Positions 1 to 64,000 of a stretch of 64,000 bases of DNA are shown here, piece after piece. The notes beneath the pieces are model-generated. The model did no database searches and was not told the DNA's origin. It saw nothing but the letters and a program-made list of their open reading frames with translations. The stretch is from Candidatus Nitrosocosmicus oleophilus (GTDB taxonomy: Archaea > Thermoproteota > Nitrososphaeria > Nitrososphaerales > Nitrososphaeraceae). The stretch is from the NCBI RefSeq assembly GCF_000802205.1, contig NZ_CP012850.1:2108001-2172000 (forward strand), written 5' to 3'. Positions within the stretch are counted from its first letter, which is position 1. Each line of letters starts with the position of its first letter. The position numbers were made by a program, and so were the translations under genes.

Positions 1-12
1 ATAAACCTTTTA

Positions 13-417
13 TTGATATTTGTGTCAGCTGAGTTTCAAAGCGTTTCGACTATACCAATAAAAATAGGCTTAAATCAGGCACTTGAAGTAGAAGGAGAAT
101 TAAAGAGACATCTCTCACCATTAACAGTAAAGAAATTACTTGAGGTATTCCCCATTTATGGCAGAATTAATAGTTACGAAGGTAGATTTATCTATATTCA
201 GGTGGGTCTTCAGATCGGATCCGAAAAACCTGTTCACACATTCAAAAAAGGAGATTTAGCGTTTTCTCCATTGGGAAATTTCATTTGCATTTTCTTAGAT
301 GATGCTTTATTAAGTCAAAAAATGAACTTGTTGGGGAGAATTACCTCAGGTAACATCGATATATTACAATCTTTTAGAGTCGGAGATCATTTGAGCATCG
401 AAAAGTCACTGAACTAG
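13..417 (+). CDS. Cyclophilin-like fold protein (TM1367/DUF369-type)
   Basis: A small single-domain protein of up to 134 residues. The pattern of beta strands, with KKGDLAFSPLGNFICIF in the middle and a short C-terminal GDHLSIEK segment, resembles the archaeal/bacterial cyclophilin-like beta-barrel family, whose biochemical role is unsettled. The TTG at 13 is the first start inside the window. A GTG at 22 (giving VSAEFQS) is equally possible, and the true start could lie upstream because the window begins only 12 bases earlier. It converges on the S25e gene, whose stop lies 7 bases away on the other strand. The family assignment rests on recalled sequence character only. Confidence 0.6.
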   Translation: MIFVSAEFQSVSTIPIKIGLNQALEVEGELKRHLSPLTVKKLLEVFPIYGRINSYEGRFIYIQVGLQIGSEKPVHTFKKGDLAFSPLGNFICIFLDDALLSQKMNLLGRITSGNIDILQSFRVGDHLSIEKSLN

Positions 418-424
418 GATTAAA

Positions 425-742
425 CTACTTTAACTTTTGGTATATTCTATGTCCACTATATCCGCCTATCGATTTTATGATGCTTTTGTTCTCTAGATTT
501 TTCAAGAAATTATTAGCAACCGAAATTTTCACACCTAGAGCCCTTGCATACGAATGAACAGTGATAGCCTTCATCGAGTCTAGTGTCTTTAATCCCTGCC
601 CTTCTTCAATCAACACTGATAGCTTTTGCTTTTGCTGAGTTTTAGAAGCTGGCGTCTTTTTTACCTCCTCTTTTTTACCTCCCTTATTATCTTGAGATTT
701 GGAAGCATTGGACTGACTTGGTTTTTTCTTATTACCGCCCAT
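425..742 (-). CDS. rps25e: 30S ribosomal protein S25e
   Basis: This is a small-subunit ribosomal protein found only in archaea and eukaryotes. The first 40 residues are a Lys/Ser/Gln-rich, probably disordered tail (GGNKKKPSQ...). Residues 45-105 form the winged-helix S25e core, with the typical VHSYARALGVKISVANNFL helix-turn-helix and the final SIGGYSGHRIYQ segment. The length (105 aa) is normal for the family. It is the third gene in a minus-strand run gar1-tfb-rps25e and starts 32 bases after the tfb stop. Confidence 0.93.
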   Translation of the reverse strand: MGGNKKKPSQSNASKSQDNKGGKKEEVKKTPASKTQQKQKLSVLIEEGQGLKTLDSMKAITVHSYARALGVKISVANNFLKNLENKSIIKSIGGYSGHRIYQKLK

Positions 743-774
743 TATTAAACAAAATTTCTTTATTCGCAGATTAT

Positions 775-1845
775 TTATATCTTTAAAATTGGTTTTACTT
801 TGAGTGTTATTCTAAAACAAGTAAGAATATCTTTGCATCTATTGCGTATGGTTACTTCTGTTACCCCTGCTAACCGAGATATATCCATCTGTAAAATATT
901 AATTCCAAGAAGGACCGATGCAAGATATAGATATGCCGCTGCTATACCGTTAGGAGATTTGCCATCTGACAGAAGATGATTTTCCGTTTTTTTGGCTATT
1001 TCAATGGCCAGTCTTTCGATTTTAACATCGAATTTTGCAGTATTAGCCAATTTCGAAATATACTGATTAATATTGATTGACTGCATATTTATTATTGTAA
1101 AACTCTGCTTGTTTTTGTTTCCGGTCTTTGGATCGTGTCGCAGAAAATCGGTAATTTTGTTTTGGCCTTGAATTACCATACTGGTATCATCATTTTCACA
1201 AATCAATACCATAGAACGATAGTATTTTGAAGCCAATTTCAGATTTTCACTAGTGTCTTCGGTGTTACCATTATGATGTACTATTTCATTAAGAGACCTA
1301 AGGATTTTACAAATTTTGCAAGCATAGTATATAGCCGCTGCAGCCATGGATGCCGAAGATTTTCCCTTGGTATCGTTCCTATTCTCGTAATTTCTGTAAA
1401 TTAATGCTGCTGTTTCACATACAACTTTAGGAAATGACATGAGCGAACAAATTTCGTTAATTTTTGATAACACGTTTGAAAGTCTCCTATCTTTCGAATT
1501 TGAGATTCTTATGATATTGTTCCATTTCCTTAGATTGACAACTGACTTTCTGATATCATCATTGAAATGTCGACCAGAATAGTCTTTGCACTGATTATCA
1601 ATCTCGGTATGAAGACCATAATCATGATACGCAATACTGTTTACACCACTAGCCCTCAAGGTATTTGATTTTTGTCCGGGGTCGCTAACATAGGCATCCG
1701 GACCTTGATATACCAAATTTTCTTCAACCACATAACCACATATACTACATACAAATTCCCCTTTTACTGCATCCTGCACCAGGTTTGCATGACATTCAGG
1801 GCATTCATTCACAAGATCTACATCATTCGAAACCATTTGCTTCAC
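775..1845 (-). CDS. tfb: Transcription initiation factor IIB (TFB)
   Basis: Archaeal TFB bridges TBP-bound promoter DNA and RNA polymerase. The N-terminal zinc ribbon is visible (C15-x2-C18...C33-x2-C36). It is followed by a B-reader-like stretch and two cyclin folds, the last ending in an HTH segment (ISRLAGVTEVTIRNRC). At 356 aa it is longer than the roughly 300 aa of usual TFBs. The extra length is mostly a linker of about 50 residues between the cyclin folds (about 200-255), so it is probably one of several divergent TFB paralogues, as is common in these archaea. The GTG start directly abuts the gar1 stop; an ATG three codons in (1836) is the alternative. Confidence 0.93.
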   Translation of the reverse strand: MKQMVSNDVDLVNECPECHANLVQDAVKGEFVCSICGYVVEENLVYQGPDAYVSDPGQKSNTLRASGVNSIAYHDYGLHTEIDNQCKDYSGRHFNDDIRKSVVNLRKWNNIIRISNSKDRRLSNVLSKINEICSLMSFPKVVCETAALIYRNYENRNDTKGKSSASMAAAAIYYACKICKILRSLNEIVHHNGNTEDTSENLKLASKYYRSMVLICENDDTSMVIQGQNKITDFLRHDPKTGNKNKQSFTIINMQSININQYISKLANTAKFDVKIERLAIEIAKKTENHLLSDGKSPNGIAAAYLYLASVLLGINILQMDISRLAGVTEVTIRNRCKDILTCFRITLKVKPILKI

Positions 1846-2187
1846 CTATTTTTTATTGTTCTTAATTTTCTTTTTATTTTTGGATTTTGAAAAAAAGTCT
1901 TTTTTTCCCATAACGGTAAAATATACTTTCAAACCTGCCATCTTATTCTTGGCTTGAACAAAGGGGATTATAGATGCATAGGGAGAGTTCACTGAACCAA
2001 TTAATTCAGCGATCTTGCCTATCCTCTTCTCCTTATTGTCTAAAACCATCAACCCCGATTTCACCTGTGAACCGTTATTCTCGACTCTTACTATCAAGCG
2101 TCCGCTTTTCGAAAAATGAAGTATTTCTCCCAGCAATTCCATAGTCAAAATTCGATAATCACTATTACTTACATATTCTTCTGTCAA
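1846..2187 (-). CDS. gar1: H/ACA RNA-protein complex component Gar1
   Basis: Gar1 is a core protein of H/ACA guide RNPs that direct pseudouridylation of rRNA. The Gar1/Naf1 beta-barrel is recognisable: LGEILHFSKSGRLIVR at the start, then GLMVLDNKEKRIGKIAELIGSVNSPYASI and a Lys/Asn-rich basic tail from about residue 95. The 113 aa length fits archaeal Gar1. It is the first gene of a minus-strand unit with tfb, its TAG stop directly touching the tfb GTG. Gar1 next to TFB is a recurrent archaeal arrangement. Confidence 0.9.
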   Translation of the reverse strand: MTEEYVSNSDYRILTMELLGEILHFSKSGRLIVRVENNGSQVKSGLMVLDNKEKRIGKIAELIGSVNSPYASIIPFVQAKNKMAGLKVYFTVMGKKDFFSKSKNKKKIKNNKK

Positions 2188-2233
2188 TTAAAGCTATCAA
2201 ATCTATCAATTATTATTATTGAATCATACATGC

Positions 2234-2307
2234 AGGTCATGACGGGATTTGAACCCGCGACCTAAGGTTTACAAAACCTTCGCTCTGCCAGGCTGAGCTA
2301 CATGACC
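2234..2307 (-). tRNA. tRNA-Thr (anticodon TGT)
   Basis: On the minus strand the sequence folds into a full cloverleaf. The acceptor stem is GGTCATG/CATGACC with a T discriminator. The D arm pairs GCTC with GAGC. The anticodon stem AAGGT/ACCTT closes the loop TTTGTAA, so the anticodon is TGT (Thr, ACA codons). The T arm carries TTCAAAT. There is no intron, and CCA is not encoded (GCA follows the discriminator). It lies in the divergent gap between gar1 and purS. Confidence 0.95.
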
Positions 2308-2344
2308 ATGATTTTAATATCAATTAAATTCTGTAATTAAAAGC

Positions 2345-2358
2345 TTTTGTATATATAG
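2345..2358 (+). promoter_or_regulatory. TATA-box-like promoter of purS
   Basis: The stretch TTTTGTATATATAG ends about 24 bases before the ATG at 2382. That spacing is expected for an archaeal promoter whose transcript starts at or next to the start codon. It also supports ATG 2382 rather than GTG 2358 as the purS start, because the GTG overlaps the TATA box. Confidence 0.5.
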
Positions 2359-2381
2359 TGACCTCCTTTTTTGATAAATAT

Positions 2382-2669
2382 ATGACGGAACCCAAAAAAA
2401 AGAAAATATTTGACGTTATCGTGAGTATCGAAAACAAGCCATTCCTCAACGATCCTGAAGGTGAAACAGTGCTTAACGATCTTATTCTCAAAGAAAATTA
2501 TTCCGATGTAGTTTCGGTCAGATCAGGAAAATCTTTGTTAGTCAAAATATTATCCTTGGACGAGAGAGAAGCATTGTTCAAAGTAAAGAAAATGTGTGAT
2601 GATCTACGAATATACAATCCAATAGTAAGTAACTGTGAACTTTCTATCAAAAAAATACAAAACAATTGA
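2382..2669 (+). CDS. purS: Phosphoribosylformylglycinamidine synthase subunit PurS
   Basis: PurS is the small subunit that joins PurL and PurQ to form the FGAM synthase of purine synthesis. The short alpha/beta domain is typical: FDVIVSIENKPFLNDPEGETV, then VVSVRSGKSLLVKI and a C-terminal helix and strand. Using ATG 2382 gives 95 aa, still about ten residues longer than most PurS because of a basic MTEPKKKK N-terminus. A GTG at 2358 is possible but overlaps the TATA box. purL and purQ are not in this window; purN lies 5 kb downstream. Confidence 0.88.
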   Translation: MTEPKKKKIFDVIVSIENKPFLNDPEGETVLNDLILKENYSDVVSVRSGKSLLVKILSLDEREALFKVKKMCDDLRIYNPIVSNCELSIKKIQNN

Positions 2670-2739
2670 TTATTCTTATATCAATTAGTTAATACAAAAA
2701 AACTTAAAGGTTAGAAAGAGCTTTTTTATTACAAGCCAG

Positions 2740-3051
2740 TTGAAGGATTATGAAAATGTTATCATATGGGTGGATTACTATAATAAGAGCTTGTCCAGGG
2801 GAAAGGGTAGACGTATATCAAAATCTATGGCAGTATATGATCCGATGATAACGGAGTTGATTGGTGCCGCAGAATCTTTAGGGTATCAAGTTGAAAAAGA
2901 TCAGATAAATGATGGTGCGAGATTTCCTAAACGACCACATATCAAATCAGGATATATCATGATATCTAAGAATGAATCACTAAAGAATAAAATATTGAAA
3001 GACATCGCCGAAAAAATGGTGATAAATAGGACAAAATCAAAAGGCAAGTAG
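2740..3051 (+). CDS. srp19: Signal recognition particle subunit SRP19
   Basis: SRP19 binds helices 6 and 8 of 7S RNA and prepares the particle for SRP54. The 103-aa protein shows the family landmarks: WVDYYNKSLSRGKGRRISKS (RNA-contact segment), LGYQVEKDQ, and ARFPKRPHIKSGYIMI, with a Lys-rich C-terminus. The start is a TTG. The SRP54 gene is about 12 kb away in the same window on the other strand. Confidence 0.92.
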   Translation: MKDYENVIIWVDYYNKSLSRGKGRRISKSMAVYDPMITELIGAAESLGYQVEKDQINDGARFPKRPHIKSGYIMISKNESLKNKILKDIAEKMVINRTKSKGK

Positions 3052-3161
3052 TCTGTACCTGGTAACAATAATTTATTAAAAACATAAATAATCAATAGTA
3101 GATAGAAAATATGTCTGAATTTTTGCGACATGTTAAATAATTTAAGGAAATACATAATAAA

Positions 3162-5291
3162 TTGACCCGTGATAATACTGAAAAAATCACTTTTCGTGAA
3201 AGATCAATACCTTTGAGAGAACCCAATGTGGTAATAAAAGGCGATAAAGGTAATTCACTATTATCATCTCCAGTAAATTTTGAAGAAAAATTGGAATATC
3301 AAGTAATGCAATCCATTCCAAAAGAGGCTCAGGTAACGGTTGTTAGGTGTGAATCGGCTAATATTGCAATTTATACTAAGAATCCATCATTCGCACTGAC
3401 AGAGTTAACTCTTCATCTTTCGGCCCTTTCAAAATCAATGAAGAAAAGATTCATAATTAGAACAGACCCATCCATAAGGCTTTCTGAAGATGATGCTCGT
3501 AATGCCATCAGCAAAATATTGCCAAAAGAAATCCTGATAACCGTACTATTTTGTGATGAAGCTACAGGAGAGGTTGTTTTAGAGGTAAACAATCCCGAGG
3601 GGATTACTGCTGAAATATTTTTGCAAATTGCAAAGGAAACAGGTTGGATTGCACACACAAGACGATCCCCTCATATCCCATCAAATAGCATAAAAAATAT
3701 ACATTCTATATTAAAAAATTCCTCCAAAGAACGCATTGCCTTTTATCAAAGTTTAGGAAAAAGAATTTTTAGACCTCCTTTGTTGTCTAATTCATTACTT
3801 TATAATGATGATACCAATTGTGAAGCTAACCTAACCCCTACCAATAAAGTCAGCAATTCTAGATATTTATCAAGGAAATCTGTTGATGATGGAGCAATAT
3901 ATCAATACAGCAATTTGAAAGAGGTCACTATTTACTGCTTAGGTGGTGTTAAACAAGTAGGTCGATCCTGTTTTATTGTTGTGACTCCAGAGAGTAAAAT
4001 AATGCTTGATTGTGGTATTAATCCTGGTGAAAATATGAACTATAATGCTTACCCTAGACTGGATTGGTTTAATTTCAATTTAGAGGAATTAGATGCAGTT
4101 GTGATTAGTCATGCCCATATAGATCATCAAGGGTTCTTACCGGCAATATTCAAGTATGGATACAAGGGGCCGATTTATTGTACAGAACCCACTTTGCCTT
4201 TGATGACTCTATTGCAAATGGATTCGGTAAAGATTGCGCAAAGCAATGGGTCGTACTTGCCATATGAGATCAGAGATGTCAATGAGGTCATCAAACATTG
4301 TATACCACTTCCTTACGGAAAACCAACTGATATATCCCCAGATGTTACAATAACTCTAAATAACGCAGGGCACATCATGGGTAGCGCAACAGTCCATATT
4401 AATATTTCAGGAGCTCACAATATCTTATATACTGGTGATTATAAATACGCGAAAACCCAATTACTAGATGGAGCTTTGGCAAATTATCCACGGGTTGAGA
4501 CTATTATTACTGAGAGTACCTATGGTGCGAGTTCAGATATTATGCCCGATCAATCTGTTGTTTATAACACATTTACGAACAGCATCAATCATACATTAAT
4601 GAGTGGTGGCAAGGTGCTGATACCTGTTCCTGCTGTAGGTAGGGCACAGGAAATAATGTTAGTCCTAGATAAAGAGATGAGAGAAGGTCGATTGGTGGAA
4701 TCTCCAATATTCATTGAAGGAATGATATCTGAGGCAAGTGCCATTCATATGTCTTACGCGCACTACCTTGGATATGAAGTGAGAAAATCTGTATCTGAAG
4801 GTACTAATCCATTTTTGTCCTCTTACTTCACCGTAATAAACGGAATTGGTAAAAGAGAAGAAGTCTTTAACGATGATTCTCCTTCCATAATTATGGCAAC
4901 TTCTGGAATGTTAGAAGGAGGGCCGTCGGTTGAATATTTCAAACAAATTTCTCCTAATCCTAAAAACAAAATAATATTCGTTTCTTACCAGATTAACGGC
5001 ACGCTGGGTCGTAGGGTGCTAGATGGGACTATATCAGAAGCTAGTATGATAGATAAGAATGGAAAGGTTAAAGTCATTCCGGTAAGATGTTCAAAACAAA
5101 AAATTGACGGTTTTAGCGGTCACAGTGATTTTAATCAAATACTAAATTTTGTTTCAAAAGTGAGACCCAAGAGGGTCTTGGTTAATCATGGGGAAAAATC
5201 TAAATCAGAGAATATCGCAAGTGTAATTTACTCCAGAATGAAAATAAGATCTAGCGTCCCTGACAACAGAGAAATCATAAAGTTAAGGTAA
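3162..5291 (+). CDS. aCPSF1-type KH/beta-CASP ribonuclease
   Basis: This is the archaeal homologue of the eukaryotic cleavage and polyadenylation nuclease CPSF73. In archaea aCPSF1 is the general 3'-end-forming transcription termination nuclease. An N-terminal KH-like region (about 45-190) precedes the metallo-beta-lactamase domain with the zinc motif HAHIDHQG at about 316-323. The beta-CASP insert and the C-terminal GFSGHSDFNQIL and VNHGEKSKSE motifs follow. At 709 aa it is longer than the usual 630-650: about 30 residues are added at the N-terminus and a linker of about 60 residues (about 190-250) joins the KH and nuclease parts. The start is TTG. A KH domain plus intact metal ligands make it very probably active. 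Confidence 0.93.
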   Translation: MTRDNTEKITFRERSIPLREPNVVIKGDKGNSLLSSPVNFEEKLEYQVMQSIPKEAQVTVVRCESANIAIYTKNPSFALTELTLHLSALSKSMKKRFIIRTDPSIRLSEDDARNAISKILPKEILITVLFCDEATGEVVLEVNNPEGITAEIFLQIAKETGWIAHTRRSPHIPSNSIKNIHSILKNSSKERIAFYQSLGKRIFRPPLLSNSLLYNDDTNCEANLTPTNKVSNSRYLSRKSVDDGAIYQYSNLKEVTIYCLGGVKQVGRSCFIVVTPESKIMLDCGINPGENMNYNAYPRLDWFNFNLEELDAVVISHAHIDHQGFLPAIFKYGYKGPIYCTEPTLPLMTLLQMDSVKIAQSNGSYLPYEIRDVNEVIKHCIPLPYGKPTDISPDVTITLNNAGHIMGSATVHINISGAHNILYTGDYKYAKTQLLDGALANYPRVETIITESTYGASSDIMPDQSVVYNTFTNSINHTLMSGGKVLIPVPAVGRAQEIMLVLDKEMREGRLVESPIFIEGMISEASAIHMSYAHYLGYEVRKSVSEGTNPFLSSYFTVINGIGKREEVFNDDSPSIIMATSGMLEGGPSVEYFKQISPNPKNKIIFVSYQINGTLGRRVLDGTISEASMIDKNGKVKVIPVRCSKQKIDGFSGHSDFNQILNFVSKVRPKRVLVNHGEKSKSENIASVIYSRMKIRSSVPDNREIIKLR

Positions 5292-5379
5292 ATTTCGATA
5301 GGTTTTTTCGTATGTATGATGTTCTTAATGTTGAACTGATTTGGCCATAAGATATAGATGTATTAATTGTAATATTGTG

Positions 5380-5478
5380 TTGAGCGGAGAGGGTGCCTCG
5401 CGACATTATTTAGCAAATCCTAATCATAAATTAGAGAAGTTACCACCACCACCTAAGCCTGGCAAGCCGACTACTTAA
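5380..5478 (+). CDS. Possible 32-codon proline-rich small ORF
   Basis: I do not recognise this one. From TTG 5380 an open frame encodes LSGEGASRHYLANPNHK, then LEKLPPPPKPGKPTT, ending in TAA. Its base composition is clearly richer in G+C than the AT-rich gap around it, and codon choice looks coding (GCC, GGC, CCG, AAG), which is why I list it. The string TGTAATATTGTG lies just upstream but is not a clear TATA box. It sits between aCPSF1 and the convergent UPF0147 gene. It could instead be the folded end of a non-coding RNA. Confidence 0.35.
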   Translation: MSGEGASRHYLANPNHKLEKLPPPPKPGKPTT

Positions 5479-5494
5479 AAATCTGTAAGAGTAA

Positions 5495-5785
5495 TTACTC
5501 TCTTATACTTTCTAACGCTGATACAACTTGCCATAAGCTAGTCCTGATATGTGATTGCATTTGAGGATTTTGGGTGACACCGTCTAACATACTAATAGCA
5601 TTAGCAGCTCGCACTGATATACTTCCTCCTTTCTCATCCTTAAGAATGGCTAAGACCTCCCTTATCATATTTCTAATATTTCTTTGAATGTTGACGTTTT
5701 TTATTAGAGAATCTAACGTAGATATTGCATTATTTAATCTCTCAATATTTTCTTTTTGTTTTAATTCTTTCTTTGTAACTGTCAA
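5495..5785 (-). CDS. UPF0147 family protein
   Basis: An all-helical protein of 96 residues matching the archaeal UPF0147 family. The repeated pattern of the two halves is seen in LNNAISTLDSLIKNVNIQRNIR and ANAISMLDGVTQNPQMQSHIR. The family is widespread in archaea and its function is unknown. It is a single gene converging with the aCPSF1 side. No membrane segment or metal motif is present. Confidence 0.85.
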   Translation of the reverse strand: MTVTKKELKQKENIERLNNAISTLDSLIKNVNIQRNIRNMIREVLAILKDEKGGSISVRAANAISMLDGVTQNPQMQSHIRTSLWQVVSALESIRE

Positions 5786-5917
5786 TTTGAATCACACAAG
5801 TTAAATTTTACCTATTTCATATTAATAGCTTTATTTATTTGATCTCTTGATCCCAAGATGTGAAAAATTTTAATATGAATCTCATCAATAGTTTATGTTT
5901 GAAAATGGGACTAATCG

Positions 5918-6142
5918 ATGAATAGGTCAGTTATGATTATATCATTTTGGATAATAGGGTTTATTGGAGGAATTTTCATTTATTCAATTTTACCATCAAT
6001 ATTAAATTTTTTTAATTCTTTCATACCAAATTTGTTCTCACGGTATTTCTTTGAAGCCCTGATCGCAGGAATAATAGGATCAGGGTTAAGCACTATCGCT
6101 GTACTCTATTGGGCTAACAAATCCTCTAAAGAAGAATTTTGA
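5918..6142 (+). CDS. Small membrane protein, two TM segments
   Basis: A hypothetical protein of 74 aa. Hydrophobic spans lie at about 6-30 (IISFWIIGFIGGIFIYSIL) and 43-66 (FFEALIAGIIGSGLSTIAVLYW), joined by a short loop, with a charged KSSKEEF tail. The second span carries small-residue GxxxG-like packing. It lies 48 bases upstream of the TauE/SafE-type permease on the same strand and could be co-transcribed with it. No family is recognised. Confidence 0.6.
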   Translation: MNRSVMIISFWIIGFIGGIFIYSILPSILNFFNSFIPNLFSRYFFEALIAGIIGSGLSTIAVLYWANKSSKEEF

Positions 6143-6190
6143 AAAAATGATCCTCATTATATAGCCGAAAATAAGTTATATCATTTATAT

Positions 6191-6973
6191 ATGCTCATCG
6201 ATGTTCTAGTAGCCTTTGCTGTTTCTCTAGTTGCAGGTCTGATTGGCTCGATGGTAGGTATAGGTGGCGGCATAATTAACGCCCCGTATCTTAGTTATCT
6301 TAATTATACCCCATCGCAAATATCTTCAACAAGTCTTATTGCAGTTTTTTTTACGAGTTTATCTTCTTCGTTTCAATATATTAGAAAAGGGTTGACCGAA
6401 AAAAAGATCGGAATGATTTTAGCCTTCTCATCAATCCCGGGAACATTCATCGGTGTTTACATTTCAAATTCCTTTACTTTGGATGAATTTCGATATTATT
6501 TCGCGCTCATTTTGATGGCTACATCTCTCTACTTATTATTTCGATCAAAAATACTGGGCCAAGATAAAAAAATGCCTGATCTCACACAAAAAGGAGCTAA
6601 TTGGAAATCCTCTCGAATATTGATCTTGATTATTTTCTCATTGATGGCCGGTACATTGTCTAGTAGTTTTGGGATAGGAGGTGGTATCATTTTTGTTCCG
6701 TGTTTGATTATTCTGTTGGGATTTAGTATGAAAAAGGCTTCTGCTACTTCACAATTCGCCCTCATATTTACATCACTTTCAGGCTTAACATTGTTTATCA
6801 TTGACGGTAAACCCAACTACTATATGGGATTCATCTTGTCCATAGGGTCAATCATTGGTGGTACTTTGGGTAGTATGCTAACTAGTAGGATGAAATCCAA
6901 TTTATTATTAAAAATATTTAGTATCTTGTTACTAATTGTGTCTTTTAAATTGATTTATGATGGTTCAGGATAA
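6191..6973 (+). CDS. TauE/SafE family membrane transporter
   Basis: A 260-aa permease with about eight hydrophobic spans arranged as two homologous halves. Each half opens with a glycine-rich signature: GSMVGIGGGIINAPYL near the N-terminus and SSSFGIGGGIIFVPCL after the middle. The family (COG0730) exports sulfite, sulfoacetate or other organosulfur anions; the substrate here cannot be read from sequence. The central loop (about 118-140) is Lys-rich and probably cytoplasmic. The AT-rich stretch upstream (ATAAGTTATATCATTTATAT) serves as its likely promoter. Confidence 0.88.
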   Translation: MLIDVLVAFAVSLVAGLIGSMVGIGGGIINAPYLSYLNYTPSQISSTSLIAVFFTSLSSSFQYIRKGLTEKKIGMILAFSSIPGTFIGVYISNSFTLDEFRYYFALILMATSLYLLFRSKILGQDKKMPDLTQKGANWKSSRILILIIFSLMAGTLSSSFGIGGGIIFVPCLIILLGFSMKKASATSQFALIFTSLSGLTLFIIDGKPNYYMGFILSIGSIIGGTLGSMLTSRMKSNLLLKIFSILLLIVSFKLIYDGSG

Positions 6974-7099
6974 TTTGACAGCTAGATATAACCCAAAGCC
7001 AAAAAACATCCAGAATAATATATAGTATAGAATTTATTGAAATGTTAAGATGGATCCCTGTCATAACCGTGAATAGGTCATACTGTTCTTCAACATAGA

Positions 7100-7115
7100 G
7101 TGAACATACGTTCAC
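7100..7115. repeat. Short inverted repeat upstream of purN
   Basis: GTGAAC-ATAC-GTTCAC has perfect 6-bp arms with a 4-bp spacer, 62 bases before the purN ATG. It lies in a 204-base gap that holds no other recognisable element. It could be a regulator binding site, but the arms are short enough to arise by chance. Confidence 0.25.
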
Positions 7116-7177
7116 CTAGAATTCTTGATGTCTTACCAAAGAATCAATTATTTAATAAACATTAATTTTAATACTAA

Positions 7178-7804
7178 ATGTTTGTTGAGTTGATAAATCT
7201 AGCTATAATGATATCTGGACGTGGTAGTAATATGAAAGCTATTCTTGAATCAATTAAGAGGGGAAATGTCGCAGGGATTGGCAATGTATTAGTTATTTCA
7301 AATAAACAAGACGCTTTGGGATTGGAAATTGCCGAAAATGAATATGGAGTTAAGACTACTACTTTATTATCAAATAAAAATGACAAACCATTTGAAAGCA
7401 GACTAATAAATGAATTAAAAAAGGATAATATTGGTCCTCATAACGGACTAATTTGTCTGGCTGGATTCATGAAAATTTTGAGCCCTTCCTTTGTGGAATT
7501 GTACAAACACAGGATAATGAATGTTCACCCGTCTTTGCTTCCATCATTTAAAGGCCTACATGCACAAAAACAAGCATTATTGGCTGGTGTGAAGGTTACT
7601 GGCTGCACTGTTCATTTTGTAGATAATGGTGTGGATACTGGACCGATAATATTACAACATCCTGTTCGAGTATACGATAACGATGATGAATTGTCTCTTT
7701 CAGAACGAATTCTTCTCAAAGAGCACGAAATCTATATCAAAGCCATAAAGCTGTTTACTCAAAAACAACTTTTAGTTGTTGAGAACCGTGTTATTCAAAT
7801 ATAA
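7178..7804 (+). CDS. purN: Phosphoribosylglycinamide formyltransferase (GART)
   Basis: PurN transfers a formyl group from 10-formyl-tetrahydrofolate to GAR in purine synthesis. Visible motifs are the phosphate-binding MISGRGSNMKAIL at about 11-23, the folate/catalytic region MNVHPSLLPSFKG (about 115-127, with the catalytic Asn-His), and the DNGVDTGPII loop containing the catalytic Asp. The length (208 aa) is normal. It is a single gene that converges on the TPR gene with only 7 bases between stops. Confidence 0.93.
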   Translation: MFVELINLAIMISGRGSNMKAILESIKRGNVAGIGNVLVISNKQDALGLEIAENEYGVKTTTLLSNKNDKPFESRLINELKKDNIGPHNGLICLAGFMKILSPSFVELYKHRIMNVHPSLLPSFKGLHAQKQALLAGVKVTGCTVHFVDNGVDTGPIILQHPVRVYDNDDELSLSERILLKEHEIYIKAIKLFTQKQLLVVENRVIQI

Positions 7805-7811
7805 AGGTAAT

Positions 7812-8921
7812 TTAGCCTCTTATTTTTTTATCCAAATCAAGCATGAATTTGGAAATCTCTTCTTTATTCAAGTTCAAGTATTCCTGACCCCTTTCTCGTA
7901 ATCTGCTATTAAAAAGTCGTAACTCCCTGTGATCTTCAAAAAAGTTATCTAGAATTAAGGTACCGTGTAGGATTGGGTTTAATAATTTGTCAATATCTTG
8001 TACAAGTGAGTTCAAGTCGCCTCTCTCTGCAGATTCTGAAGCTTCATACAGTATTGCACTAATATCTTTCAATTGTTGGGTAGAGAAGAAAACTTCTTTT
8101 TTGTCCTCATGGGGTTTAGATTGCGTATTTCGTTTTTCAACCCCAATTTTTGATATCAATTCCTTAGTAAGTTCATATTGTTCATCTTGTCCAGTAAATG
8201 TTTTTTTGACGTGCTTAATCAGTAGGCCCTTATTGGCTAATCTGGTTGTAGCATCCTTAATTTCTTCCCGATCCAATCCAGTAACCCATATTATCTTCCC
8301 CAAATGATCATTTCCCTGTCTAACGGATTCTAATATTACAACCTCGATAATCCTTTTATAATCTTCCTCCATTCTCGCATTAATAAAATCTCTGTCTTTT
8401 ACCGCTTTTTTTGCGTTCGCAATATCAAGTTCAATGGACTTTTTTAATGCTTCCATGCCTTTAGTTGCCTTTCCATCCAGCGTCATATAACAGGCATAGT
8501 TGTACCAAGCCATGGCGTCGTTAGGATTAAAGTCAATGGCCTTTTCACAGCATTCTATAGCCTTTTCATAATTTTTTGATTTGTAAAATACTAATCCCTT
8601 CATGTTCCAAACTTCAGGATTATTGATATCTATCTCTAAAACCCGATCAAAAATGGTGATAGCAAGATTATATTGATTCAAATGGAAATGTGAATAACCC
8701 TTTTTTATCAGGGAATCCACGAAAAAGGGATCTATCCTAAGGGAGAGATCAAAACATCTAATAGCGTCTTCAAATTTTTCCTCAGCCATCTTGTTTACTC
8801 CTTTGTTATATAGATTGACTTTTTTGATGTCATCTTGAGTTATTACATATCCGCTAGGAGTACGGGAAGAATTATCGTCTTTTTTTTCCGATAAAAGTTT
8901 CCTCCCAAAAATCTTTTCCAT
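7812..8921 (-). CDS. TPR-repeat protein
   Basis: A soluble protein of 369 aa with about four tetratricopeptide repeats between about residues 35 and 170 (KGVNKMAEEKFEDAIRCFDLSL, KKGYSHFHLNQYNLAITIFDRVL, MKGLVFYKSKNYEKAIECCEKAI). A winged-helix-like part follows at about 195-260 (LGKIIWVTGLDREEIKDATTRLANKGLLI), then a helical C-terminus. It is probably a protein-interaction scaffold. The combination of TPR and HTH suggests a regulatory role, but the target is unknown. Confidence 0.75.
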   Translation of the reverse strand: MEKIFGRKLLSEKKDDNSSRTPSGYVITQDDIKKVNLYNKGVNKMAEEKFEDAIRCFDLSLRIDPFFVDSLIKKGYSHFHLNQYNLAITIFDRVLEIDINNPEVWNMKGLVFYKSKNYEKAIECCEKAIDFNPNDAMAWYNYACYMTLDGKATKGMEALKKSIELDIANAKKAVKDRDFINARMEEDYKRIIEVVILESVRQGNDHLGKIIWVTGLDREEIKDATTRLANKGLLIKHVKKTFTGQDEQYELTKELISKIGVEKRNTQSKPHEDKKEVFFSTQQLKDISAILYEASESAERGDLNSLVQDIDKLLNPILHGTLILDNFFEDHRELRLFNSRLRERGQEYLNLNKEEISKFMLDLDKKIRG

Positions 8922-8999
8922 TATGATTAATAATACTTACCAAGAATAAATATATTTATTTTTCAAAAGAAGGTGCCAACATCCTTACGGATGTTCAAA

Positions 9000-9626
9000 C
9001 TAGAATGTGGGAATGCTAGTATTGGTGACCTTTGCAATGATTCCGCTAAATGCAAAGTTAACTAGCAAGAACCACCCCCAGAGAAATACCTGACCAGGGA
9101 CCTTACATGGCCCTTGTTTTATCTCAGTACTCGTACTATTCGTAGTTTGAATAGGTGTATCATTTTTCACATTATCGGCAGAACATGTCAAATAAGGTAT
9201 TACAATGGGTGAGAGAGCTACAGTTTGACCAAATATCGCTGGAAATACAAAAATCCATAGCATAAAAGATGGTATCATATATAACATCATGGGTCTCATT
9301 TGTTGTTGCTGCATCTCCATGCTCATCTTTTGCATTTGTGATTGTTTCTTTTTTAGCTCTTCAATTAGTTGCTTGTCTTTTTTCTTAATGGCTTCAGTAT
9401 ATTTTTTTCTCCATTCTCCTGTTTCCTTCATGACAGTTTTCATTTTTTCTATATTGGTGGTCTTTCTTCTCAAAAGTGCCATTGCTAAATTTAAGCCAAT
9501 AGCAATTATGGCCGCGACGACGGCAGATGCAAACATATCGGGAAAAATAGGGTGTTGAGTATAATGGGGTGTCAATCCTGGAAACTGTAATACCAACTTT
9601 TCAGACCAATTGAAAAGATCTATCAA
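9000..9626 (-). CDS. EMC3/TMCO1-like (DUF106) membrane insertase-type protein
   Basis: This belongs to the Oxa1/YidC/Get1/EMC3 superfamily of membrane-protein insertases; archaeal members carry the DUF106 label. Three membrane spans are visible, at about 30-50, 112-135 and 185-203. After the first comes a long charged hairpin rich in Lys, Gln and Met (KKYTEAIKKKDKQLIEELKK, then QMQKMSMEMQQQQMRP). The Met-rich segment just before the second span is typical. About 40 Thr/Asn-rich residues between spans 2 and 3 probably form an extracytoplasmic loop. The 208 aa length is usual. Confidence 0.82.
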   Translation of the reverse strand: MIDLFNWSEKLVLQFPGLTPHYTQHPIFPDMFASAVVAAIIAIGLNLAMALLRRKTTNIEKMKTVMKETGEWRKKYTEAIKKKDKQLIEELKKKQSQMQKMSMEMQQQQMRPMMLYMIPSFMLWIFVFPAIFGQTVALSPIVIPYLTCSADNVKNDTPIQTTNSTSTEIKQGPCKVPGQVFLWGWFLLVNFAFSGIIAKVTNTSIPTF

Positions 9627-9679
9627 TACAAGTGAAAATGATTTTCTGAGAGTTATTAATCTTTTTACTTGTTTTCAGA

Positions 9680-11674
9680 TTACATTCTCATCAAAGGAGT
9701 TATTCCTATTAAGTTCATGCAGATCTTTAAAATTTCTAGGGTACTACTTAGTATCAGTGCCCTATAAGTTGCCAGCATCTCATTTTTCTCCTTTAAAATG
9801 GGTGATTTTTCATAAAAATTGTTAAACATTGTAGCAAGTTGAAACAGATATTTTGATAGCACCTTTGGATCTATGTTATTTGCCGCCTGTTTTAGTTCCA
9901 TGTCATATCTACATATGTGTTTAATCAAATCGATTTCATTTAAAGAAAAATCCATCTCCATTATATTGTCGATTTTATCTTGTTTCCTTAAGAAACTTGT
10001 TTCATTATTCTTATCCTCAATTCGCTTACCTCTGGCATAGGCATATTGTATATAGGAAGCTGTATCCCCTTCAAGGCTCAGGGACTCGTTTATATCAAAA
10101 GTTATCATTTTTCCAAGATCAATCTTTATGAAAAAATATCTTATTGCTGAAATGGATATCTCTTTGGATATTAATGTGATTTCTTCTTCTGAAAGTTCTG
10201 GATTCCTGTTCTTTGTTTCTACCTTTGCTCTTTCTTGAAGAATGCTCAATGCCATATCCGCTTCGATGTAGATACCTTTCCTTCCAGACATATGTAACGA
10301 ATTCTTATCTTCTCCGGATATGCCCAGGCTATCTAGAGAACTCTGGCTTAAGGTGACGGGTTCATAACCTAGATATTTATATTTTGAATCCATCCCTAAT
10401 TTTCCTAATATTTCTACCAGCAAATTTTGAAGCCTCTCTTGCCTCGAATCGATAATTGTAATAACCTTGTTTACTCTGTCAAAGTCAATAATCGGTTCTT
10501 TGCCAAAACTAGAATCGGCTCTTAATTTTTCTTCTTGTATTTTCTCAATATTCGTTTTATATAAAATTGAAGCGTCCCATTGATTTGCGTAAAAGACGTA
10601 ATCAAAGGGATTTCGCAAATAGCCCAACTTCCAAACCGCAAATGGAATGTCTTTGGCGAAATAAGTTAAAGTCAAATCACTACGTACTACTACTTTATCA
10701 CCTTCATTGGCTGATTTATACACCCAGCAACCTGCATTCTTTCCAACTTTTTCATATTTTATTAATTGTTTGTCTCTCAAGATTGAAAAAATATCGGTCC
10801 AAAGGTCTGATTGAACTATCTGTGACTCAAAACTTAATAGATCATAACGACATCTCATATTCCAACATGTTTCAAGCTGGTCCTTAAGGACTCTATCGAC
10901 TATGGTCTTGGTAAATTGCGAAGTCTCCGATTCGGGATCCTCTAATTCCTTTAGGATCTTCTTCCTTTTAAGTTCTAAGTCAGGCCTACTTTTGTATAGA
11001 TCATTAGTTTTTACGTATATCTCACTACCACAATAATGGTCAAATTTTGTTTTCTCTTTAGATGATTCTTGATCATGCATACTTATAGGGAGTCCCGCAT
11101 GTTTGAACCCTACAATGATATCAGCAACTTGAACTCCCGAATCGTCGATGTAATTTATGACCCTGACATCTTTTCCTGCTTTTTTAAGTATCCTATACAA
11201 ACAATCCCCAATTACCGCATTTCTGAGATGGCCTACGTGCAAAGCTTTGTTAGGATTCACACTCGTATGTTCTATTAGTATCAATTCTTTCGAACTTGAA
11301 ACGGTCCCATTTGCAGGTTCAAATTTTGGATTGTTACCTACCGCTTTAAAGAACTCCCTCACGAACACTTTATTATTGATTCTAAAATTGATAAAACCTG
11401 GATTTACAAATGAAACCGACTCGATCAAACCATTTCTATTCGTCAAAGTGTTACTAACAGGTAAAATAGTATTTACAATATGATCAGCTATCTCATATGG
11501 GGACTTTTTTAATTTCTTGGTTAACAAGAAGCAAATGTTTGTAGAAAAGTCTCCAAAATCCTTAACATGTGGCTCAGATATTTCAAAATTGACCTCAGAC
11601 TTTGTTAAGTTGTAAAACTCTAGTACTCCCCCAAGAAATCGGTCGATTTCATAGATAACATTTTCAACAATCAT
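9680..11674 (-). CDS. argS: Arginine--tRNA ligase
   Basis: A class I aminoacyl-tRNA synthetase charging tRNA-Arg. The N-terminal additional domain (about 1-110) is followed by the catalytic fold with the HIGH-type motif HVGHLRN (146-152) and INYIDDSGVQ. A degenerate KMSKS region (LHMSGRKGIYIEADM) follows, then a helical anticodon-binding domain ending in LIGITPLMRM, the typical ArgS C-terminus. The 664-aa length is somewhat longer than bacterial ArgS but normal for archaea. Its start lies 8 bases downstream of the phosphoglycolate phosphatase stop. Confidence 0.95.
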   Translation of the reverse strand: MIVENVIYEIDRFLGGVLEFYNLTKSEVNFEISEPHVKDFGDFSTNICFLLTKKLKKSPYEIADHIVNTILPVSNTLTNRNGLIESVSFVNPGFINFRINNKVFVREFFKAVGNNPKFEPANGTVSSSKELILIEHTSVNPNKALHVGHLRNAVIGDCLYRILKKAGKDVRVINYIDDSGVQVADIIVGFKHAGLPISMHDQESSKEKTKFDHYCGSEIYVKTNDLYKSRPDLELKRKKILKELEDPESETSQFTKTIVDRVLKDQLETCWNMRCRYDLLSFESQIVQSDLWTDIFSILRDKQLIKYEKVGKNAGCWVYKSANEGDKVVVRSDLTLTYFAKDIPFAVWKLGYLRNPFDYVFYANQWDASILYKTNIEKIQEEKLRADSSFGKEPIIDFDRVNKVITIIDSRQERLQNLLVEILGKLGMDSKYKYLGYEPVTLSQSSLDSLGISGEDKNSLHMSGRKGIYIEADMALSILQERAKVETKNRNPELSEEEITLISKEISISAIRYFFIKIDLGKMITFDINESLSLEGDTASYIQYAYARGKRIEDKNNETSFLRKQDKIDNIMEMDFSLNEIDLIKHICRYDMELKQAANNIDPKVLSKYLFQLATMFNNFYEKSPILKEKNEMLATYRALILSSTLEILKICMNLIGITPLMRM

Positions 11675-11682
11675 TTAAATCA

Positions 11683-12378
11683 CTAAAATACTTTTCCTCT
11701 CATTATCAGATCTATCGCATTTATCAACCCTTCTCCATTCATGCCTACAACCAAATGGGTTGCACTTTTTCGCACATTTTCACTAGAACTTTCAAATGTA
11801 AAGCTAAATTTTGATTGCTCAAACATGGGGATATCAGTTTCACTATCACCTATTGCAACCACCTCATCAAAATCAATATTAAGCTTCTTTAGGAGTATTC
11901 CTAGCCCAAATCCTTTATTGATTTTTGCTTCGTTGATATGAAAGGCGTAATTGCTGTCTACTAATTTCAAATCCAGATTATTTTCCCTGAAGATTTTGTT
12001 TCCCTCATTTATGTCGAATGTCCTTTCAAGTACTATTTCAGTCGATCTTGGAAAAACGGGTTTCTGGTTAACATCTTTAATACTCTTAGCTAATAGATTG
12101 AACCCCTTCAAACAATTATCCTTGTTTGCTAATAATTTGTGGTCGACAGGGGAAGTAGTTATGACTCCTCCGTTTTCACCTATGGCAATTTGAGTCGTAC
12201 CACCATATATGGATAAAATGTAAGCTTCCAGTGATGATCTTCCAGTTACAAAAATGACTTTATAGCCTAATTTTACTAGATACCGAAGTTTGGCTAATGC
12301 ATCAAGATTTAAAGCTCCATTCCCGTTTATTGTTAGTGTTCCATCAATATCAATGGCAAAGAATTTTATGGACCTCAA
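11683..12378 (-). CDS. Phosphoglycolate phosphatase (archaeal HAD type)
   Basis: A HAD hydrolase of 231 aa, of the archaeal SPP-like family that dephosphorylates 2-phosphoglycolate. The nucleophile motif is DIDGTL (D10, D12), motif II is VTGRS, the Lys is in NEAKINKGFGL, and motif IV is GDSETDIPMF. The alpha/beta cap between motifs II and III is of the Cof/SPP type. It precedes argS on the same strand by 8 bases, suggesting co-transcription. Other small phosphosugar substrates cannot be excluded. Confidence 0.85.
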   Translation of the reverse strand: MRSIKFFAIDIDGTLTINGNGALNLDALAKLRYLVKLGYKVIFVTGRSSLEAYILSIYGGTTQIAIGENGGVITTSPVDHKLLANKDNCLKGFNLLAKSIKDVNQKPVFPRSTEIVLERTFDINEGNKIFRENNLDLKLVDSNYAFHINEAKINKGFGLGILLKKLNIDFDEVVAIGDSETDIPMFEQSKFSFTFESSSENVRKSATHLVVGMNGEGLINAIDLIMRGKVF

Positions 12379-12465
12379 ATGAATTCAAGCTAATAGCAAG
12401 CTTACATAAAAATCTAGATTTAGTAATACATATATTGAATATACCATGACAGTTAGTAGAATAGT

Positions 12466-12840
12466 TTGAGCTTAGAAGTCGTTTTGCTAGAAGATAATAA
12501 TAATATATTATTAAAAAGACGTGAGATTAAGTCACTAATAAGAAATGCCACCGGATCAATTCCGAGGGATGAAGCCGCAAATTTAATAGCAGGAAAGATC
12601 GGTGTGAATAAGAAGAATCTATTGCCAATTTCATTAAAAAGTGAATTTGGTAACCCTGATGTGTTAGCTTTGATGTATTATTATGAGGATATAGAAGAAG
12701 CAAAAAAACAGTTACCTCGTTATCGAATCCTCAGAACAATGACAAAAGATGAAAGAAAAAAAATAATAGATGAGGAGAAGTCAGTTAAATTAAAAGCTAA
12801 ACAGGCAGCAGCAGCAGCAGCAAAATCTAAAAAGAAGTAA
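12466..12840 (+). CDS. rps24e: 30S ribosomal protein S24e
   Basis: An archaeal/eukaryotic small-subunit protein. The start is a TTG (encoding LEVVLLEDNNN...). The core shows LLKRREIKSLIRNATGSIPRDEAANLIA and a C-terminal extension ending in a run of Lys and Ala (KQAAAAAAKSKKK). It is followed after 31 bases by rps27ae on the same strand, the classic archaeal S24e-S27ae pair. Confidence 0.93.
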   Translation: MSLEVVLLEDNNNILLKRREIKSLIRNATGSIPRDEAANLIAGKIGVNKKNLLPISLKSEFGNPDVLALMYYYEDIEEAKKQLPRYRILRTMTKDERKKIIDEEKSVKLKAKQAAAAAAKSKKK

Positions 12841-12871
12841 TTTGTTAACTCAATAGAGAGAGAAGATTACA

Positions 12872-13069
12872 ATGAGTAAAGAGAAAAAAGGAGGAGAAGG
12901 TGTGTCAAAATTTTATCAAGTTACTGACAGCAAAGTTGAGAGAATGAGAAGAGAGTGCCCCAGGTGTGGAAGAGGGGTTTTCATGGCTGCTCATAAAGAT
13001 AGACTAACATGTGGAAAATGTAGCTATACTGAATTTCAAAAAGAACAAACTAAGAAATCGAAGCAATAA
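12872..13069 (+). CDS. rps27ae: 30S ribosomal protein S27ae
   Basis: A zinc-ribbon ribosomal protein of 65 aa. Two CxxC knuckles are visible (CPRCGRG and CGKCSYTEF), separated by about 14 residues including the conserved [12 protein letters not shown]. The ATG is preceded by AGAGAGAAGA, a weak purine-rich ribosome-binding region. It is the second gene of the rps24e-rps27ae unit, whose stop lies 8 bases from the convergent HExxH-protein stop. Confidence 0.93.
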
Positions 13070-13077
13070 TGCGTTAA

Positions 13078-13764
13078 TCATACAAATTTCGAGATTTCAT
13101 TTTTTAAGGAATCATCCACTACAGTGTTGGCCAAAGCAGAAAATGGAAGTTTTATGAAATTATCTCCAATCATGATTTTCTGTATAGGTAGTTTTTTCTT
13201 AATCCAAAAAGATTCGGCTTTTTTGTCCAAATTTGAATCATTGAACCCATTTACAAACTTCTTATTAACCACATTCTGAAGATAAATATCCCTTCTGAAC
13301 ACTTTAGTAAGATCAAGAGTTCTTTCATTATCAGAAAACGAATTTTCATAAAGTGTATCCGAAATATTATCTGATGTTACCTCTAGATTTATTATGTTTT
13401 TCAATATATTCAAATAGTGTAAAAATTCATGCGCAAGCACAGCATGAAGAGTTCCTTTCAAGCCATACATTACCAATGGAGCAGAAAGTTGGATGACTAT
13501 TTTTATTCTATTTTCAGTAGTACAAAATGGAATTGTTCTTGCGTATAATATAGAGTATTGTTGATACTCGATATCTGATGTTGCTACCAATAGATTAGGT
13601 TCTATAAAATAATTAGGGTAATCTATTGATGTTTTCCTCTCAATCCTCTTAATTCCCTCTTCAACTACTCTCATCTTATCTATAATTAGCTCGTAGGTTC
13701 TTTCATCTATCTTCTTGTCTAGTAAATATTGTTTGACTAATGCTAATGGGTCAATATCATTCAT
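13078..13764 (-). CDS. Putative zinc-metallopeptidase-like protein (HExxH)
   Basis: No named family is recognised. The 228-aa protein carries HEFLH at 112-116, within HAVLAHEFLHYLNIL. This is a gluzincin-type HExxH zinc signature on a predicted helix. No signal peptide is present, so it is probably cytoplasmic. An acidic third-ligand candidate lies in LEVTSDNISD, about 15 residues later. The gene starts 13 bases after the pus10 stop and is probably co-transcribed with it. Confidence 0.6.
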   Translation of the reverse strand: MNDIDPLALVKQYLLDKKIDERTYELIIDKMRVVEEGIKRIERKTSIDYPNYFIEPNLLVATSDIEYQQYSILYARTIPFCTTENRIKIVIQLSAPLVMYGLKGTLHAVLAHEFLHYLNILKNIINLEVTSDNISDTLYENSFSDNERTLDLTKVFRRDIYLQNVVNKKFVNGFNDSNLDKKAESFWIKKKLPIQKIMIGDNFIKLPFSALANTVVDDSLKNEISKFV

Positions 13765-13777
13765 CTTATTTCATTGA

Positions 13778-14908
13778 TCATTTATTTAAGATTACATCAT
13801 TAATATCAAAATATATACATTCGCACTTTGTGTTGAGTATGTTGGAAAGACAAGGTTTAATAGGTTCGTTACCACCAATCAACTGTTTTATAGGAATCCC
13901 ATTATCCATGTCTAATGAAATTTCTAACTTGTCATCTCTTGTGTTTACTAATTTCGCAAAGTAGATATTTCTTTTAGTTTTCCGGTTCTTGACCTTAAAA
14001 GTTACTTCACCGACTAATGACTTAATGAGATATTGAAAATGATCAATATTGTTAACTTTCTCATCTAATCCAACGAGTACTGTTACCATTACTCTGTATT
14101 TTCCATAGTAATCAATCTGATCTTGTTTAATCTTCCTAAACTGCAAATCAACACCATCATCCGAAACCTTTTTTCCATCTGTTCCTTTTACTTTAGGATT
14201 AATCACTTTTACAAAAAATGGCCTGCCACTACCGAGAACCAAGCTATGTTTATCTTCGCTTCCAGTCCAAGTTATTTTCATTTCCTCTGGATGATATTCT
14301 GACATAACAGATTTTCTAATTGAATGTTCTATCGATTTCTCATTCTTATCTATCAGTTCAAAAAAAGTTTGAGAATCATTTTTCATCCAACTTTTATCCC
14401 TTTGAGGTATATTTCGGGCAAACTTTACATATCTTCCTAGAAGATAAAATTCTTTGGCCTTGCAATTTACGCTAAAGTCTAATTCATTGTTAATAACAAC
14501 GTCAAATTTCAATTCTGGATTAATGTGATCAATAAAACATTTCTTATTTTTTCGTAGTTTTTCTCTAATCAATAAATTAATTTGGGTTTTTATTCCAATA
14601 GTACCCTTAATTTGGAACATAGATCGTAAATAATCTTCGTTCTCATAAAATAAGAAGGGAATCTTTGTTCCTATATCGACAGTGGGAATACATTTTTCTG
14701 ATCCAAACATTTCTGAATTTAATATTCCTCTAACTATCAAAGGTAATGTTCCAAGAAAAAAGTTTCTACAAATATAACAAACTTGAATACGAGTCTTTAC
14801 GATCGAGACCGAAACTGAATATTTCACCAATGATATCTTTTTCTTAGAAAAATTTCTATCATAGCAAAATTTACAGAGATGTATCTGTAATTGATTTGAA
14901 TTTACCAA
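13778..14908 (-). CDS. pus10: tRNA pseudouridine synthase Pus10 (divergent)
   Basis: Pus10 makes pseudouridine 54 and/or 55 in the tRNA T loop in archaea. The N-terminal zinc finger is visible (CKFC at 12-15 and CYIC about 35 residues later), followed by a THUMP-like part. The catalytic region is WTGSEDKHSLVLGSGRPF at about 215-232. Compared with the family consensus (SGREDxDVRMLGxGRPF), the catalytic Asp of RED is kept, but its Arg is Ser and the second Asp is His. The C-terminal TRDDKLEISL also fits. It may therefore be altered in specificity. Confidence 0.82.
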   Translation of the reverse strand: MVNSNQLQIHLCKFCYDRNFSKKKISLVKYSVSVSIVKTRIQVCYICRNFFLGTLPLIVRGILNSEMFGSEKCIPTVDIGTKIPFLFYENEDYLRSMFQIKGTIGIKTQINLLIREKLRKNKKCFIDHINPELKFDVVINNELDFSVNCKAKEFYLLGRYVKFARNIPQRDKSWMKNDSQTFFELIDKNEKSIEHSIRKSVMSEYHPEEMKITWTGSEDKHSLVLGSGRPFFVKVINPKVKGTDGKKVSDDGVDLQFRKIKQDQIDYYGKYRVMVTVLVGLDEKVNNIDHFQYLIKSLVGEVTFKVKNRKTKRNIYFAKLVNTRDDKLEISLDMDNGIPIKQLIGGNEPIKPCLSNILNTKCECIYFDINDVILNK

Positions 14909-14935
14909 ATTGAATATTCAGGTTCTCCAAGGTTT

Positions 14936-16300
14936 CTAGCCAAGACCAAATCTTCTTAGCAGTCCTTGCATCTGACGGCCCTTTGCTTGCTTCATCATGG
15001 TCTTTGAATTGTTATATTGTTTGATAAGATCCTTGACATCATGCTCCATCACTCCAGAACCTCTAGCAATTCTTTTTCGCCTAGCCTCGTTAATAATGTC
15101 TGGATTCTTCTTTTCGTCATTAGTGAAGGATTGAATTATGAATCTCCATTTCTCCATTTTTTGTTGCAAAACATCAAGATGGTCATCTTTTACGAAATTC
15201 GAAAGCCCTGGTAAATTCTCAATTACATTTCGGAATCCCATTTTGCCCATGTTTTCCATTTGAGCATAGAAATCTTCTATTGTCATCTTCCCACTCATTA
15301 GTCTCTTTGCTTGATTCTCGTCGGATTGAATTTCTAAGTTACGTGCCATTTCAAGAAGGGCTTTTATGTCTCCCATGCCTAATAACCTACCCACAAAGCT
15401 TGTAGGGGAAAATTGCTCCAAATCATCAATTCTTTCACCAGTTCCTATAAAAAGGACTTTTGCACCAGTGGCAGAAGAGGCAGCTATTGCCCCACCTCCC
15501 TTGGCAGTACCATCCAATTTTGTAATAATAATGCCACTTATTTTTGCATTCTCATGGAAGATCTTTGCCTGATTATATGCCTGCTGTCCAATTGTTCCAT
15601 CGATAACAAGGAATACCTGATCTGGTATAACGATTGAATACATCGTTCGCATTTCTTCAAGTAACCCTTGTTCTTCTTTGTGTCGTCCGGCAGTATCTAT
15701 AATGATAATATCCACCGGCTGATCTTTGAAAAATCCCATTCCATTTTTTACTATTTCAAGGGCATCCTTGTTGCCCTCCTCACCATAGACTTGAGCATTG
15801 ATCTTACTACAGTTCATTTTTAGTTGGGTCAGCGCACCAGGTCGCCAGGTGTCTGCTCCGATTACTCCGATCCTATAACCATGCTTTGAAAGCCACCTCG
15901 CTAATTTGGCGATCACGGTAGTTTTCCCACTACCCTGTATCCCGAGCATTAAAATAGTGTTCTTTTTATCCGAATTGAAATTTATTAAATTTTCATCAGT
16001 TTTTTTCCTATCAATGGTCTTTATAGCTTCACCGCTGTAACCCAGCAATTTCGATAGCTCCCCGTATAGAATAGTTATGATGTGGTCTTTTTTTGACAGA
16101 CCCTTGGGAGGAGTTTCCTTTAATGATCTTTCTTTAAGATTTTTTGTTATTTCTAACACCAATCGAACATTTACATCAGCAGCCAACAACGCTCGTTGGA
16201 GATCTTTGCACAATTCGTTGATTAATTCTTCATTGATGTCCGAGGCCCCAACAATCTTCTTTAAAGCCAACCTCAAATTATCTTTTAAACTATCAAGCAT
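14936..16300 (-). CDS. srp54: Signal recognition particle 54 kDa protein
   Basis: The SRP GTPase that binds signal sequences and 7S RNA. The N domain (1-100) is followed by the G domain with P-loop GIQGSGKT (120-127), DTAGRH, TKLDGTAKGGG and the GTGERIDDLEQF closing motif. The Met-rich M domain (about 310-454) contains the RRKRIARGSG RNA-binding helix. The 454-aa length is normal. It starts 6 bases after the dph6 stop on the same strand. SRP19 is also in this window. Confidence 0.96.
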   Translation of the reverse strand: MLDSLKDNLRLALKKIVGASDINEELINELCKDLQRALLAADVNVRLVLEITKNLKERSLKETPPKGLSKKDHIITILYGELSKLLGYSGEAIKTIDRKKTDENLINFNSDKKNTILMLGIQGSGKTTVIAKLARWLSKHGYRIGVIGADTWRPGALTQLKMNCSKINAQVYGEEGNKDALEIVKNGMGFFKDQPVDIIIIDTAGRHKEEQGLLEEMRTMYSIVIPDQVFLVIDGTIGQQAYNQAKIFHENAKISGIIITKLDGTAKGGGAIAASSATGAKVLFIGTGERIDDLEQFSPTSFVGRLLGMGDIKALLEMARNLEIQSDENQAKRLMSGKMTIEDFYAQMENMGKMGFRNVIENLPGLSNFVKDDHLDVLQQKMEKWRFIIQSFTNDEKKNPDIINEARRKRIARGSGVMEHDVKDLIKQYNNSKTMMKQAKGRQMQGLLRRFGLG

Positions 16301-16306
16301 GGTTGT

Positions 16307-16993
16307 CTACTTTTCTATTAAATCAACATCTAATATTTCAAACATTCCCCTGATTCCATCCCATGTAGTTGTGTGGTCTTTGATGCTGATCCTTTTCTTA
16401 TATAGAGGACAATCTATTACAAGAGTTTCAGCTTCTCCGCCCTCAAATGTAATATTAAATTGATATTTAAGACTTAATTTCTTTAGAGTAGCATAATTAT
16501 CTTTTGTAATTGTCTTCCCAAGCCAACTACTATCCAGTCCAAGTGCTGCTACTCGAGTAATCATGATTTCGAATCCCTGACCAAGCAGCTGTTCGTAGTA
16601 ATAATCACTATTAATGTTCCAAAGAGGTGAAACTAACTTTATTTTCAGTTTGTCGCAAATATCCTGAAAAATGTCTAGTTGAAATCTGCTAGAAATGCAT
16701 CCATTTATTAATCCGTCAATTGAAAATTCGTCAACAGCCTTTTTAATTAAATGGGTTAATTCATTAACTTCATGGTTTTTCTCAGAGACATTGGAAGAGT
16801 GTTCTATTACAGGTACACCTATTGCATTTGAAATTTTATCTAACAAATTAGTGGTTGGATAATGAAATAATAGGCTATCATCGCTACTTGGATGCATCAT
16901 CATGATGCAACATAAATCATGTTTTTGTAAAGTGGTCTTAAAAATCGCATAGGTGCTATCTTTACCTCCGGAAAATAACCCTGCCATTCTCAA
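16307..16993 (-). CDS. dph6: Diphthine--ammonia ligase
   Basis: The last step of diphthamide synthesis on elongation factor 2: an ATP-pyrophosphatase-fold enzyme that amidates diphthine. The PP-loop SGGKDS lies at 8-13. The family signatures GCISSRFQ, SPLWN and FEGGEAETLVIDCPLYKKRI are all present. The length (228 aa) is normal. It is upstream of srp54 with a 6-base gap. Confidence 0.92.
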   Translation of the reverse strand: MRMAGLFSGGKDSTYAIFKTTLQKHDLCCIMMMHPSSDDSLLFHYPTTNLLDKISNAIGVPVIEHSSNVSEKNHEVNELTHLIKKAVDEFSIDGLINGCISSRFQLDIFQDICDKLKIKLVSPLWNINSDYYYEQLLGQGFEIMITRVAALGLDSSWLGKTITKDNYATLKKLSLKYQFNITFEGGEAETLVIDCPLYKKRISIKDHTTTWDGIRGMFEILDVDLIEK

Positions 16994-17060
16994 TAATTAA
17001 AAGTAATTACCATTAAATATAATCTAATAGTTTTTATAATAGAATGCAATTTTTAGAATT

Positions 17061-17276
17061 ATGCAAATGCTAAATTCTGAAATTATAGCAGGTGTGTCTA
17101 TATTCTTATTGGGATTTCTCTTCTTTATAGCCGGACTTTTAAATTCAATTTGGGCAACTATATTCGTAGTAGATTTTCTTATAATGGCCATTGGCATCGC
17201 GACCATCGGGGTTGGGTTTTGGACTGCGATGTATGAAAAGAAGAATAACCTCCATCATACTGAGCATCATCATTAG
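17061..17276 (+). CDS. Small two-TM membrane protein with His-rich tail
   Basis: A protein of 71 aa with hydrophobic spans at about 8-28 and 31-54, followed by a polar tail that ends HHTEHHH. The His cluster may bind metal, or the tail may simply be a positively charged cytoplasmic end (EKKNN). No family is recognised. It stands alone between dph6 (divergent) and the convergent SDR gene. Confidence 0.55.
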   Translation: MQMLNSEIIAGVSIFLLGFLFFIAGLLNSIWATIFVVDFLIMAIGIATIGVGFWTAMYEKKNNLHHTEHHH

Positions 17277-17290
17277 TTTAAAAAAAGAAT

Positions 17291-19066
17291 TTATTCGTCT
17301 ATATAATGAATCAAGTTATTTTTCTGAGCGTCTTGAGAGCTTAAACCCATCAATGATTGTTCCAGTTTGTCATAGTCAGGTAAATCACCATTTATGTTAC
17401 CTGGCAAAACCAGGGTCAGGTTTATATCCGAATTTAATACATCATGGAGTTCTTGGTTTGCAGTTGTGACATATGGTCTTAACGCTCCCCTAAATACTTC
17501 TGACCTTGCACGGACATTACCGCTTATTTTCTTACCAACCGGTGAATCCGGGCCTACGATTACGATGTTTCCTTTAGATCCCTTAAACAACGAAGGGTCA
17601 TCTAACGCATGGTTTGTAGCCATTGATAATACTGATTGGCTAGTTACCAGGTGTGGGATATTAACGAATTTATCCACCATGTTGTCCCATTGTTTACGCT
17701 CGAGCGAAGTTAGGTTGTTGTGATAGTCATAACTACCGGTAAAGTGTATGACCGAATCTGTTCTACCGTATCGAGAATTTATTGTATTGAAAATTTTCTT
17801 GACTGTATTCTCATCACCTAAATCAAGGGCATGATGGTGAAATCCTTCAAACATTTTGCTCACCTCTGGTGATTGTTCAATATTGTGTGTAAGGACAATT
17901 AGTTGCTTTACATTTAAGTTATTAATCTTCGTTGCAATTTTTTTAATAAAGTTCAACAATTTTTCTTCAGTAGTTGTCGTGGTAATCAATATTGTTTTAT
18001 TTTCTAGGGCTTTGTCCAGCTCTACCTGTAAAGTCCTTTCAACAATTGGCTTTACGGGGTAGAAGACCCGGTCATTTGGAATAACTTTACCATTTAATAA
18101 CTTGCTCATTTCATCGCTCGATAAGTTATATACCATTTCAGCAACATCCTCCTGAGATAAGAATTCATTATCAACTATCATTTTCTTGGTATTATTCTGT
18201 ACCTTTTCAGCGATCTCTTGAATCTTGGCCAAAAGCTCCTTTGCTAAATGTTGAGTCTTGGCAAGATCTAGATCTTTGTATTTTTCAGCCAAGGATGTTG
18301 CGATTTTTTTTGATTCAATGTCGATCGTTCCGGGTTCATCCCCTAGATATGGTAATAAAGCAACAGAAATCTCTTCGATTTGCTTGCTACTTAAACCTGG
18401 GAAACCTCCTACCCTCAAAAATTCAGCTGCTGCTTTAGGGTATACGGTTTTGTATATTCTATCAGAGTGAACAGGTCCCGGATTTGTTGCAACAGCTTTG
18501 ATACCTTTCTCAACAAGCTCCCATGAAAGACACTCGGATAGTCTGTTCTTTGCACCCTGTGCTGCTGTATAAGGTGTTCTAAACCTATATGGCCTCTGCT
18601 CATACTTATTCTCCTCAGTGAAAAAAGTTGAAATTGTAATTATCTTCCCGATATCATTGAGTACTTCTAGAGCCTTAACGCTTGTCCAAAAAGTACCAGT
18701 AAGGTGTATTGAAACGCAATCTTTAAACTCTTGATAACTCGAATTAGTAAAAATCTTTACTGGACCAGAAACTCCAGCATTATTTACTATAATATCTATT
18801 CGACCGAAGTCGGCAGCAATTTTCTCAAACATCGTATTAATTGCTTCAAAATCGGAAACATCCACCCCTGAATAATACGTGACGGACGATTCAAATTTTT
18901 CGTCCGTGATTATTTGTTTTAATATGTTCGATGCATCGATTAGTGGTTCTTTCCTCCTACCAAGAATTATGATATTGTAACCTGCCTTAGCAAATTTTCT
19001 TGCCACAGCTTGACCTATCCCTGTTCCACTACCAGTAACAAGTATTGTTTTGTCACTCCTTTTCAT
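17291..19066 (-). CDS. Two-domain short-chain dehydrogenase/reductase
   Basis: A 591-aa protein made of two Rossmann SDR units. Unit 1 (about 5-250) has the dinucleotide motif TGSGTGIG (12-19) and NNAG. Its active-site Tyr motif reads PYTAAQGAK, so the usual Lys of YxxxK is Gln, and the usual Asn before TGTF is His (IHLTGTF). Unit 2 (about 355-590) is more divergent and lacks a clear glycine motif. The length and double-SDR layout recall the N-terminal half of bacterial bifunctional malonyl-CoA reductase, which would fit a 3-hydroxypropionate-type pathway, but this is only an inference. It is transcribed alone. Confidence 0.72.
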   Translation of the reverse strand: MKRSDKTILVTGSGTGIGQAVARKFAKAGYNIIILGRRKEPLIDASNILKQIITDEKFESSVTYYSGVDVSDFEAINTMFEKIAADFGRIDIIVNNAGVSGPVKIFTNSSYQEFKDCVSIHLTGTFWTSVKALEVLNDIGKIITISTFFTEENKYEQRPYRFRTPYTAAQGAKNRLSECLSWELVEKGIKAVATNPGPVHSDRIYKTVYPKAAAEFLRVGGFPGLSSKQIEEISVALLPYLGDEPGTIDIESKKIATSLAEKYKDLDLAKTQHLAKELLAKIQEIAEKVQNNTKKMIVDNEFLSQEDVAEMVYNLSSDEMSKLLNGKVIPNDRVFYPVKPIVERTLQVELDKALENKTILITTTTTEEKLLNFIKKIATKINNLNVKQLIVLTHNIEQSPEVSKMFEGFHHHALDLGDENTVKKIFNTINSRYGRTDSVIHFTGSYDYHNNLTSLERKQWDNMVDKFVNIPHLVTSQSVLSMATNHALDDPSLFKGSKGNIVIVGPDSPVGKKISGNVRARSEVFRGALRPYVTTANQELHDVLNSDINLTLVLPGNINGDLPDYDKLEQSLMGLSSQDAQKNNLIHYIDE

Positions 19067-19185
19067 TCTAACATTTAATGAGACTTAAATCTCTTATATT
19101 AATTATTTATTGCTAAATGGTTTATTGAACGAATAATTCATATATTTTGTAAATCATGTCTTGCTTCTCTATTATTATAATAAAA

Positions 19186-19200
19186 CTTTATAAAATAAGT
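19186..19200 (+). promoter_or_regulatory. TATA box of the Mer-like transcription unit
   Basis: CTTTATAAAATAAGT is a strong archaeal TATA element. Its centre is about 30-33 bases before the ATG at 19224 and about 87 before the GTG at 19278. A transcript starting about 27 bases downstream would begin at or just before the 17-codon leader ORF, not at the main start. Confidence 0.5.
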
Positions 19201-19223
19201 ATCATTTCAGAGATAATATAGAA

Positions 19224-19277
19224 ATGGAGAATTATGAAATTGTCAGAGAATTTATGGTATCGGGGGTAAATAATTAA
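19224..19277 (+). CDS. 17-codon leader ORF abutting the Mer-like gene
   Basis: ATG 19224 opens a frame encoding MENYEIVREFMVSGVNN and ending in TAA at 19275-19277, directly touching the GTG start of the flavin oxidoreductase and in the same frame. The TATA box placement suggests a leaderless message beginning with this ATG. It could be a leader peptide that couples translation to the next gene, or an ancestral N-terminal extension cut off by a stop. There is no direct evidence of translation. Confidence 0.35.
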   Translation: MENYEIVREFMVSGVNN

Positions 19278-20357
19278 GTGAAAATAAAATTTGGTTTGAC
19301 ATTTGGCTTAAACGTCGCTAGATTGGGACTGGATGAAATGCAGGTAATAACCGCAGCACAAATAGCAGATAGAACTAATTTTGACTCCGTATGGGCAATG
19401 GATCACACAAATGTGCCTCAATGGAAAAACGCTGTGGTAAATGATGCCTGGTTAATGTTAGCAGCAATTGGGTCGGTGACTAACAACGTGGAGTTAGGGA
19501 CATGCGTAACAGACGCCATAAGGAGACACCCTTCAACTATCGCTCTGTCGACGGTGACTCTTGACAGGATAACTAGGGGTAGGGGAATACTGGGAATTGG
19601 CGCCGGAGAGGCTCAGAATGTTGTTGACTTTGGGATTGAATTCAGTAAGCCAGTGTCAAAATTTAAGGAGCAATTGGAAGTAATTGAAAAGCTGTTTGAA
19701 TCCGATCCAGACAATCATGTAAATTATCAGGGTAAATATTATAGCCTTGTTGAAGCTTGTTTACAAGCGAAACCTATCAGAAAACCCCGACCACCGGTAT
19801 ATATCGCAGCTGGAGCCCCAAAAACACTAGAATTGTGTGCAACTTATGGTGATGGATGGATACCTATAGGATATACTCCAGCCTTATTTGAACATCATGC
19901 AAATGTCATTAAGGATCACGCAAAGAGATTAGGAAGGGACATATCCAATTTTGAGTTTGCAAATGATGTGGATGTTTATTTTGCCCCAGACGGAGAAGCA
20001 GCTTGGGAAAAAATGAAAAAAGCGGTTAAGGTCAGTCTCTACAAACCTGAATTATTGAAGGTTCACAACATACAACAAGATTCTGAGTTTGATTTTAGGA
20101 GATATTTTACTGAATATGCCATGAATAAACCTGAATTGATGGAACAAATGAAAAAAGCATCTTTACAAATTCCTGATGATGTGGCAAGAACTGCCATAGG
20201 AGTTGGTAGCCCAGATGATGTAATAGAAATGCTGGAACGATTTATAAAAGCCGGTACAAATCATTTTATAATTCGCTTCTGGGGTGAGGGGCTTTATCAA
20301 AACATAGAGACCTTTGGAAATAAGGTTGTTCCATATTTTAATGACATCCAAAAATAA
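19278..20357 (+). CDS. LLM-class F420-dependent oxidoreductase (Mer-like)
   Basis: A luciferase-like TIM-barrel flavin/F420 oxidoreductase of 359 aa. It resembles 5,10-methylenetetrahydromethanopterin reductase (Mer) in AAQIADRTNFDSVWAMDHT, ELGTCVTDAIRRHPSTIA and GRGILGIGAGEAQNV. The active-site region and the PRPPVYIAAGAPKTLELCATYGDGW segment are typical. The methanogen C1 pathway is not expected here, so the real substrate is unknown; F420 use fits the cofE gene at 33.9 kb. The start is GTG, immediately after the stop of the 17-codon leader ORF. Confidence 0.85.
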   Translation: MKIKFGLTFGLNVARLGLDEMQVITAAQIADRTNFDSVWAMDHTNVPQWKNAVVNDAWLMLAAIGSVTNNVELGTCVTDAIRRHPSTIALSTVTLDRITRGRGILGIGAGEAQNVVDFGIEFSKPVSKFKEQLEVIEKLFESDPDNHVNYQGKYYSLVEACLQAKPIRKPRPPVYIAAGAPKTLELCATYGDGWIPIGYTPALFEHHANVIKDHAKRLGRDISNFEFANDVDVYFAPDGEAAWEKMKKAVKVSLYKPELLKVHNIQQDSEFDFRRYFTEYAMNKPELMEQMKKASLQIPDDVARTAIGVGSPDDVIEMLERFIKAGTNHFIIRFWGEGLYQNIETFGNKVVPYFNDIQK

Positions 20358-20370
20358 CTTTTTTTCTTTC

Positions 20371-21423
20371 TTAGAGATAAATATCTAGAGATTTGGTTTT
20401 CGGAGGTTGTTTTGGTTCTTTATTGAATGTCCTACTTTCCCTCTTTATAGATTCTGCATCATATCCCAATTTGACTAGATGATTAGCAAACTCTTCTTGA
20501 AATCCATGGAATGTGTATATCTTGCGGGGATTGCATTGTCTTACGACTTCCAGTAACTCGCTATGATCACAATGATCGCTAAAAGGGATCACATAATCTA
20601 AGTTCATCATGTTTCTGTAATTTCTATTTATTGCCCATCCGCTGAAGCCTATAGTAACTGCGCCATACTTTTCCCTGTAATGGGATATTTTGGGATGCTT
20701 GCCATTTGTTAAAGGATACATCATTATCCATGGTCCTTTATCTAATAAACCCAATTCTATTGCATCAGACAATGGTGTAGAATCTTCTAAAGAAACTCCA
20801 AATTGCTTGTACATTTGATTGAACTTAAATATTTCATCATGAATTATAAGCGGTTTCCAAGCGCCAAATAATGAGGTGAGAACCTGCGCCTTCCCCAACG
20901 AATATCCCATTAAGATGACTGGAATCCCTCTGCCGTACATTTCTGAAATTAAAGAATTTACAGAATGGATAACATGTTCTATTGGAGGGAAAATATATTC
21001 TGGCTTTCCAAAGGTTGTTTCGATAATCAGGATATCGGCTTTTGGAATGGTTGTCTTTCTAAGAAATGCTCTGTCCCTCATAGATAAATCGCCAGTATAG
21101 AAAATCTCGTTTGCAACTAAAAGCCCTCTTGAGCCTAGTATATGTCCTGTATCTACTAATGTCAAGTCGTGCTGAGAGCATATTTCTTTTTCAAAGACGT
21201 AACCACGGAGGCTCGCAATCGCAACCGTCTCAGGCGAACATATAATCCTATTTCTTAAATTGTATTTCTTGATGGCAGTCTTATTTAGCATGTGATCGAT
21301 ATGTGCATGCGAAATGAAAACATAATTTTCATCTAATATTTGCCTCGGATCTAAATAAATTTTTTTCTTATTGCTTGTAAGTATTATTTGATGCTTTGTA
21401 TCCGAGGTGATTTGGTATTGCAC
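20371..21423 (-). CDS. MBL-fold/beta-CASP-type nuclease, YSH1-related
   Basis: A metallo-beta-lactamase-fold protein of 350 aa, akin to archaeal putative RNA 3'-end processing exonucleases (COG1236-like). The zinc motif HAHIDH is at 39-44, with DTGHILGS and TGDLSMRDR following. The C-terminal FSDHCDHSELLEVV and YTFHGFQEEFA are the later metal-ligand motifs. It is much shorter than aCPSF1 at 3.2 kb and lacks KH domains. It converges with the Mer-like gene; both stops are 13 bases apart. Confidence 0.78.
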   Translation of the reverse strand: MQYQITSDTKHQIILTSNKKKIYLDPRQILDENYVFISHAHIDHMLNKTAIKKYNLRNRIICSPETVAIASLRGYVFEKEICSQHDLTLVDTGHILGSRGLLVANEIFYTGDLSMRDRAFLRKTTIPKADILIIETTFGKPEYIFPPIEHVIHSVNSLISEMYGRGIPVILMGYSLGKAQVLTSLFGAWKPLIIHDEIFKFNQMYKQFGVSLEDSTPLSDAIELGLLDKGPWIMMYPLTNGKHPKISHYREKYGAVTIGFSGWAINRNYRNMMNLDYVIPFSDHCDHSELLEVVRQCNPRKIYTFHGFQEEFANHLVKLGYDAESIKRESRTFNKEPKQPPKTKSLDIYL

Positions 21424-21472
21424 TATTAGACTATCCTAATTGAACTTATTTATTTAGTATTATTTCACTAAT

Positions 21473-22804
21473 TTGAATACATTAAAATTAAATTTATATT
21501 GGATCAAATTTAAGAAATTGAATCAATCCAAAATTATTTATGTCTTGCTTGATGGGATAGGCGACCTTCCACACCCAGATTTAAATTACTTGACCCCGTT
21601 GGAAGCGGCGTATACTCCTTATCTCGATAGGATTGCTAGAATGGGAGTTTCGGGGCAAGTCGTGAGCGTTGGAGATGGGATAGCTCCCCAGTCTGATATT
21701 GCAGTTTTTAATATGTTAGGATACAACTTTAGAGAAATCGAGTATTTCGGAAGGGGGGTCGTAGAATGCATAGGTTGCGGGATTGATTTTAGAGAGGGAG
21801 ATCTAGCATTAAGAGGCAATTTCGCAACCATCGACACAACTAATAAGAAAATTCTAGACAGACGCGCCGGTCGAATTGTGACAGAGGCAGACTCTGCTGA
21901 AATTTGCAATCTCATCAGAAATAATGTAATGATAGATGGGGTCGAGTTCTCGATAGAACCAACTATCGGGCATCGAGTTGTATTACGTTTCAGGAAGGTA
22001 GGTACGACATTAGGTGAGAAAGTTACAAATACTGATCCTGCATATGATAAGAAAAATGGAATTGGTATTGCATTGGATACTTCCGGAGGGGAATTGTATG
22101 TTTCAAGATCAAAAGCAGAGGATGCAAATTCTCGACTATCGGCCACTATCATAAATCAGTTTTCTGATCAAGTAATAGAATTACTAGATAATTGTTCGAC
22201 AAATTTAGATAGGAAGGAAAAGAATTTGTTGCCAATAAATTGTATATTATTGAGAGATGCTGGGAATCGGTATCCTCACTTACAGAGTATTAATGATAAA
22301 TATAGTCTAAATTTCGCTTCTCTTGTGGATATGCCTGTGGAAATCGGAATTTCCCAAATTCTGGGAATGAGGTCATACAATGCTGGTTCGCCAAATGAAT
22401 ATGAATTGAAGGCTAATGAATTGCTTAAGATTATTAGAAACCATGATGTAGTCTATGTCCATATTAAGGGTCCTGATGAATTTGGACATGATGGAAATGC
22501 CAAGGGTAAGAAAAGAAACATAGATGAAATTGATAAACGTTTTTTTAAAAAAATTTCAGAAGGAATTAGCACAATCGCAGGGACAGAAATCTATTTCATT
22601 ATTTCGGGAGATCACTCGACACCATGCATAAAAAAAGCCCATACTGACGATCCCATACCTATAATCATTTCTGGTCAAGGTATTGTGAAAGATTCTACAA
22701 CTAGATTTACAGAATCAAATTCAAAAAGGGGATCATTAGGTAAAATTTACGGTTACCAAGTATTAGATACTGCCGTCAAGCAACTAGAACGCCGCAAAAG
22801 CTAA
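21473..22804 (+). CDS. apgM: Cofactor-independent phosphoglycerate mutase (archaeal type)
   Basis: Interconverts 3- and 2-phosphoglycerate using an alkaline-phosphatase-like metal centre. Visible features are LLDGIGDLPHPDLNYLTPLEAAYTP (metal-binding Asp and substrate region), PQSDIAVFNMLGY with the nucleophile Ser, the inserted GRGVVECIGCG domain, and the late metal ligands HIKGPDEFGHDGN and SGDHSTPC. The TTG at 21473 gives a 15-residue extension not typical of the family. A TTG at 21518 (LNQSKIIYVLLDG) is the likelier start. It is divergent from the MBL gene. Confidence 0.92.
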   Translation: MNTLKLNLYWIKFKKLNQSKIIYVLLDGIGDLPHPDLNYLTPLEAAYTPYLDRIARMGVSGQVVSVGDGIAPQSDIAVFNMLGYNFREIEYFGRGVVECIGCGIDFREGDLALRGNFATIDTTNKKILDRRAGRIVTEADSAEICNLIRNNVMIDGVEFSIEPTIGHRVVLRFRKVGTTLGEKVTNTDPAYDKKNGIGIALDTSGGELYVSRSKAEDANSRLSATIINQFSDQVIELLDNCSTNLDRKEKNLLPINCILLRDAGNRYPHLQSINDKYSLNFASLVDMPVEIGISQILGMRSYNAGSPNEYELKANELLKIIRNHDVVYVHIKGPDEFGHDGNAKGKKRNIDEIDKRFFKKISEGISTIAGTEIYFIISGDHSTPCIKKAHTDDPIPIIISGQGIVKDSTTRFTESNSKRGSLGKIYGYQVLDTAVKQLERRKS

Positions 22805-22813
22805 CCTCACGTA

Positions 22814-24091
22814 TCATACGGTAGGTTTGAATCTCAATAGTGCTCCAATTTTTCCAAGGCTTTGAATCTGGGCCCCTTCTTCGGTCTTTGAAGAAATTAT
22901 GTCAAGTTTTGTCCCAGCTAGTGAAGCATATTCCTCCAAATAGTCTATGAAATCCTTTTCATTAATTGTGTAGTCCTGTCCACCACATTTAGAACAAGGG
23001 CTAGAAATTATATTTTGTTTTGTCTCAACAAGCTGGTCTCTTTCAACTATTTTTTCATATCTGAAATCACATTTATTGCAAATTACTTCAAGGTATATCA
23101 AATCAATGCTATCGGTAGCGATTATAGAATCGGTTATTCCAGCCTTTAGGTGGTTTACAACATCAGTCAAGCCATATATTCCTAAGCCCTTCCCAGAAAA
23201 AACTTCCCCCATGAATTTTTTCACTATTTTCTTCTCCTCCATGGATCGGAATTCAGACATTATTCCTTGATCATTTACCTTGTCTATGATTTCCCTTACC
23301 CCTTCGTCGCCAGAATAAGAGGTATCAAGGGTAGCAACGATATTATTTTGGAGCCTATAGTCAAGATATTCCTCTCTAACAAAAGTCTCTTTTGTAGGTC
23401 CTGGGCCCCCTACTATGAGACCCTTGACTGTATATTGATCAATAAAGATTTTTTGAGCATAATTAGCAACACGATGATAATATTCATTAAGCTCATTATC
23501 TCTGAGGCGTTCAAACCTTCTAGCAGATTGTCCACCCTGTCTGTGTTTACCTGAAACTCCAGATGTCAAGGTCTCAATTGTTTCCCATCTATCACCTGTC
23601 AAAATTCCTAATCCTGCCTCTTGAGTGTCTATGGAAATAATGGCAATAGTACGATCATCTTTTAGCATTTCTTTGATATGATCTATCCAAAAATGATCAT
23701 CGCATCTATACAGGTTTATCTGTACTGGTTTTGGAGGGACAACGGTGAATATTTCTATTTTTTCGGTTCCCAATCCTTTTCCAGTGGGAATAGCACCGCA
23801 AAAAATGACTAGTCCGTTTTCAGGAGGTTCCTTATATAATTTTAGTTGCTCCATCGTCTTGTTGAGGGCATCCTGAACATGGTTTCTGGTTAAATCTGAT
23901 TTTATGTTTGACGCAGTACCAGCTTCATTTCTTAGTTGCGCTAGAACATCATAGATTGGCCTTTTTGGGGGAATATATACAGTAACTAGTTCAGTACCGT
24001 GACCAGATATTTTAGACAGGTCATTCAACATTTTAGTTAATTTATATTTTTTTACCGAATCCCATTTATCGTCGCTACTTGACTGAGGCAC
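22814..24091 (-). CDS. prf1: Peptide chain release factor aRF1
   Basis: Recognises all three stop codons and triggers peptide release. The stop-codon-reading NIKS is at 62-65, and the peptidyl-transferase-centre GGQ is at 186-188 within GKHRQGGQSARRFERLRD. The C-terminal domain carries a zinc-like CNKC...CSKC pair. The 425-aa length is normal. Its stop lies 9 bases from the convergent apgM stop. Confidence 0.96.
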   Translation of the reverse strand: MPQSSSDDKWDSVKKYKLTKMLNDLSKISGHGTELVTVYIPPKRPIYDVLAQLRNEAGTASNIKSDLTRNHVQDALNKTMEQLKLYKEPPENGLVIFCGAIPTGKGLGTEKIEIFTVVPPKPVQINLYRCDDHFWIDHIKEMLKDDRTIAIISIDTQEAGLGILTGDRWETIETLTSGVSGKHRQGGQSARRFERLRDNELNEYYHRVANYAQKIFIDQYTVKGLIVGGPGPTKETFVREEYLDYRLQNNIVATLDTSYSGDEGVREIIDKVNDQGIMSEFRSMEEKKIVKKFMGEVFSGKGLGIYGLTDVVNHLKAGITDSIIATDSIDLIYLEVICNKCDFRYEKIVERDQLVETKQNIISSPCSKCGGQDYTINEKDFIDYLEEYASLAGTKLDIISSKTEEGAQIQSLGKIGALLRFKPTV

Positions 24092-24327
24092 AAATGTTAT
24101 TTGCTTTTACTTAATTTAATTTTTGACAATTGTGCTTCATGAGAAAACTCTGACTAAAATAAAAATTACAGGAAACCACATTTTTCAACATATTCTTCAA
24201 AAACGTGATTTTGTCTAATTATCAAGACCGTTTATCTGATTTTTTATATTAAGAATCCATCCTTTTGCAATAAAAGGATACATAATACTTATTTAAAGCA
24301 ACTTGGTGAACTTTTTAGGTAGAAAAA
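24092..24327. other. Divergent intergenic region prf1/galT-like
   Basis: A 236-base AT-rich gap with promoters for both flanking genes. A TATA-like CATAATACTTATTTAAAG lies about 30-45 bases before the TTG of the GalT-like gene. No tRNA or small ORF worth calling is seen. Confidence 0.4.
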
Positions 24328-25395
24328 TTGTCAGAATTAAGAAAGGATTATTACGTTCAAGATAAGTTTGTCTTAATACCTAATAATATTGATCACATAA
24401 ACAAAAAACCTGAAATGGTTTACAATAAAAAGCAATCTGATCCTATCACTACCATTGAAACATGCCCATATTGCCCTGGATCTACTGGGGATTGCGACAA
24501 TCTTGTATTATCTTTTGTAGTCAAGGAAGGGATATTACAGAGATTATATGATACAACTGATGATGAGAATGAGAATTGGTCAATCCGAGTTTTTGAATGC
24601 ACAAATCCCATAGTGACTGCGCACTCAAATCAACAATATTCGGACAGACCATTTTATAGGGAACCAGCATGTGGATATGACCTCATAGTTGTTCCAACAC
24701 CAAAACACAATATTGCTCTTTCAGAATTGTCTATAGATGAGTGGACCAATTTGTTATTGGTACTCCAGGATAGGGTGAGATGGTTATACAGCCAACGAGG
24801 TGTGACATATGTTGCCATATATGCCAGCCGTGGGACAAATGGCGGCAGTAAAATAAAACACCCTCATTTCCATATCACAACATTTTCGTCAATCCCTCCG
24901 ATTATTGAAAAAGAAGCTAAAACTTTTCACCAATCCATGAATGAAAGTGGAAGTTGTCCTGCATGTAATATGATAGAGTCTGAAATTAACGGCCCAAGAC
25001 AATTATTCTCTACCAATGGTTTCATAACCTTAGTTCCTTGGGCGCCAACCTATAATTACGAATTTTGGATTTGTCCGCGAAAACATTCTACCTTTTTTTC
25101 AAAGGCAAGTCAAAAGGAGATAAATGACCTAGCCTTAGTAATTTGTTCATCTTTGCGAGGGATGGATAAAATACTGGGCAAAACTGATTTCAGCATGGCT
25201 TTTCATATTTCACCTGAGAAAAAAAATAGTCGACAATTACACTGGCACATAGAAGTGTATCCCTTAATTTCATCATGGTCTGGATTGGAAAGAGGATTTG
25301 GAATATACGTTAATACACCGAATCCTGAGGATTCAGCCAAAATATTGGGAGAAGCTTCAAGAAAGGAATTGGCAAATTTGATTGGAGTACATTAA
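24328..25395 (+). CDS. galT: Galactose-1-phosphate uridylyltransferase-like HIT protein
   Basis: A GalT-fold protein of 355 aa with two HIT-like halves. The zinc site starts with CPYCPG (46-51), a second CPAC pair lies at about 210-213, and GYDLIVVPTPKHN is typical. The catalytic stretch reads HPHFHI at 178-183, where GalT normally has HPHGQ or HPHSQ: Gln is replaced by His, giving the HxHxH pattern of HIT hydrolases. The C-terminal LHWHIEVYP is conserved. The transferase substrate may therefore differ from UDP-glucose/Gal-1-P. The start is TTG. It is followed by a membrane protein and WecB on the same strand. Confidence 0.72.
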   Translation: MSELRKDYYVQDKFVLIPNNIDHINKKPEMVYNKKQSDPITTIETCPYCPGSTGDCDNLVLSFVVKEGILQRLYDTTDDENENWSIRVFECTNPIVTAHSNQQYSDRPFYREPACGYDLIVVPTPKHNIALSELSIDEWTNLLLVLQDRVRWLYSQRGVTYVAIYASRGTNGGSKIKHPHFHITTFSSIPPIIEKEAKTFHQSMNESGSCPACNMIESEINGPRQLFSTNGFITLVPWAPTYNYEFWICPRKHSTFFSKASQKEINDLALVICSSLRGMDKILGKTDFSMAFHISPEKKNSRQLHWHIEVYPLISSWSGLERGFGIYVNTPNPEDSAKILGEASRKELANLIGVH

Positions 25396-25448
25396 CAGTT
25401 TCGGAGACAATATTAAAATATTGTATCTCTTAAAATGAAATTATAGAA

Positions 25449-25886
25449 ATGTTAAGAGCAGGCGAATGGTTATCGATTGCAGTTTTGGGTCTCGTTGTTT
25501 TGTTCATATTTAACTCCATAGCCTTCTTCAATTTTCTGATTGGCCCAGAAGGGACAGGTCCAACAACCACTGTCGAACCATCCACTGCCTATCTTCAATT
25601 CATTTTCATCTCACTAGCACCGGCAATTGGACTTTCATTTTTTACAAATGTGTTATCTGAAGGATCACGATTATCCTCATTACTAGTATTAGTATCTGGA
25701 ATTTGCTTGATATTCGGGATGATTTATATAACAACATTGATCCCTATGATAACTGAAATTGATTTGCCATCATGGGTTATCTATGCACCTTGGGTATTTT
25801 CAATTTTCGGCATAATAATGGTCTCTATGGGGTATATTAACTATAGAAAGAGAATGTACATGTCCACCAAAAATAGTGAGATCTAA
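25449..25886 (+). CDS. Four-TM membrane protein, unknown
   Basis: A protein of 145 aa with four hydrophobic spans (about 9-32, 48-68, 77-100 and 112-135) and a short basic C-terminus (YRKRMYMSTK). No conserved motif is recognised. It lies between the GalT-like gene and wecB on the same strand, with gaps of 53 and 27 bases, so it may belong to a surface-sugar unit, but that is only positional. Confidence 0.55.
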   Translation: MLRAGEWLSIAVLGLVVLFIFNSIAFFNFLIGPEGTGPTTTVEPSTAYLQFIFISLAPAIGLSFFTNVLSEGSRLSSLLVLVSGICLIFGMIYITTLIPMITEIDLPSWVIYAPWVFSIFGIIMVSMGYINYRKRMYMSTKNSEI

Positions 25887-25913
25887 CTATTAGAAAATGG
25901 CGATATTTTCGTA

Positions 25914-27422
25914 ATGGGACATAGAAAACAATCCTCTAGTAAAGTTATTGAGTCAAACCAGAAAAATATTAGCAGAAAGTTTGATTCTCTGAAGGTAGAC
26001 AAGGAGTTTCTCCCAATTAAGATCAACTGTGGTAATTTAGAAACGATTTTTTCAAAAGATAATGATTTTAATAAAGCTTTAGCTATCGTAATAGGTACTA
26101 AGCCCGATTTCTATAAGCAGGCTCCGCTCCTAATTGAATCAATTAAAGAAGGTTTGCCTTCATTTATAATTTCCACAGGACAGCATTACGATGAATTACT
26201 AGGTTATGGGATAAAGGAATTTGACTTGGAAAATTCAATAGTTTGCGATTTGCAGATTCGTGGGGATCTGATGGAAAAATCTAGCGATTTAATCATGAAA
26301 TTTGGATACTTTGGTAGATTTTTGAAAAAAAAATATTCAAGCAACCGAATTTTACCGATTGTTCACGGAGATACTTTGGTAGCAGGAATCGCAACATTGT
26401 CTTGGGTTTTCGGGTTGGGACAAAAAGTCGGACAAAATGAGGCTGGACTTAGGTCAATGAGTCCGACTATTATCAAAGATATAAAGATGAATGTATATCC
26501 TAACCGTTCTGATATAGAAAAATTTATTACTAATCAATTGTCCTCATCATGGTTCCTAACTAGGGAGGAACCATTCCCAGAACAAATTGATACTTGGGTA
26601 TGTTCTGCAGGAACAAAGTTTTTCTTTGTTCCCACCAAACTAAATAAGGAGCACTTACTTAGAGAAGGGTATCCCGACGAAGATATCCACATAGTTGGGA
26701 ATTCTGTAGTAGATGCTATTGGTATCAAAAGAATGAAAAAACCTGAAAAAAGCATTTTTGAATTATATCCTAAATTAGAATCCGGAAATTGGATCAGAAT
26801 GGATATTCATCGTAGAGAAAATCTAACCAACCACAGATTTAATGCTATTATAGGGGGGTTGACTGATTTAATAAAGGATTCGGAATTTAGAGTAGTTTTA
26901 GTCCTTTTAAATGCTACCATATCCGCATTAAATAGGTTTGATCTTTACAACAAGCTTAAAGATCTAGAAATGGCATACCCTGATAAGTTTATGATGACTG
27001 ATTTGTGGAAAGAGTATGGTCATGTGGTCGAATTTCTAGACAGTGGGAAATGCTGGGCAGAGATTACTGACTCAGGTTCACTGCAAGAAGAATTATTATA
27101 CTTCCCAAAGGTTAGCTCCTTTACAGTTAGATTTAATACCGATAGGCCGGAAACAGTCTTCGATGCTAAGGGGAATCTCTTGGTCCCTCCAATAAACCGA
27201 ATGTGGTTACCTAAAATGGTATCTACTATATATGATAAAGGGGTGGATTATGGATTTAATTTTAAGAAGAAAAAACAAATTTATGGAAACCCTGGGGAAG
27301 TATCCAAAAAAATCGTAAAAATAATGAAAAAGGAATTTGAGAATAGAGAAACCAACTTTTTCCCCTGGTTACATCAAAGGTTTAACTATTGGCACGAGAA
27401 GGATGATTTTGACTATCTTTAA
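25914..27422 (+). CDS. wecB: UDP-N-acetylglucosamine 2-epimerase family protein
   Basis: A GT-B-fold epimerase that would interconvert UDP-GlcNAc and UDP-ManNAc for cell-surface glycans. The landmarks are VIGTKPDFYKQAPLL (family: GTRPEhhKxaP), STGQHYDELL, the late active-site MDIHRRENLTNHRF, and ITDSGSLQEEL. At 502 aa it is longer than the typical 370-400. Extra residues lie at the N-terminus (about 55, polar) and near the C-terminus (PWLHQRFNYWHEKDDFDY). The conserved HRREN supports epimerase activity. Confidence 0.85.
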   Translation: MGHRKQSSSKVIESNQKNISRKFDSLKVDKEFLPIKINCGNLETIFSKDNDFNKALAIVIGTKPDFYKQAPLLIESIKEGLPSFIISTGQHYDELLGYGIKEFDLENSIVCDLQIRGDLMEKSSDLIMKFGYFGRFLKKKYSSNRILPIVHGDTLVAGIATLSWVFGLGQKVGQNEAGLRSMSPTIIKDIKMNVYPNRSDIEKFITNQLSSSWFLTREEPFPEQIDTWVCSAGTKFFFVPTKLNKEHLLREGYPDEDIHIVGNSVVDAIGIKRMKKPEKSIFELYPKLESGNWIRMDIHRRENLTNHRFNAIIGGLTDLIKDSEFRVVLVLLNATISALNRFDLYNKLKDLEMAYPDKFMMTDLWKEYGHVVEFLDSGKCWAEITDSGSLQEELLYFPKVSSFTVRFNTDRPETVFDAKGNLLVPPINRMWLPKMVSTIYDKGVDYGFNFKKKKQIYGNPGEVSKKIVKIMKKEFENRETNFFPWLHQRFNYWHEKDDFDYL

Positions 27423-27470
27423 TTCATTCAAATGCAAATAGTTATATAATTATGAATTAGAAAATTTTTA

Positions 27471-28148
27471 TTGGCCTCCGATACGAAGTTCAGGATTAAT
27501 CTAAAAGAGGGTGTTTTTGAACTGGAAGGAAATGAAACTTTTGTAGATAAACATTTAGAAAAGTTTGAAGAAATTTTCAAGGTTGCTATTAAGGAGGTCA
27601 TCATAAATAATAAGGATAATGTTCTGAATTACACATCTGCACCATCTAACACACAAGTAAACAATGTTCCAATCCCATTGGAAAATTTTTCTTCTCAAGA
27701 ATCTGGAACACTTTCATCGAAACGTAAAGATTTTCAAAATTCCGTGATTAGTGATGTTCAAAGGGAATTACCTCTTTCAGGCAAACCTACAAAACATTCT
27801 ATTCCAAAAATCTCTATTAATATACCTCCACTGCCCGTGGATTTGAAAGAAAATAATGAAAAAATTGGCCTCCGAGATTTTTATGCAGAGAAAAAACCTG
27901 CAAATCACTACGAAAAAACTACTTTGTTCGTCTTTTATTTAACCAAATATAATAAACTAACGGAGATTAAATACGGAGAGATACTCTCGTGCTATGAAGA
28001 AATTAATGAAAAGAAACCTAGTATAATTGACATTGTTAAAAATTCTATAAGGTACAAAGGATGGCTTGAACCTGGTATTGAAAAATTATCAACCCGATTG
28101 ACAATTTCTGGCGAGAATTTTATAAAATTTGATTTACCGAAGATCTAA
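27471..28148 (+). CDS. Hypothetical protein with C-terminal winged-helix-like domain
   Basis: A 225-aa protein. The N-terminal part (1-45) is a small domain with NLKEGVFELEGNETFVDKHLEKFEEIFK. A polar Ser/Pro/Asn-rich linker (about 60-135) follows. The C-terminal part (about 140-225) reads LRDFYAEKKPANHYEKTTLF and ends in a strand-rich LSTRLTISGENFIKF, a pattern seen in archaeal winged-helix modules. The start is TTG; GTTATATAATTA 20-31 bases upstream is a good TATA box for a leaderless message. Function unknown. Confidence 0.6.
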   Translation: MASDTKFRINLKEGVFELEGNETFVDKHLEKFEEIFKVAIKEVIINNKDNVLNYTSAPSNTQVNNVPIPLENFSSQESGTLSSKRKDFQNSVISDVQRELPLSGKPTKHSIPKISINIPPLPVDLKENNEKIGLRDFYAEKKPANHYEKTTLFVFYLTKYNKLTEIKYGEILSCYEEINEKKPSIIDIVKNSIRYKGWLEPGIEKLSTRLTISGENFIKFDLPKI

Positions 28149-28194
28149 CTAGATTCTGAATCGATATCTTTTTGACCAAGATTCATGCAATAGA

Positions 28195-28749
28195 TCAAGC
28201 TCTCCACCAGTCAAAACCTACGAATTTGATAGAATTGTCCAGGAGATCAACAATTGCCAAAATGAATTGTTTCTTAACAGTGGTGGCAAGTCTTCCTGCA
28301 AGCACTATGTCCATGCTTGTAATATGGTCATTTTGTTTCAATACCTTCACAAGGAACGGCGCATGATCTATGCCAGGTCCATGAATATAAACAGCAAAGT
28401 CGCAACCAAATTTTATCCCAGGGGTTACAATATAGCCCTTATCTCTCAAGTTTTCAAATACCACATATTTTACTTCAAAGTTTACATACTGTTTTGTACA
28501 AATTCTTAGGATTTCTTTCGGTTCAACATCTGTAGCCGAATCTTTGAATATTTTGAGGCGATTTCTATTACAAAGATAATATCCCTCAATTAGGTCGAGT
28601 ACTATTGGCGCATCAAATTCGGCATTTTTAGGTTTAGATATGCCTAATGGCTTACCAAAATATCCACTACCAAACAATGTCCGTGATTCCAGAATATCAT
28701 GAATGAATATTCTGTTTTCTACTAGTTGACCGGTAAAGGTGGTTATCAA
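28195..28749 (-). CDS. endA: tRNA-splicing endonuclease
   Basis: Cuts bulge-helix-bulge introns from pre-tRNA and pre-rRNA. The catalytic domain has the Tyr-His-Lys triad in FGCDFAVY, DHAPFLVKV and TTVKKQFILA. The C-terminal VGFDWWRA is typical. At 184 aa it is the single-unit type that forms a homotetramer. The start is TTG, whose first two bases overlap the TGA of the upstream PhoU-like gene, so the two are translationally linked. Confidence 0.9.
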   Translation of the reverse strand: MITTFTGQLVENRIFIHDILESRTLFGSGYFGKPLGISKPKNAEFDAPIVLDLIEGYYLCNRNRLKIFKDSATDVEPKEILRICTKQYVNFEVKYVVFENLRDKGYIVTPGIKFGCDFAVYIHGPGIDHAPFLVKVLKQNDHITSMDIVLAGRLATTVKKQFILAIVDLLDNSIKFVGFDWWRA

Positions 28750-29396
28750 ATGCTTAAAGCTAGTATTGTAAATGAGTTAGAAGCCTGTTGACATTTGTCG
28801 ACTATCCCCTCGATACCCTCTATAGCATCCTTGAACAAAATCAAGTCTTTTTGAGAAGTTATCTTATCTAATGCCTTGATTGTCAATTCCCTGTACTTTT
28901 TATCTACGTCCATCTCTATCATTTGGACCTCAATTGCCAATTCAATTGTATTTTCAGGTTTAATTGTAAGAGTCCTTGACATCTCGTTAATTCTGAACAT
29001 AACGTCTATTATCATGTCGATCATCCCTTTCAACTCAATTTCAAAATTTAGTTTAATCACTTTTGGTTCTATATTTGACAACCTAAAGGAGACCCCTTTA
29101 ATATAACCTGAAATTTCATCAATAAAATATGCAGTTCTTAAAAGGTCTTCCCTATATGTCATTAAACTTCCAGTGGCTATTACTTCTCTAGTAATTTGTT
29201 TTCTCAGCACCATTATATCATCTTCTATGGTACTCATCCTCTCAGAAGATTCTCTAATTCCATCCTTGTTTTCATGGATAATAGCAGTCGTCATTCTTGC
29301 CAATTCTCGAGATAAATTTAGAATCTTATTTGACTCTTCTTGTAGTATTGCCATTGTTTTCCTTTTTGCTTGGACCTCTAGCTCACCGCTATACAT
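28746..29396 (-). CDS. PhoU-like (DUF47) helical protein
   Basis: A 216-aa all-helical protein with heptad-like hydrophobic spacing throughout, matching the DUF47/PhoU-like family (COG1392). These often partner with phosphate permeases, but no transporter is adjacent here; instead it precedes endA with an overlapping stop and start. Typical segments are MTTAIIHENKDGIRESSERM and EVQMIEMDVDKKYRELTIKALD. A regulatory or phosphate-related role is possible. Confidence 0.75.
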   Translation of the reverse strand: MYSGELEVQAKRKTMAILQEESNKILNLSRELARMTTAIIHENKDGIRESSERMSTIEDDIMVLRKQITREVIATGSLMTYREDLLRTAYFIDEISGYIKGVSFRLSNIEPKVIKLNFEIELKGMIDMIIDVMFRINEMSRTLTIKPENTIELAIEVQMIEMDVDKKYRELTIKALDKITSQKDLILFKDAIEGIEGIVDKCQQASNSFTILALSI

Positions 29397-29473
29397 TTAT
29401 TGGTTACAAAAGCTTGCCTGTTCATATAATTCTTTATTATAATTAGTCTGAATACTGTGGCGAGGTCAAAACT

Positions 29474-30490
29474 TTAATTTAGCTGATAGTTGGTAAAGTT
29501 TTCTTTAATTTCTATGAGATCTCGTAAAATTGAACTAGCAGTTTCCATCCCTCCAGCTCCTTTACCTATTATCGTTTGTGCTCCAGAATGCTCCGATCTA
29601 AATGTAACAGCGTTCAGCGTCCCGTTGACACAAATTGGATCATCTTTTGATATTGGAATTGGTCTAACGAAAAGACTATCCTTGTCACAATTAGCAATTA
29701 ATTTTAGTGATTTTCTTTCACTAGCTGCCTGAATTATTTGCTCTTGATCTACCTTAGTAATTCCAGTTTTATCGACATCTTTCAATGTTACTTTATGTCC
29801 CATTATCCAGTTAGCCATGATGACTAATTTAGCAGCCGCGTCATCTCCATCAATATCCAATGAAGGATTAGCCTCTGCATATCCTTTCTCCTTAGCATCA
29901 TCAAGTGCTGCACTAAAATCCAACCCTTCACCCATTTTAGTCAAAATATAATTTGTCGTCCCATTTAATATCCCTGTAAAGGATGTAATTCTGTCTCCTT
30001 TTAGACAATGTTTTGCAAAATCCAATACCGGTGTGCCTCCTCCTACTGTTCCGCTGAATCTTAACATAACGTTATTATGTTCGGATAGTTCTACCAAAGA
30101 GGAAAAAGACAAGGCTAATGGTCCCTTATTTACAGTAATAACATTCTTTTTAGTTCTTAAACCTGAGATGACATGAGACAATCCCGGTTCAGCTGTAGTT
30201 AAATTGGTAGGGGTAAGTTCTAACAAGACTTCTGCGTCAATATTTTCAATATAATTATCAGCATTAAAGACTGATTCAGAATATTTGCTTATGTTCCCAT
30301 ATTTTTGCTTAACCATTAAAACTCTCTCCAAATCTAAGCCGGTTTGAGAATATGCAATTCCCCTACTGTCTATACAGGCTACTACCCTTGGTTTTATTCC
30401 GTAATTCTTATATAATAGGTTAGAACTAGAAATAAGCAATCTTAGAAAACTTTGGCCTACAACCCCCAGTCCGCATACTATTATTCTCAT
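29474..30490 (-). CDS. hom: Homoserine dehydrogenase
   Basis: Reduces aspartate semialdehyde to homoserine, leading to threonine and methionine. The Rossmann motif CGLGVVGQ is at 5-12. TVNKGPLAL and the catalytic-domain segment GTVGGGTPVLDFAKHCLKGDRI...GILNGTTNYILTKM are diagnostic, as is GYAEANPSLDIDGDDAAAKLVIMAN. It ends at 338 aa with no ACT domain. The gene stands alone and is divergent from trxB. Confidence 0.93.
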   Translation of the reverse strand: MRIIVCGLGVVGQSFLRLLISSSNLLYKNYGIKPRVVACIDSRGIAYSQTGLDLERVLMVKQKYGNISKYSESVFNADNYIENIDAEVLLELTPTNLTTAEPGLSHVISGLRTKKNVITVNKGPLALSFSSLVELSEHNNVMLRFSGTVGGGTPVLDFAKHCLKGDRITSFTGILNGTTNYILTKMGEGLDFSAALDDAKEKGYAEANPSLDIDGDDAAAKLVIMANWIMGHKVTLKDVDKTGITKVDQEQIIQAASERKSLKLIANCDKDSLFVRPIPISKDDPICVNGTLNAVTFRSEHSGAQTIIGKGAGGMETASSILRDLIEIKENFTNYQLN

Positions 30491-30631
30491 TAAAATTATC
30501 CTTTTATCATTATAATAGGAGAATATAATAAAATTTGTATTGCTAATTTATCATATTAACCGGGATACGATCGACATGGTAATAAAATATGCCCTAATAC
30601 ATTAATAAATGAAATTCTAGGTCTATTAATT

Positions 30632-31633
30632 ATGACCATATCTGTGGACGGATCTGATAATGAAAAATATGAAGGTAGAGAAAATCATACCTCAAGTAAC
30701 GCAGACGAAAATCACTTCGATGTTGTTATAATCGGTTCTGGACCAGCCGGATACACAGCGTCTATATATACATCCAGAGCAAAATTAAAGACAATTGTAA
30801 TCTCAGGAAGTTTACCTGGTGGACAATTGATGACCACCACCGAAGTTGAAAATTATCCAGGATTTCCACATGGGATAGATGGACCTGAGTTAATGACGTT
30901 TATGCAACAACAATCAGAAAGGTTTGGAACTGCTATGCTTATCGATGAAGTCACAAGGGTGGACTTTAAGTCTAGGCCATTCAGAATTTTTACTGGCTCC
31001 TCTAGTTACACTTCTGATTCAGTATTAATTAGCACTGGTGCTACTCCCAGGAAGTTGGGCATAGAAAGCGAACAAGAGTTCTCAGGAAAGGGATTGTCTT
31101 ACTGTGCGACCTGTGATGGACCGTTTTTTAAGAATCAAGACATCGTAGTTGTGGGAGGCGGGGATACCGCTTTAGAAGAAGCAACATTTTTAACCAAATT
31201 TGGTAAAACAGTAAAAGTTGTTCATAGACGTGACAATCTACGAGCAAGTAAAATTTTACAGGAACGTGCATTTGAAAATCCAAAAATAGAATTTATTTGG
31301 AATTCATCCATTGTTAACGTCAAAGGGGACAAGAAAGTCTCCGCAGTAGTTGTTAGGGACCTAAATACTACTGAAGAAAAAAATTTAGAGGCAGGTGGTG
31401 TTTTTGTCGCAATAGGTCATGAACCAAATACATCTATCTTTAAGGGGCAAGTGGACCTAGACGAAAGGGGATACGTAAAAGTTCAGAATGGTACTAGGAC
31501 AAATATCGACGGTGTTTTTGCAGCCGGAGATGTTCATGACTTCAAATATAGACAAGCGATAACAGCTGCTGGATTTGGCTGTATGGCTGCTTTAGACATT
31601 GAAAAATGGCTGTCTGAAAAAAGGACCAATTAA
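30632..31633 (+). CDS. trxB: Thioredoxin-disulfide reductase
   Basis: An FAD- and NADPH-dependent enzyme that reduces thioredoxin. The FAD motif IGSGPAG is at about 34-40 and the redox-active CATC at 158-161. The second nucleotide motif is VVGGGDTALEEA, followed by HRRDNLRAS, the Arg-containing NADPH-selecting motif. The C-terminal FAD segment GVFAAGDVHD and the following YRQAITAAGFGCMAALD are intact. The N-terminus carries about 25 extra acidic residues before the Rossmann fold. Confidence 0.95.
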   Translation: MTISVDGSDNEKYEGRENHTSSNADENHFDVVIIGSGPAGYTASIYTSRAKLKTIVISGSLPGGQLMTTTEVENYPGFPHGIDGPELMTFMQQQSERFGTAMLIDEVTRVDFKSRPFRIFTGSSSYTSDSVLISTGATPRKLGIESEQEFSGKGLSYCATCDGPFFKNQDIVVVGGGDTALEEATFLTKFGKTVKVVHRRDNLRASKILQERAFENPKIEFIWNSSIVNVKGDKKVSAVVVRDLNTTEEKNLEAGGVFVAIGHEPNTSIFKGQVDLDERGYVKVQNGTRTNIDGVFAAGDVHDFKYRQAITAAGFGCMAALDIEKWLSEKRTN

Positions 31634-31701
31634 GAAAATCATCCTATTTTATTTTTTTTGACTATCGTAGCTGTATTTGGATTGATGTTATCATGTTGTT
31701 A

Positions 31702-32718
31702 CTACTGGTACGCTAGTTTTGGCAAAAAGCTATTGTCCTTCAAGTAATTTTCAAATTCATTGTCTGTAAATACCGACTGTTCCTTGTACAAACTTTTGAA
31801 CTTGCGTCCATCATCAGCGAATATCCCCACAAAAACCTGGTCCTTGTTTGTATTCTCTTGAGCTCTTTCCATCATACTGGCTAGAACAGAGCCAGAAGAG
31901 GGTCCCACCAACATATTTTCATTCAGCGCGATCTGTTTTACCATTTTAAATGATTTTTCGTTTGTTGCCGTATACCAAGCATCCACCACTTCTTCTCGCC
32001 TCAAGAACAGCTCTGGCTTTGCGGATTCCTCAAAGTTTCTTAATCCTTGAAGCAGATGATTTCTCTGTGCTTGAATAGCAACTACTTGGATTTGATTGTT
32101 CTTTTCTTTTAAGAATTTTCCAGTTCCAGTAATAGTACCTCCAGTTCCAGCCCCAGTGAAAAAATGAGTTATTTTTCCATTGGTTTGTTCCCAAATTTCT
32201 GGTCCAGTGCTTTGAAAATGAGAAAGATAATTTGAATCGTTTTCGTACTGATTTGGCATATAATAAACGTCTGGCCGAGGTTTGGAAATAGCGTACGCAA
32301 GGGCGATGCTCTGATCCGTACCAGCACCTACTCGAGGGCATAAATCATCTGAAGTCTCATGCAAAATAGCTCCCAATTTTCTCAGAATATCCTTAGTTTC
32401 TTTACTTACTTTTTCAGGAATTACGATCTCGACTTTGTAACCCAAATAAGATGCGATTCCTGCTAAAGCGATGCCAGTGTTTCCTGACGTGGGTTCAATG
32501 ATTATGCTTTTATCTTTTCTCAGAATTTTTTTTTCTTCAGCATTTTTTATCATCCAATAGGCAGCCCTATCTTTTACTGATCCAAAGGGATTATACCATT
32601 CAAGTTTAGCATAGATTTTCACATTATCAGTTGAAAAGCTTTTCAATTGTACTAAGGGTGTATTTCCGATTCTTTCAGTTACATTGTTAGGATCTGAATA
32701 AGTGGTCGAAGTCGTCAT
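31702..32718 (-). CDS. cysM: PLP-dependent cysteine synthase family protein
   Basis: A fold-type II PLP enzyme. The PLP lysine is K49 in NPFGSVKDRAA, and the substrate loop PTSGNTGIALAG lies at about 76-87. The GAGTGGTITGTGKFLKE phosphate-binding segment is intact, as is the GPSSGSVLA Ser. It would make cysteine from O-acetyl- or O-phosphoserine and a sulfur donor. It lies directly downstream of a TusA-like sulfur carrier gene (1-base gap), suggesting that persulfide sulfur feeds it. The exact acceptor cannot be read from sequence. Confidence 0.85.
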   Translation of the reverse strand: MTTSTTYSDPNNVTERIGNTPLVQLKSFSTDNVKIYAKLEWYNPFGSVKDRAAYWMIKNAEEKKILRKDKSIIIEPTSGNTGIALAGIASYLGYKVEIVIPEKVSKETKDILRKLGAILHETSDDLCPRVGAGTDQSIALAYAISKPRPDVYYMPNQYENDSNYLSHFQSTGPEIWEQTNGKITHFFTGAGTGGTITGTGKFLKEKNNQIQVVAIQAQRNHLLQGLRNFEESAKPELFLRREEVVDAWYTATNEKSFKMVKQIALNENMLVGPSSGSVLASMMERAQENTNKDQVFVGIFADDGRKFKSLYKEQSVFTDNEFENYLKDNSFLPKLAYQ

Positions 32719-32719
32719 C

Positions 32720-32977
32720 CTACTTTGCCTTTTTAATTGTAAATTCTAAATCCTTATTTGACTTATTTAACGATAACAATTCATGACCGTTCCTGTTAAC
32801 CCATCTAGAAATGTCTTCCTCTGAATCTGGATCATCAGAAACAACTTTTAATAAATCACCTTTGGTCATACGTTCAATTTCAATCTTTGTTCTAAAAACG
32901 GGTTCAGGACAATATAGGCCCCTTACGTCAATAGTTTTCATACTAGACTTCATGTTATCGTCAGGATTAGAAGACAT
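32720..32977 (-). CDS. TusA-family sulfurtransferase
   Basis: An 85-aa sulfur-carrier protein. The signature DVRGLYCPEPVF has the active Cys at 23, followed by the family's KGDLLKVVSDDPDSEEDISRW. Such proteins hand persulfide sulfur to cofactor or tRNA-modification enzymes. The stop is one base from the ATG of the cysteine synthase gene, so the two are almost certainly co-transcribed and functionally linked. Confidence 0.9.
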   Translation of the reverse strand: MSSNPDDNMKSSMKTIDVRGLYCPEPVFRTKIEIERMTKGDLLKVVSDDPDSEEDISRWVNRNGHELLSLNKSNKDLEFTIKKAK

Positions 32978-33253
32978 AGATAAATAAAGGCATTATAACT
33001 TAATTAAATGTTTTTGCGAAATATACTAGGGACTATTTATTGATTTCAGTCTCATACAGGCATGGACATCTCTTAATAATCCCAAACTTGAGTGATCATA
33101 CAACACTATCGTAGTGAATATTACACTTATTTTAATCGACTAACTTCCTAAAGCAATATTTTACTTAAAGTCATAATGCGAAGGATCGAATTAAATAGAC
33201 TATTACCTTCAATATCTTAATATTATGTATGGACAAGGAGAATGATTTGTGCA

Positions 33254-33898
33254 ATGCTTGTTATATTTGACGTAGAAGGCGTACTGCTTAACGCAGAATA
33301 TCTCCCAGTCTTGGCAAATTTGCTTGGTCCGGAGAAGGAAAAGGAAGTTTGGGACATAACTAACAAGGGTATCCGTGGGGAAATTAATTGGGAGGAGGGA
33401 TTAAAAGAAAGAGTTCATGCCTTAAGAGGTATAGGATATGATCAAGCCTCCACTATAGCGCAAAATTTGGAGATTATGCCCGGTGCAAGAGAATTATGTT
33501 CCTTCTTAAAAGGTCTTGGTTGGAAGTTGGTGGCCGTTTCAGGAGGATTTAACATCATCACTGATAGACTATATTCAGAACTAAATATTGATAAAATATT
33601 TTCTAATGACCTTATCTTTGAAGATAACAAGCTATTGGACGTTACCATAAAGGTTACCTCTGATAAATCTGCATCAGTAAGATCTTATATAGAAGAAAAT
33701 GGTTTTTCGAGTGATGAGATCGTAGTGGTCGTAGATGGCGCGAACGATTTGAAGTTGTTTGATTTATCTTCTTTCACGGTAGGGTTTTGTGCAGTGGACG
33801 TAGTTCGTGACAAAGCAGATATAGTTATTGATAAGAAGGATTTGTCCTTGCTAATCCCAGTAATAAAAGAGAAATTCAAAATAAAGATTAATTCATAA
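33254..33898 (+). CDS. HAD-family phosphatase, SerB-like
   Basis: Resembles phosphoserine phosphatase. The nucleophile motif reads FDVEGVLL, so the second Asp of DxDxT, the usual acid/base, is Glu and the Thr is Val. Motif II is VAVSGGFN, the Lys is in TSDKSASV, and motif IV is VVDGANDLKLF. The helical cap between 20 and 85 is PSP-like. ATG 33254 gives the common MLVIFD start; an ATG at 33242 sits too close to the preceding GGAG. The substrate is uncertain given the altered motif I. Confidence 0.75.
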   Translation: MLVIFDVEGVLLNAEYLPVLANLLGPEKEKEVWDITNKGIRGEINWEEGLKERVHALRGIGYDQASTIAQNLEIMPGARELCSFLKGLGWKLVAVSGGFNIITDRLYSELNIDKIFSNDLIFEDNKLLDVTIKVTSDKSASVRSYIEENGFSSDEIVVVVDGANDLKLFDLSSFTVGFCAVDVVRDKADIVIDKKDLSLLIPVIKEKFKIKINS

Positions 33899-33925
33899 AA
33901 AGAAAAGAATACGTGATTCTTTTTT

Positions 33926-34723
33926 TTGATTTCTATCATCCCGATACGCATTAATAAGAATATTGAACCAAACGACGACTTGTCAAAGGTAATTTTTGAG
34001 TCTGTACAATTGAACCAAATGCAGATCTGTGAAAATGACATTATCGTGGTGGCTCAAAAAATCGTTTCGAAATCAGAGAATAGGTTTAGGGATTTAAGGT
34101 ACGTTGCCCCTTCTCCAAAATCAATCCGATTGGCCAAATTGCACAATAAAGATCCACGATTGATTGAATTGATTTTAGGTGAAACTTCTAGAATTATAAG
34201 AATCACAAAAAAACATTTGATCGTTGAGACCAAACATGGATTTATTTGTGCTAATGCAGGGATAGATCAAAGTAATGTTTCTGGCGATTCTCAAATGGCA
34301 CTTTTACTACCGGAGAATCCTGATACTTCAGCAAGAAACCTGAGAAAATCAATGCACAATATTTCTGGAAAAAAAGTATGTATAATTATAGCCGATACAT
34401 TTGGCAGACCTTTCAGAACGGGTCAAACTAATGTTGCAATAGGGGTAGCGGGCATTGCCCCATTAAAAAGTTACATTGGAATGAATGATGAGTACGGTAA
34501 AAAATTATTAGTAACAGAAATTGCCATAGCAGACGAACTTGCGGCAGCCGCTGAACTTGTAATGGGTAAAACTTTAAAGAATCCTGTGGCTATAATACGT
34601 GGCTATGACCATCAAAATCTTTTGATAGAAGGTGACGACGATACTGGCATCAAGTCACTATTGCGCAGTGAACATGATGATTTATTTAGAAATCCAGAAA
34701 ATATGATGAATTACTCTGATTGA
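33926..34723 (+). CDS. cofE: Coenzyme F420-0:L-glutamate ligase
   Basis: Adds glutamates to F420-0 in a GTP-dependent manner. Typical segments are ENDIIVVAQKIVSKSENR, ILGETSRIIR, GFICANAGIDQSNV, IADTFGRPFRTGQTNVAIGVAG and KNPVAIIRGYDH. The start is TTG. It ends 52 bases before the remnant of meaB. It supports F420 use by the LLM-class oxidoreductase at 19.3 kb. Confidence 0.93.
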   Translation: MISIIPIRINKNIEPNDDLSKVIFESVQLNQMQICENDIIVVAQKIVSKSENRFRDLRYVAPSPKSIRLAKLHNKDPRLIELILGETSRIIRITKKHLIVETKHGFICANAGIDQSNVSGDSQMALLLPENPDTSARNLRKSMHNISGKKVCIIIADTFGRPFRTGQTNVAIGVAGIAPLKSYIGMNDEYGKKLLVTEIAIADELAAAAELVMGKTLKNPVAIIRGYDHQNLLIEGDDDTGIKSLLRSEHDDLFRNPENMMNYSD

Positions 34724-34775
34724 ATCAATAAAGGATTGCAAAATAATTTATTTCCAATTCTATCATCTCATCCCA

Positions 34776-35242
34776 ATGGATGATATTGTTGAAGGTATAC
34801 TAAATAAAAACAAAAGAATTATTGCACAATCCAATTCAATGATAGATGTTAAGGACCAATTATCCCCTGAAATACTAAGGAAAATATATCCAAAAACTGG
34901 GAAAGAGGTGACAATCGGATTCACAAGTCCTGCCGGTACAGGGAAGGGTACTCTTATTGGAAAACTGATTACTTATTTTGAAAATTTTGGTTTCAAGATA
35001 TCTATACTGGCAGTAGATCCTACAAGTGCTATCTCGGGAGGTGCTATTCTTGGCGACAGGGTCCGTATGCCTTCAACAATGGATGATGACAATATTTTCA
35101 TGAGGAGTTTAGGTTCAAGGGGTGCATCTGGTGGCATCTCTAAATCTTAAGAAATGTAATTGGCATATTGGATTTTGCAGGAAATGATCTTATTTTGGTG
35201 GAAAGCGTAGGAGCAGGGGAGTAAGAGGTAAAAATTTCATCC
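34776..35242 (+). pseudogene. meaB: Remnant of archaeal-type meaB (5' part)
   Basis: ATG 34776 opens a 124-codon frame clearly related to MeaB/ArgK GTPases: ILAVDPTSAISGGAILGDRVRM and MRSLGSRGASGG. It is broken in three ways. First, the P-loop reads SPAGTGKGT, having lost both the first Gly and the Ser after Lys. Second, a one-base loss at about 35146-35150 ends the frame; in the next frame homology continues as RNVIGILDFAGNDLILVESVGAGE. Third, a TAA at 35222 follows, then EVKISS, after which similarity ends. About half of a normal 320-residue MeaB is left. The G+C content is native-like (low), unlike the intact meaB at 37.2 kb. Confidence 0.85.
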
Positions 35243-35620
35243 ACTCAATTCCAGATCTTCCTAATATATCTTTTAGTTCTATTCGGTTTACATATTTGTA
35301 TAAAATATTATGAATCTTGTTTGCTAGTTTTGTCTTAGTTCGAGATAATATACTATTCTATAACTAAACTTCCTTTTTCTCTTAATTCTTTTATGGGTAA
35401 ACGCCTCGGATATCAAACCTGTGCTCAGCAGATAGGATAGTATACAGACACCATGTTAATCAGCCTTAATCTTTGCTTGTACTACTATATTTGTCTTTAC
35501 TGTATTTGCTAGTCTGTATATTTTCTCCAATAACTTCTAATGTATAATATGTATTCTCATACACAAGTTGTCCCTAGATTCCATTAATGCATTACATTTT
35601 TTCATTCTATGATAGGGTAT

Positions 35621-35749
35621 TCATTTAATTGGTTCTAGTATTCCATTCGAATTGTTACCAAAGTAGAACGCATCCAATTTCTTTCCTCTATCATCTTTTA
35701 GTGCTGGGCTAAAATTTTTCTTCTTAACATTTATTATAAGATGAATCAA
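35621..35749 (-). other. Coding-like 42-codon scrap, minus strand
   Basis: From TTG 35749 an open frame includes KKKNFSPALKDDRGKKLDAF, then YFGNNSNGILEPIK, ending in TGA. Residue composition looks protein-like and codon use matches native genes. It may be the 3' end of a lost gene or a tiny gene. No family is recognised. Confidence 0.25.
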
Positions 35750-35991
35750 TTTTTTCATTCATCTTCTTTCTTACTTCATGGTGGCAAAAAGAGGGTGGCA
35801 AACATCCATGCACTCACTCATTCACTCACCCGCCTACTATAGGAGTATTATGATAGCGCTTCAAGAGATCTGGTTCAATCCGAGCCTTGATCCTAAACGG
35901 AGAACTTTGAACGTAGCCAACATACGACAAAAGACAAACTCTTAATGACGTTCCTAATTTAGTAGATCAGTACCATGGCAAAAAAATTCGA

Positions 35992-36153
35992 CTAGTAATA
36001 AAAAACAGGACCACCGATCTTCTTTTTCCAATCTGAGTAAATACTTGAATTCCCTTTCAATTTTTCAACATAATTAGAAGCAGATGGACTACCAGCTGCA
36101 CCATTTCCACATACAGTAACAATTTGTTTGTATGGTATACTTATTGGTTTCAT
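35992..36153 (-). CDS. Possible 53-aa ORF, unknown
   Basis: ATG 36153 encodes MKPISIPYKQIVTVCGNGAA, followed by GSPSASNYVEKLKGNSS and a basic DWKKKIGGPVFYY end, closing with TAG. The region is otherwise non-coding and this frame has a natural amino-acid mix. There is an in-frame stop just upstream of the ATG, so it cannot extend. No family is recognised; it could be a remnant. Confidence 0.3.
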   Translation of the reverse strand: MKPISIPYKQIVTVCGNGAAGSPSASNYVEKLKGNSSIYSDWKKKIGGPVFYY

Positions 36154-36349
36154 TGATAGATTTTATAGCAATATTAGGAGCTAACACCATATTTTCTTTT
36201 CTTTCAATAGAAGATATTATACCTATCTCCTCCAAGGTTTATTCTCCTCTAGAAATTAGATAAACCTCCGATGCCCTCCTAGATTATGAAATTCCGGATA
36301 TTAAAAGAAACACACGTACTCCCACAGTTGCTGTTATCCGTCGAATAAA

Positions 36350-36600
36350 AGGGACATATATTTATCTACAATATTGCAATTCTTATTTGTAAATTGTTTT
36401 TCATTATCTACACCTAAATTGTTTGGTATCTTTTATGGTGTTTATACAACAGATACAGCAAAATATCCACAACGAAATGTTTTTACCTTTAACCACGATT
36501 CATCTTCTGAATTTTTTCGACTGTACCGTAAACCATTTCACCTTTTAATGTCAGAAATTGATCTTTGTAGAGTTTTGGTCAGCAGAGGACTACTAGACAT
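36350..36600 (-). pseudogene. Frameshifted, stop-riddled coding remnant, unknown
   Basis: On the minus strand one frame reads KDQFLTLKGEMVYGTVEK. It then passes, after a one-base shift, into NSEDESWLKVKTFRCGYFAV, which is cut by two stops (VV*TP*KIPNN) before continuing as LGVDNEKQFTNKNC. The continuity of protein-like sequence across shifts and stops suggests a dead gene. I cannot name it. Confidence 0.3.
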
Positions 36601-36679
36601 TCTTGTTCGTGGATAATTTTCTAATTTTGGAATCAAATTCGACTGGTCACCCAGATCTTTTATTTTTATTAATCATGAT

Positions 36680-36757
36680 ATTTATTATGGGGCGATAAAT
36701 ATTACTACAGAGGCCAGCTGGTCCTGTTTCAATAACTATTACCTCATATTCTTCAAA
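36680..36757 (-). pseudogene. N-terminal remnant of an FAD-dependent oxidoreductase
   Basis: The minus-strand frame FEEYEVIVIETGPAGLCSNI matches the start of FAD/NAD(P)-binding oxidoreductases such as geranylgeranyl reductases (family pattern YDVIVIGAGPAGL). The first Gly of the GxGPAG motif has become Glu, and similarity stops after about 25 residues. It lies about 100 bases left of the foreign block. Confidence 0.45.
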
Positions 36758-36853
36758 CACTGCTTAAAGACGCGAAAATTATAGTTGTTAGATTACACAT
36801 CCTTTTGATTTTGGATAGATTGATATCGATAGTAATTTCTAACTAGAGATTAT

Positions 36854-36863
36854 CTGACTCTAG
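36854..36863. repeat. Left copy of 10-bp direct repeat at foreign-block edge
   Basis: CTGACTCTAG, identical to the copy at 42420-42429. It sits about 10-20 bases outside the start of G+C-rich sequence. The wider left context, CTAGAG-ATTATCTGA-CTCTAG, is also an imperfectly spaced inverted repeat. Confidence 0.5.
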
Positions 36864-37211
36864 TATAATTCGGATATCAGTGTGCGAGGGTGATGCGCTC
36901 GGGCGAATAAGAGCGGTAAAAGTCGTTTCGTATCGCGGGAGGTGCATGATGGCTGGGGCCGACGTTGCATGTCAATGTGCGATCGACGCGGCGATCGGAC
37001 ACGGTCGTTCTGAGCATAGCGAAACAGTTCGTACTAGAGGGTATCCAGTTTGCGTCTTCGTCGCGCAGCTGAAGTTCAATCACTAATGGAGGCGACACCA
37101 ATAGCGATTGAGAGGGAGGTAGTCTGGATCTTTATGGTCAGTCACATTGAGTCGAACTAATGGCGTGACAGAACGCGGAACGATTTGGCCCGTGTCCAAC
37201 ACCGAACAAGC

Positions 37212-38213
37212 TCAGATCTGTTCCCGGCTGAAGATCGCTAGCAACTCATCCGCGGCAGCGCTCGATGTGGTCGTTCCGGCCTTCACAGCCTGCTCTAGGC
37301 GGGGAAGGGTCGCAGCAACGTCAGGGTGCTGGCGAAATGCATCCTCTAGGCGCTCGCGGATCAGTGTCCACATCCACGTGGACTGCTGGGCCGCTCGCAA
37401 CGAGGCAAGCTCCCCGGTGGACTCAAGTAACTGTCGGTGCTCGTCGATCGTGGTCCATAACTCATCGATACCCAGACCTGTAAGGCCCGACGCCGCAAGG
37501 CAGCGCGGCTGCCAGATTGCGCGCTTACGAGGTAGATAGCGCAGTGCGGACTTTAGATCCGCCAGTGCGACCTTCGCCCTATGCTCGCCATCTCCGTCGG
37601 CCTTGTTGACGACGAGTGCATCCGCGAGCTCAAAAACACCCTTCTTGATCCCTTGCAACTCATCGCCAGCACCCGGCAAGACAAGCACAAGAAAGAAGTC
37701 GACCATGTCGGCGACGGCCGTCTCGCCCTGTCCGACGCCGACAGTCTCGACGAGCACGACATTATAGCCGGCCGCCTCACAGAGTAACATCGTCTCGCGT
37801 GTACGGCGCGCCACGCCGCCGGGCGACAACCCACTCGGTGATGGCCTTACAAACGCGCGCGGATCAAGCGCGAGCCGCTGCATGCGTGTCTTGTCGCCGA
37901 GAATTGACCCACCCGAGAGCTGGCTCGTCGGATCGATCGCGAGCACCGCAACGCGATAACCAGCATCGAGAAGGCGCATTCCTAGATTGTCAATGAACGT
38001 GCTTTTCCCAACGCCTGGCACGCCAGTGATGCCAATGCGGTGCGCTCGGCCCGTACGCGGCAATACCTGCTGCAGGAGGTTGCGGGCAATCCGTCGATCC
38101 TCTTCAGAACGACTCTCGACGAGCGTGACAGCACGCGCTAACGTCCCTAGGTCACCTTCGATGATGCCGCGCTCGTACGAGTCGACCGAAAGTCGAGACG
38201 CACGAAAAGTCAT
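37212..38213 (-). CDS. meaB: Methylmalonyl-CoA mutase-associated GTPase MeaB (bacterial type)
   Basis: A G3E-family GTPase that loads and protects B12-dependent mutase. The P-loop GVPGVGKS is at 64-71, with the intact [45 protein letters not shown] and NKADGDGE motifs. At 333 aa it is full length. Its ATG overlaps the stop of mutB (38210-38212), and codon use matches mutA and mutB, so the three moved together. It stands in contrast to the broken AT-rich meaB at 34.8 kb. Confidence 0.93.
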
Positions 38214-40354
38214 GGTGGTAGCTCGAGACGGTCGAGCAATCGCACCGCGGCGTCGGCAATCACAGTGCCGGGTCCGAAGATCTCAACGGCGCCGGCCTCT
38301 CGCAGTGCATCATAATCGTCGGGCGGGATCACGCCTCCGACAACGACGAGTATATCGGGGCGACCAAGCGTTGAGAGCGCAGTGCGCAATGCAGGCACCA
38401 GAGTCAGGTGGCCGGCGGCAAGCGAACTCACGCCAATTACGTGCACGTCATTCTCAACGGCGGCGCGCGCGGTTTCCTCCGGAGTCTGGAACAACGGACC
38501 GATGTCAACATCGAAGCCGAAGTCCGCGAACGCCGATGCAATAACCTTTTGGCCTCGATCATGCCCGTCCTGTCCCATCTTCGAGATTAAAATACGCGGC
38601 CGGCGCCCCTTATGATCTAGGAACGTCTGTGTGCGAGCGCGCACGTGAGCGATCGCTTCGGATGACTCTCCAACCTCTCCACTGTACACGCCGGATATGG
38701 CTTGGATGTTCGCGCGATGGCGACCCCATACTTTCTCGAGCGCCCATGAGATTTCCCCGACCGTGGCCCTAGCGCGTGCCGCGTCGATCGCCAAGGCAAG
38801 CAGGTTGCCGGTGCCGGTCTCGGCGCACTTTGTCAGCGCTCCGAGGGCACGTGCCGTTGCTTCGTTGTCACGCTCCGAGCGCAGCTTCATAAGGCGTTCG
38901 ATCTGCGTCTTTCGAACGGCCGCATTGTCAACTTTCAGCACCGGGATCGATTCCTTGTGCATAAGTTTGTAGCAGTTCACACCTATGATCTTCTGACGGC
39001 CGCTGTCGATGCGAGCCTGAGTACGTGCAGCCGCTTCTTCGATGCGCAGCTTCGGGATGCCCGCCTCAAGGGCCTTCACCATGCCGCCGAGCTGTTCGAT
39101 CTCGGTGATGTGAGCTCTTGCACGCCGTGCGAGTTGGTCTGTCAGCCACTCCACGTAATAGCTCCCGCCCCACGGATCAACCGGCCTCGTCGTGTTCGAC
39201 TCGAGTTGCAGCTGGAGTTGGGTATTGCGCGCTATACGTGCTGAGAAGTCCGTCGGCAGAGCGAGCGCTTCGTCAAGCGAGTTCGTGTGTAGGCTTTGAG
39301 TGTGGCCTTGAGTCGCGGCCATCGCCTCTATGCAGGTGCGTACGACGTTATTATAAACGTCCTGCGCAGTCAGTGACCAGCCCGACGTCTGGCAGTGTGT
39401 ACGCAGCGCGAGGCTCTTCGTGCTCTTTGGGGCGAATGTCGAAACGATCTCAGACCAGAGAAGGCGAGCGGCCCTGAGCTTGGCAACCTCCATGAAGAAG
39501 TTCATGCCGATGGCAAAGAAGAACGACAGACGCGGCGCGAATGTGTCTATGCTCATGCCGGCTGCGATACCAGTGCGGAGGTATTCGAGGCCGTCGGCGA
39601 GCGTATAGCCGAGCTCGAGGTCCGCAGTCGCCCCTGCCTCCTGTAAGTGATACCCGGAGATCGATATTGAGTTGAACTTCGGCATCCGCTGGGACGTGAA
39701 CTCGAAGATGTCCGCAATTATCTTCATAGAAGGTGCGGGTGGATAGATGTACGTGTTCCGTACCATGTACTCTTTTAGGATGTCGTTCTGGATCGTACCG
39801 GATAACTTCTCCGGGGGTACTCCTTGCTCCTCCGCGGCGACGACGTAGAGCGCGAGCACCGGCAGGACGGCACCATTCATCGTCATCGACACGCTCATCT
39901 TGTCGAGTGGGATTCCATCGAATAGGATACGCATGTCGAGGATCGAGTCTATAGCCACGCCTGCCATACCGACGTCACCAACGACGCGCGGATGATCACT
40001 GTCGTAGCCGCGGTGGGTAGCGAGGTCGAACGCGATTGACAAACCCATCTGTCCAGCGGCGAGGTTCCGGCGGTAGAAGGCATTCGAGTCTTCAGCCGTC
40101 GAAAAACCGGCATACTGGCGCACGGTCCACGGCTTTTGTACGTACATGGTTGGGTACGGACCGCGTACGAACGGCGGAATGCCAGGCAACGAGCCGAGGT
40201 GCGCGACCTCCGTGAGGTCTGAAGAGGTATAGACTGCGTGATGTGGGATGTCCTCAGGTGTGTCCCAGATGCTGTCGGAACTGGCAGGCGCGGTTTTTCG
40301 CACTGCAGGCTCAATCTCGTCAAAGTCAATCTCATCAAATTTGGGCAGCGTCAT
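38210..40354 (-). CDS. mutB: Methylmalonyl-CoA mutase, large (catalytic) subunit, bacterial type
   Basis: Converts (R)-methylmalonyl-CoA and succinyl-CoA by a B12 radical mechanism. Residues 1-560 form the TIM-barrel substrate domain ([72 protein letters not shown]-like region). The C-terminal cobalamin domain has the DxHxxG axial-His motif DGHDRG at about 597 and a [11 protein letters not shown] end. Thaumarchaea normally split catalytic and B12-binding parts into separate proteins; here they are fused, as in bacteria. The start overlaps the mutA stop by 4 bases. Confidence 0.95.
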
Positions 40355-42069
40355 AACAACAGCTCCTCCATGGTGGCGAGCACATCGCAGCCAACAAACA
40401 CAAACGCTTCAACGCCAGCTGCACGAAGCTCGGTTTCGAGAGCGCCCGGACGCCCTGCGAGCACAACCTTCCTCACGCCGGCTGACTTCAGCGCGCGTGC
40501 GACTCCGGCGGCTTCAGCCGTGTAGCGCTCGTCGCTGCCACAAATCACGGCAACGTCGGCGCGTTGGGGCGAGGTCGCTTCGCGAGTGCGAATGCCAACG
40601 ATGCCAAACAGACCTGCTGAATAACTAATGCGAGCGCGATGCTCAGCCGGTGGCCCGAGCGCGAGCAGCATTACATCGAACGGCAGGGCTTCGATGCGAG
40701 CTCGCATCGCCTCAAACATCTCGGCATCACGATGCTCGACGAGCGCTGATGAAACCAGCAAGGGTGCGGTCGGGATCGGAGCCGCCGGCAGCTTCTCGCC
40801 GACGTGCGCGAACTCCGAGACACCGAGGACAGGTTCCTTGCGTTTCGCAAGATGGGCCGCTCGCCTGGTCCATGCCGCGTCAAGCCGCGCGCGCAGTGCG
40901 CCCGAACCGACGAGCTCGGTAATACCACCATCCTTCTCGATCGCGGTAAAACGCTTCCACGCCTCACGGGCGAGCGCATCGGTACGCGTCTCGATGTAAT
41001 AGCTGCCGCCGGCGGCATCGACGACTCGTCCGAGGTGGCTCTCGTCGCGCAATATGAGGACCGTGTTTCGGGCAACGCGGCGCCCGAGCGCGGACACTGC
41101 AGCGAGCTGGTCGTCGAACGGACGTGGGGTCACGATCTGCGCTCCACCAATGATCGCAGCGAACATCTCCGTTGTTACACGTAGCATGTTGACCCAAGGG
41201 TCGCGTTGTGTCTGCGTGCGTGAGGACGCGACGGCGTGGATCGGAGGTGGAGGCTCGTTTGGCGCGCCGGCAACCGCGAGCACTTTGTGCCAGAGCACGC
41301 GGGCCGCACGTATCTTGCATATTTCCCCGAAAGTGTCGCGACCGACAGGCAGCTGCAGCCACAGCGTGCGCGCGGCTTCTGTGATCGGCAGTCCTCCTGC
41401 AATGAGCGCGCGCAGATAAGCAACACCGGCCGAAAGGCCGAGTGCGAGCTCGTCGGCGGCATCGGCACCCGCGCTGTGTAAGATTGTCGTGGACACGCGC
41501 AGCGGCCGGGCGTTCGGCAGCCGCTCACGTGTATCAGAGACTAAGTTTGGAAGGTGAGACAATCGTTTTACGAGCGTGTTGCCCGGCGTCACTCCCTGGG
41601 CAACGGCCATAATCGGATCGATGTCAATCCAGATCCGCTTATCTACACCGCGTTGCGCGAGCCATTCGATAGCCTGCGCTGGGATGCTCTTTGCTATATC
41701 GACGACTAGATCAGCGTGCGCGACAGCCGCGGCCTCGAGCGCGCTGTCGTTGCCCACATCAATCCACAGCGCCGTCGCACCTCCATCGAGTTCCTCGGTA
41801 GCTACCGTGCGATCACCGTCTATACGTATGCACAGCCCAAACGCTGTGTTCTGTGCGTTGGCGCCCCGCACGTATGGTGCCATGCCTGGCATTGGCAGCT
41901 CGGCCGGCCGTTCGGTGTAGAGCGGGTCTATCGTTATGTCCTCAGGAGTGCGGTACACCAATTTGTCGAACGACGCTCCAGCGAGCTCTTTGTCGACGAG
42001 CGAGCGCCATGCTGCAAAATCTGACACGGACGACTCACCTATCGCGACGGCATTGACCGCCAACTTCAT
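40351..42069 (-). CDS. mutA: Methylmalonyl-CoA mutase, small subunit, bacterial type
   Basis: The non-catalytic partner of MutB in bacterial heterodimeric mutases. The N-terminal [25 protein letters not shown] is typical, as are [20 protein letters not shown] and [24 protein letters not shown]. The C-terminal B12-like domain lacks the DxHxxG histidine, as expected for this subunit, and ends [11 protein letters not shown]. At 572 aa it is slightly shorter than many MutA. The ATG at 42069 is the first start; family similarity begins about 15 residues later (VSDFAAW), so a GTG there is possible. It is the first gene of the three-gene operon. Confidence 0.93.
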
Positions 42070-42262
42070 AGAGTGTGTGCGACAGCTGATAGGGAGTGTT
42101 GATTTTGCTCGCCCCCGTCAACTGGGTGAGCAGGTTTTCGCAGTCGAAAGCATCATGGCGCACGTCGCTGGGAGCCGCTGCAGGGGTCTCCTCGTTGCTC
42201 TTCCAGAACTGGTCGCATGATGAGATTGTGTATTCCTTCTCGTCCATCATCGAACTCATCAC
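42035..42262 (-). CDS. Doubtful 75-codon ORF upstream of mutA
   Basis: A frame starting MMSSMMDEKEYTISSCDQFW overlaps the mutA start by 35 bases in another frame. It lies in the G+C-rich block, where long accidental frames are common. No family is recognised. It may be the truncated first gene of the donor operon or simply chance. Confidence 0.2.
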   Translation of the reverse strand: MMSSMMDEKEYTISSCDQFWKSNEETPAAAPSDVRHDAFDCENLLTQLTGASKINTPYQLSHTLYEVGGQCRRDR

Positions 42263-42390
42263 CTAAGAAGGGGTTGCATATTCAGCATGTCCTTGGGATT
42301 GAGGAACGTTCTGAGGCCAATGACGGGCATCGTCCCCTCGTTTTTGAAGGCCTCGCAGTACTGCGACTGTTCTTGGATCTCCGAGCACTA

Positions 42391-42528
42391 TTACTTGCAC
42401 TCCGTCGAACTGAGCATGGCTGACTCTAGAGATTTGGCCGTTTCAACAAAAGAACACTTTTTTTCTTCCTCGGGTATCCTTTGTTGGTTTTTGCAATTTA
42501 CATTTAACAAAATACAAGTTTCAGTCAT
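42391..42528 (-). other. 45-codon ORF spanning the right edge of the foreign block
   Basis: ATG 42528 is preceded at a good distance by AAGGAG. It encodes MTETCILLNVNCKNQQRIPE, then EEKKCSFVETAKSLES in native AT-rich style. It crosses the repeat CTGACTCTAG into foreign sequence (AMLSSTECK) and meets TAA-TAG. If the block is removed at the repeat, the frame would run only three more codons (DNL) to a stop. It is probably a native small ORF interrupted by the insertion. Confidence 0.3.
42420..42429. repeat. Right copy of 10-bp direct repeat at foreign-block edge
   Basis: CTGACTCTAG, identical to 36854-36863, lying exactly where G+C-rich sequence gives way to AT-rich sequence. Confidence 0.5.
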
Positions 42529-42529
42529 T

Positions 42530-43370
42530 TAAAATTCTCCTTAATTCCGTTTGTTTCAACATATCTATTGTTATTGTACGAGATGCCGTGACTAACGGTT
42601 ATTACACTAAATAAATTACGTGTGTTATCCTTAGATATTATTTGACTACATGATTCGCAAAATTGCATAATCAGATATATGTTAAGAATATATTTATATA
42701 TTGATATGCTTTGCTATTTTATAGGATAACTTTTATCATTTTCTTCCAATTATTTTCCAATTATTCTAACGTATATTTCAATAGAAAATTATGGCATGAT
42801 TATAATGAAATTTTGAGAGAACGGGAGTGTGTTCTAATCCATTTAGCTTTCTCCTGTAAGATTCATAATTTATCATAACTAAAAGTTCCTGACGCTCCCA
42901 AATCTCATTTTCCATACTAGATTTATTCGGTTAGTTTTCTTAGGGTTTATTTCACAAAAATCTGATGTAACCCAATAATCATTGTTATCATCATTACTAT
43001 TCATCATACTGTTTTTATGATTGTTATGTAACCGTCTCATAAGCAATTTAATCTTAATGAGAAAATGATTAAAGTGGTAGTCCGCCTTTTGTCTGCATCA
43101 TTATCAGATCTCGTTATTTTGTGTTTAGAAAATATATTATCTGTTTTTTTCTGTTTGTATTGATAGCAGAAGTAGCAGACCAACAAAATTAGAAATGTCT
43201 ATGCAGCATAAATTAACATACTAAGAATAAACAAATTAGAAATTATTAGGGCTTCAAGTTAACAAATTTGATTAGATATTAATTCAAAATTGAAAATTTG
43301 CTATGAGACAAAACAATGTACAAAAAGTTACTCTGAGTATCTCTTTTATCTTTTCATTGTAATCTTAGTT
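42530..43370. other. Gene-free AT-rich stretch
   Basis: About 840 bases with no frame, tRNA or repeat array that I can support. It contains the promoter region of the zinc-finger gene that follows. Scattered TATA-like strings are expected at this composition and are not called. Confidence 0.5.
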
Positions 43371-43925
43371 ATGAAAAAGAATTTTTACAAATGCAACGGC
43401 TGTGAACGCAAATTTGGACGAAAATGGAATGCACTACGTCATAGTAGGTCAATTCATAGTTCTGCTTCTGAAATCATTAGCAATAATATCAAGCCCAAAA
43501 CTTCGTACATATCAAATAACAAATACAATAGGTTTCAAAAGAAATTCGATATTCTCAATAAAGCCGGTATAGAGATATACAATGAATACGATGAAAACAT
43601 GTCAGACATTTTTGATATAGATGAAAAAGACTTTAAAATTATTAAAATTATTGATCAATTGATCAAACCGTTTACTGAATTAGAGGATTTATTGAGTAGA
43701 ACTGATCCTAAGACAAGAGCATTTGTTCTTACAAGAAGTTTCGATCAAAGCTTACGATCTCTCAATCCAGTGGAAGCCATGAATGAGATGGTCGAGTTGT
43801 TATGTTCAATAAAAGGCATCAAAAAGATTGCAAAGTATAGGTCAATGATTGCCACAACCTCCTCTTTGGATCCGATACTCGAAACAAAAGAAAAAATCAA
43901 GAATTCATATTTATTTGGAAGATAG
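43371..43925 (+). CDS. C2H2 zinc-finger protein, unknown role
   Basis: Starting at ATG 43371 gives 184 aa. The N-terminus is a classic C2H2 finger, FYKCNGCERKFGRKWNALRH, followed by SRSIH (C-x2-C-x12-H-x4-H). The rest is helical and charged, with an ELEDLLSRTDPKTRAFVLTR segment and no recognised domain. The longer upstream frame from 43290 would put a hydrophobic stretch before the finger and is unlikely. C2H2 fingers are uncommon in archaea but occur in soil thaumarchaea. It may be a DNA- or RNA-binding regulator. It appears intact inside the decayed region. Confidence 0.65.
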   Translation: MKKNFYKCNGCERKFGRKWNALRHSRSIHSSASEIISNNIKPKTSYISNNKYNRFQKKFDILNKAGIEIYNEYDENMSDIFDIDEKDFKIIKIIDQLIKPFTELEDLLSRTDPKTRAFVLTRSFDQSLRSLNPVEAMNEMVELLCSIKGIKKIAKYRSMIATTSSLDPILETKEKIKNSYLFGR

Positions 43926-44061
43926 AATAATTAGAAAATGAAGACTAAACCCCAATCTGCTTTCCAGAATTCAGCACTGGGTTAGGATTTAATCTTGAAA
44001 AACTGATAGAATTGATAATTTTTTGTATTTATAATGACAAAATTTCCTTCAGGAAATATAA

Positions 44062-44376
44062 GAATGGGGATTGGATTCCAGACAGATTACTAATTCTGAA
44101 ATCGAAAAATTTGACCCTGACAAAATAATTATCGCACCTTGCGGATATGATCTAGATTGAAAACAGAAAGATTACAAACGTCTAACTGTGCCCTAGTGGA
44201 AATCGGTTAAGGGTTTCAAAAATAAGCAGATTTATTTGGTTGATTCCAATTCTTATTTTTGTAAGCCTAGTCCAAGAATCATAACGGGGATGGAAATTTT
44301 GCCCTCAATAATACATCCCGATATATTTCGACGTATGAACATTCATGAAAGGTCCTTTATAATTGTCGATAAATGA
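44062..44376 (+). pseudogene. BtuF-like cobalamin/siderophore-binding protein remnant
   Basis: One frame reads EWGLDSRQITNSEIEKFDPD, then KIIIAPCGYDLD, a TGA stop (44158), KQKDYKRLTVP, a TAG stop (44194), and WKSVKGFKNKQIYLVDSNSY, FCKPSPRIITGMEILPSIIH, PDIF. The PCGxDL and YFxxPxPRhhxGhEhLxxhhHP patterns are those of ABC-type cobalamin-binding proteins. Two in-frame stops and no recognisable N-terminal half mark it as dead. Its likely ligand, B12, is the cofactor of the mutase locus it lies in. Confidence 0.7.
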
Positions 44377-44921
44377 ATTAATCTTTGGAGTAAGTTGTCC
44401 GTCATAAAACAATGTGGGAAGATGAAAAAATTCCTACTTCTTGATTAACTAATGCGATAAAAATCAATTGTATATAGATTCTACCCATCTCTAACTATCA
44501 TCTAATTGATCCTTCAATTAAATTTGGATAGTTTATCTAAAGATTTCATAAATTCACATGATCAAATATTCTATTCAATGAAAATTAAGATTAATTCATG
44601 GAGATATATTAATCATATGTTATTTTTAGCTATGGTCATTTCACATCATATCGTTGAGAGCAAACATTCTATAATTCAGTTTGGTGATGACAAGACGGAT
44701 GGTTTGTTGTTACCTAATTCAGTATTTAACATTCCATTGCGTACCAAAATCTTATTCCTGAGTTCATGGCCCATTCTTTTTTTTAATATAGTTAGAATCT
44801 TGTTTGGATTTCATTGACCAACTCACCTTTTTCTTCAATGCATTTTCAGGAAGGTAGTCCGAGCCAGCGGTGAAAGGAATATGGTGTAGACAGTATGACA
44901 ATTTCATGAGGGATTGCGTTT
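44377..44921. other. Degenerate stretch between remnants
   Basis: About 545 bases. One TTG-started frame of 103 codons (44506-44817) is open, but its make-up looks like translated AT-rich noise and no family fits, so I do not call a gene. Nothing else is seen. Confidence 0.4.
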
Positions 44922-45155
44922 ATGTCCCACATTAATGAAATGATGACTTTGTTCCTTGTATGCAGTTCATGCTGGATAAGAATAAATATTTCGTCACGAT
45001 TCCATCTTTCGTCCTTATTATCGGCAGCTGAAAAACAAGATGTTAATTTGATACCTTATCTAATATCCTGTGTTAAAAACAAGGTGACCCTTGGCGAAAT
45101 TAAAGACACATTCAAAGAGATTTTTGGGATCTATGTACCAAAAATCTCCTTTTGA
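44922..45155 (+). pseudogene. 3' remnant of archaeal methylmalonyl-CoA mutase large subunit
   Basis: The last 45 or so codons read SSLLSAAEKQDVNLIPYLIS, then CVKNKVTLGEIKDTFKEIFG and IYVPKISF, ending in TGA at 45153. This matches the C-terminus of methylmalonyl-CoA mutase catalytic chains (family pattern NLhPhhhxxVKxxxTLGEIxxxhRxhFGxY), without a fused B12 domain, as in archaeal large subunits. Upstream of about 44990 the similarity fades into unrelated frames. Composition is native AT-rich. It is the best sign that the native mutase gene once occupied this locus. Confidence 0.75.
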
Positions 45156-45166
45156 ATGTTCATCTC

Positions 45167-47029
45167 TTATTCATCTTTACTCTCATATAGTTTCAGAGAA
45201 TCTTGATTGTTACTCATAATTGTGTTGAATACTTTTCTTCCGACTTCTGACTTTTTGTCTAATTTTAATTTGGCTTTCTGTCCAATTTGATTGCTTACTA
45301 GTGCCTCATCTCCTAAAAATAGATTAACCTTTTTTCCTATATGCATTTCATCAACTAACAAGTAAATCCTTGATCCAGATTCGGCGATACTAAATGCAAC
45401 TTCATTACCAATGAGAGGAACCTTCGCTTCAACATCGATCTTAACTCCCAGCATTTTTTCTATTTCTGATATGGTCGAACCTCCTCTTCCGATTATTCTG
45501 GGAATTACATCTTTACTAACTAGTATTCTTATCTTATCACTGGAAATAATCTTTACTTCAGCCTTAGGGTCAAATTTGCCTATAACTTCTCTTATTTTGG
45601 ATTCTGCTAATTTATTGATCTTATTGTTTCTTTCTTTATCGGTCTTTTTTTCGATATTTTTCAGAGGGATTATGATGTTTTCTTCTCCATAAGAGTAAAT
45701 TTCATACTCAGTTTCTTTTGAAAAAAAGTCTCTGATTTCCACCACTGGCCTAGCAAGGTCCTGTTCAACCATTCCTGCTGGGACTTTAACTGTCAAGTTT
45801 AATTCATATATTTTTTCAATCTTGCCTCCATGAATAAATATTACTGTGTCTATTACATGAGGTATCATACCTAATTCTATCTTGCCTATAAATCGTTGAA
45901 TTGCATCCAACGCTTCGTTAGCATGGATTACTCCTATCATGCCGATACCCGTAAGTCTCAGGTCTGCGAATAATTCAAAATCCTTTATCCGCCTCACCTC
46001 ATCAAAGATGGTAAAGTCTGGTCTAACAAGTAATAGAAGGTCTGCAACCCTTTCATACCCGTTTTTAAAAGAACCATATTGTACTACATTCTCTGGCACT
46101 TGCAGATCTCTTGGCGATTCAAGAGTCTTGACGAGTTTATTATTTTGCACGTAATGTTCGGCGATACTGCTTGCAAATGTACTCTTGCCCGAACCCGGTC
46201 TCCCAGCTATCAAAATTCCCTCTGCCTCTTCTGATAGCCTATTTATTAATGATAAATCTAATTGGTATTCTTGCAATGTCAATTTCTTTATCGGTCTGAC
46301 TGCAGTAATTTCTATTTTGTTTGATACAGGTGGTTGAGTTATGACAATTCTCAAGTTCTTGTACATTATTACATAACATCCATCAAATGAAATTTCTATA
46401 TTTGATATTTTCTTGTTGTTTTCAGTAGAAAATAGGAAATTCATGATTTCATTTAAAGTCTGTTTATCCAATTTAGTGTCAGATATTTTCTCCAATGTAA
46501 ATTCTCCAGGAGTACCCTTCTTTGCTAAGGGTTCTACCCCTTCTATCAAATGAACGCTCATTGATTTATCGTCAAAGTAATTTTCGATATTAAAAGATGC
46601 TGAGACCTGGGAGCGGATGTGAACGCTTGATATTCCAGTTGCGCTAGCTGCTAAATGTTGTATGTAATCAGCGGTAAATAAAGTCGCATCCTCTTTTTCA
46701 GCTATTTCGTTAATATTTGAATCAATTCTGCCATTCTTGGCTAGTTTTATGTCCTCAAGATTGGGCTTTTCCCCGTAAATTCTGAGCGAAATATTATTCT
46801 CGCTAGATTTTTCTCTAATCTTTCTTAGTTCTTCAAGCCCTATGAACCCTTGTTCTCTCTGCTTACATGCCTGTGATTGCAGCTCATCAATTGCAGCACG
46901 AGGAATTATTATCTCAAAATTATCATCAATATCCTTTTCATCAATTTTATGACTTATATGGCCATCTATTATGATACTCGTATCTAAAACAATTTTTTTC
47001 TTCAAATTGACTATGATCAGATCAATCAC
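45167..47029 (-). CDS. PIN-domain/PilT-type ATPase with KH domain (PINc-VapC ATPase)
   Basis: A conserved archaeal fusion protein. The N-terminal PIN nuclease has VLDTSIIIDGH and TADYIQHLA (acidic residues). A PilT/VirB11-like ATPase follows with GRPGSGKST, a Walker B region TIFDEVRRIKDF and GVIHANEALDAIQRF. The C-terminal KH domain has VIPRIIGRGGSTISEIEKMLG. It is presumed to bind and process RNA. The open frame reaches 47083, but family similarity starts at KKKIVLDTS, so GTG 47029 or TTG 47005 are likelier starts. It converges on the mutase remnant. Confidence 0.9.
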   Translation of the reverse strand: MIDLIIVNLKKKIVLDTSIIIDGHISHKIDEKDIDDNFEIIIPRAAIDELQSQACKQREQGFIGLEELRKIREKSSENNISLRIYGEKPNLEDIKLAKNGRIDSNINEIAEKEDATLFTADYIQHLAASATGISSVHIRSQVSASFNIENYFDDKSMSVHLIEGVEPLAKKGTPGEFTLEKISDTKLDKQTLNEIMNFLFSTENNKKISNIEISFDGCYVIMYKNLRIVITQPPVSNKIEITAVRPIKKLTLQEYQLDLSLINRLSEEAEGILIAGRPGSGKSTFASSIAEHYVQNNKLVKTLESPRDLQVPENVVQYGSFKNGYERVADLLLLVRPDFTIFDEVRRIKDFELFADLRLTGIGMIGVIHANEALDAIQRFIGKIELGMIPHVIDTVIFIHGGKIEKIYELNLTVKVPAGMVEQDLARPVVEIRDFFSKETEYEIYSYGEENIIIPLKNIEKKTDKERNNKINKLAESKIREVIGKFDPKAEVKIISSDKIRILVSKDVIPRIIGRGGSTISEIEKMLGVKIDVEAKVPLIGNEVAFSIAESGSRIYLLVDEMHIGKKVNLFLGDEALVSNQIGQKAKLKLDKKSEVGRKVFNTIMSNNQDSLKLYESKDE

Positions 47030-47083
47030 CAGATTCTTAAAAAAGGTTACTAAGTGGAAGATATAACAAATAACATTGATCAC

Positions 47084-47571
47084 CTAAAATTGTTAAGAAA
47101 ATATAACTAGCATTCTTCGACCAAAAACCCTTAATCATTACCGCACTAAACATGAGTTGATAATTCCTGTAGGTCAAATCATTCTATGGAATCATTTTTC
47201 AATATAACTGTCTTTATGAAATTTCCATGAAATTAATATTACCTATGTTTATGCTTATAGTACTTGCACATCTATTTCTTCTATATTTACACGATATTTG
47301 TTCCTACACAATATTCCTTGAATTATCCTTGAATTCTGGGCATAATGAACGGGTTTTTTTGATGTTCAGGGGAAGTTGGTAAGGTAATATCGTTCGAATT
47401 TAATCCTCCGTTGCGACATTATCATCTATACGATATGAAGCCAACTCATCAATTTTTCGTATTCTACAATTAATTTGAATAAATAAATTCCATCATCAAT
47501 ATTTGGCATCATGGGGAAACTAGGATTCATAAATATGAAATAATCCAAGAATATCGTTGTAATATTTTCGG
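47084..47571. other. Gene-free stretch between the PIN-ATPase gene and the IS element
   Basis: About 490 bases of AT-rich sequence holding the promoter side of the PIN-ATPase gene. No frame, RNA gene or repeat that I can support is present. Confidence 0.45.
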
Positions 47572-48584
47572 ATCCAATCTGCTTTGTCGCCTAACTCAAC
47601 ATATTTAGCTGGAATGAACAGATTGATTATTTGTGATAGACTGGCCCTCTTACAATCGCTCATTAGTTCAACGCGGTGAGATCCTCTTCTCGTATGATTT
47701 CCTTGATGGTTGGGGTTCAGAGATAGAGAATATGAATATAAACAAAAAGGGTAAACCATTTGTATTTCCAGATTCTTTCATCTTGGCCATTGGTTACATT
47801 CGCTATTTATTTCACCTACCATACAGACAAACCCAAGGTATAATTAAGGCCACAGGAAAAAGGTTACCTGCTAATCCACCAAGTTATGGTCACATCTGTA
47901 AACGAATCAACAAGCTAAACATCGATATTAAAAGAGACAAGATGGATGACGATGATGACCTAATAATATCAATAGACAGTACAGGTATCAAGATTACTAC
48001 CAGAGGTCAGTGGATGGATGAGAAATGGAATACACAAAATAGAAAAGGATATCTCAAGATCCACGTTGCTGTAGACATAAAGACCAGGAAAATCATTGCT
48101 TTGGAAGTGACAGATGAGAAGGTACATGATGGGAAAATGCTAAAGAAACTAGTCAATCATGTTTTGGATTCGAGAGAACCAAACACTGTAAAGATAAAAT
48201 CGGTACTAGCTGATGGAGCCTATGATTCAAATCCAAACTTTGTGTATCTTGAGGACAAAAAGATCAATCCAGGTATAAAGGTAAGAAGGAACTCTATTGT
48301 TTCTCCTAAAAACAATAGGTTAAGGAACAACGAAGTAAAGTTACAAGCAAAGGATCTGTTGAAATGGAAGACAAAAAGAAAATACGGACAGAGATGGATA
48401 TCTGAAACTGTGTTCTCAGCTATAAAGAGAATGTTTGGTGAATACACATCAGCAAACAGGTTTCAAAACATGGTAAAGGAGATCATGATAAAAGTATCAT
48501 TGTATAACATTTTTAGAAGAATATAACATGATGATCATGATGATAACCGGAGAATAAGGAATTATGCAACAAAGCAGATCCAAT
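47572..48584 (+). mobile_element. IS5-type insertion sequence with terminal inverted repeats
   Basis: Ends match as inverted repeats. The left end is CTGCTTTGTCGCCTAA (47579-47594) and the right end, read inward, is CTGCTTTGTTGCATAA (48577-48562), 14 of 16 identical. Both ends are flanked by the direct repeat ATCCAAT (47572-47578 and 48578-48584), a likely 7-bp target duplication. The body is 999 bp with one transposase. Intact ends and an intact frame suggest a recent insertion. Confidence 0.85.
47633..48526 (+). CDS. IS5-family DDE transposase
   Basis: A 297-aa transposase. The catalytic triad is visible in SIDSTGIK (first Asp), VLADGAYDSNPN (second Asp) and SETVFSAIKRMFGEY (Glu). The N-terminal DWPSYNRSLVQRGEIL and the HLPYRQTQGI region are typical of archaeal IS5-group enzymes. 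The start is GTG. The frame is complete, with no stops or shifts, so the element may be active. Confidence 0.92.
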   Translation: MIDWPSYNRSLVQRGEILFSYDFLDGWGSEIENMNINKKGKPFVFPDSFILAIGYIRYLFHLPYRQTQGIIKATGKRLPANPPSYGHICKRINKLNIDIKRDKMDDDDDLIISIDSTGIKITTRGQWMDEKWNTQNRKGYLKIHVAVDIKTRKIIALEVTDEKVHDGKMLKKLVNHVLDSREPNTVKIKSVLADGAYDSNPNFVYLEDKKINPGIKVRRNSIVSPKNNRLRNNEVKLQAKDLLKWKTKRKYGQRWISETVFSAIKRMFGEYTSANRFQNMVKEIMIKVSLYNIFRRI

Positions 48585-49083
48585 CTAATCATATGGTGGT
48601 TTCATACGTTTTAATCAGCCAGATAAATATCTAAATCGTCATAATCTTGGCCACCATCTTTGGAAAATACAAATATTTCCCATGGTTGAAGGATCAAATT
48701 ATTAGGGTGTCAAAAACTATGATAATACTCCTCAATGCTATTGGTATTGTCATTTCCAATAACTTTATAATCAAAATCGAAATTAATCTCTTTATCACTG
48801 TCTGATTAGATGACTGTGCAAAGGGCTTATTCATTAATTCCTATAGAATTTGAACTAATCCCATCTATAGTAGTACAACGGATACCCGAGAGTTTATTTG
48901 TAATGTTACCAATGGTAAAATTGTAAGCCAATTTGTCAAGGAATGGAGAATCGACTTGTAAATCCCCTTGATTTTGAATTAACGGTAGAATTGAAATAAT
49001 CTTTTTATTTTGAGTCTTAAGTGAATTACTCGAAGTCCAAGCTTTAAATTATATTATTGAGAGTCCAAAGTACTTTAGTTTAA
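48585..49083. other. Gene-free stretch right of the IS element
   Basis: About 500 AT-rich bases. One 38-codon frame (48810-48926) starting MTVQRAYSLIPIEFELIPS is open but unidentified. The end of the stretch (TTTAAATTATATTATTG) provides a TATA-like promoter about 35 bases before the ABC ATPase. Confidence 0.35.
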
Positions 49084-49869
49084 TTGAGTAAATTGGAATT
49101 GAAAAATATAACAAAGTCTTTTTCAGTGAACTCATCTTCGGGTGAAAGGAGAAGAGTTTTAGCTGTAGATAATGTAAATTTATCAATTGAAGAGGGACAA
49201 TTTGTGTGTTTTGTGGGTCCATCCGGATGTGGAAAATCTACCTTACTAAACATTATCGCAGGCTTAGATACACCATCTGAAGGAGAATTGGTACTTAACG
49301 GACAATCGGTAATTGGAACTGGCCCTGATCGAATTATGGTTTTTCAAGAGAACGCTTTATTCCCCTGGTTAACGGTTATCGACAATGTTGAATTTGGATT
49401 AAAAATGGTTGGAGTTGAAAAAGAAAAACGAAACAAAATCGCGTTACACTATCTTGAAATGATGGATTTAAGCAAATTCTCTAAATCTTATACTTATCAA
49501 CTCTCGGGTGGGATGAAACAGAGGGTGGCAATTGCTCGTGCTTTAGTAATGGATCCTGACATACTGCTCATGGACGAACCCTTTGCTGCACTTGACTCCC
49601 AAACTCGTGATCTTCTATTAGTTGAACTTCAATTGATATGGGCCAAAACCAGAAAGACAATAATTTTTGTAACTCATAATATTTCTGAATCAATATGTCT
49701 GGGTGACAAGGTTGTGGTCTTCACAAAGAGACCGGCTCGAGTAAAGAAAGAGATCGAAATTGATTATCGGAGACCAAGGTTAACTGAAGATTCTAATTTA
49801 TTTGAGTATAATAGACTAGTCCTAGATGAACTAAAGGGTGAAATAAGCCAACACAAAAGAACAATATGA
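49084..49869 (+). CDS. ABC transporter ATP-binding protein (NrtD/SsuB/TauB type)
   Basis: The ATPase subunit of a nitrate/sulfonate/taurine-type importer. Walker A is GPSGCGKST (about 47-55), the Q-loop is MVFQENALFPWLTV, the ABC signature LSGGMKQRVAIARAL, Walker B ILLMDEPFAALD, and the switch His is in VTHNISES. The FxxNxLFPWLTV Q-loop and FTKRPARVKKEI tail are characteristic of this subgroup. The start is TTG. No permease or binding-protein gene is adjacent, so its partners must be encoded elsewhere or be lost. Confidence 0.9.
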   Translation: MSKLELKNITKSFSVNSSSGERRRVLAVDNVNLSIEEGQFVCFVGPSGCGKSTLLNIIAGLDTPSEGELVLNGQSVIGTGPDRIMVFQENALFPWLTVIDNVEFGLKMVGVEKEKRNKIALHYLEMMDLSKFSKSYTYQLSGGMKQRVAIARALVMDPDILLMDEPFAALDSQTRDLLLVELQLIWAKTRKTIIFVTHNISESICLGDKVVVFTKRPARVKKEIEIDYRRPRLTEDSNLFEYNRLVLDELKGEISQHKRTI

Positions 49870-49884
49870 TAGACTTTTGCATTC

Positions 49885-50658
49885 CTAAGTCCAATTCTTC
49901 AAAACTTCGATCCCTTCATCAAAACTATTAGGCGAGGTTATTAGAATATGATCAGTTTCTTTATGAACTTCCTTTAAGAACCCAAGAAAGTTACCTTGAT
50001 ATTCACTCCAATCCAAACCTATCATGGCAGCTGCTCTTTCATTCTTTACCGAAGGGACCATGATGCAAGGGATAAGCTTGATGTGGTTGGGTTTCATTAG
50101 TTCTTTTAAATCTCTGATCTCTTGGATTGAACCTATTGATTGGGTGATAAACCTGCGTGGTTTTGAATTTATCTTTTTCTGGAATAGTCTCTGATTTGAA
50201 ACCTTATTTGGTAGAGACAAATCGAGATCTATCAATTTGTCAAATCCTATGGAATTTAGGAGATTGACTGCATCTGTTGGATTTGATAGTGAATATCCTT
50301 TTTCTGATTCTTCAAATGCAGGTTTGTCACCTTGTATAAACAAAAGTCCACTAATTTTCAAAATAATGGCATCCGTTACCATTTGTATTATAGAATTCAT
50401 ATTCCTATCTCTTGTCCTCACGCTACAAGTGACATTCAAGCTTGTATTGGTTAGATTATTCATTATTACCTGTGCTCCATGGATACTCGAAAACCTAGGG
50501 ATACCAAGTACCGAATCGGTTATATGGATGTAATTTGTGAAATTAGTTATAATTTTAGCCCTATTCAGGAATTTAATTAACTCTTGATTTAAAAGTGTAA
50601 TGTCTATCCTATGATTATTTAATATTTTTGGAGGGTTTAACTCATAAATTAGATTCAT
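49885..50658 (-). CDS. Methylenetetrahydrofolate reductase-like protein
   Basis: A TIM-barrel protein of 257 aa resembling MetF. It has YELNPPK at the start (MetF: EhxPP), ITDSVLG, LNVTCSVRTRDRN (the Arg-containing flavin region), LFIQGDKPAF (GD-x-P motif) and SIGSIQEIRDLKELM. It is a little shorter than bacterial MetF (about 290). It probably reduces a C1-pterin with FAD, though the carrier in this organism is uncertain. It is a single gene converging with the ABC ATPase. Confidence 0.75.
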   Translation of the reverse strand: MNLIYELNPPKILNNHRIDITLLNQELIKFLNRAKIITNFTNYIHITDSVLGIPRFSSIHGAQVIMNNLTNTSLNVTCSVRTRDRNMNSIIQMVTDAIILKISGLLFIQGDKPAFEESEKGYSLSNPTDAVNLLNSIGFDKLIDLDLSLPNKVSNQRLFQKKINSKPRRFITQSIGSIQEIRDLKELMKPNHIKLIPCIMVPSVKNERAAAMIGLDWSEYQGNFLGFLKEVHKETDHILITSPNSFDEGIEVLKNWT

Positions 50659-50734
50659 TTTTTAGTTTAGTTAAATGAGCATGGTTACAGTAAAAAAAGG
50701 TTTTTTAGATAATATTATTATTTAGCTCCTAGTT

Positions 50735-51325
50735 TTGATTTCTGAAAAAGAATTCATTGAACTTGTCTTGGAGAAAAGCAACTCCTTAGAATATTTCAAA
50801 AATATTGATTTAACTGCAAAAGGTGAGTTCAAATCGGAACAATCTAGCGTCCTAGTCATAATTCATTTTAATCATGAATATAATCCAACCGTAATATTCA
50901 CAAAACGAAGTTCAAATCTAAGGAATCATGCAGGTGAAATTTCCTTTCCTGGGGGTAGGGTTTCCAACCAGGACAGTTCTATAATAGAGACGGCAATAAG
51001 AGAGACTTATGAAGAAATAGGCCTCTCAATTCAAAAAGAAAAGATCTTTGGATCTCTTGCCCCCACAAATACATATACAACTAAGATACTCATCTATCCG
51101 TTTATTGTGATACTTGGTAAAATATCATTTCCACTGGAACCCAATGAAGAAGTAGAACAAGTAATTGAAATACCACTTGAAATTTTGCGTGATAGTATGA
51201 CTATAGATGAGGACCATTCAAGCAGAGAAAATAAGATGTTTAAATTTAACGTCGATGGTTACTTAATCTGGGGGGCTACCGCCAGAATATTGAAAAATTT
51301 ATTAGACATGATTTATGCTCATTAA
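50735..51325 (+). CDS. NUDIX hydrolase (CoA pyrophosphatase-like)
   Basis: A 196-aa protein with the Nudix box GGRVSNQDSSIIETAIRETY-EEIGL. It is preceded by the NHAGEISFPGG segment typical of the NUDT7/YeaB CoA-diphosphatase group. This group cleaves CoA and its derivatives into phosphopantetheine and 3',5'-ADP. The start is TTG. It converges on leuB with 17 bases between stops. Confidence 0.85.
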   Translation: MISEKEFIELVLEKSNSLEYFKNIDLTAKGEFKSEQSSVLVIIHFNHEYNPTVIFTKRSSNLRNHAGEISFPGGRVSNQDSSIIETAIRETYEEIGLSIQKEKIFGSLAPTNTYTTKILIYPFIVILGKISFPLEPNEEVEQVIEIPLEILRDSMTIDEDHSSRENKMFKFNVDGYLIWGATARILKNLLDMIYAH

Positions 51326-51342
51326 GTAATTAATATCGGGTC

Positions 51343-52383
51343 TTAGTCATATCCAATATCAGTCAATAGATTGATGAATCTCTTGCTAAATTCTTTTGTT
51401 GACAACTTACCGCCTATATCAATAGTCTTGACATTCTTAATAAACAAATCATCAACTGCTTTCTCTATTTTGTTTGATTGAACAGTCAGATTATTATCCT
51501 TGTATTTTTCACCCAACCAGTCAAACATCATCTTGAGTGCAAGTATAAAAGAAGTCGGGTTGGCTACGTTCTTTCCTGCTATGTCAAAAGCTGCACCATG
51601 CACCGGTTCAAACATTGCAAAGTCCTTTCCAATATTTGCAGCAGGTGCTAATCCAATGCTTCCTGTAATTTGTGCAGCTTCATCTGATATGATATCTCCA
51701 AATAAATTTGTGGTTAAGATGGTGTCAAAACGATTTGGATTCCTAATTAATTCCATAGCACAAGCGTCAATGTACATTTGTTCAAATTCAATATTGGGAT
51801 ATTCTTTAGCTACCTCTCTTGAAGTATCTATGAAAAGTCTATCACTTAGTCTTAACACATTTGATTTGTGAACAATCGTTACCTTTTTTCCTTCTCTTGA
51901 ATCTGCAATTTTAAATGCATGCTCTGCAATACGTTTAGATGCCTCTCTACTAATTTTCCTTAGGGAGATAACAGTATCGTCATCTGAATAAAATTCCCAT
52001 CCCAAGTACAAATCCTCTGTGTTCTCTCTGACGGTAATTAGGTCAACATCCTTTGAGAATGATGGGATATTGGGGTAGTTTTTGGATGGTCTAACATTAG
52101 CATATAAATTAAAATATCTCCTTAGTACAAGGACAACGTCTGCGGCTGATTCCCCAACGGGAGATTTTAGACACGCTTGCGAGTTTTTAATCTCATTAAA
52201 GGTTTCATCAGGAAGGGGTTTGTTATATTTTAATTTTGCATTATCACCTGCTTCTACTCTTGAAATATTGAACTTTAGATTTGATGATTTGTCATGTATA
52301 TTCACCAAAATGCTGTATACACATTCTGACAACTCAGGACCAATACCATCACCCTCAAGAAGGGATACATCATATGTAGTCAT
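51343..52383 (-). CDS. leuB: 3-Isopropylmalate dehydrogenase (isocitrate dehydrogenase superfamily)
   Basis: A beta-decarboxylating dehydrogenase of 346 aa. GDGIGPEL is at the N-terminus. TVRENTEDLYLGWEF and HKSNVLRLSD carry substrate and catalytic Lys residues, and EPVHGAAFDIAGKNVANPTS is the NAD-binding segment. The VRENTE loop is shared with isocitrate and homoisocitrate dehydrogenases, so sequence alone does not fix the substrate. Its place at the end of ilvB-ilvH-leuA, 28 bases downstream of leuA, makes leucine synthesis by far the most likely role. Confidence 0.86.
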   Translation of the reverse strand: MTTYDVSLLEGDGIGPELSECVYSILVNIHDKSSNLKFNISRVEAGDNAKLKYNKPLPDETFNEIKNSQACLKSPVGESAADVVLVLRRYFNLYANVRPSKNYPNIPSFSKDVDLITVRENTEDLYLGWEFYSDDDTVISLRKISREASKRIAEHAFKIADSREGKKVTIVHKSNVLRLSDRLFIDTSREVAKEYPNIEFEQMYIDACAMELIRNPNRFDTILTTNLFGDIISDEAAQITGSIGLAPAANIGKDFAMFEPVHGAAFDIAGKNVANPTSFILALKMMFDWLGEKYKDNNLTVQSNKIEKAVDDLFIKNVKTIDIGGKLSTKEFSKRFINLLTDIGYD

Positions 52384-52411
52384 TCATATGTCTCTCATAA
52401 TCAGCAAGGAG

Positions 52412-53941
52412 TTACTTGGTAGGCTCTCCACTTTGAATCATCTTTTTAAGCATTGTTTTATTTATAGCATCAATCATTGCCTGAACAGATGCCACGACTA
52501 TATCTTCTCCAGATTTCCTAGCAGAAATAATGTTACCTTCCTTATCTTCTACTTTTACGGATACCTCGGCCAATGCATCTGAGCCTCCAGTAATTGAATC
52601 AAGCTTATATTCTCTTATTTTGATATTTGCAATACCGTGTGCAATAGTCTGTATGGCCTTTAACGCTGAATCAACTGGTCCGACACCAGTTTCAGAGGCG
52701 ATAAAATCCTTGCCATGTATATTTAGTTTAACTACCGCGGTTGGGATAATATGCAGTCCAGTGACTATATGAAAATCATTAAGTTTAAAATTCTCATCGA
52801 ATTTCTTGTTCTTTAAGACTTCTGATGCTATGGATAATAAATCAGAAGTAGTTATAGATTTTCCACCATCCGCGATCGATTTCTGTTTTTCTACAATTTC
52901 TTTGAGTTGCAAATCCGAAGCTGTAATTCCAAATTCATCGAGGATTGCTTTGATACCATGGGCACCAGCATGCTTGCCGGCTTGCATCCACCTCTTTCTG
53001 CCTACCAATTCAGGGCTAATGGGTTCGTAGGTCAAAGGATTATTGATTATTCCATGTGTATGTATGCCTGATTCATGCCCAAAGGCATTCTCCCCTATAA
53101 TGGCCTTATTAGGCTGTACTATAATCCCCATAGCACTTGAAACAAATTTTGAAACATCATACAATTGTTCGGTTATGATATTATGAGGTATTTGATAAAG
53201 ACACTGACATGCCATGACCAATTCTTCTAATGCCGCATTACCTGCTCTCTCCCCTAGCCCGTTAATTGTAACGTGTGCACAAGATGCACCCGCCTGAAAT
53301 CCAGCTATGGAATTTGCAACAGCCAATCCAAAATCATTATGACAATGTACACTAACAGGTAATCCGGTTACGTCTGCAACTTCCGATACTAGTCTTGACA
53401 TATACTGTGGTGTTGAATAACCTACGGTGTCAGGAATATCGATCCTATCAGCACCAGTTTCTGCAACTGATTTGAATATTTTGTTCAAAAATTGTATATC
53501 AGATCTAGTGGCATCTTCGGCGGAAAATTCTACGACTAATCCATGTTTTTTGGCATATTCTACTGCATAAATAGCTTTTTCCAAAACTTGTTCTCTAGTC
53601 ATCTTTAATTTGTATTGTAAATGTATATCAGAAGTTGCTATGAATGTGTGAATATATTTCAAATCACTTTTGAGTGCGACATCAATATCATTTTGTGTGG
53701 TGCGTGCTAAACCACAGATTTCGGCTTTCAATCCTTGCTTCATGATTTTCCTTATAGCCTCCACCTCTCCGGGTGAGACTACAGGAAATCCAGCTTCAAT
53801 TGTGTCCACTCCTAATTCGTCCAATTTCATTGCTATTTCTAATTTTTGATCTGGAGATACTGTTACTCCTGGGGTCTGCTCACCATCCCTTAAGGTAGTA
53901 TCAAAAATTCTAATTTTCTTTTTGATATCAGAGGTGGTCAT
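52412..53941 (-). CDS. leuA: 2-Isopropylmalate synthase
   Basis: The first committed step of leucine synthesis. The HMGL-like barrel begins IFDTTLRDGEQTPGVTVSP, with HCHNDFGLAVAN and NGLGERAGNAALEE as metal and substrate motifs. A LeuA dimer/regulatory domain occupies about 385-505 (TAVVKLNIHGKDF...GVGPVDSALKAI), so leucine feedback is likely. Citramalate synthase is the close alternative. It overlaps the ilvH 3' end by 14 bases. Confidence 0.92.
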   Translation of the reverse strand: MTTSDIKKKIRIFDTTLRDGEQTPGVTVSPDQKLEIAMKLDELGVDTIEAGFPVVSPGEVEAIRKIMKQGLKAEICGLARTTQNDIDVALKSDLKYIHTFIATSDIHLQYKLKMTREQVLEKAIYAVEYAKKHGLVVEFSAEDATRSDIQFLNKIFKSVAETGADRIDIPDTVGYSTPQYMSRLVSEVADVTGLPVSVHCHNDFGLAVANSIAGFQAGASCAHVTINGLGERAGNAALEELVMACQCLYQIPHNIITEQLYDVSKFVSSAMGIIVQPNKAIIGENAFGHESGIHTHGIINNPLTYEPISPELVGRKRWMQAGKHAGAHGIKAILDEFGITASDLQLKEIVEKQKSIADGGKSITTSDLLSIASEVLKNKKFDENFKLNDFHIVTGLHIIPTAVVKLNIHGKDFIASETGVGPVDSALKAIQTIAHGIANIKIREYKLDSITGGSDALAEVSVKVEDKEGNIISARKSGEDIVVASVQAMIDAINKTMLKKMIQSGEPTK

Positions 53942-54467
53942 TTACAGCTCCCCTCGGTAATGCAGAAACACCCGTTCTGGCCACTTGGATTATCCCATAA
54001 GTTGATACAAGATTTTTGAATGCATCAATCTTGTCTGGGGTCCCGATTATTTCTACGGTAATAGTTTCGTTACTAATGTCCATTATGTTACCCCTGTATA
54101 TGGAAGCAAAATTTGCAATTTCTATCCTAGTAGTGGGATCCTTGGCATTCATCTTGATCAGAGCTAATTCCCTGTATACAGCGTTCTCCTTGTTTAATAC
54201 ATTGATCTGGATAACATCAATCAACTTTTGTAACTGCTTAACCAATTGTTCTAGTGTCTTAACATCCGATACCGTGGTAATAGTCATCCTTGACAAATCA
54301 GGTTTTTCAGTAATTCCCACAGTAATACTTTCGATATTAAAATTCCTGGACCTAAATAAATTGGTGATTCTAAAGAGGACTCCGGGTTTATTTTCAACGA
54401 TGACAGATAGAATATACAATTTGTTTTCATTGTCATCATCAAAAATTGCGTTCTTATTTTTTTGCAT
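53928..54467 (-). CDS. ilvH: Acetolactate synthase small (regulatory) subunit
   Basis: A 179-aa regulatory partner of IlvB. The N-terminal ACT domain is LSVIVENKPGVLFRITNLFRSRNFNIESITVG, followed by the second ALS_ss domain with ELALIKM and a C-terminal ISNETITVEIIGTPDKIDAF. Valine-type feedback usually acts here. The start is 6 bases after the ilvB stop and the end overlaps leuA. Confidence 0.93.
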   Translation of the reverse strand: MQKNKNAIFDDDNENKLYILSVIVENKPGVLFRITNLFRSRNFNIESITVGITEKPDLSRMTITTVSDVKTLEQLVKQLQKLIDVIQINVLNKENAVYRELALIKMNAKDPTTRIEIANFASIYRGNIMDISNETITVEIIGTPDKIDAFKNLVSTYGIIQVARTGVSALPRGAVNDHL

Positions 54468-54473
54468 ACTATA

Positions 54474-56168
54474 TCATGCTCCAATAATCATATCCTTGAG
54501 CCCAGTTCCTGGAGCCACAAACGGGTATACGTCTTCATCCGGATCTATTGGAATATCGATTACGGTAGCGACGTCCGATTTAACGGCAACCTTAAGCGCC
54601 TTGTCTAATTCAGCCATTGAGCCTATTCTATACGCTTGCGCACCATATGATTCTGCCAGTTTGCAGTAGTCAGGACAATTCTTTTGATGCACCCCACTAT
54701 ATCTCCTATTATAAAAGGTTCTCTGCCACTGGGCAACCATGCCTAACATTTGATTATTTAGTAAAAATACAATAACTGGCAATTCTTCTAAGACAGAAAC
54801 TGCAAGTGAATTTTCGGTCATATTAAACGATCCATCCCCTGCTATATCCACCACTGGTACGTTATTTCTTGCTGCTTTGGCTCCGATGGAGGCCGGAAAT
54901 CCAAATCCCATTGTCCCCAATCCAGTGGAGCTGAAAAATGTCCCAGGCGAGATTACGTCAAAGTGCAACGATGCCCACATTTGGCACTGACCGACCTCGG
55001 TGGTTACAATTCCATCAGCAGGCAAGATCTCACGTAGTTTTTTTAACGCTTTCTTGGCAGTAATATCTCGAGAATAATCTTTGATACTATCTTCATAATA
55101 ATTAACCAATTCCCTTTTTCTACCTAACCATAATTTTGAAATTTCGTCGTTGGTCTTGAAATTTTTTGGGATTAGCTTTATGAGACTCCTTAATGAAGAT
55201 TTAACATCTCCAATTACCGCCGCATTCACAGATTTATTCTTACCAATTTCAGCCGGATCTACGTCAAAATGAATAACGTTGATATCCTTACCAAATTCAT
55301 CAAATCTTCCCACAGTCCTGTCAGAAAATCTAGCTCCTATCGCAAGAATGCAATCTGCTTCTTGTACCATTTTATTAGCTTCAGCATGTCCATGCATACC
55401 TATGGGCCCAAGTGCCAGCGGGTGATTCTCAGGAAATGCTCCCTTTCCCTTGAAAGTAGTTACTACAGGTATTGAAAGCAATTCTGCTAACGTCTGTAAT
55501 TCAGAGAAAGCGCCAGAAAGAATTACTCCTCCGCCAGCCATTATCATTGGTTTTTCAGCCTTAAGTATCATTTCACAGGCCTTGTTTATCTCGGACAAAT
55601 CAGCATCAACTATAGGATTATAACCTCTAACTTTGATATATTCAGGAAAATCCATCCTTGTTACCTGTTGCTGTACATCTTTTGGAATGTCTATTAGTAC
55701 CGGACCAGGTCTACCGCTCTCAGCTATATAAAATGATTTTTTAACCATTTCAGGTATCTCGTTTGCCACTCTTGGCTGAAATGCATATTTAGTAACCGGA
55801 TTGGTAACGCCTATAATATCTGTCTCCTGGAAAGCATCCTTGCCAATCATAGGTAAAGCGACTTGACCCGTCACTGCAATAATTGGAGATGAATCTGCAT
55901 ATGCTGTAGCTATACCGGTAACAAGATTTGTGGCGCCAGGACCTGATGTTGCGAAACACACACCTGCCTTCCTCTTAATACGAGCATAACCATCAGCCAT
56001 ATGTGCAGCAGATTGCTCATGTCTGACCAAAATGTGTCTTATTTTAGAATCTACCAAAGCATCGTATATTGGTAGATTTGCTCCGCCAGGAAGGCCAAAT
56101 ATATAATCTACCTTTTCTTTTTCCAACGCGGCCATTAAGGCCGCCGCACCAGACATTTCATTCATCAT
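54474..56168 (-). CDS. ilvB: Acetolactate synthase large (catalytic) subunit
   Basis: A ThDP-dependent enzyme at the head of branched-chain amino acid synthesis. The N-terminal catalytic Glu is in LVRHEQSAAHMADGYAR. The segments SGPGATNLVTGIATAYADS and VLIDIPKDVQ (FAD and central domain) are present. The ThDP/Mg motif is DIAGDGSFNMTENSLAV...LLNNQMLGM. At 564 aa it is full length. It is the first gene of ilvB-ilvH-leuA-leuB. Confidence 0.94.
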   Translation of the reverse strand: MMNEMSGAAALMAALEKEKVDYIFGLPGGANLPIYDALVDSKIRHILVRHEQSAAHMADGYARIKRKAGVCFATSGPGATNLVTGIATAYADSSPIIAVTGQVALPMIGKDAFQETDIIGVTNPVTKYAFQPRVANEIPEMVKKSFYIAESGRPGPVLIDIPKDVQQQVTRMDFPEYIKVRGYNPIVDADLSEINKACEMILKAEKPMIMAGGGVILSGAFSELQTLAELLSIPVVTTFKGKGAFPENHPLALGPIGMHGHAEANKMVQEADCILAIGARFSDRTVGRFDEFGKDINVIHFDVDPAEIGKNKSVNAAVIGDVKSSLRSLIKLIPKNFKTNDEISKLWLGRKRELVNYYEDSIKDYSRDITAKKALKKLREILPADGIVTTEVGQCQMWASLHFDVISPGTFFSSTGLGTMGFGFPASIGAKAARNNVPVVDIAGDGSFNMTENSLAVSVLEELPVIVFLLNNQMLGMVAQWQRTFYNRRYSGVHQKNCPDYCKLAESYGAQAYRIGSMAELDKALKVAVKSDVATVIDIPIDPDEDVYPFVAPGTGLKDMIIGA

Positions 56169-56359
56169 TAATACAACTCATATTAATCAAATCTAAAATT
56201 ATAATAGTAAAAAACCTTTAACATGTAATATTTTTCTATTTGCTATATCACAATTTATTGTTTTAATTAATCCCATTCACTATTTATAAACAAAGTTAAT
56301 TTATAAATTTTGTTAGGTCAATAGGAGCTATATTTGATTGTTGACCGGGTTATAATTTA

Positions 56360-57190
56360 CTAAATCGATACTGATTTATTCCTTGATTTTTTTCTAATTT
56401 CTTCTGTCATGGTGGACGTGTTGACATACTGATCATAAGCTTCTTTTACCGTAGAATTTTCATGCACAATGGCTCTGACTGCCTTTAACATTGCAACTGG
56501 ATTGTCCGATTGCCAAATGTTTCTACCCATATCAACCCCAGAAGCTCCATCTTCGAGTGCGTCAAAGGTCAGTTGAAGTGCTTCCCTTTCTGCCAATTTT
56601 TTACCACCTGCAATAATTACTGGGACTGGACACCCTTCAACGACTTTATTAAAATCGGGACAGTGATATGTCTTTACAACATGAGCACCGAGTTCAGCGG
56701 CGATCCTACATGCTAAAGCTAAATAACGGGAATCTCTAGCCATTTCTTTACCTACGGCTGTAACCGCCAAAACTGGTATACCATATTTCTCGCCCTCATT
56801 AACTAATTTTGAAAGATTCTTTAAAGTTTGAAATTCATATTTGCTCCCTACAAATATAGATAATGCAAGACATGATGCATTTAGTTTAATAGCCTCTTCT
56901 ATAGAGGTAACTATGGTTTCCTTTGACAGGTCCTCTCCTATTATGCTAGAACCCCCTGATACCCTAAGTACTATCGGAGTATTACTTTCAGGAATTACAG
57001 ATGTTCTCAGAACACCACGCGTGAGCATTAATGAGTCGGCATAGTTTAATAATGGACCGATGGTTTCTCTTGGATTTTCTAGTTTCTCGGTGGGACCCAA
57101 AAAGTAGCCGTGATCTACAGCCAACATTACACAGCGACTATTGCTGGGCTTTATTATTTTAGAAAGCCTGTTTTTCATTCCCCAATCCAT
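56360..57190 (-). CDS. LsrF/DhnA-type class I aldolase
   Basis: A TIM-barrel Schiff-base aldolase of 276 aa. MLAVDHGYFLGP is the N-terminal signature. KTYHCPDFNKVVEGCPVPVIIAGGK contains the likely Schiff-base Lys and the phosphate loop, and DGASGVDMGRNIWQ closes the site. Relatives include LsrF, archaeal fructose-bisphosphate aldolases and the ADH synthase of archaeal aromatic synthesis; I cannot choose among them by eye. It is followed on the other side by a Zn alcohol dehydrogenase gene in the same direction (51 bases). Confidence 0.82.
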   Translation of the reverse strand: MDWGMKNRLSKIIKPSNSRCVMLAVDHGYFLGPTEKLENPRETIGPLLNYADSLMLTRGVLRTSVIPESNTPIVLRVSGGSSIIGEDLSKETIVTSIEEAIKLNASCLALSIFVGSKYEFQTLKNLSKLVNEGEKYGIPVLAVTAVGKEMARDSRYLALACRIAAELGAHVVKTYHCPDFNKVVEGCPVPVIIAGGKKLAEREALQLTFDALEDGASGVDMGRNIWQSDNPVAMLKAVRAIVHENSTVKEAYDQYVNTSTMTEEIRKKSRNKSVSI

Positions 57191-57241
57191 TTTTTATACT
57201 GCTTGTAGTTTATTGAAATGCTATAAAAATATTGGTAAAGA

Positions 57242-58282
57242 TTAACCAGCAGTAATAATGATCTTCATCGAGTCTTTGGCTTGGTGTGCATGCAATAATG
57301 CTTTGTGAGAATCTTGTAATGGAAACCTATGAGTAATTAACGGTTCAAAATTAATGATCTTGGCTTCCATTAGACCAATCGTTTGGTGTATTTCCTTTTC
57401 AGATGCAGCATAGCTTGGCAATATTTTTAATTCCTTCGAATAAATCAAATTCAAATCAATATTAACTTCGGTATCTTTCGGGGGTACACCAAAAAGAGAA
57501 ATTGTGCCACCCCTACGTGTTATACTTAAGGATTGAATGAATGCATTGATGTTGCTAGTAGAGACAACGGATACATCTGATCCATTATTACCAAGAAATT
57601 TTATTGATTTCCTTTTGAATTCATCTTCTTTCATAATAGCCACGTTCATGACTTCAACATGTTGATCAATTTTCTTGGCAAATTCTAGTCGGAAATTATT
57701 AACATCGATTAGTAATATCTTTGAAGCGCCAAAAAACCTTGCCAATATCATATGCATTAGACCAGTTGGCCCAGCCCCATATATTGCAACAGTAGATGCC
57801 TTCTTTAATTTTATTTTATCCAAAGATCGCAAGCAACATGCAATTGGTTCAATCAAAGCAGCTTGGTCAAAATTAATATTGTCAGGAAGTCTAATAAGTC
57901 CTCCTTTTGAGAGATTCCAATGAGGTACAAGTATAAACTCAGAAAGCCCACATGGATCAATATTACTTTTTTGATACTTTTCACACATCGTAAAATCGTC
58001 GTTATAACAAAAATGACATGAATAACAAGGTACATGATGGTGAACAAAAACTCGGTCGCCTTTTTTAAAGTCTTTAATATTCGAGCCTAATTTAACAATT
58101 TCACCTGCAGGTTCGTGTCCAATTCTTGAAGATTTCATCCCATATTTACCAAAAACCTTTTCCAAGTCAGATCCACAAATGCCGCATGCCCTCATACGTA
58201 CTAGAACTTCGTTCTTACCAACTTTGGGTAAATCAATATTCCTTAATTCTACCTTGTTTTTAACAAGCACTGCCGCCTTCAT
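57242..58282 (-). CDS. Zinc-dependent alcohol dehydrogenase (MDR family)
   Basis: A medium-chain dehydrogenase of 346 aa, nearest in style to sorbitol or threonine dehydrogenases. The catalytic zinc region is CGICGSD and GHEPAGEIV. The structural zinc lobe is CYSCHFC followed by a Cys seven residues later, and the cofactor motif is VAIYGAGPTGLMHM. It precedes the LsrF-like aldolase on the same strand, so the two may act in one short sugar or ketose pathway. The substrate is unknown. Confidence 0.85.
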   Translation of the reverse strand: MKAAVLVKNKVELRNIDLPKVGKNEVLVRMRACGICGSDLEKVFGKYGMKSSRIGHEPAGEIVKLGSNIKDFKKGDRVFVHHHVPCYSCHFCYNDDFTMCEKYQKSNIDPCGLSEFILVPHWNLSKGGLIRLPDNINFDQAALIEPIACCLRSLDKIKLKKASTVAIYGAGPTGLMHMILARFFGASKILLIDVNNFRLEFAKKIDQHVEVMNVAIMKEDEFKRKSIKFLGNNGSDVSVVSTSNINAFIQSLSITRRGGTISLFGVPPKDTEVNIDLNLIYSKELKILPSYAASEKEIHQTIGLMEAKIINFEPLITHRFPLQDSHKALLHAHQAKDSMKIIITAG

Positions 58283-58319
58283 ACAATATTAATGAATGGG
58301 AATGTTCAATAAAATTTTA

Positions 58320-58460
58320 TTATTTTGAATACTTTTTTGGCTTTTTTTGAAATATTTTTTTACACCCTTCACAACAAAAATATATTTTTTTATCCTTATA
58401 ATCAAGGATCGTTGCTAAATCTTCACTTAGTTCAATTCCACATACAGGGTCTACTTGCAC
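58320..58460 (-). CDS. YHS-domain miniprotein (46 aa)
   Basis: From GTG 58460 the frame gives VQVDPVCGIELSEDLATILD, then YKDKKIYFCCEGCKKIFQKK and PKKYSK, ending in TAA. DPVCGhxh...YFCCEGCKxxFxxxPxxY is the YHS/TRASH pattern, a treble-clef-like metal-binding module (Cys at 7, 29, 30 and 33) seen in heavy-metal handling proteins. It lies 38 bases upstream of the Zn alcohol dehydrogenase on the same strand. It is too short for routine calling, but the motif is clear. Confidence 0.75.
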   Translation of the reverse strand: MQVDPVCGIELSEDLATILDYKDKKIYFCCEGCKKIFQKKPKKYSK

Positions 58461-58588
58461 AGTTAAAAAAAAAATATCTAGGTATTTATTATTTCCTAAC
58501 TTACCTTATCTATATCTATATTTTTCATTTATTTTATCATTAAGTCAACGTTAGTTAACCACCTCTGAATTTATAATCTCAAAATTTA

Positions 58589-58768
58589 ATGAAATTGATG
58601 TCTTGTCCGATTATTGAGATATTTTGCTATCAGTGCGGAAGCAAAATAAAACATATGATAAACGTAAAGCCTATTAAAGATATTTTGAGAAATACGAGAA
58701 ATAGATGCTCAACTTGTGGTATAGAACTTAACCCAACAGATTTCACGATAGATTTAGAAAAACAATAA
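58589..58768 (+). CDS. Small zinc-ribbon protein (59 aa)
   Basis: ATG 58589 (or 58598) encodes MKLMSCPIIEIFCYQCGSKI, then a basic linker and RCSTCGIELNPTDFTIDLEK. The two knuckles CYQCG and CSTCG are about 26 residues apart. It resembles the many small archaeal zinc ribbons but not RpoN, RpoP or a ribosomal protein that I can name. It is upstream of the aldo/keto reductase by 77 bases on the same strand. Confidence 0.55.
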   Translation: MKLMSCPIIEIFCYQCGSKIKHMINVKPIKDILRNTRNRCSTCGIELNPTDFTIDLEKQ

Positions 58769-58845
58769 ATTAATCATTTCAAATAGCAAAGATTAATTCA
58801 TGAAACATAGATAATTTTAAATTCGTATCTATTTCAACCTAGGAT

Positions 58846-59997
58846 GTGTCATTTCAAAGGAAATTCTACTCAGGTTTTGCAACATCCAAAGGCACAACAA
58901 GGTATATGGATAACGCATTAAAAAAGGGCGTAAGCAGATTTCATTTCAAAAACGTAGAAAATTTGAAACTTTCATCTGTAGGTATGGGTACCTATCTTGG
59001 GAACCTATCGGCACGAGACGATGCTGACCTTGAAAACTCTCTACATTATAGCATAAAGGAAGGAGGGATAAATGTGATCGATTCATCCATAAATTATCGC
59101 TCAATGCTATCTGAAAAATGTATAGGCAGAGCTATATCTAACTTGATTGAAGAAGAGGTCATTGACAGGGAAAGTGTATTTATTTGTACTAAGAATGGAT
59201 ATGTAACTAATGATGGGGATTTGAGTAAAGTGGATATCGATTCATATTTAGAGCTAATGTTTCTCAATAATAAAATCATATCTCGTTCCGACATAAGTCC
59301 TTCGTATCACATCATGAATCCAAATTATATTTCTAAATGCATAGACAAGTCATTGTGTAATATGGGGCTCAAGACTATTGATTTGATTTACATTCATAAT
59401 TCATTCGAAAGTTGGTGTAACATAGTTGATAAGTCTACTTACTATGAAATGTTGTCTCGAGTTTTTCAGTTATATGAAGATTTCAGGCAAAAAGGCAAAA
59501 TTAATTTTTATGGAATGGCTACTTGGAATTGCTTTACCTCAAAAGAAAACAGTAAGGGTTACTTATCCTTAAAGGAGGTTATAAAAATAGCAAACGATGT
59601 AGGTGGCAGTAACAACGGTTTCAAATTTATTCAATTGCCCTTCAATATGTATCTTAACGAACCCTATACATTTAAGAATCAACCTACGGAAACCTCCAGC
59701 AAAGCAACTTTACTGGAATCATCCCAAAAATATGGAATCCATGTTTTTACTAGTGTACCACTGTACCAGGGCAAGTTACTTGGTGCAGTACTGGACAAAT
59801 CTCCTTTAGACAATCTCCCGGCAATGTCTCTAAAATTATTACAATTTGTTCGGTCTACACCGGGGATTGTCGCCCCCCTAATCGGACAAAAGAAAACATC
59901 GCACACAATAGAGAACACAATGATATCTAAATACCCCACTCTAAATGAGATTGAATATAATTCAGTGACTAGTATTCTAAGAAAATCAGATCAATGA
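58846..59997 (+). CDS. Aldo/keto reductase
   Basis: A 383-aa NAD(P)H-dependent TIM-barrel reductase. The catalytic tetrad can be placed: Asp in NVIDSSINY, Tyr in the same segment (SINYRSMLSEKCIGRAI), Lys in FICTKNGY, and His in DLIYIHNS. The C-terminal VAPLIGQKKTSHTIENT fits cofactor binding. It is longer than the usual 320-340 because of an extra N-terminal arm of about 35 residues and an insert at about 135-160. The start is GTG. Substrate unknown. Confidence 0.85.
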   Translation: MSFQRKFYSGFATSKGTTRYMDNALKKGVSRFHFKNVENLKLSSVGMGTYLGNLSARDDADLENSLHYSIKEGGINVIDSSINYRSMLSEKCIGRAISNLIEEEVIDRESVFICTKNGYVTNDGDLSKVDIDSYLELMFLNNKIISRSDISPSYHIMNPNYISKCIDKSLCNMGLKTIDLIYIHNSFESWCNIVDKSTYYEMLSRVFQLYEDFRQKGKINFYGMATWNCFTSKENSKGYLSLKEVIKIANDVGGSNNGFKFIQLPFNMYLNEPYTFKNQPTETSSKATLLESSQKYGIHVFTSVPLYQGKLLGAVLDKSPLDNLPAMSLKLLQFVRSTPGIVAPLIGQKKTSHTIENTMISKYPTLNEIEYNSVTSILRKSDQ

Positions 59998-60027
59998 ATT
60001 TATCAACTTTCTAATTGGCACCAGAGG

Positions 60028-60963
60028 ATGATTTTTAAACTAGATATATGGTTGAGGGCAATAAGGTTCAGATTTCTTGCTGCCTCAGCCATAGCCGTCA
60101 CTTGTGGGTTAGCACTGACAATATGGTATCAACCACAGAATTTTAGTTTAATTTATGCTATCCTAACATATATCGGAATTTTTTGTCTACACTCTAGTGT
60201 TGATTTGCTAAATGACTATTGGGATTTTAAGAGAGGCATAGACTTGAAAACCAGAAAAACAAAATTTAGTGGTGGAACCGGGGTTTTGCCAGAAGGTCTC
60301 TTAAAACCACGTCACGTTTATCTGGCAGGCATAGGCTTTCTCATTTTAGGATTGATGATAGGAGGTATTTTTGTTTATTTTAAAGGATTTGTTATTGCCC
60401 TCATACTCTTATTCGCTGCATTGTCAATAGTTCTCTATTCGAGTAAATTGGTTAATTGGGGATTGGGGGAATTATTTGTAGCGGCTAAAGGAGCATTAAT
60501 TGTGGTTGGGACCTTTTATGTTCAAAATTTCAGTATTACTTTAGAATCCGTAGTACTTGGGATCATAACTGGTTTGTTATCTTCATTGGTTCTATTCATA
60601 AATTCAGTGCCCGACATTGTTCCCGACAGGCAAATGGGACGTAAGACTCTGGCCATAATGATAGACAAAAGGAGCAATCGATTCATTCTCATGTTTGTCG
60701 TTGGAACAATTGTTGGGATATACCTCTTGACCATGGTTTTTTTTTCAACTTTGATAAATAGTTATTATTCAGTAATTCCTTGCATTTTGCTTATACCATA
60801 TGTAGTGCTAATGTTGTATAGATTCAAATATTTTCTCTACAATTTTAAGCGGCTTAATAATGACTATTACATAAGAATAATGGCTAATACCGTGCTCTTT
60901 TCCAGGTTTTTTGGGATTTCTCTAATTATAGGGATTACCTTTGCCTTTTTATATCAAACATAG
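60028..60963 (+). CDS. UbiA-family prenyltransferase
   Basis: A membrane enzyme of 311 aa with about nine spans that attaches a prenyl chain to an aromatic or similar acceptor. The two Asp-rich Mg-pyrophosphate sites are NDYWDFKRGID and NSVPDIVPDRQMGRKT. The subgroup resembles MenA, so quinone (menaquinone-like) synthesis is plausible. The downstream BirA frame begins close to or overlapping its end. Confidence 0.87.
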   Translation: MIFKLDIWLRAIRFRFLAASAIAVTCGLALTIWYQPQNFSLIYAILTYIGIFCLHSSVDLLNDYWDFKRGIDLKTRKTKFSGGTGVLPEGLLKPRHVYLAGIGFLILGLMIGGIFVYFKGFVIALILLFAALSIVLYSSKLVNWGLGELFVAAKGALIVVGTFYVQNFSITLESVVLGIITGLLSSLVLFINSVPDIVPDRQMGRKTLAIMIDKRSNRFILMFVVGTIVGIYLLTMVFFSTLINSYYSVIPCILLIPYVVLMLYRFKYFLYNFKRLNNDYYIRIMANTVLFSRFFGISLIIGITFAFLYQT

Positions 60964-61003
60964 GACAGTCCAGAGTAAATTGATAAAGATTTTGTGCTCT
61001 GAC

Positions 61004-61846
61004 ATGGATAAATTCAGGTTCATATCCAAACTGATAAATTCCATGGACAAATCTACAATTTTTAACCAATTCTTTTACTTTGATAGTCTCAAATCAACTC
61101 AAGATTTCGCACATGAATTATTAAAAAGTCATAGTAATTTCTATCCATCAGTAATAATTAGCGATATTCAGATTGGAGGTAAAGGTAGAAAGGGTCCGAA
61201 TTGGGCATCTCCCAAAGGTGGAATTTGGATGTCTTTGGCACTGGAGACTGATTTGAAAACCCAAGAGTTATTTCGAATTCTAATGTTGGTGACTAGATTG
61301 CTTTGTCAGACCTTGGAAAATAATACCAGATTAATATCGATGGTGAAATGGCCCAATGACATTATGATTAATGGTAAGAAAGTTGCAGGCATATTGTTGG
61401 ATGCCGAAGTCGAGAGTAATAGTATATGCCAAATAATTATTGGAATAGGGGTGAATTCCAACAATGATTTGGATTTTACCAAGCAAATGGTAAAAGACAG
61501 GAATAGCGGAATTTATGATTATGACATTACAACCGTCAAATATGAAAACCAAAATATAGGAATTTCAAATCATGATTTTATCCAGTATTTCTTAAAAAGC
61601 TTTGATGATGAATTTCAAAAATTGGCCTCAAGCGAATTCATAGAGGAACTAACAATTTATTATAAAAACAAAATAATGGAATCACAGAAGCATTTAAGAT
61701 ATAGGTTTTCGATAGGTGGCAATAAATTTAGTGGGGAAATAAGAAAGATATACAATGACGGGTCATTGCTTGTAAAGAATCTAGAGTTCGGCCACAACGA
61801 TGATTTGGTTAGAATTAATTCGGTTTATGATTTAAGCCAGTCTTAA
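61004..61846 (+). CDS. birA: Biotin--[acetyl-CoA-carboxylase] ligase
   Basis: Attaches biotin to the carrier protein of the acetyl-CoA/propionyl-CoA carboxylase, needed for the carbon-fixation cycle. Motifs are YFDSLKSTQDFA, the biotinyl-AMP loop GGKGRKGPNWASPKGGIWMS, VKWPNDIMINGKKVAGIL and the IGIGVNSN segment. No N-terminal DNA-binding domain is present. ATG 61004 is chosen; TTG 60980 or an ATG inside ubiA (60941) are alternatives. It is co-directional with ubiA. Confidence 0.9.
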   Translation: MDKFRFISKLINSMDKSTIFNQFFYFDSLKSTQDFAHELLKSHSNFYPSVIISDIQIGGKGRKGPNWASPKGGIWMSLALETDLKTQELFRILMLVTRLLCQTLENNTRLISMVKWPNDIMINGKKVAGILLDAEVESNSICQIIIGIGVNSNNDLDFTKQMVKDRNSGIYDYDITTVKYENQNIGISNHDFIQYFLKSFDDEFQKLASSEFIEELTIYYKNKIMESQKHLRYRFSIGGNKFSGEIRKIYNDGSLLVKNLEFGHNDDLVRINSVYDLSQS

Positions 61847-61890
61847 AGCCAGAATTTTTGTACCGGGTTTAGACTCAGGATCTCAAAATC

Positions 61891-62283
61891 CTATGATCCT
61901 ATCATGCCTGGCATCTTGATGGGTGACCTAAACGCTTTATCGATGCTTATCCCTTCTCCTGTAAATACTGAAACAGTGTTTAAAGGAGCGCCCTGGGGAG
62001 GAGATAAGATAACGGTTTGACCAGGTTCAATCCTCAACAAATTCTCAGTCAAATTCTTGTTGTTATCATATACTACGTATATGTCATTTAATGCCAACTT
62101 TCCAGTATTTTTTAAGACCACTCGGGAATTGACCAACAGAGACTCCGGGTCCTTTAACGCATCTACGTCTAGAGAATAATCTTTAAACGGTACAAAAATC
62201 AAAACATTGTAAATAACGACTACTAAAACAACTACAATCAATGCAATCAGTATTAGTTCCACTTTTTTGATCTTCAATACCAT
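61891..62283 (-). CDS. Membrane-anchored extracytoplasmic protein, unknown
   Basis: A 130-aa protein with one N-terminal membrane span (about 9-31, VELILIALIVVVLVVVIYNVLIF). An outside domain of beta character follows (NSRVVLKNTGKLALNDIYVV), like archaeal Ig-like or CARDB-type adhesion domains. It converges with birA. No named family. Confidence 0.6.
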   Translation of the reverse strand: MVLKIKKVELILIALIVVVLVVVIYNVLIFVPFKDYSLDVDALKDPESLLVNSRVVLKNTGKLALNDIYVVYDNNKNLTENLLRIEPGQTVILSPPQGAPLNTVSVFTGEGISIDKAFRSPIKMPGMIGS

Positions 62284-62835
62284 AATTCTACTTGATATAT
62301 TTTATAAAAAAGTATTCCTTTTTGATTATTTATTAGCCCTGTTAATAATAGATCAATTTTTTCTGAGTTAAATTAATCATAATTATGCAAATTTAATATA
62401 ACATGGCGTGTTGATATTTATCACACTAGAAAATAGAAGTGGCGTTCAAATTATTTACGCATTTTAAATATGAAAGTCAAATCAGTTTTTTCAACCTGTT
62501 TCATATCCTAATACACCCTGGGTAATAGACCTTATCTTAAAGCATGATGTAGGGTCCGAATATTTGCAAGATTCTATAGACAACCTCATAAATGATTTAC
62601 GTGGGTGGTCCCATTGGGCTTGATGAGATCAAATTGGGAATTAGATTTGTATTCGGGACTTCTCACCTTCCAAAAGGGACCGGTTAAAGTCCAAGGAATT
62701 TTACACAGGGCACTAGAGTGCAAAATTGATAACTTTAAATATGAATTACTTTTATTAGTAGTTACATCGACCAAACCGAAGGGGAACATGTTTAGCGCAT
62801 TGATAAAAGCAATGCGCTAAACAATTATTTGATTA
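62284..62835. other. Intergenic region with a possible frameshifted gene
   Basis: On the plus strand one frame (about 62488-62620) reads YPNTPWVIDLILKHDVGSEY, then LQDSIDNLINDLRGW. A neighbouring frame (GTG 62605 to 62820) continues PLGLMRSNWELDLYSGLLTF and ends FSALIKAMR. A single-base shift near 62600 would join them into one protein-like sequence. No family is recognised, so it is a possible pseudogene or a real 71-codon ORF. Confidence 0.3.
62789..62823. terminator. Perfect 14-bp hairpin downstream of PsbP-like gene
   Basis: TGTTTAGCGCATTG and CAATGCGCTAAACA are exact reverse complements around the 7-base loop ATAAAAG. The structure ends 13 bases past the stop of the minus-strand PsbP-like gene. 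It also covers the last codons of the plus-strand frame. A transcript 3'-end structure or a protein-binding site is possible; archaeal terminators are usually T-tracts, so the label is tentative. Confidence 0.4.
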
Positions 62836-63441
62836 TTATCCAGGTAAGAATTTAAATGACTTTATCATATCGTTTGCCGTATTTTCAAAGGTATTGTATT
62901 TATCCAATGAAGCTTTGTATGTGATAATGTAAATATTCTCATAATTGGAAACTACAATTTGCATTGCCTTGCGATTTTGTAATTTACTGTCCGTTGCTGT
63001 AAAAACTACTTTCGCAGCCTTCTTTCCGTCCACTGTAAAAGTATCAGAAGTTTCCAATTTGAAATCTTTATGTTCTTTTTGAATTTGGGATATAATGCCT
63101 TTTGATGCAGAATCGGCAGATATGTTTTTTCCTGGAGTGGGAACTACTTTGACCACGATTCCAGCCGGACTACTTACCGAATCTTTGTCCTTAGGGGCAA
63201 TCAGTATTATTTCATTGTTTAGCTTTACAGATTTTTCCCAGTTATTAGGATAGTCAATTGCAAAATGAAACTTATTGTCTGTATGAGTTAACATTGGCTG
63301 ATTTTGAGTTTCGAAAAATAAACCAAAAATCAAAAGATCCTTACCAGATAACTGATTTAAATGAAACAAAAATACAAGTATAACCACAGAAATCAAGATA
63401 TTTCCGATGGATTTTTGTAAATATTTGTGGGACATCGTCAT
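62836..63441 (-). CDS. PsbP-like membrane-anchored protein
   Basis: A 201-aa protein. An N-terminal membrane span or uncleaved signal (about 12-31, IGNILISVVILVFLFHL) is followed by a PsbP/Mog1-like outside domain: NKFHFAIDYPNNWEKSVKLN, IVVKVVP and a final ENTANDMIKSFKF. Such lipoprotein-like domains are common in thaumarchaea and have no settled role. It is a single gene. Confidence 0.72.
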   Translation of the reverse strand: MTMSHKYLQKSIGNILISVVILVFLFHLNQLSGKDLLIFGLFFETQNQPMLTHTDNKFHFAIDYPNNWEKSVKLNNEIILIAPKDKDSVSSPAGIVVKVVPTPGKNISADSASKGIISQIQKEHKDFKLETSDTFTVDGKKAAKVVFTATDSKLQNRKAMQIVVSNYENIYIITYKASLDKYNTFENTANDMIKSFKFLPG

Positions 63442-63516
63442 ATTATCATACTTTTCAAGTAATTATTAAATATTCGAAAAATTATACGATTAGACTGTTG
63501 AAAAAGTAACAATAAT

Positions 63517-63825
63517 TTACTTTGATCTTGAAATTGATACCTCTATTGTAGAGACATTTCTAGGTTTATCATCTTCAGTGCCAGTAAGAACATCCGACCC
63601 TAACTTTACTTTTTCTACCCTATAACCTAGTGTATTCATTCTTTTCACTATTATTTGAGCCACATCTACTGCCCTTGTGATGCTTTTCCCTCTTGCTTTT
63701 ATGACGACAGTTGGCTCATTAGCTAGTTGGACTAGAGTTGCAGTAACATACGTCATTAGTGGTTTTTTCCCGATAAAAATTTCATTGCTTTTTCTATTTC
63801 CAGATTCGTATTTGCTATGAGACAT
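63517..63825 (-). CDS. albA: DNA/RNA-binding protein Alba
   Basis: An archaeal chromatin and RNA-binding protein of 102 aa. The core IFIGKKPLMTYVTATLVQLANEPTVVIKARGKSITRAVDVAQIIVKR is diagnostic, with the Lys of IGKKP being the acetylation-site position in Sulfolobus. The GSDVLTGTEDDKPRNVSTIEV C-terminal hairpin is typical. The N-terminal 15 residues are a polar extension. Confidence 0.95.
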   Translation of the reverse strand: MSHSKYESGNRKSNEIFIGKKPLMTYVTATLVQLANEPTVVIKARGKSITRAVDVAQIIVKRMNTLGYRVEKVKLGSDVLTGTEDDKPRNVSTIEVSISRSK

Positions 63826-63861
63826 TAAATATCATGCAAAATTCAATAATATAATAGTATA

Positions 63862-64000
63862 TCACTTATCTAGCTCTTCCAAAATTTCAATTATTTTATC
63901 AGGATTTAGCATTGCCTTTTCTACAGTGCTCTTGTCGGTAATTTCATAACAATTAATTAACTCATTTTCATCCTTGTAGAATAGGAAAATTGAATTATCA
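63862..64000 (-). CDS. Partial small protein, 3' part only
   Basis: The minus-strand frame enters from beyond the window end and reads DNSIFLFYKDENELINCYEI, then TDKSTVEKAMLNPDKIIEIL and EELDK, ending in TGA. The charged, regular composition looks coding. The start lies outside the window. No family is recognised from the 45 visible residues. Confidence 0.5.
   Translation of the reverse strand, partial: DNSIFLFYKDENELINCYEITDKSTVEKAMLNPDKIIEILEELDK

Follow-up and report, generated by a model that had tools for sequence, protein, structure and literature searches.

A relic of the native archaeal methylmalonyl-CoA mutase beside a myxobacterium-like operon that has probably displaced it in Candidatus Nitrosocosmicus oleophilus

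The stretch of DNA analyzed here (64,000 nucleotides from Candidatus Nitrosocosmicus oleophilus; referred to as the window, and its genome as G000) contains an open reading frame (ORF) of 77 amino acids at 44922-45155(+). A sequence-only reading had proposed that this ORF ends in the last 45 codons of an archaeal-type methylmalonyl-CoA mutase large subunit. Related Nitrosocosmicus genomes are designated G002, G003 (Ca. Nitrosocosmicus sp. SS), G006, G007, G010, G012, and G013. Among the reading frames of related genomes, the best match to the C-terminal part of the ORF was the intact native mutase large subunit (McmL) of G012 (81% amino acid identity over 58 residues; E 2e-26), and the match reached the last residue of both proteins. 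The best matches were intact native large subunits of the genus, with no unrelated family. At the nucleotide level, 45009-45152 was 89.6% identical to G012 over 144 bp, up to the native stop codon, and the bases 3' of the stop could be aligned to G012 as well; the tail DNA was 88% and 86% identical to that of G006 and G010, respectively, and 45 of its 48 encoded residues were identical to those of G012. The NCBIfam model TIGR00641 matched the ORF at its C-terminal end (profile positions 478-525 of 528; E 2.8e-8), and the Pfam MM_CoA_mutase match fell below threshold (14.0 bits; profile positions 476-512 of 512). A reversed-window control gave no match better than E 6.

Homology to the native gene begins near 45007-45009. 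The remainder of the ORF, from 44922 to about 45007, is unrelated to mutase and reads antisense to the remains of a tyrosine-recombinase gene (44682-45019, minus strand); the start of the ORF at 44922 is without meaning. On the evidence of these alignments, we assign 45009-45152(+) to the 3' end of the gene for the native large subunit of the archaeal split mutase, of which it comprises the final 48 codons (45009-45155 with the stop codon), so the proposed 45 codons were nearly exact. By itself, the tail is an ordinary gene relic.

At the loci read in native-mutase Nitrosocosmicus species, meaB and then mcmL come after a cofE-like gene, and mcmL is convergent with a PIN-ATPase gene. The gene for the B12 small subunit is unlinked to meaB-mcmL, and the spacing between the meaB and mcmL frames was 3 to 10 bp in eight loci. 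The window retains both flanks of this arrangement. cofE lies at 33917-34720, and the PIN-ATPase-KH gene, assigned from the ORF list, synteny, and Pfam, lies at 45167-47083(-), directly beyond the mcmL tail. The mcmL relic thus sits where the gene is found in relatives, between cofE and the PIN-ATPase gene. At the other end, a 5' relic of native meaB was found at 34776-35239(+) by nucleotide match, PF03308, alignment, and codon-position counts. It has a frameshift near 35147 and an altered P-loop; the segment 34710-35239 was 84% identical to meaB of G012 at the nucleotide level, and PF03308 matched 34710-35147 with an E value of 5.5e-30. The interior of native meaB-mcmL is missing from the window, and a foreign operon stands in its place. 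No further pieces of mcmL were found between 35240 and 45007 or in a search of the window.

These observations agree with the remaining claims of the earlier reading. The frame had been said to end without a B12 domain, in the archaeal split arrangement; in relatives, the intact native large subunits (about 530 amino acids) end at the stop of the tail, and the B12 subunit is a separate gene. The statement that the tail belongs to no intact gene also held, with no intact native copy elsewhere in this one-contig genome. Finally, the tail and the 5' meaB relic are both on the plus strand, bearing out the proposal that the locus once encoded the native enzyme in the orientation opposite to that of the foreign operon, and the expected synteny, with the mutase beside the PIN-ATPase gene, was present in the native-mutase species whose locus was read.

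Relics of mobile elements and other genes surround the breakpoints. An IS110-type transposase relic at 35211-35785(-), detected by tblastn with intact copies from the genus (E 3e-28; the copy matched Pfam DEDD_Tnp_IS110), abuts the meaB break. It is followed by a thioredoxin-reductase-like pseudogene at 35995-36754(-), which is spread over several frames (tblastn E 3e-21; Pyr_redox_2 on intact copies). Across the operon from these two lies the relic of a BtuF-like periplasmic-binding-protein gene at 44068-44373(+) (tblastn E 1e-35; Peripla_BP_2 on an intact copy). The tyrosine-recombinase-like relic that abuts the mcmL tail was detected by tblastn (E 7e-20), and an intact copy gave a weak match to Phage_integrase; the gene is multicopy in the genus, and a short related fragment lies at 42850-42915. 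A 211-amino-acid ORF with a weak C2H2 zinc-finger match is found at 43290-43925(+), in the stretch that separates the operon from the mutase tail. A transposase with a DDE domain (PF01609) is located at 47633-48526(+), just past the PIN-ATPase gene.

The foreign operon occupies 37212-42069(-) and has a GC content of 0.61, versus 0.37 for the window. It is comprised of mutA (40351-42069), mutB (38210-40354), and meaB (37212-38213), all on the minus strand. MutB, the predicted catalytic subunit, carries a fused B12 domain, scored 1,279 bits against the equivalog NF006944 (cutoff, 876), and exceeded the cutoff of TIGR00640. Its full length could be aligned with solved mutases, and its catalytic and B12-ligand motifs, among them DGHDRG, are present and align with the solved large subunit 6oxc. 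MeaB exceeded the cutoff of NF006958. MutA scored 353 bits against TIGR00642, below the curated cutoff of 617; its assignment is based on its placement with Myxococcota mutA in the tree and on the operon order. Upstream of mutA are a 45-codon ORF at 42391-42528(-), equal in length in G007 and G003, and an AT-rich leader with a TATA-like stretch at 42529-42820(-), which is 76% identical to that of G007 and 73% identical to that of G003 and is conserved only in the three genomes that carry the foreign operon. The 45-codon ORF is preceded by a GGAG motif. No cobalamin riboswitch or other Rfam RNA was detected in 35000-46000 at E values up to 1.

The closest relatives found for the operon come from Myxococcota and have their genes in the same order. 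A mutA tree of 39 rows places the three archaeal copies in one clade (support, 100/100) beside the Myxococcales genome UBA2376, to which the window proteins are 84% (MutB), 70% (MeaB), and 55% (MutA) identical. This nesting within the Myxococcota points to a myxobacterium-like donor. Among the three species, mutB has a dN of 0.04 to 0.055 and a dS above 1.3, indicating strong purifying selection. The genome of the window is a single contig of 3.43 Mb, in which only the foreign pair matches PF01642 and no other mutase gene is present. For the methylmalonyl-CoA mutase step, this genome offers no candidate other than the foreign enzyme.

The gene for the B12 small subunit, which is unlinked to the locus, also has decayed. 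Eleven native-mutase species retain it as an open reading frame, and G003 and G007 lack it. In the window genome (C1:2302931-2303305), the start codon has been lost and the N-terminal frame is broken, and the gene is otherwise nearly intact. The copy in G013 (C1:33958-34326), the sister of G000 (93% nucleotide identity over 3.4 kb), has six in-frame stops. No mutase gene was found in the G013 draft, which is 84% complete and does not include the meaB-mcmL locus. Decay of the small subunit would be expected if it were no longer needed, because the foreign MutB carries its own B12 domain.

In order to assess the timing of decay, differences were counted by codon position, with G012 as the reference for the meaB relic and the mcmL tail. 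The meaB relic differs at 18, 11, and 27 of 130 codons at positions 1, 2, and 3, whereas intact meaB copies show 3 to 4, 1 to 3, and 27 to 29 differences, respectively. This excess of position 1 and 2 changes indicates that constraint on the relic has been lost. The mcmL tail differs at just 1, 1, and 13 of 48, and at positions 1 and 2 combined it is significantly less changed than the meaB relic (2/96 versus 29/260; P = 0.005). The small subunit is likewise lightly decayed (8, 7, and 41 of 125). Since the mcmL tail is less decayed than the meaB relic, the two breaks may not be a single event. Most simply, meaB would have died first and both mutase subunits afterwards, an order drawn from few codons (48).

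Displacement at this locus is not confined to the window genome. Among 300 genomes of the class, foreign mutA was found only in G000, G003, and G007, and 70 genomes of the family added none. G003 and G007 have the foreign operon only, in the same place and orientation as in G000, and no relics of native meaB or mcmL were found at their loci. A species tree built from 13 flanking proteins pairs G000 with G012 and G007 with G002 as sisters, and G003 forms a separate branch, all amid native-mutase species. In the operon tree, the three operons form one clade inside the Myxococcota (100/100), within which G000 groups with G007 (92/93). A grouping of the G003 and G007 operons was rejected (AU test, P = 0.007); one of the G000 and G003 operons was not (P = 0.12). 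The rejection conflicts with vertical descent, because the G003-G007 grouping is the one expected from plain inheritance. The conflict between the trees is moderate, and the rows differ in composition. Per-gene trees of the flanking genes gave no affinity of the kind that exchange between G000, G003, and G007 would produce. Together, the tree conflict and the identical place and orientation favor a single acquisition from a bacterium, with later transfer from species to species.

Other explanations were weighed against this reading. The few changes at first and second codon positions in the mcmL tail would fit a short functional gene, built from the mutase C terminus and encoded by the 77-codon ORF. 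This candidate was dropped because the first part of the ORF is the antisense of the recombinase relic; the ORF also lacks the catalytic and B12 parts, no ORF of this kind was found in other genomes, and we regard the idea as very improbable. An artifact of assembly or binning, in which the operon is contamination and the organism retains an intact native gene, would account for the sharp GC step on either side of the operon. It is very hard to reconcile with a one-contig genome that is 99.75% complete, with two other assemblies of the same arrangement, with an unlinked small subunit that has decayed or gone in step, and with a GC bias that has been partly and rapidly lost within the hosts, and we give it practically no credence.

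The two remaining alternatives concern how three species came to share the operon, and both are unlikely. In one, a single ancestral acquisition was followed by coexistence of both systems through the genus and then by differential loss. The operon copies are indeed almost as diverged as the flanking genes (third-position identity of 0.51 to 0.59 versus 0.45 to 0.47 for G000 and G007), and the native relics in G000 are fresh, as if coexistence had lasted until recently. No genome with both systems is known, however, and about six losses of the operon would be required. These losses would need precision, as the G000 operon lies between the meaB and mcmL parts and the native species have both genes adjacent and scarless. 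The vertical grouping also was rejected. Slightly less likely again are three independent acquisitions of related bacterial operons, each displacing the native genes at the same locus. The presence of the operon in three non-sister lineages and the GC content at third codon positions of mutB (0.69, 0.58, and 0.49), as if residence times differ, are compatible with such a history, but the three operons form one clade with full support (100/100) and no sampled bacterium within it, all three share the AT-rich leader and the small ORF of equal length, and the same place and orientation are unlikely to have been hit three times by chance.

The reading that we prefer, and hold to be highly probable, is that native meaB-mcmL was displaced in situ by a once-acquired myxobacterial operon, which moved between species and now most likely serves CO2 fixation. 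The operon would have been taken up once from a myxobacterium-like donor, then linked to the AT-rich leader, and then, we infer, spread between Nitrosocosmicus species into the same locus. In the lineage of the window, native meaB would have been broken beside the IS110 relic and mcmL beside the tyrosine-recombinase relic, with the interior lost, and the unlinked B12 small subunit would have decayed afterwards. The most recent displacement is likeliest to be that in the window genome. With somewhat better than even confidence, we further suggest that species of the genus trade native meaB-mcmL and bacterial mutA-mutB-meaB at this single locus, the mutase behaving as a swappable cassette, and that the window genome has been caught soon after a swap.

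Ammonia-oxidizing archaea depend on a CO2-fixation cycle that is regarded as one of their core traits, and methylmalonyl-CoA mutase catalyzes one of its steps. The bacterial enzyme most likely performs the conversion of methylmalonyl-CoA to succinyl-CoA in this cycle (the 3-hydroxypropionate/4-hydroxybutyrate cycle), together with its own MeaB. An enzyme of bacterial origin and of another subunit architecture most likely took over the step at a single locus in three Nitrosocosmicus lineages. Taken with its surroundings, the mcmL tail documents that a central autotrophic enzyme was replaced in situ, an event seen three times in the genus, and the fossils in the window show which way the change went and give it a relative date. 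A cross-domain swap of such an enzyme without loss of autotrophy thus becomes testable, and core-gene lists compiled from orthologues may miscount the mutase step.

The genome very probably is that of strain MY3, for which a size of 3.43 Mb is given in a passage of PMC6657660. In passages of three RT-qPCR studies of MY3 (PMC6775971, PMC6863869, and PMC11559005), a "methylmalonyl-CoA mutase large subunit" served as a CO2-fixation reference gene and was detected; one of them gives the gene tag MY_02370. If G000 is MY3, the gene detected is the foreign one, and the CO2-fixation reference mutase of this strain is probably a bacterial gene. The passages of the MY3 and genus literature available to us mention neither a bacterial origin nor the loss of a native gene. 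No publication reporting a replacement of the mutase was found in a literature search, with supplements and subscription papers outside its reach.

The locus can be compared with three known systems. The relic represents the last 48 codons of the approximately 530-amino-acid subunit of the archaeal split methylmalonyl-CoA mutase of ammonia-oxidizing archaea. In relatives, the gene is whole and has meaB and the PIN-ATPase gene as its neighbors, whereas the large subunit, the small subunit, and MeaB all are broken in the window genome. The foreign genes resemble the bacterial MutA-MutB-MeaB operon of Myxococcota in gene order, domain make-up, and sequence. Unlike that operon, the window copy has an AT-rich archaeon as its host, follows an AT-rich leader, and has lost part of its GC bias. 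Xenologous gene displacement in situ is the process by which an acquired gene takes the place of a resident orthologue. The present case is alike in that the foreign genes stand in the native place and the native copy has been lost from the same locus. It differs in that a three-gene system of another subunit architecture is involved, in inverted orientation and in three non-sister species of one genus, and in that the relics of both native ends are still readable in one genome.
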